NCBI GenBank assembly: GCA_005882775.1 | Contig: VBDY01000130.1 | Span: 1 to 37,479, forward strand | DNA from: Chloroflexota bacterium | Lineage (GTDB): Bacteria; Chloroflexota; Dormibacteria; CF-121 | Length of the DNA stretch: 37,479 bases | Direction of reading: 5' to 3' | Part shown: piece by piece, positions 1 through 37,479 of the stretch | How the letters are laid out: each line of letters starts with the position of its first letter | Numbering within the stretch: position 1 is the first letter of the stretch | The notes under the pieces: generated by a model | The model's database searches: none | The model's input: only the letters and a program-made list of their open reading frames with translations | Told to the model about the DNA's origin: nothing | Translations under genes and position numbers: made by a program

Positions 1-375
1 GCGCTGTCCTGCGTGGTAATCGTGCGCCTGCCCTTTCGCGTCCCCACGGATCCGCAGCAGCTGGCGCGGAGCGCGGGCCTGATGGATCCGTTCGCGGAGC
101 TCGTGCTTCCCGAAGCCGTGCTCCGCCTGAAACAGGGGTTCGGCCGGCTGATCCGGCGGCAGACGGACAGAGGCGCGGTGGTCCTCCTCGATCACCGAGT
201 AGCCAACCGCACCTACGGGCGCGCCTTCCTCGATGCCCTGCCCCGGGCCGCCGTGCACATCGGGCGCTCAGAGGAGGTAGCGCCCGCCATCGGCCAGTGG
301 CTGCGGCCCGGGGCGTCGCCCCCCGCAGGTGGCGCGGGACGTGCCACACCTGCGTCTGAGACGTTTTCCGCGTGA
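1..375 (+). CDS. C-terminal fragment of a DinG/XPD-type ATP-dependent helicase (5' end outside window)
   Basis: Frame open from base 1; LPFRVPTDP...LPEAVLRLKQGFGRLIRRQTDRGAVVLLDHRV matches helicase motif VI (QGFGRLIRR) of DinG-like proteins. Confidence 0.85.
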   Translation, partial: ALSCVVIVRLPFRVPTDPQQLARSAGLMDPFAELVLPEAVLRLKQGFGRLIRRQTDRGAVVLLDHRVANRTYGRAFLDALPRAAVHIGRSEEVAPAIGQWLRPGASPPAGGAGRATPASETFSA

Positions 376-1241
376 ACCCCCAGCAGCTGCAGGTCGGCCT
401 GGCGCAGATGGACTGCACCCTGGGCGACCGCCAGGCCAACCTGGAGCGGCACCAGCGCTGGGTTGAGAAGGCTCGCCAGGCCGGCGTTCAACTACTGGTA
501 TTCCCTGAGCTGAGCCTGACCGGCTACTTCCTCAAAGACCTGGTTCCGGAAATCGCGATCACCCTCGAGGGTCCGCAGATGAAGGAGATCCTGGGGTTAT
601 CAAAGGACCTCGACCTGGTGGTGAGCGCGGTCATCGAGGAGCCCGACCACCGATATTTCAATGCCAGCCTCTACCTGAGCAACGGAGAGCTGGCACATTT
701 GCACCGGAAGGTCTACCTGCCCACCTACGGGATGTTCGACGAGCAGCGCTACCTCGCTCCAGGCGACAGGTTCCGCAGCTTTAAGACGCCTTTTGGCCGG
801 GCCGGGATCCTGATCTGCGAAGACATCTGGCACCTTTCCAGCGCCTACATCCTCAGCCTGGAAGGCGTCGACCTGATCATCTGTCCGTCGGCGAGCCCGG
901 GTCGAGGGGTCACCACCGACGAGCGGCTGGGCACGGCAGAGTCTTACAACCTGGTCTGCCGGACTTACGCGCAATTTCTGACAACCTTCTTTCTCTACTG
1001 CAACCGGGTCGGCTACGAGGATGGAGCCAATTTCTGGGGCGGCTCGATGGTGATCGCTCCCAACGGTGACATCGTCGCCCAGGAGGAGGACGCGGACGAG
1101 GCACTGGTCACCGCCACCCTGGAGCTGGGCGAGGTGCGCCGGCAACGCCTGGCCAACCCGCTGCTGCGCGACGAGCGCGTGGAATTGACCATCAATGAGC
1201 TCCGCCGGGTCTGGCATGAGCGAACCCGCAAGCCCTACTGA
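372..1241 (+). CDS. Carbon-nitrogen hydrolase (nitrilase superfamily), probable glutaminase subunit of NAD synthetase
   Basis: GTG start overlapping upstream stop (GTGA). Glu-Lys-Cys triad contexts [32 protein letters not shown]. Directly precedes nadE. Confidence 0.88.
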
Positions 1242-2070
1242 ACCGATCTTCCAGCCGCTGGCCATCAATGGCCCGCTCGTCCGTCAAATCCTGGTCCGTT
1301 TCCTGCAGAACGAGGTGCGTAAGGTCGGCTTCGAGAAGGTGGTGCTTGGGCTGAGCGGCGGGGTGGACTCGAGCCTGGTGGCCACCCTGGCGGCGGAGGC
1401 GCTGGGTCCGAGCAACGTCAGGGCGCTGATCATGCCCTACCGGGGCAGCGACCCCAAGAGCCGGAGGGATGCTCTCCAGGTTGCCGGCCAGCTCGGCATT
1501 GATTACCTCGAGGTGGACATCAGCCCCCAGATCGACGCCTACTTCAGCCGGTTCGCGGACGCCGACCAGAAGCGGCGTGGCAACAAGATGGCCAGGGAGC
1601 GGATGTCGATCCTGTATGACCAGTCCTGGGCCTGGCGCGCCCTGGTCCTGGGGACGAGCAACAAAACCGAGCTCCTACTCGGATACGGAACCATCTACGG
1701 TGACCTTGCCAGCGCCATCAATCCACTCGGCGACCTGTACAAGACGCAGGTCTGGCAGCTCGCGGACGTGGTCGGCGTTCCCACCGACATCGTCAAAAAG
1801 GCGCCCTCTGCCGACCTCTGGGCCGGCCAGACCGACGAGGTCGAGCTGGGCTTCCAGTACCGGGTGGTCGACCAGCTCCTCTACCACCTGATCGACCGCC
1901 GCTACACCGTCGCCGAGGTGGAGCAGCTGGGCTTTCAGCGTGCGTTCATCGAGGACGTGCTCCGGCGGGTAAGGGACAACCAGTACAAGCGGCGCCTCCC
2001 GGTGATCGCAAAGCTTTCCTCACGCACCATCGACCGCGACTTCCGCTACCCGCGCGACTGGGGCCATTGA
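1216..2070 (+). CDS. nadE: NAD+ synthetase, synthetase domain only
   Basis: SGGVDSS P-loop of ATP pyrophosphatases; [34 protein letters not shown] signature; [22 protein letters not shown] 1216 chosen inside ORF 1195..2070. Confidence 0.92.
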
Positions 2071-2071
2071 G

Positions 2072-2662
2072 CTGCAGCCACTGATCGCGACCGACCGCAT
2101 CGCTGCCTTCGCCTACTACGCGGCGGTCCTGGGCTGGTTTCTCAGCGAGCTCGTCATCAGCTACCGCTACCACGGGGCTTCAGGGTCGACGCCCAGGGAT
2201 CGCGGCTCGAGGTTCGTAGTCTCCGGCGGAATCGCGCTCGGGATCTGGAGCGCGTTCGCGACCGCCTACGCAGCTCCTCTGGCTGCCATCGGTTGGCACC
2301 GGGACGCACTGCTGGCGGCGGGTATCGTGCTGATGGCCACAGGGATCGGGCTCCGCTTCTACGCCGTCCACACGCTGGGCCGGTATTTCACCCTTACGGT
2401 GAGGACCCACCAGGGCCAGCGAGTGATCGAGGCAGGTCCATACCGGCTGGTTCGCCATCCCTCCTACAGCGCCATCCTGCTGACATTTGGTGGGATGTGT
2501 CTGGCTCTTGCCAACTGGCTGACCTTGCTGACGATCGTATTCCCGGCGATCGCGATCGCCTACCGGATCCGGGTGGAAGAGGCCGTCTTGCTGGACGCGC
2601 TGGGCGACGACTACCGTCGCTACATGGGCCATACCAAGCGACTCGTACCGTATGTCGTCTGA
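2072..2662 (+). CDS. Isoprenylcysteine carboxyl methyltransferase (ICMT)-like integral membrane methyltransferase; start is probably non-canonical
   Basis: C-terminal GPYRLVRHPSYSAILL...RIRVEEAVLLDALGDDYRRYMGHTKRLVPYVV is the ICMT/PEMT signature. The frame is open and membrane-protein-like back to ~2066 (LQPLIATDRIAAFAYYAAVLGWFLSELVIS...), but the first GTG is at 2327. Confidence 0.72.
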   Translation: MQPLIATDRIAAFAYYAAVLGWFLSELVISYRYHGASGSTPRDRGSRFVVSGGIALGIWSAFATAYAAPLAAIGWHRDALLAAGIVLMATGIGLRFYAVHTLGRYFTLTVRTHQGQRVIEAGPYRLVRHPSYSAILLTFGGMCLALANWLTLLTIVFPAIAIAYRIRVEEAVLLDALGDDYRRYMGHTKRLVPYVV

Positions 2663-2665
2663 CCG

Positions 2666-3352
2666 ATGGGCACCCTTTACCTGGTGGCGACACCGATCGG
2701 CAACCTGGAGGACATCACGCTGCGAGCGGTGCACGTGCTGGAGTCGGTGCCGCTGGTGGCCGCCGAGGACACCCGGCACACGCAGAAGCTGCTCACCCAT
2801 TTCGGCCTGCGTACTCCGATGATCAGCCTGCACGCCCACAACGAGGGACGCCAGCTGGAGTCCATCCTGCAGCGCCTCGCCCGGCACGACATGGCGCTGG
2901 TCTCAGATGCCGGCACACCGGCACTCTCGGACCCGGGTGTCCGGCTGGTCAGCGCGGCGGTGGCAAAGGGATATCCGGTGGTTCCCATCCCCGGTCCCTC
3001 CGCCGTGCTGGCGGCGGTGGTCGCTTCCGGCCTGCCCACCAACCAGTTCACGTTCCTGGGCTTCTTGCCGCGCCGCAAGGGAGAGCTGGAGCGGCTCCTG
3101 CGCGAGGCCGGCGCCGAACGTCGCACCTTTGTCTTCTTCGAGTCGCCGCATAGAATCCAAAAGACAATGGCTATAATGGCTGCCACCCTCGGCCCCCGCT
3201 CGCTGGTGGTGGCGCGGGAGATCACCAAAGTCCACGAAGAATTTCTGCGTGGGACGCCGGCGACCCTCCTGGAGCATTTCGAGAAGGCTCCACCCCGTGG
3301 CGAGTTGACGGTCGTGGTTGCCGGCAGCGACTGGAGATCTCCGAATGGCTAA
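2666..3352 (+). CDS. rsmI: 16S rRNA (cytidine(1402)-2'-O)-methyltransferase
   Basis: MGTLYLVATPIGNLEDITLRAVHVL, AEDTRHTQKLL, SDAGTPALSDPG, FFESPHRI motifs. Confidence 0.95.
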   Translation: MGTLYLVATPIGNLEDITLRAVHVLESVPLVAAEDTRHTQKLLTHFGLRTPMISLHAHNEGRQLESILQRLARHDMALVSDAGTPALSDPGVRLVSAAVAKGYPVVPIPGPSAVLAAVVASGLPTNQFTFLGFLPRRKGELERLLREAGAERRTFVFFESPHRIQKTMAIMAATLGPRSLVVAREITKVHEEFLRGTPATLLEHFEKAPPRGELTVVVAGSDWRSPNG

Positions 3353-4889
3353 GTTTTACGTCACGACCGCGATCGTCTACGTGAATGCCCCCCCTCACCT
3401 CGGCTATATCTACGAGCTGGTGGGGACCGACGTGCTCGCCCGCTATCACCGCCTGGTCGGTGACGACACCTTCTTTTTGACCGGGACCGACGAACATTCC
3501 CAGAACGTGGAACGCCAGGCACGAGAGAAGGGGCAGGACACCCGCGCCTACACCGACCGGATGGCCGAGGTCTACCGGGAGATCGAGGCCAGCTTCAGCA
3601 TCTCGTACGACCGGTTCATACGGACCGAGGACGCGGACCACGTTCGGGGGGTCCAGACGCTGCTCGCAAAGATCCAGGCCAGGGGCGACATCTACGAAGG
3701 CAGCTACGAGGGCTGGTACTGCGTGGCGTCGGAGCAGTTCTTTCAGGAGAGCGAGCTGATCAACGGCTACTGTCCTTACCACCCGACCATCAAAGCGGTC
3801 TGGCTCAAGGAGAAGAATTACTTCTTCGCCCTGGCTCGCTACCAGGAACGCCTTCAGGTGCACATCGACAAGCATCCCGAGTTCATTCAGCCGGAGAGCC
3901 GGCGCAACGAGGTGCTGGGCTGGCTTAAGGCCGGGTTGCAGGATTTCAGCATCTCGCGCTCGACGGTCAAGTGGGGGATACCGTTTCCGGGCGATCCCGG
4001 ACAGGTCGTGTACGTCTGGGGAGACGCCCTGGTGAACTACATCACCGGCGTCGGCTACGGCACGGACGAGGCCATGTTCAAGCGCTGGTGGCCGGCGGAC
4101 CTACACGTCATCGGTAAGGACATCACCCGGTTCCACGCCCTCTACTGGCCGGCCATGCTGTTGTCGGCGGGGGTTTCTTTGCCCCGGCGGATCTGGGCCC
4201 ACGGGTTCATGACCGTGCGGGGTGAGCGGATGAGCAAGAGCGCCGGGAACTTCCTGGACCCGCTCGAAGCCCGGGACCGGTTTGGTGCGGACGCTGTTCG
4301 GTACCTGATCATGCGAGAGCTGCCCTTCGACCGGGACGGCGATACCAGCTGGGAGACCATGACCGACCGGTTCAACGCCGACCTGGCGAACGACCTCGGA
4401 AACTTCGTGTATCGAAGCCTGTCGATGCTCCAGCGGTACTTCGACGGTAAGGTGCCGGCACCGGACGGTGACACCATCCCGCTCGACAAAAAGCTCCGGA
4501 CTGCGTTTGAACAGGCCGTCCGGGACCTGGAGCGTCACCTCAAAGCCGTCGACTTCACCGGCAGCCTGGAATCGACCTGGCAGGCGATCAATCGCGGTAA
4601 CAAGTACATCGAGGAAAGCGCCCCCTGGGTGCTCGCCAAGCAGTCCGACCAGCGCAAGCGGCTGCAGACGGTCATGTACAACCTGGTCGAGGCCATTCGC
4701 CTCACCTGCTACCTGATCGCCCCCTTCATGCCTGAAACATCTCAGCGGATCGCGAGCCAGGTGAAAGCCGACCTCAAGGCACCCTGGGCTACCGCCCGCG
4801 AGTGGGGGAGGGTAGCGCCGCGAACGCAGACCACGCTGGGGGGAGTGCTCTTCCCCCGGATCGAGAAGAAGCCGGAGCTGGTCGGCTGA
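3345..4889 (+). CDS. metG: Methionine--tRNA ligase
   Basis: FYVTTAIVYVNAPPHLGY (HIGH region), GTDEHSQNV, GERMSKSAGN (KMSKS). ATG 3345 chosen within ORF 3318. Confidence 0.96.
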   Translation: MAKFYVTTAIVYVNAPPHLGYIYELVGTDVLARYHRLVGDDTFFLTGTDEHSQNVERQAREKGQDTRAYTDRMAEVYREIEASFSISYDRFIRTEDADHVRGVQTLLAKIQARGDIYEGSYEGWYCVASEQFFQESELINGYCPYHPTIKAVWLKEKNYFFALARYQERLQVHIDKHPEFIQPESRRNEVLGWLKAGLQDFSISRSTVKWGIPFPGDPGQVVYVWGDALVNYITGVGYGTDEAMFKRWWPADLHVIGKDITRFHALYWPAMLLSAGVSLPRRIWAHGFMTVRGERMSKSAGNFLDPLEARDRFGADAVRYLIMRELPFDRDGDTSWETMTDRFNADLANDLGNFVYRSLSMLQRYFDGKVPAPDGDTIPLDKKLRTAFEQAVRDLERHLKAVDFTGSLESTWQAINRGNKYIEESAPWVLAKQSDQRKRLQTVMYNLVEAIRLTCYLIAPFMPETSQRIASQVKADLKAPWATAREWGRVAPRTQTTLGGVLFPRIEKKPELVG

Positions 4890-5668
4890 TCGACTCACAC
4901 GCGCATCTTCTGCATCTGAAAGCACCGCTCAATCCGGAAATCGCTCTGGAGGAGGCTCGGGCAGCGGGCGTCGAGGCGGTTGTCAACATCGGCAACGATC
5001 CGGGCGACAACCAGGCCGGGATCGATCTCACCGAGCGGATCGCCGGACTGCGGACGACCGTCGGCTGGCATCCCCACGTCGCCTCTGAGCCCATGACGGC
5101 CGAGCAGCGGCGCGAGCTCCGGCGGCAGGTCGCACATGCGAACGTGGTGGCAGTGGGAGAGATCGGCCTCGACTACCACTTCACCGACTATCACCGGGTG
5201 CCGGCTAAGGAGCAGGCCAGGGCCTTCCGTGACATGCTGGCGCTGAGCCAGGAGGTGGGCAAGCCGGTAGTCCTCCACACGCGGGAGGCGTTTGCCGACC
5301 TGCTCGCCATCCTTGATGAGTTTCCGGGTACGTCCGGCGTCTTTCATTGCTTCAGCGGGAACGCCGCGATCGCGACCGAAGCCCTGGCGCGCGGATTCCT
5401 GATATCGTTCGCCGCGACCGTAACCTATCCCAACTCCCACCAGGTGGTGGGGGCCGCCGGTACCGTGCCCCTGGACCGGATGCTGGTGGAGACCGACTCG
5501 CCCTTCCTGCCGCCGCAGAGCCGGCGCGGCAAACCAAACGCCCCGGCGTTCCTGCCCGAGACCGTCGCCTTCATCGCCGGCCTGCAGGGAACCTCACCCG
5601 AGGCGGTAGCCCAGGCAACCGCTGCCAATGCCGTCCAGCTATTTCACCTGCAGGCCGATCGCGAGTAA
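4886..5668 (+). CDS. tatD: TatD family hydrolase (metal-dependent DNase)
   Basis: IDSHAHL, GEIGLDYH, VLHTREAF, GVFHCFSG, LVETDSPFLPP. The conserved N-terminus begins at CTG 4886 overlapping the metG stop (CTGA); the only canonical start is GTG 4802, deep in metG. Confidence 0.9.
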   Translation: MIDSHAHLLHLKAPLNPEIALEEARAAGVEAVVNIGNDPGDNQAGIDLTERIAGLRTTVGWHPHVASEPMTAEQRRELRRQVAHANVVAVGEIGLDYHFTDYHRVPAKEQARAFRDMLALSQEVGKPVVLHTREAFADLLAILDEFPGTSGVFHCFSGNAAIATEALARGFLISFAATVTYPNSHQVVGAAGTVPLDRMLVETDSPFLPPQSRRGKPNAPAFLPETVAFIAGLQGTSPEAVAQATAANAVQLFHLQADRE

Positions 5669-5705
5669 GGCTCTCGACCTTGCCTCCCCCGGCACCATCC
5701 GGGCC

Positions 5706-6539
5706 GTGGCTCGCAGGTTCGGTGTTCGGTTCGAGCGAAAGTGGGGTCAGACCTTTCTGGCTGACCGGGATTACCTGGACCGCCTGGTGAGTCAGCTCGA
5801 GCTGACGGCAAAGGACCGGGTGCTCGAGATCGGCCCGGGACTGGGCGTGCTCACGCGCGAGCTCGCGCAAAATACGTCCGCGGTGGCCGCCGTCGAAATC
5901 GATCCCGCGTGTGTGCGTGCGCTGGGGCTCACCCTCCGGGGCCTGAGCAGCGTCCGCATCATCGAGGGGGACATCCTCAAGCTGGCGCCCGGCGAGTTGA
6001 TCGGCCCGCCATACCGGGTGGTGGGAAATATTCCCTACAACCTGACGGGCGCTCTGCTGGTGCAGCTGCTTGCCCAGGCCGCCGCCCCGGACCGGATTGA
6101 CCTCTTGCTTCAGAGAGAGGTGGCTGAGCGCCTGGCTGCACCCCCCGGTGCCTGGAGCCTGGCCACCCTGGCGGTGCGGGTCTACGGGGAGCCCGAGCTG
6201 GAGCTCACGGTGCCCCCGGAAGCCTTCTACCCCACGCCCAAAGTCGCCTCTTCGCTCCTGCGCATCGTTCCCCAGGCGCAGCCGTCGATCCCGCGGGGCG
6301 ACCTGAGCGACTTCTTCTCGATGGCCAGGGCCTTCTTCCAGGCTCGCCGCAAGCAGCTTCCGTTCGCATTGGCCCGGGGACTGGGCTTAACCGGGGCGGA
6401 GGCTAAGGAGCGGCTGCGCGTTATAGGCATCGACCCGGCCCGCCGGGCCGAAACCCTGACCCTTGACGAATGGAGGCGGTTGTTCGACAGTGAGCGTGGC
6501 AATTGGAAACCAGGCCGGAGCTCCTCGAGATCAGCTTGA
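5706..6539 (+). CDS. rsmA: 16S rRNA (adenine(1518)-N6/adenine(1519)-N6)-dimethyltransferase
   Basis: RKWGQTFLADRDYLDRLV, VLEIGPGLGVLTREL, VVGNIPYNLTGALL, FYPTPKVASSLL motifs; GTG 5706 is a plausible start inside ORF 5628. Confidence 0.94.
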   Translation: MARRFGVRFERKWGQTFLADRDYLDRLVSQLELTAKDRVLEIGPGLGVLTRELAQNTSAVAAVEIDPACVRALGLTLRGLSSVRIIEGDILKLAPGELIGPPYRVVGNIPYNLTGALLVQLLAQAAAPDRIDLLLQREVAERLAAPPGAWSLATLAVRVYGEPELELTVPPEAFYPTPKVASSLLRIVPQAQPSIPRGDLSDFFSMARAFFQARRKQLPFALARGLGLTGAEAKERLRVIGIDPARRAETLTLDEWRRLFDSERGNWKPGRSSSRSA

Positions 6540-7876
6540 CCCAGGACTCCGGCTATGATGCAGGCGCCTTGAGGGATCCCCGCGAGATCATCCTCCCGCG
6601 CCCGCCGGGCTTTGGCACGGTTCTTGGCAGACGTGACTTCCGGCTGATCTGGTTCGCCCAGGTCTCCTCCCAGCTCGCCGACAAGTTCTTGATGTTCTCC
6701 CTCCTGGTTCTGACGTACACGGTTAGCCGTGCCAGCTCCCAGGGAGCCATCCTTTTCCTGGCATACACATTTCCCTCGGTCGTGCTCAGCTCTGTGGCCG
6801 GCGTCTACGCGGACCGGCACGACAAGAAGCGCTTGATGTTTTACACGAACGTCATCCGCGGGGGCCTGATTCTCCTGATTCCCCTGAGCCGCTTCAGCTC
6901 CTACTTCTCCCACGTGACCTGGCACCTGCTGGTGATCACCTTCCTGTTTGCCGCGGTCGGCCAGGTCTTTGCCCCCGCAGAGGCCGCCTCGATTCAGTTC
7001 ATCGTCCGGTCGGAGGAGCTGATGACGGCCACCTCGGTCTTTACCAGCACCGTGATCGTGACCCTGCTGGTAGCGGTGCCGCTCTCGACCCTCGCCATCA
7101 AGTTCCTGGGTCCGGACTCGCCGTACTGGATCGCGGCCGGTCTCTTTCTGCTCGCCTCCTGGCTCATCTACCTTGTGCGCGCGAAGCTACGGGCACACAA
7201 CCACGCGAATCACTCACGCGCTCCTGACTTCTTCTTCGAGCTGCGCGAAGGGCTTGGCATCATCGCCCGGCGGCCGCTGGTACGGTTTGCCGTGATCCAG
7301 CTGAGCCTGACGATCACGGTGGTCTTCTCGATCTTCGTGCTGGCCCCGCAGTACATGAGCACGGTGCTCAAGCTGCTGCCCACCGACGTCTACCTGTTCC
7401 TGGCCCCGGCCGTGATCGGCATGCTGGGGGCAGCCTTCTTCCTCGGCGAGTACGGGCGCCACTTCCGGCGCAGCCATCTACTGATAGGAGGCCTGGTCGC
7501 GGGTGGGGTCACCCTGGTGCTGATCGCCATTCTTCCAAACCTCCTCCGACAGTTCGCACCGGCGCTGATCAGCGTGTTCCCTGTGGTCTTCGGCTTCATC
7601 GGTGGGATCGAGTTCGGGGCTCTGTTCATCCCCGCCTTCACGGTCCTCCAGGAAAAGACGGAGGCGGAGATGCGAGGCCGGATCTTCGGAGCCATGTTTA
7701 CGATCGTCAATGCCGCCGTGGCGCTCCCCATCCTGGTGGCCGGCGGCCTGGCTGACATCTTCGGGGTCACCGCGGTCATCGTCGGCATGGGATGTCTGAT
7801 GGTGGCGACCGGCGCCATCTCCGCCCTCACCGGCCGGCGCAGTCCGCTCGGCCCGCCCGACCTGGCCAGTACCTAG
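6536..7876 (+). CDS. MFS transporter
   Basis: About 12 hydrophobic segments; FRLIWFAQVSSQLADKFLMF N-terminus and AGVYADRHDKKRLM loop. TTG 6536 overlaps the rsmA stop (TTGA); ORF track starts at TTG 6503. Confidence 0.85.
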   Translation: MTQDSGYDAGALRDPREIILPRPPGFGTVLGRRDFRLIWFAQVSSQLADKFLMFSLLVLTYTVSRASSQGAILFLAYTFPSVVLSSVAGVYADRHDKKRLMFYTNVIRGGLILLIPLSRFSSYFSHVTWHLLVITFLFAAVGQVFAPAEAASIQFIVRSEELMTATSVFTSTVIVTLLVAVPLSTLAIKFLGPDSPYWIAAGLFLLASWLIYLVRAKLRAHNHANHSRAPDFFFELREGLGIIARRPLVRFAVIQLSLTITVVFSIFVLAPQYMSTVLKLLPTDVYLFLAPAVIGMLGAAFFLGEYGRHFRRSHLLIGGLVAGGVTLVLIAILPNLLRQFAPALISVFPVVFGFIGGIEFGALFIPAFTVLQEKTEAEMRGRIFGAMFTIVNAAVALPILVAGGLADIFGVTAVIVGMGCLMVATGAISALTGRRSPLGPPDLAST

Positions 7877-7948
7877 CCAGAGCGCGGGCCGGCGTAGGCG
7901 GATCGCAGCGGTGCATGCGAGCATTGAGGCGTTCCTCCTAGGCGAAGG

Positions 7949-7954
7949 TATAAT
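7949..7954 (+). promoter_or_regulatory. -10 box of the tRNA-Val promoter (TATAAT)
   Basis: Perfect TATAAT 13 nt before the tRNA 5' end; weak TTGAGG at 7924-7929 with 19-bp spacing. Confidence 0.65.
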
Positions 7955-7967
7955 CCTGTGGTTCTAC

Positions 7968-8041
7968 GGGCGCATAGCTCAGTTGGTACGAGCGCTTCCA
8001 TGACAAGGAAGAGGTCACAGGTTCGACTCCTGTTGCGCCCA
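7968..8041 (+). tRNA. tRNA-Val (anticodon GAC)
   Basis: Hand-folded 74-nt cloverleaf: acceptor GGGCGCA/TGCGCCC, D-arm GCTC/GAGC, anticodon arm CTTCC-ATGACAA-GGAAG, T-arm ACAGG-TTCGACT-CCTGT, discriminator A; 3' CCA not encoded. Confidence 0.95.
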
Positions 8042-8080
8042 GTCCTCTCCGTCAAGGTTTGAGCCAGCTGACAAAACAAA

Positions 8081-8113
8081 GGGACCGGCTTCGCGCCGGT
8101 CCCTTTTTCTTTT
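8081..8113. terminator. Bidirectional intrinsic terminator
   Basis: GGGACCGGC-TTCG(C)-GCCGGTCCC hairpin flanked by AAAACAAA on the left and TTTTTCTTTT on the right, between the tRNA (+) and the VOC gene (-). Confidence 0.88.
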
Positions 8114-8135
8114 GCGAGCCTGCGGTCGTTCGGTG

Positions 8136-8894
8136 TTAGGCCTTGATCACGGCGAAGGCCGCGCCGTGGGGGTCGGCAACCACGGCCATCCGGCCCTGCG
8201 GGATGTCGATCGGGCCCATCAGGACCTTGCCGCCCAACTCGCCCAACTTCTTGATCGTGGCGTCGGTGTCGCTGACCGTGAAGTAGGTCAGCCAGTGCGG
8301 CGGCACGTTCGGGGCAGGGTTCTCCTGACCGCCGCCGATGCTCTTACCCTTGAGCTTCCACTCGGTGTAGGAACCGCCCTGAGGCATTGCCTGGTCCGCT
8401 GCCTCCCAGCCGAATACCTTCTTATAGAAGGCCTTGGCCTTGTCGATCCCCTTGGTGTTGAGCTCGTTCCAGCTGAAGCTGCCCGGCTCGTTCACGAGCT
8501 CCGCACCCTTGTGCTCCCCGGCTTCCCAGATAGAGATATACGCGCCGGTGGGATCCTGAAATACGGCCATCCGGCCCGCCTTCATGACCGCGAATGGTGG
8601 GGCGACCACCTTGCCCCCCGCCTCCTGAACCGCCTTTGCGGTCTTGTCCGCGTCCTCGGTGGCGACATAGGTCGACCAGGCCGATGGTTGCTCGGGCATC
8701 TGCAACCCGCCCAGGCCGGCCACCTGCTTGCCGTTCTTCAAGAACATCGTGTATCCCTGCGCGGCGGGATCGTCTGTCACTTCCGCCTTCCAGCCGAACA
8801 ACGCTGAGTAGAACTTTCTGGACGCGTCGAGGTTTGGGCTGGCGAGATCGACCCAGCTCGGCGTCCCCGGCGCGTGTAAAGCAACTTGCGGCAT
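8136..8894 (-). CDS. VOC family (glyoxalase-like) protein with two VOC domains
   Basis: PSWVDLASPNLDASRKFYSALFGW and a second copy GSFSWNELNTKGIDKAKAFYKKVFGW; start at MPQVALHAPGTP preceded by GAAGGAGG. Confidence 0.9.
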   Translation of the reverse strand: MPQVALHAPGTPSWVDLASPNLDASRKFYSALFGWKAEVTDDPAAQGYTMFLKNGKQVAGLGGLQMPEQPSAWSTYVATEDADKTAKAVQEAGGKVVAPPFAVMKAGRMAVFQDPTGAYISIWEAGEHKGAELVNEPGSFSWNELNTKGIDKAKAFYKKVFGWEAADQAMPQGGSYTEWKLKGKSIGGGQENPAPNVPPHWLTYFTVSDTDATIKKLGELGGKVLMGPIDIPQGRMAVVADPHGAAFAVIKA

Positions 8895-9082
8895 CCGTTG
8901 CACCTCCTTCGAACTAACCGTTTGCCCTTCACGCATTCTAGGCTCCGCTCCCACGTTACATGCCTATGGCAACTCGCGTTCGCCGCTGGCTGGCACAGCT
9001 GCTCGACGCCATCCTGCTCAGAGGCTTCTTCAACTAAACTCCCGTTCAGAACTGTCTCATCGTGGTCGGCAAGGAGGGAAGC

Positions 9083-10024
9083 ATGAGCAGCATTCGTACC
9101 ATCCATCATCTGACCCGAGAGCGCACCCACAACCGATGGGACCGGTCGATCGGGCCGCTCGTCAGCGTCCAGTCGGGCGAGACCGTCGAGTTCGAGACCA
9201 AAGAGGCTTCCGACAACCAGGTGACGCCTGCTGCGGACGTTGGCGTGATCGAGAACCTGAATTTCGATGTCATCCATCCCCTGACCGGGCCGGTCTTCGT
9301 GGAAGGGGCCAGGCCCGGCGATACCCTCCAGGTGGACGTGGTGGACATCCGCCACGAGGGGTGGGGATGGACGGCGATAGTCCCCGGCTTCGGCCTGCTC
9401 GCGGAGGATTTTCCGAAGGCGCACCTGCACCTGTGGGAGCTGAAGGAACTCGACCACACCGAGCTCCAGCCGGGCATCAGGGTTCCGCTCCAGCCATTCC
9501 TTGGCGTGATGGGACTCGCCTGGGACGAGGATGGTGCGTTCACCACCATCCCGCCCCGCGCGGTCGGTGGCAACATCGATATCAAGCAGCTGGTGATGGG
9601 GTCGAGCCTGTACCTTCCGGTCCGGGTGCCTGGGGCGCTATTTTCCTGCGGGGACGCCCATGCTGCCCAGGGCGACGGCGAGGTCTGCGGGACCGGGATC
9701 GAGGCGCCCATGCAATGCGCGCTCCGTTTCACGGTTCGCAAGGACATGTCGGTCAAAGAGCTCCAGTTCGCCTACCCGGGTAACATCCGGGCGCACCACA
9801 GCGACTTCGGCTACCACGTCACGTGCGGCGTCGCCCCCGATCTGATGGAAGCGAGCAAGAATGCGGTGCGCCACATGATCGAGCACCTGGGGATTGCCTA
9901 CGGTCTCTCAGGCGAGGATGCGTACGTGCTCTGTAGCGTCGCGGTCGACCTGCGCATCAGCGAAATCGTCGACGCGCCGAACTGGATCGTGTCGGCCTTC
10001 CTGCCCCTGGACCTGTTCAGATAA
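9083..10024 (+). CDS. Acetamidase/formamidase family protein
   Basis: GDTLQVDVVDI, GWGWTAIVPGFG, SCGDAHAAQGDGEVCGTGIEAPM motifs; ATG 9083 preceded by AAGGAGG. Confidence 0.92.
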   Translation: MSSIRTIHHLTRERTHNRWDRSIGPLVSVQSGETVEFETKEASDNQVTPAADVGVIENLNFDVIHPLTGPVFVEGARPGDTLQVDVVDIRHEGWGWTAIVPGFGLLAEDFPKAHLHLWELKELDHTELQPGIRVPLQPFLGVMGLAWDEDGAFTTIPPRAVGGNIDIKQLVMGSSLYLPVRVPGALFSCGDAHAAQGDGEVCGTGIEAPMQCALRFTVRKDMSVKELQFAYPGNIRAHHSDFGYHVTCGVAPDLMEASKNAVRHMIEHLGIAYGLSGEDAYVLCSVAVDLRISEIVDAPNWIVSAFLPLDLFR

Positions 10025-10044
10025 CCGGCGCCGACGATGCCGGC

Positions 10045-11031
10045 CTGACCGCGGCGCCGATCACCGTCGAGACTGTGCGCGAAGCCGCCGAGCGTATCCG
10101 ACCACACATCTTCAGGACACCCATGGTCAGCGGTGAGGCCCTTGGTCTGGGGCCGCTGCTGCTCAAGGCCGAGAACCTCCAACGGACGGGATCGTTCAAG
10201 CCTCGCGGCGCCTTCAACGCGGTCCTGCAGCTGACCGCCGATGAGCGAGCGCGGGGGGTGATCACCCTATCCGCCGGCAACCATGGCCAGGCGCTGGCCC
10301 TGGCTGCTCGCAGCCTGGGCATCCAGTGCCTGGTGGTCGCCCCACAGACCGCGCCCCAGACCAAGCTGGCCGCCATGCGCAGGTTCGGCGCCGAGATCAT
10401 CCAGACCCCTTCCGTCCGGCTGCAGGAGGCCGTGGAGAGGGAGCAGCAAGCTCGGGGCATGCGGTTGGTCCATCCCTTTGCCGACGAGCGCGTGATCGCC
10501 GGCCAGGGTACGGTTGGCCTGGAAATCCTCGAGGCGGTTCCGGACCTCGCCCTGGTGGTGGTACCGGTCGGGGGCGCCGGATTGATCTCGGGGCTGGCCC
10601 TGGCGATCAAATCCGTGAAGCCGGAGGTCCGGGTCGTGGGCGTCGAACCGGTGGGGGCGGCGGTGGTCAGCGAAAGCCTGAGAGCCGGCCGGCCGGTGGT
10701 GCTGGAGCGGATCGAGACTGTCGCCGATGGCCTGGCGGCTCCCTACGCGACTGCCCTCAACCTGGCGATGGTCCGGCGGTTCGTCGACGAAGTGGTTTGC
10801 CTCGACGATGCGGACATCCTGGATGGGCTCCGACGCGTTGTGCTCGATGCCAGGCTGGTAGTCGAGCCGGCCGGCGCCGCCTCGGTGGCTGCGATCGCGT
10901 GCGGGCGAGTGAAAGTTGCGGGGAGCGGATCCACGGTCGCCGTCCTCACCGGCGGCAACCTGGACGCGAGCCGCCTGGCTGGTTGGCTGCAGACGAAAAA
11001 GTCCCCCGACCCGACGGGTCAGGGGACCTGA
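10045..11031 (+). CDS. Threonine/serine dehydratase (PLP fold type II); N-terminus may use CTG 10045 or GTG 10075
   Basis: GSFKPRGAFNAV (PLP Lys), SAGNHGQALALAA, PVGGAGLISGLA motifs; ITVETVREAAERIRPHIFRTP N-terminus extends upstream of GTG 10075. Confidence 0.9.
   Translation: MTAAPITVETVREAAERIRPHIFRTPMVSGEALGLGPLLLKAENLQRTGSFKPRGAFNAVLQLTADERARGVITLSAGNHGQALALAARSLGIQCLVVAPQTAPQTKLAAMRRFGAEIIQTPSVRLQEAVEREQQARGMRLVHPFADERVIAGQGTVGLEILEAVPDLALVVVPVGGAGLISGLALAIKSVKPEVRVVGVEPVGAAVVSESLRAGRPVVLERIETVADGLAAPYATALNLAMVRRFVDEVVCLDDADILDGLRRVVLDARLVVEPAGAASVAAIACGRVKVAGSGSTVAVLTGGNLDASRLAGWLQTKKSPDPTGQGT
11001..11027 (-). terminator. Terminator-like hairpin oriented for minus-strand transcription
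   Basis: GTCCCC-C-GACCC-GAC-GGGTC-A-GGGGAC, preceded by AAAAA (U-tract on the - strand); lies within the 3' end of the dehydratase gene. Confidence 0.4.
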
Positions 11032-11115
11032 GCGATGAAATAGTCCTTAGATTTCTAACGCGGCGCGGCCTCCTCGCTTACGGCGGCCGGCAAATGCAAT
11101 AATTTCGGTCGGTCC

Positions 11116-11547
11116 ATGGCCACTGATCCCGACAGCGCGGCGGACACCGTCATCATCTTCGAAAACGATCCCAAGCAGGCGGCTGCCTACCAGGAGCTCT
11201 TTGGCAGCCGCGGCTATCGTGCCGAGACGGCGCTCCCCACCGATGACGTGCAGGCGCTCTGTGAGCGGCTCAAACCGAGCCTGATCCTGTTCGACATGCA
11301 GATCTGGGAGGCGGATACCGCTTATGTATTCGGCGTGGTGCTGGCGGCGATCGGCTTCCCACGGCCGGTGATCATCGCCCTCTGCACCCTGCCCCACCAG
11401 GTGCGCCGCGCCAAGCGATTCGGGGCCGACGCCATCTGGATTCGCGGCGTGGACGATGCCACCGGGCTGCCTCAACTCGCATCAGACCTGCTCGAGCGGC
11501 GCCGCGCCGGAGAGTTGAAGCCGCGGATTCCCTCCACCCCGTTGTAG
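11116..11547 (+). CDS. Response-regulator receiver-like protein, probably degenerate
   Basis: VIIFENDPKQAAAYQELFGSRGY...PSLILFDMQIW (putative phospho-Asp)...RRAKRFGADAIWIRGV; the conserved Lys position appears replaced (WIRG). Confidence 0.65.
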   Translation: MATDPDSAADTVIIFENDPKQAAAYQELFGSRGYRAETALPTDDVQALCERLKPSLILFDMQIWEADTAYVFGVVLAAIGFPRPVIIALCTLPHQVRRAKRFGADAIWIRGVDDATGLPQLASDLLERRRAGELKPRIPSTPL

Positions 11548-11674
11548 AACGGTCCGCGCGCCGCGACAGCGCGCAAATTCTTTACACCGTTTGCGCAGAC
11601 CTTGATGAAGGCGTGTGCTTATCAACAGGTCTTCCTCTGGTCGCGGACGCGATGTGGAAAACGACGAACAATGC

Positions 11675-11702
11675 TTGACACCTTGAGCGTGCGGAGCATA
11701 AT
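11675..11702 (+). promoter_or_regulatory. Sigma70-type promoter (TTGACA - 16 bp - CATAAT)
   Basis: TTGACA at 11675-11680, CATAAT at 11697-11702, upstream of the small zinc-finger-like ORF. Confidence 0.7.
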
Positions 11703-11775
11703 CAGTAGCGCGCTTCTGGGGAATGGGTCTCGGCAGAGACATCGAGCAAGGGAGAAAGAGGAGGTCGCTCACGGT

Positions 11776-12051
11776 TTGAAGCAAACCGCTCCGAATAAGA
11801 CCTGTGCGCATCCGGGTTGCGATCGTCCTGTCAACAAGGCGACCGCCCGCTACTGCAGCATCCGGTGTTGCGCCCTCGACCCCGTTCGCCAGGAGCGCCT
11901 CCGAAATCAATCCCGACGCGGCCGGATCGTACCGCTGGCCCACCAGCTCTCCATCATCTTCCAGGTGCACCCGGACATGGAGGCGGCGCTGGACGGCAGC
12001 GTCACCCGCGAGGACATGCCGGCCGGACTGCAGCGCCTCCGCGCCGGATAG
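11776..12051 (+). CDS. Small (~91 aa) putative zinc-finger protein of unknown function
   Basis: CAHPGCDRPVNKATARYCSIRCC (CX4C-X11-CX3C) followed by a basic segment RQERLRNQSRRGR. TTG 11776 preceded by GAGGAGG. Upstream part of ORF 11602.. is not protein-like. Confidence 0.6.
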   Translation: MKQTAPNKTCAHPGCDRPVNKATARYCSIRCCALDPVRQERLRNQSRRGRIVPLAHQLSIIFQVHPDMEAALDGSVTREDMPAGLQRLRAG

Positions 12052-12070
12052 CACCCGCCCTCGCATACAG

Positions 12071-12110
12071 ACGCCTCTCTTGCGCGCGTTACGCCTCTAT
12101 TGCGCGCGTT
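12071..12110 (+). repeat. Two tandem 20-bp repeats (ACGCCTCTcTTGCGCGCGTT / ACGCCTCTaTTGCGCGCGTT)
   Basis: 19/20 identity, directly adjacent. Confidence 0.95.
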
Positions 12111-12115
12111 ACGAC

Positions 12116-12219
12116 GCGCGCTTTGGGCCGGCGGCCCGGCTCGGGCCTAATCGGCCCTCACCTCCGGCGCGCTTTGGGCCGGCGGGCACGGCTCGGGCCT
12201 GGATCGGCCCTCGCCTCCG
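12116..12219 (+). repeat. Two tandem ~51-53-bp repeats with internal hairpins, upstream of thrS
   Basis: GCGCGCTTTGGGCCGGCGGcCCGGCTCGGGCCTaATCGGCCCTCaCCTCCG then GCGCGCTTTGGGCCGGCGGGcaCGGCTCGGGCCTggATCGGCCCTCgCCTCCG. Confidence 0.93.
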
Positions 12220-12225
12220 TATACT
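12220..12225 (+). promoter_or_regulatory. Candidate thrS -10 box TATACT
   Basis: TATACT hexamer between the repeats and thrS; the same hexamer precedes secD, rimP and tyrS in this window. Confidence 0.5.
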
Positions 12226-12251
12226 TTCCTGACTTCTTAGAGGCAGGATTA

Positions 12252-13985
12252 ATGGACGACGATCTCGACACCCTTCGACACTCCACCGCCCACGTAATGG
12301 CGGCTGCCGTGCTGGACCTCTTTCCCGGCACCCTGGTCGGCATCGGCCCAGCCACCGATGAGGGCTTCTACTACGACTTTGCCTTCAAGGACCGGTTGCT
12401 GCCGGAACAGCTGCCGAAGATCGAGACCCGGATGCGAGAGATCGTCAAAGCGGCTCCTCCATTCATCAAGGAAGAGGTGGCTCGTGACGAGGCACTCGCG
12501 CTCTTCACCCGGCTTGGCCAGCCGCTCAAGCTGGAGCTAATCCGGGACAAGGTGACCGACTCGACGGCCCGGCTCTACCGGACGGGTGATTTCGTCGACC
12601 TCTGCCTGGGGCCCCACGTAAAGGACGCCGGGCAGCTGGGGGCATTTCGCCTGCTCTCGATCGCCGGCGCCTACTGGAAGGGCAGTGAGAAGAACCAGAT
12701 GCTGACCCGGATCTACGGCACCGCTTTCCCGACCGAGGCAGAGCTCGAGGAGCACCTGCGCCGGCTGGAGGAGGCGGCCAAGCGAGATCACCGAAAGCTG
12801 GGCAAGGACCTGGACCTGTTCCTGGTCGACGAGATGGTAGGGCGAGGCCTGCCGCTCTGGTTGCCCAAGGGAGCGACCGTCAGGCGACTGCTCGAGGAGT
12901 TCGTCCTGCGGCTCGAGCGTCGTGACGGATACCAGCACGTGCGGACATCGGACATTGCCCGGCTCGAGCTCTACAAGATGAGCGGACACTGGGAGAGATA
13001 TCGCGAGTCCATGTACGCGCCCTCCCGGATGGAGGACGAGGAGTGGCAGCTGCGCCCGATGAACTGTCCTCATCACATCCGGATCTATGCCCACAAGCCG
13101 CGGAGCTTCCGCGACCTGCCGGTCCGGCTGGCGGAGCTCGGCACCGTCTACCGCTACGAGAAATCCGGCGAGGTGTCCGGCCTGATCCGGGTGCGGGCGT
13201 TCACCATTAACGACGCCCACATCTTCTGCCGGCCCGACCAGCTGAGCGAGGAGTTTGAAAGGGTGGTTCAGCTGATCCTGCGCGTCTACCAGGCCCTGGG
13301 CGTCAAGGACTTCTGGTTCCGGCTGTCTCTGCGCGATGACGTGAGCAGTAAATGGATGGGCGACCCCGCCATCTGGGAAAGAGCCCAGGACGCCGCCAGG
13401 AACGCCTTGCGTGCCGCCGGCCATCGGTTTGTCGAGGCCCCGGGCGACGCCGCCTTTTACGGGCCCAAGCTCGACGTCCAGATCAAGGACGCCATCGGCC
13501 GCGAATTCAGCCTCTCGACCAACCAGATCGACTTCCTGATGCCCGAACGCTTTGGCCTCGAGTACGTGACGGCCGACCAGAAAATGGAACGGCCGGTGAT
13601 GATTCACCGTGCCCCCATCGGTTCCTTCGAGCGATTCATGGCCTACCTGATCGAGCTCTACGGGGGCGCCTTCCCGGTCTGGCTGGCGCCAGTGCAGGTG
13701 GTATTCATTCCGATCGCGGATCGCCACCTGGAGGCGGTGCAGAGGCTGGCGGATCGCTTCCGGGCTCGTGACCTTCGGGTCGAGGTCGATTCGCGCAGCG
13801 AGCGGATGCAGGCCAAGATCCGGGACGCACAGCTGCAGAAGGTTCCCTACATGGCGGTGCTGGGTGACCGCGAGATCGAAGCCGGGACGATCAACGTCCG
13901 GCTCCGAGAGGGCGGCGACCAGGTGGCTCTCAGCGTGGACGCGTTCGTCGAGCGGCTGCTCGGCGAGTCGCAGCCAGCCGTTTAG
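12252..13985 (+). CDS. thrS: Threonine--tRNA ligase, lacking the N-terminal TGS domain
   Basis: RHSTAHVMAAAVLDLFPG...IGPATDEGFYYDF; MNCPHH; FRLSLRD; VMIHRAPIGSFERFMAYLIE. ATG 12252 follows AGGCAGGATTA; the upstream part of ORF 11817 is the repeat region and is not coding. Confidence 0.95.
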   Translation: MDDDLDTLRHSTAHVMAAAVLDLFPGTLVGIGPATDEGFYYDFAFKDRLLPEQLPKIETRMREIVKAAPPFIKEEVARDEALALFTRLGQPLKLELIRDKVTDSTARLYRTGDFVDLCLGPHVKDAGQLGAFRLLSIAGAYWKGSEKNQMLTRIYGTAFPTEAELEEHLRRLEEAAKRDHRKLGKDLDLFLVDEMVGRGLPLWLPKGATVRRLLEEFVLRLERRDGYQHVRTSDIARLELYKMSGHWERYRESMYAPSRMEDEEWQLRPMNCPHHIRIYAHKPRSFRDLPVRLAELGTVYRYEKSGEVSGLIRVRAFTINDAHIFCRPDQLSEEFERVVQLILRVYQALGVKDFWFRLSLRDDVSSKWMGDPAIWERAQDAARNALRAAGHRFVEAPGDAAFYGPKLDVQIKDAIGREFSLSTNQIDFLMPERFGLEYVTADQKMERPVMIHRAPIGSFERFMAYLIELYGGAFPVWLAPVQVVFIPIADRHLEAVQRLADRFRARDLRVEVDSRSERMQAKIRDAQLQKVPYMAVLGDREIEAGTINVRLREGGDQVALSVDAFVERLLGESQPAV

Positions 13986-14074
13986 GTCATCCGTCCCCGT
14001 GGTACAATTCCCGGCGCCAAGAGAGGCTGTCCGGCTCTCACCTCCAGGCCGCGCCGAAGAGGTCCGAGGACGCG

Positions 14075-14099
14075 AGATAGCCCTGGGCTATCTTTTTTT
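14075..14099 (+). terminator. Attenuator-like intrinsic terminator in the infC leader
   Basis: AGATAGCC-CTG-GGCTATCT followed by a run of T (to 14099), located 8 nt upstream of the infC AGGAGG. Confidence 0.8.
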
Positions 14100-14121
14100 G
14101 TCAGTAGAGGAGGTTTGATCA

Positions 14122-14667
14122 ACGGCTTTTAGGGAACTCAGGATCAACGACCAGATTCGCGCCGCCGAAGTCCGTGTCATCGACGACCGTAACGAGCAAC
14201 TGGGTGTTCTCGCCATCGACCGCGCCAAGGCGCTCGCCGTCGAGCGCGAGATGGATCTGGTAGAAGTGGCCCCTCAGGCCCAGCCCCCGGTCTGCCGGAT
14301 CATGGACTACGGCAAATTCAAGTTCGAGAGTCTCAAGAAGGATAAGGATGGACGGCGCAAGCACAACGTCATCAAGGTCAAAGAGATGAAACTCCGCCCC
14401 AAGATCGGTGAGCACGACTTCCAGACGAAATTTCACGCGGTCAAGTCGTTCCTCGAGGAGGGCGATAAGGTCAAGCTCACCATCATGTTCCGCGGCCGGG
14501 AGATGGTCCACCAGGACATCGGCAAGAACCTGCTGGAGCGGATGGCGCGAGACCTCAAGGCCATCAGCACCGTGGAGCGCACCCCCCTGCTGGAAGGCCG
14601 GAACATGATCATGATTCTGGCGCCGGCAGGCACGGCCGCTGCCGCCGCGGCCGCCAAGGCGCCTTAA
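14122..14667 (+). CDS. infC: Translation initiation factor IF-3; start codon non-canonical (ACG 14122 proposed; ATC 14143 alternative)
   Basis: RINDQIRAAEVRVIDDRNEQLGVLAIDRAKALA...VCRIMDYGKFKFE; AGGAGG at 14108-14113. In-frame TGA at 14116-14118 and no ATG/GTG/TTG until 14251. Confidence 0.88.
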   Translation, partial: TAFRELRINDQIRAAEVRVIDDRNEQLGVLAIDRAKALAVEREMDLVEVAPQAQPPVCRIMDYGKFKFESLKKDKDGRRKHNVIKVKEMKLRPKIGEHDFQTKFHAVKSFLEEGDKVKLTIMFRGREMVHQDIGKNLLERMARDLKAISTVERTPLLEGRNMIMILAPAGTAAAAAAAKAP

Positions 14668-14677
14668 AGGAGAAGAA

Positions 14678-14875
14678 ATGCCCAAGATGCGTACCCATCG
14701 CGCCACGGCCAAGCGGTTCCGGTTGACCAAGACCGGCAAGGTGGTGCGGCCACACGCCCAGAAGAGCCACCTGCTCGGTCACAAGAGCCCGCGACGCAAG
14801 CGGCAATACAGCAAGCTGTTGAGTCTGACAACGGTCGACGCGCGCCGGATTCGCCGAGTTGCGCCCTACCTGTAG
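14678..14875 (+). CDS. rpmI: 50S ribosomal protein L35
   Basis: MPKMRTHRATAKRFRLTKTGKVVR...LGHKSPRRKRQ; AGGAG upstream. Confidence 0.97.
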   Translation: MPKMRTHRATAKRFRLTKTGKVVRPHAQKSHLLGHKSPRRKRQYSKLLSLTTVDARRIRRVAPYL

Positions 14876-14887
14876 AGGAGACCTGCC

Positions 14888-15253
14888 ATGCCACGGGTAA
14901 AACGCGGGGTCACCGCCCGCAATCGTCACAAGAAGATCCTCAAGCTCGCCAAGGGCTACCGGATGACACATCGGACCCTCTTCCGGCCGGCCAATGAGGC
15001 CGTCATGCATGCGCTGCAGTACGCGTTCCGCGACCGGCGCGCCCGCAAGCGGGACATGCGCAAGCTATGGATTGCCCGGATCAACGCGGCCTCCCGCACC
15101 CAGGGGATGCCCTACAGCCAGTTCATGCACGGGCTCAAGCTGGCCGGCGTAAACATCAACCGGAAGATGCTGGCGGACCTCGCCGTCCGCGACGCCCAGT
15201 CTTTCACCCAGCTGATCGAAATCGCCCGCGGCACGCCGGCGAAGGTGAGCTAA
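14888..15253 (+). CDS. rplT: 50S ribosomal protein L20
   Basis: [25 protein letters not shown]...[10 protein letters not shown]...[25 protein letters not shown]. Confidence 0.98.
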
Positions 15254-15303
15254 GCCCCCGCAGCCGTGAACCCTTCGAGCGTTAGTCAGGCGCGCCTGGA
15301 GGG

Positions 15304-16347
15304 ATGATGCAGGGCGGTCAGGCGAGCGGAACAGCCGACCTGGACCAGCTGGTGAGGTCCGCCCGGGAACAGATCGCCGCGGCGCCCGACGAGGCAACTC
15401 TCGAACAGCTTCGGATCGACCTGCTCGGAAAGAAGGGTGTCATGACCGCCACCCTGCGCGGGCTTGGATCGCTGCCCGCGGATCAGCGGGCCGCCCGCGG
15501 AGCCAGGGCCAACGACGTGAAGAACGAGATCGAGTCGATGCTGACAGCCCGCACAGGCGCGCTCGCCGACGCCCGCCTCGAGACCATCGGCGAGCGGGAG
15601 TGGATGGACGTCACCTTCGTCCCCGCCCTGGCGCGGCGCGGCCACCTGCATCCTCTCAGCCTGATCCTGCGGGATGTCAAAGCGATCTTTTCTCGGATCG
15701 GCTATGAGGTCGCGCTGGGCCCGGAGGTGGAAGACGATTTCCATAACTTCGAAGCTCTCAATATCCCGGCGGAGCACCCGGCCCGGGATACCATGGACAG
15801 CTTCTACCTGGAGGGCAGCCCGCTGCTCCTGCGGACTCACACCTCGCCCGTGCAGATTCGCTACATGCAGGCCCACCAGCCGCCGATTCGGATCATCGCC
15901 CCGGGTGCGGTTTACCGCCGCGACGCCACCGACCCCTATCACGGATCCCAGTTCCATCAGGTCGAGGGCCTGTGCATCGACGAGGACATTCGCTTCTCGG
16001 ACCTGAAGGGGACCATCGAGTATTTCTGTCGCTCACTGTTCGGCGCCGACCGCCGGATCCGGATCACCGGCGACCACTTCCCCTTCACCGAGCCGAGCGC
16101 GGGGGCGGCCGTATCGTGTGGCATCTGTGGTGGAGCCGGCTGCCGCAGCTGCAAGGGCGGCTGGCTCGAGATCCTGGGCTCGGGGATGGTCCATCCGCAG
16201 GTGCTCCGCAACGGCGGCATCGATCCGGCGCGCTTTTCTGGCTTCGCCTTCGGGGCGGGGCTGGAGCGGCTCGCCATGCTCAAGTACAAAATCGCCGACC
16301 TCCGAGCGTTCCTCGACGACGACGTCCGTTTCCTGAGGCAGTTCTAG
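15304..16347 (+). CDS. pheS: Phenylalanine--tRNA ligase alpha subunit
   Basis: HPLSLILRDVKAIFSRIGYEVALGPEVEDDFHNFEALNIPAEHPARD; FRFPFTEPSA-like motif; GFAFGAGLERLAMLKY. Confidence 0.97.
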   Translation: MMQGGQASGTADLDQLVRSAREQIAAAPDEATLEQLRIDLLGKKGVMTATLRGLGSLPADQRAARGARANDVKNEIESMLTARTGALADARLETIGEREWMDVTFVPALARRGHLHPLSLILRDVKAIFSRIGYEVALGPEVEDDFHNFEALNIPAEHPARDTMDSFYLEGSPLLLRTHTSPVQIRYMQAHQPPIRIIAPGAVYRRDATDPYHGSQFHQVEGLCIDEDIRFSDLKGTIEYFCRSLFGADRRIRITGDHFPFTEPSAGAAVSCGICGGAGCRSCKGGWLEILGSGMVHPQVLRNGGIDPARFSGFAFGAGLERLAMLKYKIADLRAFLDDDVRFLRQF

Positions 16348-16357
16348 TGCCGGGTCG

Positions 16358-18730
16358 ATGGCGATGCTGATCTCCCTGGCCTGGCTCAGAGACTATGTCG
16401 ACGCGCCGGAGCCGGCCGCGGTCGCGGACCGCCTGACCCTGGCCGGGCTCGAGGTCGAACGGATCATCCCCCACGCGGTCGCCTTCGAGCGGGTGGTGGT
16501 TGCCGAGGTGACCGAGCTCAGGCCTCTACCGGGCTCCGGCAAGAACCAGATCGCGCGTGTCAGGACCGGCGGGGACCTGTCCGAGGTGGTGACCGGCGCC
16601 TGGAATCTTCGAGTCGGGGACCGGGTGCCCTATGCCCTTCCCGGGTCGCGGCTCGGGGAGCGGGTGATCGAGCCAAAGACCTTTTTGGGCGTGACATCCC
16701 AGGGGATGTTGTGCTCCCCAATCGAGCTCGGCCTGGGCGAGGACGCGGGCGGGATCATGATTCTCGATCGAGGCGCGCAACCCGGTGCCGATCTGCGCCA
16801 GCTCTATCCACCAGACACGATCTTTGAGCTGGACCTCAAGTCCAACCGGCCCGATCTGTTCTGCCACCTGGGAGTCGCGCGCGAGGTCGGCGCACTGTTC
16901 AAGCTTGCGGTGCGCCCACCCGAGGGCTCGCGCCGCCGGCTCAAGAGCAATCCCGCCCTGGTCACGATCGAGGCCCCGGAAGGCTGCCGGCGATTTGCCG
17001 GCCGCTTGATCACCGGCGTACGGGTGGCACCGTCGCCGGCCTGGTTGCAGGCGCGGCTGCACGCCGCTGGCGTCCGGCCCATCAACAATGTCGTCGACGT
17101 CACCAACTACGTGATGCTCGAGCTGGGGCAACCAATGCACGCCTTCGACCATGCCCGGCTTCAGGGCGGGCGGCTGGTGATCCGCCGGGCGCGTCCGGGC
17201 GAAACACTGCTCGCCCTCGACGGAAAGGAGCGTCCGCTGAGCCCTGAATTCATGGTGGTTGCGGATGCGACACGGGCGCAGGCGCTGGCCGGGATCATCG
17301 GTGGGGAAGAGAGCGCGGTCACCGAGGGCACGACCGCCGTCCTGTTGGAGGCTGCCACCTGGGAACCTCGCCGGATCCGGATGACGGCTCGCCAGGTCGG
17401 CTTGCGAACCGAGGCATCAACCAGGTTTGAAAAGGGACTGAGCCCGGCGCTCAGCCTGCCCGCGGTCGATCGGGCCGCCCAGCTGATCCACGAGCTGGCC
17501 GGCGGCGAGGAGAAGGACGCCGCGGACGTTTACCTCGAACCGCTCGTTCCCGCCGTGATCGAGCTTTCGGCCGGTGAGCTCGAGCGCACCCTGGGCCTTG
17601 TAATTCCGTCCGCCGACGCCAAGGACATCCTGGTCCGCCTCGGCTTCGCGGTCGAGGGACAGCAAGAGCTTCTTTTGGTCACGCCTCCGGCCTTTCGGCT
17701 CGACTGCCATATTCCCGCCGACCTGGTCGAGGAGGTCGGCCGGATTTACGGTTATGACCGGATCCCGAGCACCCTTCCGGGCGCCCGGACAGCCGTCCGC
17801 GAGCTATACCAGCAGGCCCGATCGGCGGACCTGGCAAAGGACGTGCTGGTCGGATGCGGGTATGAGGAGGCCGTCACCAACACACTCGTGGGCGTCGCCT
17901 CGACTTTGAGAGTCCACATGCCGGATGCCCCGAAGGCGTTGCGCATAAAGAATCCCCTGGCCGAGACACGCGACGCCTTACGGCAGAGCCTGCTTCCAGG
18001 GCTGCTCGAGGCGCTCAGCCTGAACGCTCGGCAGGACCAGCCTGGAGCAGGCCTGTTTGAAATCGGTGCAGCCTTCTGGTCGGCTGGAAAAGGGTCGGAC
18101 TTCCCCCATGAACCGCGCTTGCTTGCGACCGTGGCCCACGTCGCCGCGAGCAGCGCCGGGGCAGCCGCCGTTGAGCTTCGCCGCGTCCAGGCAGCGCTGC
18201 GGTTGCTGGCCGAGCGGGTTGGCAAAGCTCCGATTGAATTTCAGCCGGCGCAGCCGGTCGATGGCTTTCACCCCGGCCGCACAGCCACGCTGATCCAGGA
18301 TGGCGAGCCCGTGGGGGTTGTCGGCGAGCTGCATCCGCGGGTGCTGGCGGGTTTTGACCTGCCTGGTCGGGTGATCGCGGCCGAGGTCGTCTTCGACCGG
18401 TTTGCGCAGCCCGATCCACCGGTACCGCAGGCGCGGCCGCTGCCCCGGTTCCCGGGCGTGAGGCGGGACCTAACAGTGGTGGTATCGGGTCGGATCCTGG
18501 GCAACGAGCTCATGCAAGTAATCCGGCAGCGTGGCGGTTACACGTTGCGGGAGATCTCTATGCAGAGCGAATACGAGGGGCCGCAACTGGGCGCCGGCCG
18601 GCGCAGCCTGTCCTTTGGCTTGCACTATCAGGCCGATGACCGGACCCTGACCAGCGAAGAGGTCTCGGCTTCCTACGAGCGGATCGTGGAGGGCCTGAAG
18701 GAGCGCTTTCAGGCGGAGGTGAGGTCCTGA
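16358..18730 (+). CDS. pheT: Phenylalanine--tRNA ligase beta subunit
   Basis: MISLAWLRDYVD, VVDVTNYVMLELGQPMHAFD, IAGIIGGEESAV, YGYDRIPSTLP, C-terminal ferredoxin-fold anticodon-binding region. Confidence 0.97.
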   Translation: MAMLISLAWLRDYVDAPEPAAVADRLTLAGLEVERIIPHAVAFERVVVAEVTELRPLPGSGKNQIARVRTGGDLSEVVTGAWNLRVGDRVPYALPGSRLGERVIEPKTFLGVTSQGMLCSPIELGLGEDAGGIMILDRGAQPGADLRQLYPPDTIFELDLKSNRPDLFCHLGVAREVGALFKLAVRPPEGSRRRLKSNPALVTIEAPEGCRRFAGRLITGVRVAPSPAWLQARLHAAGVRPINNVVDVTNYVMLELGQPMHAFDHARLQGGRLVIRRARPGETLLALDGKERPLSPEFMVVADATRAQALAGIIGGEESAVTEGTTAVLLEAATWEPRRIRMTARQVGLRTEASTRFEKGLSPALSLPAVDRAAQLIHELAGGEEKDAADVYLEPLVPAVIELSAGELERTLGLVIPSADAKDILVRLGFAVEGQQELLLVTPPAFRLDCHIPADLVEEVGRIYGYDRIPSTLPGARTAVRELYQQARSADLAKDVLVGCGYEEAVTNTLVGVASTLRVHMPDAPKALRIKNPLAETRDALRQSLLPGLLEALSLNARQDQPGAGLFEIGAAFWSAGKGSDFPHEPRLLATVAHVAASSAGAAAVELRRVQAALRLLAERVGKAPIEFQPAQPVDGFHPGRTATLIQDGEPVGVVGELHPRVLAGFDLPGRVIAAEVVFDRFAQPDPPVPQARPLPRFPGVRRDLTVVVSGRILGNELMQVIRQRGGYTLREISMQSEYEGPQLGAGRRSLSFGLHYQADDRTLTSEEVSASYERIVEGLKERFQAEVRS

Positions 18731-18731
18731 C

Positions 18732-19292
18732 GTGCTCGACGTGATCATCGTCGTCATCCTGCTCGGGAACGTGGCCCTGGGATTCTGGTTTGGCCTGCTG
18801 CGCCGGGTGATGGCCTTTATCGGTCTGTTCGCCGGGCTGGGCGCGGCCACCCTGACCAGCGCCAACACCTCCACCTATCTGATGTCCACCTTCGGGTGGA
18901 CCTCAGTGCTCTGGGCTCACGTGGTCACCTACACCGCCATGGTGCTCTTCGGCGTTCTCCTGTTCGAGGTGCTGGGAGCGGTCTACCAGCGCTGGCTGGA
19001 CGCGTTGATCGCCCCTCTCTTCGACCGGGTCACCGGCATGCTGGCGGGTGCGGTCCTGGGCGCCCTCGAGGTGACCGTGATCCTGATCGTCGGCATCGGC
19101 CTGGTCAACTCGGCGCTCCCCTCCGGATACACCTATCCGCCGGCTTTTCTAACGGCACAGGACTGGTTCAATACTTCGGCGCTCGCACCCCATTTCTACG
19201 GGCTGGAGCCGCTAACCAAGACACTCTTCGCGATGGTCCTGCCCGGCAGCATCAGCAGCTACTTCAGCCAGCTGCTGACGACCAACCACTAA
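18732..19292 (+). CDS. CvpA family membrane protein
   Basis: VLDVIIVVILLGNVALGFWFGLLRRVMAFIGLFAGLGAA with four hydrophobic segments. Confidence 0.75.
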   Translation: MLDVIIVVILLGNVALGFWFGLLRRVMAFIGLFAGLGAATLTSANTSTYLMSTFGWTSVLWAHVVTYTAMVLFGVLLFEVLGAVYQRWLDALIAPLFDRVTGMLAGAVLGALEVTVILIVGIGLVNSALPSGYTYPPAFLTAQDWFNTSALAPHFYGLEPLTKTLFAMVLPGSISSYFSQLLTTNH

Positions 19293-19318
19293 CGGCCGGC
19301 GTCACTAGACTCTAGGGC

Positions 19319-19948
19319 CTGGCCACCCTGACGAGCCCCCGGCTCCGCCGGGAATTCTTCGCGCGGGACCCGGTCGTGGTCGCCAAGGACCTGCTCGGCC
19401 GGACCCTCTTCTACCGGACTCCGCAGGGCTTGATCGCCGGCCGGATCGTCGAGGCCGAGGCTTACACCGGCTCCTCGGACCCCGCCTCGCATGCCTATCG
19501 GGGGCGGACCGCCCGCAACGCGGTCATGTTCGGCCCGGCCGGCTTTGCCTACGTCTACTTCACGTATGGGATGCATCACTGCCTCAATGTGACGGCGGAC
19601 ATTCCCGGCAGCGCGGGCGCAGTCCTGCTCCGAGGGCTCGAGCCGCTGGCCGGCCTGGAGATCATCCGGTCCCGCGGCGACGCCGGACCGGAGTGGAGGC
19701 TCCTGAGCGGTCCCGGCAAGATCGGCCGAGCCTTCGGGCTCACGCTCTCGGACAACGGACGCGACCTGACCAGCGGGCCGCTCGGCATCGCGGCCGGGTC
19801 GCCGGTCTCCGTTGCAAAGATCGCGGCTGCGCCCCGGGTCGGGATCACCCGCGGATTGGAGAAGCGCTATCGGTTCGCGGTCATCGGCAGCCGATCGGTC
19901 TCCGGGCCGGGGTTGGGCCCTACTGCGAGGCGGGCTGCCCGATCGTAA
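19319..19948 (+). CDS. mpg: 3-methyladenine DNA glycosylase (AAG/MPG family); start probably CTG 19319 or 19328
   Basis: LRREFFARDPVVVAKDLLGRTLF, RIVEAEAYTGSSDPASHAYRGRTARNAVMFGPAGFAYVYFTYGMHHCLNV. First canonical start GTG 19376 would remove part of the conserved FFARDPVVVAKDLLG. Confidence 0.9.
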   Translation: MATLTSPRLRREFFARDPVVVAKDLLGRTLFYRTPQGLIAGRIVEAEAYTGSSDPASHAYRGRTARNAVMFGPAGFAYVYFTYGMHHCLNVTADIPGSAGAVLLRGLEPLAGLEIIRSRGDAGPEWRLLSGPGKIGRAFGLTLSDNGRDLTSGPLGIAAGSPVSVAKIAAAPRVGITRGLEKRYRFAVIGSRSVSGPGLGPTARRAARS

Positions 19949-22430
19949 CGGTGACGGACTGGCTGGCCGGTGCGTTCGCCGGGTTGTAGTTGTAGGCCTG
20001 GACCACCACGCTGTGGACAGAGCCCGGCTTGCCGGTGACGGTGAACGTGTAGGGACCTGCGCTCAGCCGCTGGGGCTTGCTGGAACCGTCCAGGAAGAAG
20101 TCGACCTCTTTGATCGCCTGGTTGTCGGTTGCCTGGGCGCTCACCGTGATGCTGCCATCGGGGTTGGTGACCTGGCTCAGGGAGAGGCTGGGCGAGGTGG
20201 TCTCGGTCAGCAGGCCGCAGGTGGCGGTCGGGGGTAGGGGCAGGCCCCTGTCCTTCATCGAGTCGGGAAAGCCGGGGGGATAGACGACGAACGTCTTGAC
20301 CGTGGTCAGGCTCGCCGGCATATCGGGGGTGGCAAGCAGGCCGTCGGTCGTGCATACCCGGATCTGCTTGTACCAGTCGTCCAGGCGGTTGGCCGCGGTG
20401 CCCACCACGAACCAGTCGCTGATGGTCTGCCCGGCGCATGCGGATGTTGCCAGCAGCCCGCTGATCCGGCACACGGTCATCTTCTTGATCCCCGGCGGCA
20501 CCGTCCAGTCATGGACCGGCTTGTTCCCCTCGTAGGAGTTGAAGATGTCGCGGTAGATCTGGCCGGCCCCCATCACTCCCCAGACGGTGTTCAGGTAGGT
20601 CTTCCTGTTGTCTGAGCAGCCGCCCGCGCAGGTGTGGCCCATCCAGGTGCCGATTACCACGTCCGGGTTGTAGCCGATGAACCAGGAGTCGCGGAAGTTG
20701 TCCGTGGTTCCGGTCTTCGAGGAGAACGGCCGCCGGATGTGAAGGCCGGATCCGACCGGCTTGAGGATGTCGTTGATCAGGAACGCCACCTGGGGCGAGA
20801 GCACCCGGGTGCCCGGGTCTGGTTTCCACTCCTGGAGGACGTGACCGTTGCTGTCGACCACCTTCAGGATGACGGTGGGTGCGTGGTAGATGCCTCCACT
20901 CGCAAGCACTGCGTAGGCATTGAAATGCTCGAGCGGCACGATCTCGGATGCGCCGATCGCCTGAGCCAGCCCGCGATCGGGGGTCAGGTTGGCGTGGGTA
21001 AGTCCCATCATCCGGGCTGTCTGGAAGACCCGGTCATACCCGAGCTGCTTGAGCAGGAGGAGAGCGGGGATGTTGCGGGACTCTGAGAGCGCCTTGCGGA
21101 GCGTGATCAGCCCCTCGCTGCGATGGTCCCAGTTGACGAACGCATGGCCGTCGATCCGTCCCTGGGTGTCGTTGATCAGGGTGGCCGGCGAGTAGCCGTT
21201 CGAAAAGGCCGTCGCGTAGTCGTAGATCTTGAAAGACGAGCCCGGCTGCCGGCCCGACGGCTGGGTGATGAAGTTGTACTCGCCGCCGATGCCCCGGTCG
21301 TAATAGCCGGCGCTTCCGACCATGGCCAGCACCTGGCCGGTGGCCGGGTCGATCACCTCGGCCGCCCCGTTGTTCACGTTTCGCGCCCGCAGGTCAGGCC
21401 GGTTCACCTCGTTATGGACGGCCGCCTCGGCGACCTTCTCCAGCCGGTAGTCCAGGGTGGTGGTGACCCGAAGGCCACCGGCCTCGACCACCCCAGGGCC
21501 GTACGTGTCTGATAGGACCTGGAGGACGTAATCGACAAACCAGGGCGCGAGCACGTCCCCCTGGACGGTGCCGTTCTTGAAGACGAGCTGCTCCTTGAGG
21601 GCTGTGTCGTACTCGAGCTGGCTGATGTAGCTGTCGCGCAGCATGGCGTCGAGCACGAGCTCCTGCCGGTGACGGATCGCGATCGCGGCCTCAGCGTTGT
21701 AGGGATCGAATTCCGAGGGAGCGTTCGGTATCCCGGCCAGCATGGCGGCCTCCGCGATGTCCAGGTTCTTGGCCGGCTTGGCGAAGTATGTTTGGGCGGC
21801 CGCCTCGGCTCCGTATGCCTGGTGTCCGAAGAAGATCTGGTTCAGGTAGAGGGTGAGGATCTCGTTCTTCGAGTAGCGGCGCTCGATCTCGAGGGCGAGC
21901 ACCGCCTCCTTGATCTTTCGGTCGATTGACTGTTCATTGCCGAGCAGCACGCTCTTGACCAGCTGCTGGGTGATGGTGCTGGCTCCCTGCTCCACCCGCT
22001 GGTGGGTGAGGTCGGCGATGGCGGCGCCGATGATGCGGCGGAAGTCGATCCCGTTGTGTGTGTAAAACTGGCGGTCCTCGATGGCGATGGTGGCCTCGAT
22101 CAGGTGGGAGGAAATGGCCGAGAGCGGGACCACCGTCCGGATCACGCCCGACGTGTGCTTGACGTAGAGCAGGGTGCCGTTGCGGTCGTAGATCTTGGTT
22201 GCCTGGGCCAGCTCCTTCGCGGTCAGGGACTGGGGGTCGGGCAGGTCGCGCGTGTAGTACTGGTAACGGTCGTAGGCCTCGGCGCCGCCGCCCACGGCGA
22301 GCAGGCTGAGCACGCTGAGTGCAACGATGAGAAATCGAATCCCCCGGCCGTTGCGGCGATGCCTGCTGATGCGGGCGATGGTGAGTACTCTGACCGCAGC
22401 TCGGCGAGCAAACTCACGCTTGTCTGGCAT
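19920..22430 (-). CDS. Class A penicillin-binding protein (GT51 transglycosylase + transpeptidase) with C-terminal Ig-like extension
   Basis: TIAIEDRQFYTHNGIDFRRI, GASTITQQLVKSVLL, SSFKIYDYA (SxxK), SRN, SSKTGTT (KTG). Confidence 0.95.
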   Translation of the reverse strand: MPDKREFARRAAVRVLTIARISRHRRNGRGIRFLIVALSVLSLLAVGGGAEAYDRYQYYTRDLPDPQSLTAKELAQATKIYDRNGTLLYVKHTSGVIRTVVPLSAISSHLIEATIAIEDRQFYTHNGIDFRRIIGAAIADLTHQRVEQGASTITQQLVKSVLLGNEQSIDRKIKEAVLALEIERRYSKNEILTLYLNQIFFGHQAYGAEAAAQTYFAKPAKNLDIAEAAMLAGIPNAPSEFDPYNAEAAIAIRHRQELVLDAMLRDSYISQLEYDTALKEQLVFKNGTVQGDVLAPWFVDYVLQVLSDTYGPGVVEAGGLRVTTTLDYRLEKVAEAAVHNEVNRPDLRARNVNNGAAEVIDPATGQVLAMVGSAGYYDRGIGGEYNFITQPSGRQPGSSFKIYDYATAFSNGYSPATLINDTQGRIDGHAFVNWDHRSEGLITLRKALSESRNIPALLLLKQLGYDRVFQTARMMGLTHANLTPDRGLAQAIGASEIVPLEHFNAYAVLASGGIYHAPTVILKVVDSNGHVLQEWKPDPGTRVLSPQVAFLINDILKPVGSGLHIRRPFSSKTGTTDNFRDSWFIGYNPDVVIGTWMGHTCAGGCSDNRKTYLNTVWGVMGAGQIYRDIFNSYEGNKPVHDWTVPPGIKKMTVCRISGLLATSACAGQTISDWFVVGTAANRLDDWYKQIRVCTTDGLLATPDMPASLTTVKTFVVYPPGFPDSMKDRGLPLPPTATCGLLTETTSPSLSLSQVTNPDGSITVSAQATDNQAIKEVDFFLDGSSKPQRLSAGPYTFTVTGKPGSVHSVVVQAYNYNPANAPASQSVTVTIGQPASQ

Positions 22431-22441
22431 CAGACTCCCGC

Positions 22442-22447
22442 ACTATA
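22442..22447 (-). promoter_or_regulatory. Candidate -10 box (TATAGT) of the PBP gene
   Basis: TATAGT on the - strand ends 11 nt before the PBP ATG. Confidence 0.5.
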
Positions 22448-22484
22448 ACGGCTGACTCCGGAAAAAGGTGACATCGGTCGAATT

Positions 22485-22506
22485 CGAGCCCGTATACTCG
22501 GGCTCG
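22485..22506 (+). promoter_or_regulatory. tyrS promoter -10 (TATACT, 22493-22498) inside a perfect inverted repeat
   Basis: CGAGCCCG-TATACT-CGGGCTCG, 8-bp perfect arms. Confidence 0.6.
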
Positions 22507-22525
22507 GTCAAAAGGAAACGATTCT

Positions 22526-23716
22526 GTGAAGGAAAATCAAGCCCGCTTGCCGGGCGAGTGGGAAGCAGTAACGGCGGGCGCGGTCGAGGTCGTCGATCGC
22601 GAGCACCTGCGGTCGCGCCTCGAGCGCGGGGACAGGCTGCGCGTCAAGCTGGGCCTGGATCCGACCCGGCCCGATATCCACCTCGGGCACACGGTGGTGC
22701 TTCGCACCCTGCGCCGCTTTCAGGAGCGTGGGCACACGGCGGTCCTGATCATCGGTGACTGGACCGCCAGGATCGGCGATCCGTCGGGACAGAATGTCAC
22801 CCGGCCGCAGCTGAGCAAGGAGGAGGTCCAGGCAGCGGCGCAGACCTATCTCCACCAGGCATGGAAGATCCTGGACCAGGGAGGGACCGAGGTCCGGTTT
22901 CAGTCCGAGTGGTTCGACCCCATGAGATTGCAGGATGTGGTCCAGCTGGCGAGCCGCTACACGCTGGCTCGAATGCTCGCCCGCGATGACTTCGCAAAGC
23001 GCTACAAGGACGGCCGGGCGATCGGCCTGCACGAGCTGATGTATCCCCTGCTGCAGGCATACGACTCGGTCGCCGTCAGGTCGGACCTGGAGCTGGGCGG
23101 GACCGACCAGACTTTCAACCTCCTGGTCGGGCGCGACATCCAGGAAGCCTTCGGCCAGCAGCCTCAGGACATCCTCACCACGCCGCTGCTCGAGGGGCTC
23201 GACGGCGTCCAGAAGATGAGCAAGAGCCTGGACAATTACATCGGGATCGATGAGCCGCCCGACGTCATGTATCGCAAGGCCATGGGTATACCCGACAACC
23301 TCATCGTTCGATACTTCAGCCTGGTCACGGACGCGTCACCCGCGGAGGTGGCTGCCGAAGAGTCCGCCCTACGCAGCGGCGAGAATCCCCGCGACGTCAA
23401 GCGACGGCTGGCCGAAAGGCTGGTCCGCCAATTTCACCCGGGCGCAGACGTGGCGGCTTACCGGAACGCCGGCGGAGGATTCCTGAACACCGCTCCCTCG
23501 GAAAAGCGAGTCGCCCAGGGTGAGCGGTCGATCGCCGATCTTTTTGTCGAGGCCGGGCTGGCGGCGAGCAAGAGCGAGGCCCGCCGGTTGGCGGCCCAGG
23601 GAGGGCTCACGGTTGATGGGACGGTGGTCAAGTCCGCCGACGACCGGATCGCGCCGAAAGACGGCATGGTCCTTCAGCGCGGAGCGCATCGCGTTGTCCG
23701 TCTTAGGCTGAGTTAA
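22526..23716 (+). CDS. tyrS: Tyrosine--tRNA ligase
   Basis: LRVKLGLDPTRPDIHLGHTVVL, GDWTARIGDPSG, KMSKSLDNYIGI, C-terminal S4 domain; GTG start after AAAAGGA. Confidence 0.96.
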   Translation: MKENQARLPGEWEAVTAGAVEVVDREHLRSRLERGDRLRVKLGLDPTRPDIHLGHTVVLRTLRRFQERGHTAVLIIGDWTARIGDPSGQNVTRPQLSKEEVQAAAQTYLHQAWKILDQGGTEVRFQSEWFDPMRLQDVVQLASRYTLARMLARDDFAKRYKDGRAIGLHELMYPLLQAYDSVAVRSDLELGGTDQTFNLLVGRDIQEAFGQQPQDILTTPLLEGLDGVQKMSKSLDNYIGIDEPPDVMYRKAMGIPDNLIVRYFSLVTDASPAEVAAEESALRSGENPRDVKRRLAERLVRQFHPGADVAAYRNAGGGFLNTAPSEKRVAQGERSIADLFVEAGLAASKSEARRLAAQGGLTVDGTVVKSADDRIAPKDGMVLQRGAHRVVRLRLS

Positions 23717-23732
23717 ACTTTTCCGCGGTCTC

Positions 23733-24488
23733 ATGTCTGGTCATTCCAAGTGGTCGTCGATCAAGCACAAGAAGGCCGTCACCGACGCCCGCAAGGGCCA
23801 GCAGTTCACCAAGATGGCACGCGAGATCACGATCGCGGCCCGGGAAGGCGGTGGCAACCCGGACGGTAACCACCGGCTGCGGCTGGCGATGGAGAAGGCG
23901 CGTTCCGCCAACATGCCCCAGGACAACGTCCAGCGGGCGATCAAGCGCGGTACCGGTGAGCTGGGCGGCGCCCAGATCGAGCAGCTTCGCTTCGAAGGCT
24001 ACGGTCCACATGGAGTCGCCATCATGGTCGAAACCGTGACCGACAACCGGAATCGGACCTCGAGCGACATCCGCAACCTGTTCACCCGCGCCGGCGGCAA
24101 CCTGGGCGCGACCGGCAGCGTCGGCTGGATGTTCACCCGAGAAGGCCAGATCGTGGTCGATGCCAGGGGGAAGGATCCGGAGGAGATCGGCCTCGAAGCC
24201 ATCGAGCTGGGGGCTACAGACGCCCGGGTCGATGGCTCAACGGTCGAGGTGGTCACCGACCCGGCCCGGCTGGAGCCGGTTCGCGACAGCCTGCGCAAGA
24301 AGGGGTTCAAGGTCGACTCCGCGGAGGTGACGATGAACTCGTCCCAGGTGGTGGAGCTCGACGAGACCCGGGCTCCCGGGGTGCTCAAGCTGCTGGATAG
24401 CCTGGAAGAGCACGATGACGTGCAGTCGGTCTATTCCAACATCGAGGTGCCGGCCGACGTCATGGAGCGCATCAGCGAACGCGTCTGA
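23733..24488 (+). CDS. yebC: YebC/PmpR family DNA-binding/translation-associated protein
   Basis: MSGHSKWSSIKHKKAVTDARKGQQFTKMAREI...YGPHGVAIMVETVTDNRNRT. Confidence 0.96.
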   Translation: MSGHSKWSSIKHKKAVTDARKGQQFTKMAREITIAAREGGGNPDGNHRLRLAMEKARSANMPQDNVQRAIKRGTGELGGAQIEQLRFEGYGPHGVAIMVETVTDNRNRTSSDIRNLFTRAGGNLGATGSVGWMFTREGQIVVDARGKDPEEIGLEAIELGATDARVDGSTVEVVTDPARLEPVRDSLRKKGFKVDSAEVTMNSSQVVELDETRAPGVLKLLDSLEEHDDVQSVYSNIEVPADVMERISERV

Positions 24489-24504
24489 ACGCGACCAGAG
24501 GAGG

Positions 24505-25041
24505 ATGCTGACGCAGGCCCGTGACGGCGTGCTCGTCCTGGGCATCGACCCCGGGCTGGCAGATACAGGATTTGGCGCGGTGCGGCGGCAGAACGGCCGC
24601 CTGAGCCTGGTTGCCTGCGGCACCCTCAAGACGCCGGCCAGCCTGGCCGACCCGCAGCGCCTGAAGCTACTGGCCGAGCAGATGCGCAAGCTGATGGCCG
24701 AGTTTCACCCGGAGGCGGCGGCTTTCGAGGAACTGTTTTTCAGCAAGAACGTCCGCTCGGCTATGGCCGTGGGCCAGGCTCGCGGAGTGGTCCTGCTGGT
24801 GGCAGTCGAGGGTGGCGCCGCGGTCCACGAGTACTCGCCGGCACAGGTCAAGCTCTCGGTCACCGGCTACGGCGGAGCTACCAAGGCCCAGATGCAGAAG
24901 ATGGTTCAGTCTTTGCTGGGTACGCGTGAGCTCCCCCGGTCGGACGACGCCATCGACGCCCTGGCCATCGCCATCTGCCACCATCACAGTGGGCGGCTGC
25001 GGAGCCTGATCAGCCGGGCGCCCAGCCGCGTGCCGGTTTGA
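24505..25041 (+). CDS. ruvC: Crossover junction endodeoxyribonuclease RuvC
   Basis: VLGIDPGLADTGFG, AFEELFFSKNVRSAMAVGQARGV, DDAIDALAIAICH; ATG 24505 preceded by GAGGAGG. Confidence 0.96.
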   Translation: MLTQARDGVLVLGIDPGLADTGFGAVRRQNGRLSLVACGTLKTPASLADPQRLKLLAEQMRKLMAEFHPEAAAFEELFFSKNVRSAMAVGQARGVVLLVAVEGGAAVHEYSPAQVKLSVTGYGGATKAQMQKMVQSLLGTRELPRSDDAIDALAIAICHHHSGRLRSLISRAPSRVPV

Positions 25042-25640
25042 TCGCAAGCCTCCAGGGCACCGTGCTTCAACGCGCGGCCGAGTCCGTCATCGTCGACGTG
25101 CACGGAGTCGGATACCAGGTCACGGTCGGCAACCGCACCTTCAGCCAGCTTCCCCGACCGGGCGAGCAGGTGCATCTCCACACCTATACATATGTGCGCG
25201 AGGATGCCCTCGCCCTCTTTGGCTTTCTCAGCCCGGACGAGCTGACCTTTTTCAAGCTGCTGCTCTCGGTCAAGGGAATCGGTCCCAAGGCCGGGCTGGC
25301 CATCATCAGCCGGGCCGAGCTCCGGCTGCTCAAGCGAGCCATATTGCAAGAGGATGCCGCCCTGCTTGCCACCGTGCCCGGGATCGGACCGAAGACCGCC
25401 GCCAGGGTCGTGCTCGAGCTCAAGGGCAGGCTCAAGGATGAGATGTTCGGACAGGAAACGCCGGCAGCCGCCGGCCCGGTTGGAGAAGCCGTGGCCCGGG
25501 CGCTGGAGGTGCTGACCGGCCTCGGCTATTCCGCCGGTGAAGCCAGGGACGCGCTGCAGAAGGCGACCGGTGGCAACGGTGGTACCCACTCGGTCGAGCA
25601 GCTGGTCACAGTCGCCCTGCGTGGGCTCGATCGCGGGTGA
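25038..25640 (+). CDS. ruvA: Holliday junction branch migration protein RuvA
   Basis: [43 protein letters not shown] start overlapping ruvC stop (TTGA). Confidence 0.96.
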
Positions 25641-26653
25641 GCGAACGGGTGATCGGCGGCCAGCAGCGGACCGAGGACCAGGAGTTCGAGTGGAGCCTTC
25701 GCCCGGGCCGGCTCGCTGAGTTCATCGGCCAGGAGGCGATCAAGGCGAACCTGGAGATCCTGGTGAGGGCGGCCCACGGCCGAAACGAGCCGATCGAGCA
25801 CATCCTGATCGCCGGTCCCCCGGGGCTGGGGAAAACGACGCTGGCCAACATCATGGCGAACGAGATGGGGGTCGACATCCGGACCACGTCGGGCCCGGCG
25901 ATCGAGCACCAGGGTGCGCTCGCCTCGATCCTTACCAACCTGGAAGACCGCGACATCTTCTTCATCGATGAGATTCACCGCCTGGCCCGTCCGGTCGAAG
26001 AGAGTCTCTACCCGGCCATGGAAGACTTCAAGTTCGACTACGTGGGAGGCAAGGGGGCCGGCGCTCAGACCATCCGGCTCCAGCTGCCGAGATTCACGGT
26101 GATCGGTGCGACCACCAGACAGGGAATGCTGTCGGCGCCGCTACGCGACCGGTTCGGTGCGGTCTACGCCCTCTATTTCTACGACGCCGACGACCTTTTC
26201 CAGATCGTCCAGCGGTCTGCACGGTTGCTAAAGGTGGTGATCGACGACCCCGGCGCCCGGGTGATCGCCACCCGTGCGCGTGGTACCCCCCGGATCGCCA
26301 ACCGGTTGCTTCGCCGGGTCCGCGACTACGCCCAGGTCCGGGCGCAGGGTCGCATCGATGAGCAGGTGGCCCGCGATGCGCTCGCGATGCTGGACGTGGA
26401 TGAACTGGGTCTCGATGCCATCGATCGGCGCATCCTGCGCACCATCGCCGAGAAATACGAGGGGGGCCCGGTGGGCCTGGAGACGGTTGCCGTTTCGGTG
26501 TCCGAGGATCCCGAGACCGTCGAAGATGTCTACGAGCCGTTCTTGATGCAGCTCGGCTTCCTGGCTCGGACGCCGCGCGGACGGGTCGCGACCAAGCTGG
26601 CCTACGACCACCTGGGGCTGGTCAAGGTCACCGAGCAACCGCACCTGTTCTGA
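25637..26653 (+). CDS. ruvB: Holliday junction branch migration ATPase RuvB
   Basis: [61 protein letters not shown] overlapping ruvA stop. Confidence 0.98.
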
Positions 26654-27777
26654 TTCGCTCTCGTTCGGCGCAGCTCGTCGTCCTGGGGATGTCCGTCCTG
26701 CTGTCCGCTTTTTCCATCAACGTTTTCAGTGGAAGCCTGCCGCTCTACCTCTACCGGAGCCGCGGCTTCTCGGTTGATGCCATCGGGGTCCTGGTCGGGA
26801 TCGCATTCGTGGTGCAGCTGCTGGCCACCCTGCTGGTCGGACCGCTGGTCGACCGCCGGGGCGCCCGGCTTGCCGTCCGGCTGGGCAGCGGATGTTACCT
26901 GCTCGCCGCGCTCCTTTTCCTCTTGAACGGAACGTGGGTCTTGATCGGCACGGCTCGCATCCTGCAGGGACTTGGGTTCGCGCTCGTGGTGCCGGCCGCC
27001 TACAGCATGGTGCCCAACCTGGTCACCCCCCGGTTTCGGGGCACGGCCATGGGAGGCTTCGGCGCGTTCCTCAATGTTGCCCTGGCGGCGGGACCTCCTC
27101 TTGGCCTGTGGCTCCTGCGCCAGAGTCCGACGGCGCTGTTTGCGGCCGCTGTGGTGGCGGCAACCCTGGGCCTGGCCGTCAGCTGGATGCTCGGCCCGGA
27201 GCCGTCAGCCGACCGCCGCGCCGGCCTGTTCACATACGACGCGCGCTGGACGCCGCTGCTCGCCCTCACCTTTCTCACCGTGGTCTACTGGGGAGTTGTG
27301 ACGGCCTACCTTCCTATCGAAGTTCCGCGCGAGCAGGTGACTGCCGTCGGGTGGTTCTTTACGGCCGATGCGGTGGCGGTGCTGGTCTGCCGTATCCCGG
27401 CCGGGTTTTTCACGGATCGATACGGTGCCCGCTGGCTATTCCTTGGTGGAATCGGCCTGACCGCCGCGGCCGTCCTGCTTCTGCTGGCGCCGGCGTCCCT
27501 CGGGATCCTGGTCCTGGCCGGGATCGGAACCGGGGCCGGTGCCGCGCTCCTGTTTCCGCCCACCCTGGTCGAGCTCAGCAATCGAAGTCACGACCGAAAC
27601 CGAGGCACGGCGATGGCACTCTTCAGCACGAGCTTCGCTGCCGCCATCGGGGTCGGCAGCCTGGCCGGAGCTCCCATCGTGCAGCGATTCGGCTTTGGCG
27701 CGGCCATCGTGCTCAGCGCCCTGGTCTGTCTGGCCGCCGCTCCACTGGTGCTGGCGACCATCCATGAAAACCGCTGA
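26650..27777 (+). CDS. MFS transporter; start CTG 26650 (CTGA overlap with ruvB) or ATG 26689
   Basis: About 12 hydrophobic segments; [19 protein letters not shown] loop; frame continuous from 26650. Confidence 0.85.
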
Positions 27778-28822
27778 CTTCGACTACGCACTGCCCCGGA
27801 AGCTGATCGCGCAGCATCCGCCCCGGGCGCGCGACGGCGCCCGGATGATGGTGCTAGACCCGGCTGCCGGCCAGGTCAGCCACGCGGCTATCCGCGACCT
27901 TCCACGATTTCTTCGTCCGGGCGACCTCCTGGTGCTGAACGACAGCCGCGTGCTGCCGGCCAGGTTGATCGGGCGGCGGCCGGATGGGGGAGAGGCAGAG
28001 ATCCTGCTCCTCCGCCCCCTTAACGGACCTGTAAGTCACGAGTGGGAGGCGCTGGTCAGGCCGGCAAAGAAGCTGCCGGAGGGAACCGTGCTCGAGTACC
28101 AGGGGTCGTCCCTGACCGTTACCGTGCGCGGGCCGCAACGTGTCTCGCTCGCCGGGACCGACGATCCCCTGGGCGAGGTCCGGCGTATCGGGGTGATGCC
28201 GACGCCGCCCTACATCAAGGAGCGGCTCGACGACCCGGATCGCTACCAGACGATCTACGCCAGGCGCGAGGGGTCTGCGGCTGCGCCCACGGCGGGTCTC
28301 CACTTCACCTCCGAATTGCTCTCGGCGGTCCGGGACGCTGGCGTCGAGGTCGCATTCGTCACCCTGCACGTAGGGCTGGACACCTTCGCGCCGGTCCGGG
28401 TGGACAACCCGGTGCAGCATCCGATCCACAAGGAGGCGTTCGAGCTCGGCGCCGCCACCGCCAACGCAGTGATGGAGACCCGCAGGCGGAAGGGCCGGGT
28501 GGTGGCGGTCGGCACCACCTGCGTGCGTACTCTCGAGAGCTGCGCCGCGGACGGCATGGTCAGGCCGCGGGCGGGTTGGACCGACCTCCTGATCCTGCCG
28601 GGGTTTCGCTTTCGAGTTGTCGACGCCATGCTCACCAACTTCCACCTGCCCCGGAGCAGCCTCCTGATGCTGGTCAGCGCGTTCGCCGGCAGGGAGAGGG
28701 TCCTTGCCGCCTATGCCGAAGCCGTGCGCATGGGCTACCGGTTCTTCAGCTTTGGCGACTGCATGTTTATCACCGGGCGAGATCTCCCTCCCCCCTCGGG
28801 GGAGGGTGGGGGCCCGGCGTGA
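27764..28822 (+). CDS. queA: S-adenosylmethionine:tRNA ribosyltransferase-isomerase
   Basis: [70 protein letters not shown] 27764. Confidence 0.96.
   Translation: MKTADFDYALPRKLIAQHPPRARDGARMMVLDPAAGQVSHAAIRDLPRFLRPGDLLVLNDSRVLPARLIGRRPDGGEAEILLLRPLNGPVSHEWEALVRPAKKLPEGTVLEYQGSSLTVTVRGPQRVSLAGTDDPLGEVRRIGVMPTPPYIKERLDDPDRYQTIYARREGSAAAPTAGLHFTSELLSAVRDAGVEVAFVTLHVGLDTFAPVRVDNPVQHPIHKEAFELGAATANAVMETRRRKGRVVAVGTTCVRTLESCAADGMVRPRAGWTDLLILPGFRFRVVDAMLTNFHLPRSSLLMLVSAFAGRERVLAAYAEAVRMGYRFFSFGDCMFITGRDLPPPSGEGGGPA
28786..28806 (+). repeat. Perfect GC palindrome (REP-like) at the queA/tgt junction
   Basis: CCCTCCCCC-CTC-GGGGGAGGG, 9-bp perfect stem, in the 3' end of queA. Confidence 0.75.
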
Positions 28823-29928
28823 GCTTCCGACTGCTCGCCGAAGACTCCGGTGCGCGGCGGGGTGCGCTCCAGACCGCTCATGGGACGATTCGCACGCCGG
28901 CCTTCATGCCGGTCGGGACACAGGGCTCAGTCAAGGCGGTTAGCCCGGATGAGCTGCGCCAGCTGGGAGTGGAGGTCGTGCTGGGCAATACCTATCACCT
29001 GGCCCTCCGACCCGGAGCGCTCCGAATTGCTGAGCTCGGTGGGCTGCACAGGTTCATGGCCTGGGACGGCGCCATCCTGACCGATAGCGGAGGCTTCCAG
29101 GTGTTCAGCCTGGACCACCTGGTCAGGGTGGGCGAGGAGGGGGCGACCTTCCGGTCACACCTGGACGGCTCCCAACAGGATTTCACGCCCGAGTCGGTGA
29201 TGGCGGTACAGCGACAGCTAGGCTCGGACATCGCCATGGCGTTTGACGAGCCGGTCCCCTGGCCCTCAGACACCGGCCGGAGCCGGGCCGCCATGGAGCG
29301 CACCCATCGGTGGGCCGACCGGTTCCTTCGCGAGCCGGCGGGGCCAGGGCAGCTTCGCTTCGGGATCGCCCAGGGCGGCTTCGACCCCAGCCTTCGGGCC
29401 GAGAGCGCGCAAACCCTTGGCGTGATGGCATTCGACGGATTCGCGGTCGGTGGCCTGAGCCTGGGCGAACCGAAGCCGCTCACCTACGAGCTGGTCGCGC
29501 TGCAAACCGAGCAGTTACCGCGCGACCGGCCGCGCTACCTGATGGGTGTCGGAACCCCGCTCGACCTGGTGGAGGCGGTCTCGCGGGGGATCGACCTCTT
29601 CGATTGCGTCCTGCCCACCCGGATTGCCCGTAACGGATCGGTCCTGACTCGCGCTGGCCGGATCAACTTGCGAAACCGGCGCTTCGCGGGCGACGCGGGG
29701 CCGCTCGAAGACGGCTGCGACTGCTACGCGTGCGCCCGGTTCAGCCGCGCATACCTGCGCCACCTGTTCATGGCCGGGGAAATCCTGGCCCACCGGCTGG
29801 CCTCGATCCACAACCTGCGGGTGCTGGTAGGGCTGGTGGGTGAGCTCCGGGATGCCATCGAGGCTGGTCGCTTTCATCAGGTCTCCGCCCGGTTGCGCGA
29901 GCAATGGCTGGCGGCGCCCCTGCCCTGA
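28819..29928 (+). CDS. tgt: tRNA-guanine transglycosylase
   Basis: TPAFMPVGTQGSVKAV, ILTDSGGFQVFSL, GGLSLGEPK, YLMGVGTPLDLVEAV, Zn site CDCYAC; GTG 28819 overlapping queA stop. Confidence 0.96.
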   Translation: MSFRLLAEDSGARRGALQTAHGTIRTPAFMPVGTQGSVKAVSPDELRQLGVEVVLGNTYHLALRPGALRIAELGGLHRFMAWDGAILTDSGGFQVFSLDHLVRVGEEGATFRSHLDGSQQDFTPESVMAVQRQLGSDIAMAFDEPVPWPSDTGRSRAAMERTHRWADRFLREPAGPGQLRFGIAQGGFDPSLRAESAQTLGVMAFDGFAVGGLSLGEPKPLTYELVALQTEQLPRDRPRYLMGVGTPLDLVEAVSRGIDLFDCVLPTRIARNGSVLTRAGRINLRNRRFAGDAGPLEDGCDCYACARFSRAYLRHLFMAGEILAHRLASIHNLRVLVGLVGELRDAIEAGRFHQVSARLREQWLAAPLP

Positions 29929-29965
29929 GCCTGCCCGCCAGCCAAACCTTCTCATGACCGCGCCC

Positions 29966-29971
29966 TATACT
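29966..29971 (+). promoter_or_regulatory. Candidate secD -10 box TATACT
   Basis: TATACT ending 12 nt before the secD ATG; no Shine-Dalgarno between. Confidence 0.5.
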
Positions 29972-29983
29972 TTCGATCGGTAA

Positions 29984-31390
29984 ATGCGCGCCAACCGCAA
30001 TCTGCTGCTCCTGATCGTCGCGATCGCCCTGATCGCCGGATTTGTTGACGGGTACGCGTACATCTACCGGGTGGCCACCCACCAGTCGCTCACCGGGCCG
30101 ATCAACAGCCGTCCTTCGCTCTCGATCCCATTCCTTGGTATCAAGCAGGACATCTACATCCACAAGGGGCTCGACCTGGAAGGGGGCACCCACCTGGAGC
30201 TGCAGATCACGAACGTCCGCTCGGGAATGGCCATCAACGATGCGCGCGACGTCGCTCTGAACATCCTCGAACGGCGCGTAAACGCGAGCGGCTACGCGGA
30301 GTCGGTGGTGCGGCCAGAAGGCAACGACCGGATCATCGTCGAGCTGCCCGGCGTCAACCTGGAACAGGCCAAGCAGCTGCTGGGAAAGACCTCATACCTG
30401 ACCATCTGGACCTGGGTTCCCGGAACCCCCGACGCCACCACCCTGGCCCAGCTGAACCCGAACGACGCCCAGAAATACTCGGGTTTCAAGCCGCAGTACA
30501 CCGGCATCGACGGCAGCATGATCACCAGCGCCGCCCGCTCGGCGGATCAGAACACCGGGCTTCCGATCGTGACCTTCTCCCTGAACTCTCAGGGAGCCAG
30601 CAAGTTCTGCACCCTGACCCAGGCGCTCGTGGCGAAAGGGGTGGGGACCACCGAGAACCACATTGCAATCTTCCTGGACAAGGACCTGATCTCCGATGCC
30701 CAGGTGAACGACGCGATCTGCGGCGGCAGCGGACAGATCAGCGGCGGATTCACGGTCGACAGCGCCCAGCAGCTTTCCGTCCAGCTCAACTCGGGCGCGT
30801 TGCCGGGCGTCATCAACATCATCCAGAGCACCGAGGTGGGAGCCACGCTGGGCGCCAACACCGTCCGGCTGAGCCTGCTGGCGGGCGCCTTTGGCCTGGC
30901 CATCGTCATCCTCTTCATGCTGCTCTACTACCGGCTGCCGGGCGTGGTGGCCAGCCTGGCGCTGCTACTGTATGCGGCGATTACCCTGGCCATCTTCAAG
31001 CTCCTCGGCATCACCCTGACGCTGGCCGGGCTCGCCGGATTCATCCTCTCGGTCGGAATGGCGGTGGACGCCAACGTCCTCATCTTCGAACGCGTCAAAG
31101 AGGAGCTTCGCGCAGGCCGGACCCTGTCGGCTGCCATGGAGGCGGGCGTCTCGCGGGCCTGGCCGGCCATCCGTGATTCGAACATCTCAACGCTGATCAC
31201 CTGCTTCGTCCTTTACTTCTTCGGCGCGCCGCTTATCAAGGGCTTCGCCATCACGCTGGCGATCGGGGTGGGGGTGAGCATGTTCTCGGCGATCGTGACC
31301 ACCCAGCAGCTCCTCCAGGTGATCGCCGGCCTGCGCCCGGCGCGACGATTGGCCTTCTATGGGGTGCAGGCGCCCCCCAGGGCCGCCTAG
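29984..31390 (+). CDS. secD: Protein translocase subunit SecD
   Basis: KGLDLEGGTHLELQI, NASGYAESVVRPEGNDRIIVELPG, SVGMAVDANVLIFERVKEEL. Confidence 0.95.
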   Translation: MRANRNLLLLIVAIALIAGFVDGYAYIYRVATHQSLTGPINSRPSLSIPFLGIKQDIYIHKGLDLEGGTHLELQITNVRSGMAINDARDVALNILERRVNASGYAESVVRPEGNDRIIVELPGVNLEQAKQLLGKTSYLTIWTWVPGTPDATTLAQLNPNDAQKYSGFKPQYTGIDGSMITSAARSADQNTGLPIVTFSLNSQGASKFCTLTQALVAKGVGTTENHIAIFLDKDLISDAQVNDAICGGSGQISGGFTVDSAQQLSVQLNSGALPGVINIIQSTEVGATLGANTVRLSLLAGAFGLAIVILFMLLYYRLPGVVASLALLLYAAITLAIFKLLGITLTLAGLAGFILSVGMAVDANVLIFERVKEELRAGRTLSAAMEAGVSRAWPAIRDSNISTLITCFVLYFFGAPLIKGFAITLAIGVGVSMFSAIVTTQQLLQVIAGLRPARRLAFYGVQAPPRAA

Positions 31391-31393
31391 CCG

Positions 31394-32260
31394 ATGAACA
31401 TCGTCGGACGCCGCAACTGGTACTTCCTGCTCTCGCTCCTGATCATCCTGCCGGGCATCATCTCGATGGCCACGGTGGGATTCCGCCTCGGCATCGACTT
31501 CGCCGGCGGCAACCAGCTGAGCCTGACCTTCAAGCAACCGATCCAGGCCACCGCCGTCCAGAAGGAGGTCGACACCTTCAACGTCGAGGGGACGGTCCAG
31601 CAAGCCGGCTCGAACCAGGTCCTGATCACGACCAAGCCGCTGTCGAACGACCAGGAGGCAAGCATTCGAAAGGACCTGGAAAGCAAATTCGGCGGCATCA
31701 CCGACATCAGCACCCAGTTTGTCGGCCCGTTGATCGCCAGGGAGCTGGTCGTGGGGGCGGCCGGGCTGATCTTGATCGCCTCGATCCTCATCGTGATCTA
31801 CCTGAGCATCCGATTCAGCCCGGCCTTCGCCTTCTGCGCCATCCTGGCTTTGCTGCACGACGTCTTCGTGCTCACCGGGGTCTACTCCATCCTGGGAAAG
31901 ATCTTCAACCTGCCCCTGGGTGAGATCAACACCCTGTTCGTCACGGCCGCCCTGACCGTGATCGGGTTCTCGGTTCACGACACCATCGTCATCTTCGACC
32001 GGATCCGCGAGAACCTCCGTCAGGCCAGCCGGCTGACCTTCGAGCAGAATGTGAACCTCAGCATCATTCAGTCGCTGGCACGGTCGCTGAACACCTCCCT
32101 TACCGTCGTGTTCGTGCTGGTTGCGCTCTTCCTGATCTCGCCGACGAGCATCAAGGGATTCACTCTTGCGCTCCTGATCGGGATCGTCAGCGGCACCTAC
32201 TCGTCGATCTTCAATGCCAGCCCGCTGCTCGTCGTCTGGCGACGGCTGAATCCTCGATAA
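31394..32260 (+). CDS. secF: Protein translocase subunit SecF
   Basis: RLGIDFAGGNQL, TVIGFSVHDTIVIFDRIREN, FNASPLLVVW. Confidence 0.95.
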   Translation: MNIVGRRNWYFLLSLLIILPGIISMATVGFRLGIDFAGGNQLSLTFKQPIQATAVQKEVDTFNVEGTVQQAGSNQVLITTKPLSNDQEASIRKDLESKFGGITDISTQFVGPLIARELVVGAAGLILIASILIVIYLSIRFSPAFAFCAILALLHDVFVLTGVYSILGKIFNLPLGEINTLFVTAALTVIGFSVHDTIVIFDRIRENLRQASRLTFEQNVNLSIIQSLARSLNTSLTVVFVLVALFLISPTSIKGFTLALLIGIVSGTYSSIFNASPLLVVWRRLNPR

Positions 32261-32268
32261 GCGCGGGG

Positions 32269-32274
32269 TATACT
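32269..32274 (+). promoter_or_regulatory. Candidate -10 box (TATACT) of the rimP-nusA-ylxR-infB operon
   Basis: TATACT in the secF-rimP gap. Confidence 0.5.
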
Positions 32275-32306
32275 CAGAGTTGAAGTGAATATCGGGTTCT
32301 TGGTTA

Positions 32307-32330
32307 GGGGCCGCGGGCCCTTTTTCTTTT
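32307..32330 (+). terminator. Terminator/attenuator-like hairpin directly before rimP
   Basis: GGGCC-GCG-GGCCC followed by TTTTTCTTTT and then cATG. Confidence 0.6.
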
Positions 32331-32331
32331 C

Positions 32332-32808
32332 ATGGCTGGCACCGAGGCCGCGCTGACCCGGCTCCGGGAGCTGTTTCGGCCGACGCTCGACTTCCTTGGC
32401 TACGAGCTCTATGACCTCAAGCTCACCGGTTCCGGTGGGCACCCAACTCTTTTAGTCGCCATCGACAGGCCGCAGGGGGTCAGCCTCGATGATTGCGAGA
32501 AGGTCAGCAAATCGTTGAGCGCGCTGCTGGACCAGGCCGACCCGCTCCCGACCCGGTATGACCTCGAGGTCTCATCACCCGGGGCCGAGCGACCGCTGCG
32601 GACTATCGACGAGTACCGTCGCTTCCTCGGACGGCGCGCCAACATCCGCTACCGGATGGGGGAGAGTGAGCGAGTCGCCGAAGGCCGGCTCCTGGCCGTC
32701 TCCAGCGAACAGGTCGAACTGCGTTTGCGCGACTCGAAAAAACATGAGGAGACGGTCACGGTGCCGTTCCCCGATATCCTGGCGGCTCGTCTGGCCGTCG
32801 ACCTGTAA
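32332..32808 (+). CDS. rimP: Ribosome maturation factor RimP
   Basis: YELYDLKLTGSGGHPTLLVAIDRPQGVSLDDCEKVSKSLSALLDQADPLPTRYDLEVSSPGAERPL. Confidence 0.95.
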   Translation: MAGTEAALTRLRELFRPTLDFLGYELYDLKLTGSGGHPTLLVAIDRPQGVSLDDCEKVSKSLSALLDQADPLPTRYDLEVSSPGAERPLRTIDEYRRFLGRRANIRYRMGESERVAEGRLLAVSSEQVELRLRDSKKHEETVTVPFPDILAARLAVDL

Positions 32809-32813
32809 GTCAC

Positions 32814-33920
32814 ATGTTGAAGCCGGACTTCATCAAGGCGCTCGACCAGGTCCAGGAGGAGAAGGGGATCTCCAAGCAATCCCTGCTCTCACTCGTGGAA
32901 AGCGCCCTGGCCACCGCCTATCGCCGCGCCTTCAACCCGCCCGACGCCATCCGGGTCCAGGTCGACCCGGGTACGGCCGAGATCGCCATCTTCGGCCGGC
33001 GCCGGGTGGTGGAGCAGGTGAGCGATCCGGGTACCGAGGTCTCCCTGGACGAGGCTAAGGCGGCGCGTCCAGGTGTTGAACCGGGCCAGGTGGTCGAGGT
33101 CCCCCTGCCCACCGATGATTTTGCCCGGCTGGCCGCGCAGATCAGCAAGCAGGTCGTCTTCCAGCGACTGCGCGACGCGGAAAAGGAGCAGGTGCTCCGG
33201 GATGTGCTCGAGCACAAGGGCGAGATGGTGAGCGGAGTGGTCGAGCGGATCGCCGACCACTCGGACGGCAAGACCGTCTACCTGGAGCTCGGCAAGGCGG
33301 AGGGCGTGCTTGCTCCCGAGGAGCAGATTCCCGACGAGGTGCTTCGTCCGGGACAGTACCTCAAGGTGCTGCTGCTGGACGAGCGCAAACGTGGCCGTGG
33401 AGCCCAGGTCAACGTCTCGCGCGCCCACAAGGCACTCGTGCGCCGCCTGCTCGAGTTCGAGATCCCCGAGCTCCAGTCGGGCGCCGTCATTATTCGGGCG
33501 CTGGCGCGCGAGCCGGGGGTGCGCAGCAAGGTGGCTGTCTCCGCGCACCAGGAGGGGATCGACCCGGTGGGCGCCTGCGTAGGACCCAAGGGTGTTCGGA
33601 TCCGCAGCGTCGTCGGAGAGCTCGGTACCGAGCGGGTGGACATCATTCCCTGGGCCGATGAGCCGGAGCGTCTGGTCGCGAACGCCCTCAGCCCGGCCCA
33701 GGTCAGCCGGGTGGAAATCGACCGCGAGTCCAGGACCGCGACCGCGCACGTCCCTGACAACCAGCTTTCACTGGCGATCGGGAAGGACGGCCAGAACGCC
33801 CGGCTCGCCGCCAAGCTGACCGGCTGGCGGATCGACATCAAGCCCGAACCTGCTGGCGCCGCGGAAGCGAACGCCTCCGCCGTGGCCGGCGCACCGCCGC
33901 CCGGAGATGCAGCTGGCTGA
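32814..33920 (+). CDS. nusA: Transcription termination/antitermination protein NusA
   Basis: S1 and KH domains: SRAHKALVRRLLEFEIPE, DPVGACVGPKGVRIRSVVGELGTERVDII, QLSLAIGKDGQNARLAAKLTGWRIDI. Confidence 0.97.
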   Translation: MLKPDFIKALDQVQEEKGISKQSLLSLVESALATAYRRAFNPPDAIRVQVDPGTAEIAIFGRRRVVEQVSDPGTEVSLDEAKAARPGVEPGQVVEVPLPTDDFARLAAQISKQVVFQRLRDAEKEQVLRDVLEHKGEMVSGVVERIADHSDGKTVYLELGKAEGVLAPEEQIPDEVLRPGQYLKVLLLDERKRGRGAQVNVSRAHKALVRRLLEFEIPELQSGAVIIRALAREPGVRSKVAVSAHQEGIDPVGACVGPKGVRIRSVVGELGTERVDIIPWADEPERLVANALSPAQVSRVEIDRESRTATAHVPDNQLSLAIGKDGQNARLAAKLTGWRIDIKPEPAGAAEANASAVAGAPPPGDAAG

Positions 33921-34185
33921 GCCCGAGCGGACCTGCGTCGGGTGCCGGCAGGTCAAGCCCAAGCGGGAGCTCGTCCGCGTGGTCGCCACCGAGACCGGGG
34001 CAGAGGCCGACTTGAGCGGCCGCCGGCCGGGGCGAGGAGCCTATCTCTGCCGGCAGGATGCCTGCTGGCGCGAGGCCGCCCGGCGTCGCAGCCTGGACCG
34101 TGCGTTACATCTGAAGCTGGACAGCAACGATTGGTCTCGGCTTCGGGCGGGAATACTTACAGAGCTCTCCTCGCAGGCAAGGTAG
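33907..34185 (+). CDS. ylxR: YlxR family RNA-binding protein
   Basis: RTCVGCRQVKPKRELVRVV...GRRPGRGAYLCRQDACWREA; located between nusA and infB. Confidence 0.9.
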   Translation: MQLAEPERTCVGCRQVKPKRELVRVVATETGAEADLSGRRPGRGAYLCRQDACWREAARRRSLDRALHLKLDSNDWSRLRAGILTELSSQAR

Positions 34186-34225
34186 CCTTATCATTGCCTG
34201 TTGAGTTGCAAAGGATGGAACTGAC

Positions 34226-36244
34226 ATAGCCACTACCACCACACGCGGCATCAAGGTCCAGCAGCTCGCGAGAGACCTCAACGTCGAGGCTCGCGACATC
34301 CTGGACTTCCTCCGACCGATGCGGCACGCCCCGCGCCATGCGATGGCGGTGCTCAGCTCGGACCAGGAGGCGGCCGTGCGCACCCAGTTCGCCCCCGGGG
34401 CGCAGCCTGCCGAGGCCAAGCCCACCGGCAACGAGGGCAAGGTCCAGCTCCCGCCCACCCTTTCGGTCAAGGAGCTGGCCGAGTACCTGAACGTGAAGAC
34501 CGTCGACATCATCAAAGAGCTGATGCGCAACGGCATCATGGCCAACATCAACCAGCAGATCGACTACGACACGGCCGCCATCGTGGCGGACACCTTCGGC
34601 GTGCAGGCGTCGCCCATGGCCATGGACGCCGCCATCGCCGAGGAGATCGTGGGGGAGGGGGAGGCCACCCAGGTCAAGCTCACCACCCGCTCCGAGCTCT
34701 TCAGCCTGGACGGTGAGGACCCGGCGACCCTCAAGCCGCGGCCCCCGGTGGTCACCGTGATGGGACACGTCGACCATGGCAAGACCTCGCTTCTGGACGC
34801 CATCCGGCAGACAAAGGTAGCGGCCGGCGAGGCCGGTGGGATCACGCAGAGCATCGGCGCTTATACGGTCGAGCAGAAGGACCGGGAAGGGAAGGACCGC
34901 CGGATCGTCTTCCTGGACACGCCCGGCCACGAGGCTTTCACCGCCATGCGGGCGCGCGGCGCCCAGGTCACCGACCTGGCTGTGCTCGTGGTCGCAGCCG
35001 ACGACGGCGTGATGCCACAGACCGTGGAGGCCATCTCCCACGCCAAAGCCGCCCAGGTGCCGATCGTGGTCGCCATCAACAAGATCGACAAGGAGGGGGC
35101 CAACCCCGACCGGGTCAAGCAAGGACTTTCAGAGCAGGGTTTGGTGCCGGAGGATTGGGGCGGCCAGACCGTCATGGTCCCGGTCTCAGCCAAGCAGAAG
35201 ACCGGACTCTCCGAGCTTCTCGAGATGATCCTGCTTGTCGCCGACATCCAGGACCTGAAGGCCAACCCGAACAAGCCGGCCGCCGGGACTGTGATCGATG
35301 CCCACCTGGAAAAGGGACGAGGCCCGGTCGCGACCATGCTCGTCCAGACCGGGACCCTGCGAGTGGGGGACAACATCGTGGTCGGGCATATCTTCGGGAA
35401 GGTGCGGGCCCTGCTCAACGATCAGGGCAAGAAGATGAAGGAAGCCGGCCCGGCCGCACCGGCGGTGGTCACCGGGCTTCCGGACGTGCCGACCGCCGGC
35501 GACGTCTTCCAGGTGGTGTCCAGCGAGAAGGTGGCGCGGACGATTGCCGGTCAGCGCGCCGAGCAGCGACGGGTGGCCGCCCTGGCGCAGACCCGGCGGA
35601 TCACACTCGCCGACCTGGCCTCGCAGGTCGAAAAGGGCGCCATCAAGGACCTCAACCTGGTCCTCAAGGCGGACAGCAACGGCTCGGCCGAGGCGCTCAA
35701 GGGATCGCTGCTCAAGATCCAGGACCCCAAGGTCCAGATCAAGATCGTCTTCGAAGGCGTCGGGCCGGTGACCGAGTCGGACATCCTGCTGGCCGCGGTT
35801 TCAAATGCGCTGGTGATCGCGTTCAACGTCAAACCCGACGCTGCCGCCCAGCGAGCTGCCGAGCGCGAGAAGGTCGATATCCGGCACTACGATGTCGTTT
35901 ACAACGTCACAAACGACATCGACAAGGCGATCAAGGGACTCTACGAACCCACCTTCGTCCAGGTGTGGGAAGGTCGTGCCGAGGTGCTTACCCCGATCAA
36001 GATTCCCAAGGTCGGAATCATCGCCGGGTCGCGAGTCCTGGAGGGGAAGATAACCAGCGGATCTATCGCCAAGCTCCTCCGCGGCAACGACCTGATCTTC
36101 GAGGGGCCGATCGGCGGCCTCAAGCGCTTCAAAGACGACGCCAAGGAAGTCGCCTCTGGATTCGAGTGCGGGATCCGGGTCGATGGGTACCAGGACTTCC
36201 AGCAGGGCGACGTGATCGAGGCGTACCAGGTCCGCCAGGCCTAG
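34226..36244 (+). CDS. infB: Translation initiation factor IF-2; start non-canonical (ATA 34226 proposed)
   Basis: VVTVMGHVDHGKTSLLDAIR, DTPGHEAFTAMRARG, VAINKIDK. Conserved IF2 N-terminal segment TRGIKVQQLARDLNVEARDILDFL lies upstream of first canonical ATG 34319; in-frame TGA at 34202. Confidence 0.93.
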   Translation: MATTTTRGIKVQQLARDLNVEARDILDFLRPMRHAPRHAMAVLSSDQEAAVRTQFAPGAQPAEAKPTGNEGKVQLPPTLSVKELAEYLNVKTVDIIKELMRNGIMANINQQIDYDTAAIVADTFGVQASPMAMDAAIAEEIVGEGEATQVKLTTRSELFSLDGEDPATLKPRPPVVTVMGHVDHGKTSLLDAIRQTKVAAGEAGGITQSIGAYTVEQKDREGKDRRIVFLDTPGHEAFTAMRARGAQVTDLAVLVVAADDGVMPQTVEAISHAKAAQVPIVVAINKIDKEGANPDRVKQGLSEQGLVPEDWGGQTVMVPVSAKQKTGLSELLEMILLVADIQDLKANPNKPAAGTVIDAHLEKGRGPVATMLVQTGTLRVGDNIVVGHIFGKVRALLNDQGKKMKEAGPAAPAVVTGLPDVPTAGDVFQVVSSEKVARTIAGQRAEQRRVAALAQTRRITLADLASQVEKGAIKDLNLVLKADSNGSAEALKGSLLKIQDPKVQIKIVFEGVGPVTESDILLAAVSNALVIAFNVKPDAAAQRAAEREKVDIRHYDVVYNVTNDIDKAIKGLYEPTFVQVWEGRAEVLTPIKIPKVGIIAGSRVLEGKITSGSIAKLLRGNDLIFEGPIGGLKRFKDDAKEVASGFECGIRVDGYQDFQQGDVIEAYQVRQA

Positions 36245-36247
36245 CCA

Positions 36248-36598
36248 GTGATCTCGGGCGTCCACGCGCTGATCTTTGCCAGGGATGCCGACAAGGTCCG
36301 GGCCTTCTTTCGGGATGTGCTCGGCTTCTCATCAGTAGATGCAGGCGGTGGCTGGCTTATCTTCGCGCTTCCACCGGCTGAGCTTGGGATTCATCCGACC
36401 GACGGCGACCCTCACCACGAGCTCTACCTGATGTGCGACGACATTCACGCGAGCGTCGCCGCGCTCGAGCAGAAGGGAGTGCAGATCACGCGCGCGATCA
36501 CCGAGCAGCGATTCGGTCTGACCACGGCGATTCGCCTTCCGGACGGTGGCGAGCTGGCCCTGTACCAGCCTTCGCACCCGACGGCACTGACTGGCTAG
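36248..36598 (+). CDS. VOC family (glyoxalase/bleomycin-resistance-like) protein
   Basis: VHALIFARDADKVRAFFRDVLGFSSVDAGGGWLIFALPPAELGIHP fold signature; GTG start. Confidence 0.85.
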   Translation: MISGVHALIFARDADKVRAFFRDVLGFSSVDAGGGWLIFALPPAELGIHPTDGDPHHELYLMCDDIHASVAALEQKGVQITRAITEQRFGLTTAIRLPDGGELALYQPSHPTALTG

Positions 36599-36620
36599 CC
36601 CTGGCTAATCCTGGCTAGCC
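36591..36620. repeat. Three tandem 10-bp repeats CTGGCTAGCC / CTGGCTAATC / CTGGCTAGCC
   Basis: Exact 10-bp period spanning the ends of two convergent genes. Confidence 0.9.
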
Positions 36621-37479
36621 GGAGTACCCAGTAGGCAACAGCACGTCGCCGTTGCCGGTGGAAACGTAGACCTGCCAGTAGTAATAGCCGATGAAGGCTC
36701 GTTCGCTGACGATCATCTGCTGGGCGTAGAGCATGACCGCGCGGACGTAGCGCCAGCTCGGGTTGTAGTGATAGATGGCGTTGCCCATGTCGCTCGGGGC
36801 GCCGTTGGCATGTAGATACCGGGCGGCCGCCAGGATCGCATCGTGGGGGTCGTTGATGCTGCCTCGGCCGTAGGCGGCCCAGGTGGCGGGCATGAACTGC
36901 ATCGGACCCTGCGCGCCCGCGACGCTGGTGCCCTGTACCCGGCTCATCCGGGTCTCGATCAGGTGGATCGCCGCCAGGTACTCCCATTGGACCCCGAACT
37001 GGCGCTGGGCTTCGCGATAGTAGTTGAGGAGCTGGTCGGCCGGGGGTGGGTCGACGATTCGCCAGTGTGGAAGGCCGTGCGCGTTGCCGTTGAGGGCTCG
37101 GATCTCGAGGTCGGCCGTCAGGTTTGCCTGGATGACCTGGCGGATATCGGGCGTCACCTGCGCCAGCACTGCGGGGACCCAATCAGAGTGGGCAACCAGC
37201 TGCCGGTAGGCGTCCTGCTGGAGTCGCGCCAGGTATGACATGAAGATGATCCGGGTTGCCGGCGAACGGATCCCTGACTCGGCGGTCTGGAGGTCGGCCG
37301 CCACACTGGTTGGGTCGGGGGCTGCGGCGGGCGTGAGCATGGTGATGGGTTGGCGCGCCGTCGGGACCGGCGTGACCGTGACCGCTCCGCCGGAGCCTGA
37401 CGGCCGCTGGCTCGTCGCCGTGTACTGGCCGCCGGTGGGCGTCGCCGCCGCGCAGCCTGGCAGGGCAACCAGGAGAACA
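36615..37479 (-). CDS. Lytic transglycosylase (SLT-like) lipoprotein, 5' end outside window
   Basis: WEYLAAIHLIETRMSRVQGTSVAGAQGPMQFMPATWAAYGRGSINDPHDAILAAARYLHANG. Frame extends to window edge with a lipobox-like LLVALPGC. Confidence 0.9.
   Translation of the reverse strand, partial: VLLVALPGCAAATPTGGQYTATSQRPSGSGGAVTVTPVPTARQPITMLTPAAAPDPTSVAADLQTAESGIRSPATRIIFMSYLARLQQDAYRQLVAHSDWVPAVLAQVTPDIRQVIQANLTADLEIRALNGNAHGLPHWRIVDPPPADQLLNYYREAQRQFGVQWEYLAAIHLIETRMSRVQGTSVAGAQGPMQFMPATWAAYGRGSINDPHDAILAAARYLHANGAPSDMGNAIYHYNPSWRYVRAVMLYAQQMIVSERAFIGYYYWQVYVSTGNGDVLLPTGYSG

Follow-up and report, generated by a model that had tools for sequence, protein, structure and literature searches.

We showed that infB, the gene for initiation factor IF2, lacks a canonical start codon at its N-terminus in a window of 37,479 nucleotides from a Chloroflexota bacterium of the class Dormibacteria, and that AUA or AUC occupies the same site in every relative of its family in which it could be read. 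The explanation that we find likely is initiation of infB at this near-cognate codon, which would place the gene, like infC, under proofreading by IF3. Taken alone, the assignment of the start site to AUA or AUC is very strongly suggested by the comparison of sequences; control of infB by IF3 is a reading towards which our analysis leans slightly. To our knowledge, a near-cognate start is required in very few bacterial genes, of which infC is the classic example: it starts at AUU in Escherichia coli, at ATC in Streptomyces and at AUA in Staphylococcus aureus, and is autoregulated by IF3. Near-cognate starts under IF3 control are thus already known as a kind, and what is new here is infB as a member. 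No report of a near-cognate infB start was found in the literature searched, whose scope left out most subscription journals.

The right end of the window carries the order rimP-nusA-ylxR-infB (all features described here are on the + strand). The ylxR gene (DUF448, Pfam YlxR) has an ATG start and spans 33907-34185. It is followed by infB, which runs from ATA 34226 to the TAG at 36242-36244, matches the Pfam domains GTP_EFTU, IF-2, IF2_N and EF-G_D2, and is 82-88% identical to its orthologues in the family; the order of its domains, its single copy and its position after nusA-ylxR are those of IF2. Upstream, the infB frame is bounded by a TGA (34202-34204), from which seven triplets (GTT GCA AAG GAT GGA ACT GAC) lead to the proposed AUA start at 34226-34228. 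The frame goes on with GCC ACT ACC ACC ACA CGC GGC ATC AAG, and the peptide after the ATA is IATTTTRGIKVQQLARDLNVEARDILDFL. Neither ATG, GTG nor TTG occurs before codon 32, the first canonical codon in frame being an ATG at 34319-34321, 31 codons past the ATA. This reading of the infB frame is exactly as the original prediction had described it. A Shine-Dalgarno sequence, AAAGGA (34210-34215), lies 10 nt 5' of the ATA. Just 3' of ylxR, TATCAT (34189-34194) could be the -10 element of a promoter for infB, and TATCATT is kept in most of the family; a scan for a consensus sigma-70 hexamer pair near the infB start found none. Folding of the RNA around the start gave nothing stable or unusual (z 0.29), and an Rfam scan of the window matched one tRNA and nothing else.

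The family of the window (f1) comprises 18 genomes, and the 5' end of infB is readable in 15 of them. The codon at the start site is ATA in 13/15, throughout genera g1 and g4, and ATC in the two from g2 and g3 (L011, L013). From the in-frame stop to the conserved coding sequence none of the 15 has a canonical codon: ATG, GTG and TTG are absent in frame upstream of the ATA or ATC, and the next one comes 31-39 codons downstream. In one genome (G014) an in-frame TAG immediately precedes the ATA, and a start further upstream is therefore impossible there. The ATA genomes have AAGGA or GGAGG at 10-11 nt and the two ATC genomes AGGAG at 5 nt. The use of ATA at this site is itself informative. Among the 328 internal isoleucine codons of infB in eight members of the family, 308 are ATC, 19 are ATT and only one is ATA, yet ATA is found in 13/13 genomes of g1 and g4 at this one site, which indicates selection on the start codon and not on isoleucine.

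The same pattern is found in two further families of the class. The aligned codon is ATC or ATA in 10/11 genomes of f2, the remaining one having GTC, and in 8/8 of f4, with GGAGG or AGGAG 7-8 nt ahead of it. Over f1, f2 and f4, then, ATA or ATC is kept in 33/34 genomes, with a Shine-Dalgarno at a spacing of 5-11 nt. The N-terminal sequences of f1 and f2/f4 share little beyond I-A-[TK]. Some genomes are ambiguous when taken singly: four of f4 have an in-frame ATG 11 codons 5' of the ATC, and several of f2 and f4 have a GTG 3 codons 3' of the site. In the genome with GTC (L079, G050) an ATG stands three codons later, too distant from the Shine-Dalgarno. Elsewhere in the phylum, all 39 infB loci compared, which represent 38 further families, had a canonical codon in frame, mostly with a Shine-Dalgarno ahead, and named infB genes from many other phyla had one available in 73/74 cases among the matches listed. 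In the exception (L158, around 3030-3045) the infB frame is closed just ahead of its conserved part, apparently by a frameshift or an assembly fault.

The fourth family, f3, has ATG at the start of infB in all 15 genomes read. That it does with ATG means that the trait is not essential. In f3 (L016-L030) a conserved CATAAT precedes this ATG by 12-15 nt. Most genomes also have TTTCGAATT upstream, and most have no Shine-Dalgarno; the sequences suggest an mRNA that is nearly leaderless or has a very short leader. In the infB tree the four families form one supported group within Chloroflexota, f2 and f4 being sisters, but it leaves the branching among f1, f3 and f2+f4 unsettled. The weak start might have been gained once and lost in f3, or gained twice.

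A second initiation-factor gene in the window shows the same anomaly, as the original prediction had also stated. The genes infC, rpmI, rplT, pheS and pheT are sited at about 14.1-18.7 kb, and infC (14122-14667; Pfam IF3_N and IF3_C) has no canonical start at its N-terminus. Its frame reads TGA TCA ACG GCT TTT AGG GAA, and the first ATG, at 14251, is already inside IF3_N. We propose that it starts at the ACG (14122-14124), which is two codons past the TGA and has a Shine-Dalgarno, AGGAGG (14108-14113), 8 nt 5' of it. The motif TGA-TCC/TCA-ACG-GCN-TTT, with ACG about 6-8 nt past GGAGG, is found in 17/17 genomes of f1, and the position aligned to the ACG is occupied by ATC or ATA in families f2, f3 and f4. 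The infC of the class fits the known near-cognate rule, the ACG of f1 being unusual. A start at the out-of-frame ATC or TTG just 5' of the ACG was also considered; it would require a +1 shift, and the TTG is CTG or ATG in L043 and L044. A plain ACG start is preferred because it is more economical and because the distance to the Shine-Dalgarno is the same as for the ATC of the sister families. Directly 5' of the infC Shine-Dalgarno, the window has a terminator-like hairpin (14076-14099), GATAGCCCTGGGCTATC followed by seven T, with no Rfam match; it is possibly an attenuator.

Other translation genes were also inspected. The gene for S15, rpsO, starts at CTG after GGAGG throughout f1 (L287-L298, of which L296 is at about 7.2 kb of G000:C76), where its frame is often closed by a stop a few codons 5'; it starts at TTG, GTG or ATG in the sister families. 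The infA gene (L244-L259) encodes a basic N-terminal extension and has a TTG start soon after a TAATAT-like element, GGGTAATATGG; its mRNA is probably leaderless. A crude screen took in some 80 orthologues on shared contigs, among which infB, infC and rpsO were the sole clear cases after inspection by hand, an MPG glycosylase being doubtful. The screen for genes without canonical starts is noisy, owing to antisense and overlapping frames, and should not be taken for a genome-wide count.

How might such a start work? In most of the class the Shine-Dalgarno would select the near-cognate codon, AUA here and AUC in other genera. The spacing of 10-11 nt in the ATA genomes is rather long, which counts against this. 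Decoding would rely on the ordinary CAU initiator tRNA, reading AUA or AUC with a mismatch at the third position, as suggested by the finding of a tRNA-Met(CAU) with the initiator-type GGG/CCC anticodon stem. IF3 would then lower initiation at these codons as it does at infC, and the supply of IF2 would follow free IF3, going up when IF3 is scarce; IF2 synthesis would be low, would depend on the Shine-Dalgarno and would respond to free IF3. With so weak a codon, infB translation would also vary steeply with the delivery of initiator tRNA by IF2 itself. The known infC feedback loop would in this way be extended to a second initiation factor.

Several known systems resemble this one. IF3 destabilises 30S complexes on non-canonical starts, which is the basis of infC feedback (PMC5472188). 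Like infC, infB is an essential initiation-factor gene with a near-cognate AUH codon and a strong Shine-Dalgarno conserved over a large clade; unlike in infC, control by IF3 would be cross-regulation instead of autoregulation. The sigR gene of Streptomyces has a non-canonical start (GTC) kept across a clade, and its repression by IF3 was demonstrated experimentally (PMC5472188), but it encodes a sigma factor and not a part of the translation machinery. The ccpN (AUA) and cvfC1 (AUU) genes of S. aureus and Bacillus subtilis have conserved near-cognate codons after strong Shine-Dalgarno sequences and were missed by annotation; yet their functions are other ones, and the Shine-Dalgarno sequences of S. 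aureus are extended and start-proximal whereas those seen here are ordinary (PMC13009471). LepA, for which an AUU start was suggested (PMC1780047), is also a translational GTPase that needs a near-cognate start for its full length, but it is non-essential and its cases are isolated, whereas here a whole class is affected. A further gene with a near-cognate start of this kind, under IF3 control or of low efficiency, is pcnB, cited in PMC1780047 and PMC9410913.

A fixed weak codon may also hold IF2 low without feedback. AUA and AUC would then act as a constitutive dampener outside any IF3 circuit, an alternative that we hold to be unlikely but deserving of attention. In S. aureus, AUA and AUU starts give about 10% of the expression of AUG, and the effect of the medium was modest or nil in two of three genes (PMC13009471). 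The good Shine-Dalgarno sequences found here are also what compensation for such a codon would predict. Yet in E. coli and Streptomyces discrimination by IF3 extends to codons of this kind in general (PMC5472188), and some sensitivity to IF3 should be expected anyway; moreover, infC in the same genomes shares the near-cognate start. The original prediction of a start-codon stringency common to infB and infC stands as far as initiation at ATA 34226 is concerned, since conservation backs it strongly, whereas the regulation of infB by IF3 is something that we infer.

Initiation at an internal canonical codon, either ATG 34319 or the ATG at 34343, would produce an IF2 without its first 31-39 residues. 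The second of these, at codon 39-40 (HAMAVL), is kept across f1, and enterobacterial IF2 isoforms do arise at internal in-frame starts (PMC1780047). But the 30 codons downstream of the ATA evolve as protein-coding sequence. Third positions are variable in 25/30 of them, against 7 and 5 for the first and second positions, while in the seven triplets upstream of the ATA variability is spread evenly over the codon positions (5, 4 and 5 of 7). Substitution of the coding type thus begins at the ATA/ATC codon. Furthermore, no Shine-Dalgarno is seen ahead of 34343, a conserved one precedes the ATA, and the codon at 34319 is CAG, CAA, ACG, GGC or TAT in most relatives. ATG 34319 is not conserved and probably internal; it fails as a general start, and an internal start at either codon appears very improbable to us.

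The original prediction had also considered a mini-ORF of five codons, ATG GAA CTG ACA TAG (34215-34229), which could feed the infB frame through re-initiation or a -1 shift. It is real in the window, and a TTG (34206) read in its frame is present in several relatives, as is the ATAG overlap. Its ATG is confined to the window, however, relatives having GGATAG, GGAAAG or GGTTAG there. The overlap with the stop is lost where the codon is ATC (L011, L013 and most of f2 and f4), so this cannot be the shared mechanism. Neither a slippery run nor a conserved overlapping ORF with a shift or stop-start overlap was seen, and we give this route hardly any credence. Sequencing or assembly error, which might be feared in a fragmented assembly of 234 contigs, has practically no chance of accounting for the infB start: independent assemblies from four genera have ATA or ATC at this site (15/15 in f1), and the comparison of infB 5' regions that had been proposed as a check revealed no relative in f1 with an ordinary ATG at the position of 34226.

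If infB does start at AUA or AUC under IF3 proofreading, one may ask whether it is part of something larger. We tentatively raise, with more doubt than conviction, a class-wide circuit of initiation fidelity, in which infB (AUA/AUC), infC (AUC/AUA, or ACG in f1) and rpsO (CUG in f1) would use codons rejected by IF3, and translation genes would be co-regulated by the ratio of free IF3 to IF2. IF2 stimulates the translation of leaderless mRNAs, and high levels of IF3 inhibit it (PMC9031893); the near-leaderless AUG of infB in f3 would represent this other IF3-inhibited, IF2-stimulated mode. One might speculate that f3 kept the same sensitivity to IF3 by these other means.

These starts have consequences for the annotation of a large group of environmental bacteria, in which standard gene callers shorten IF2 (by about 31-39 residues in f1), IF3 and S15. 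Should IF2 be controlled in the way that IF3 is, the two factors setting the rate and the fidelity of initiation would be tied together at a single physical step, and the model built on infC could be tested on a second essential gene.
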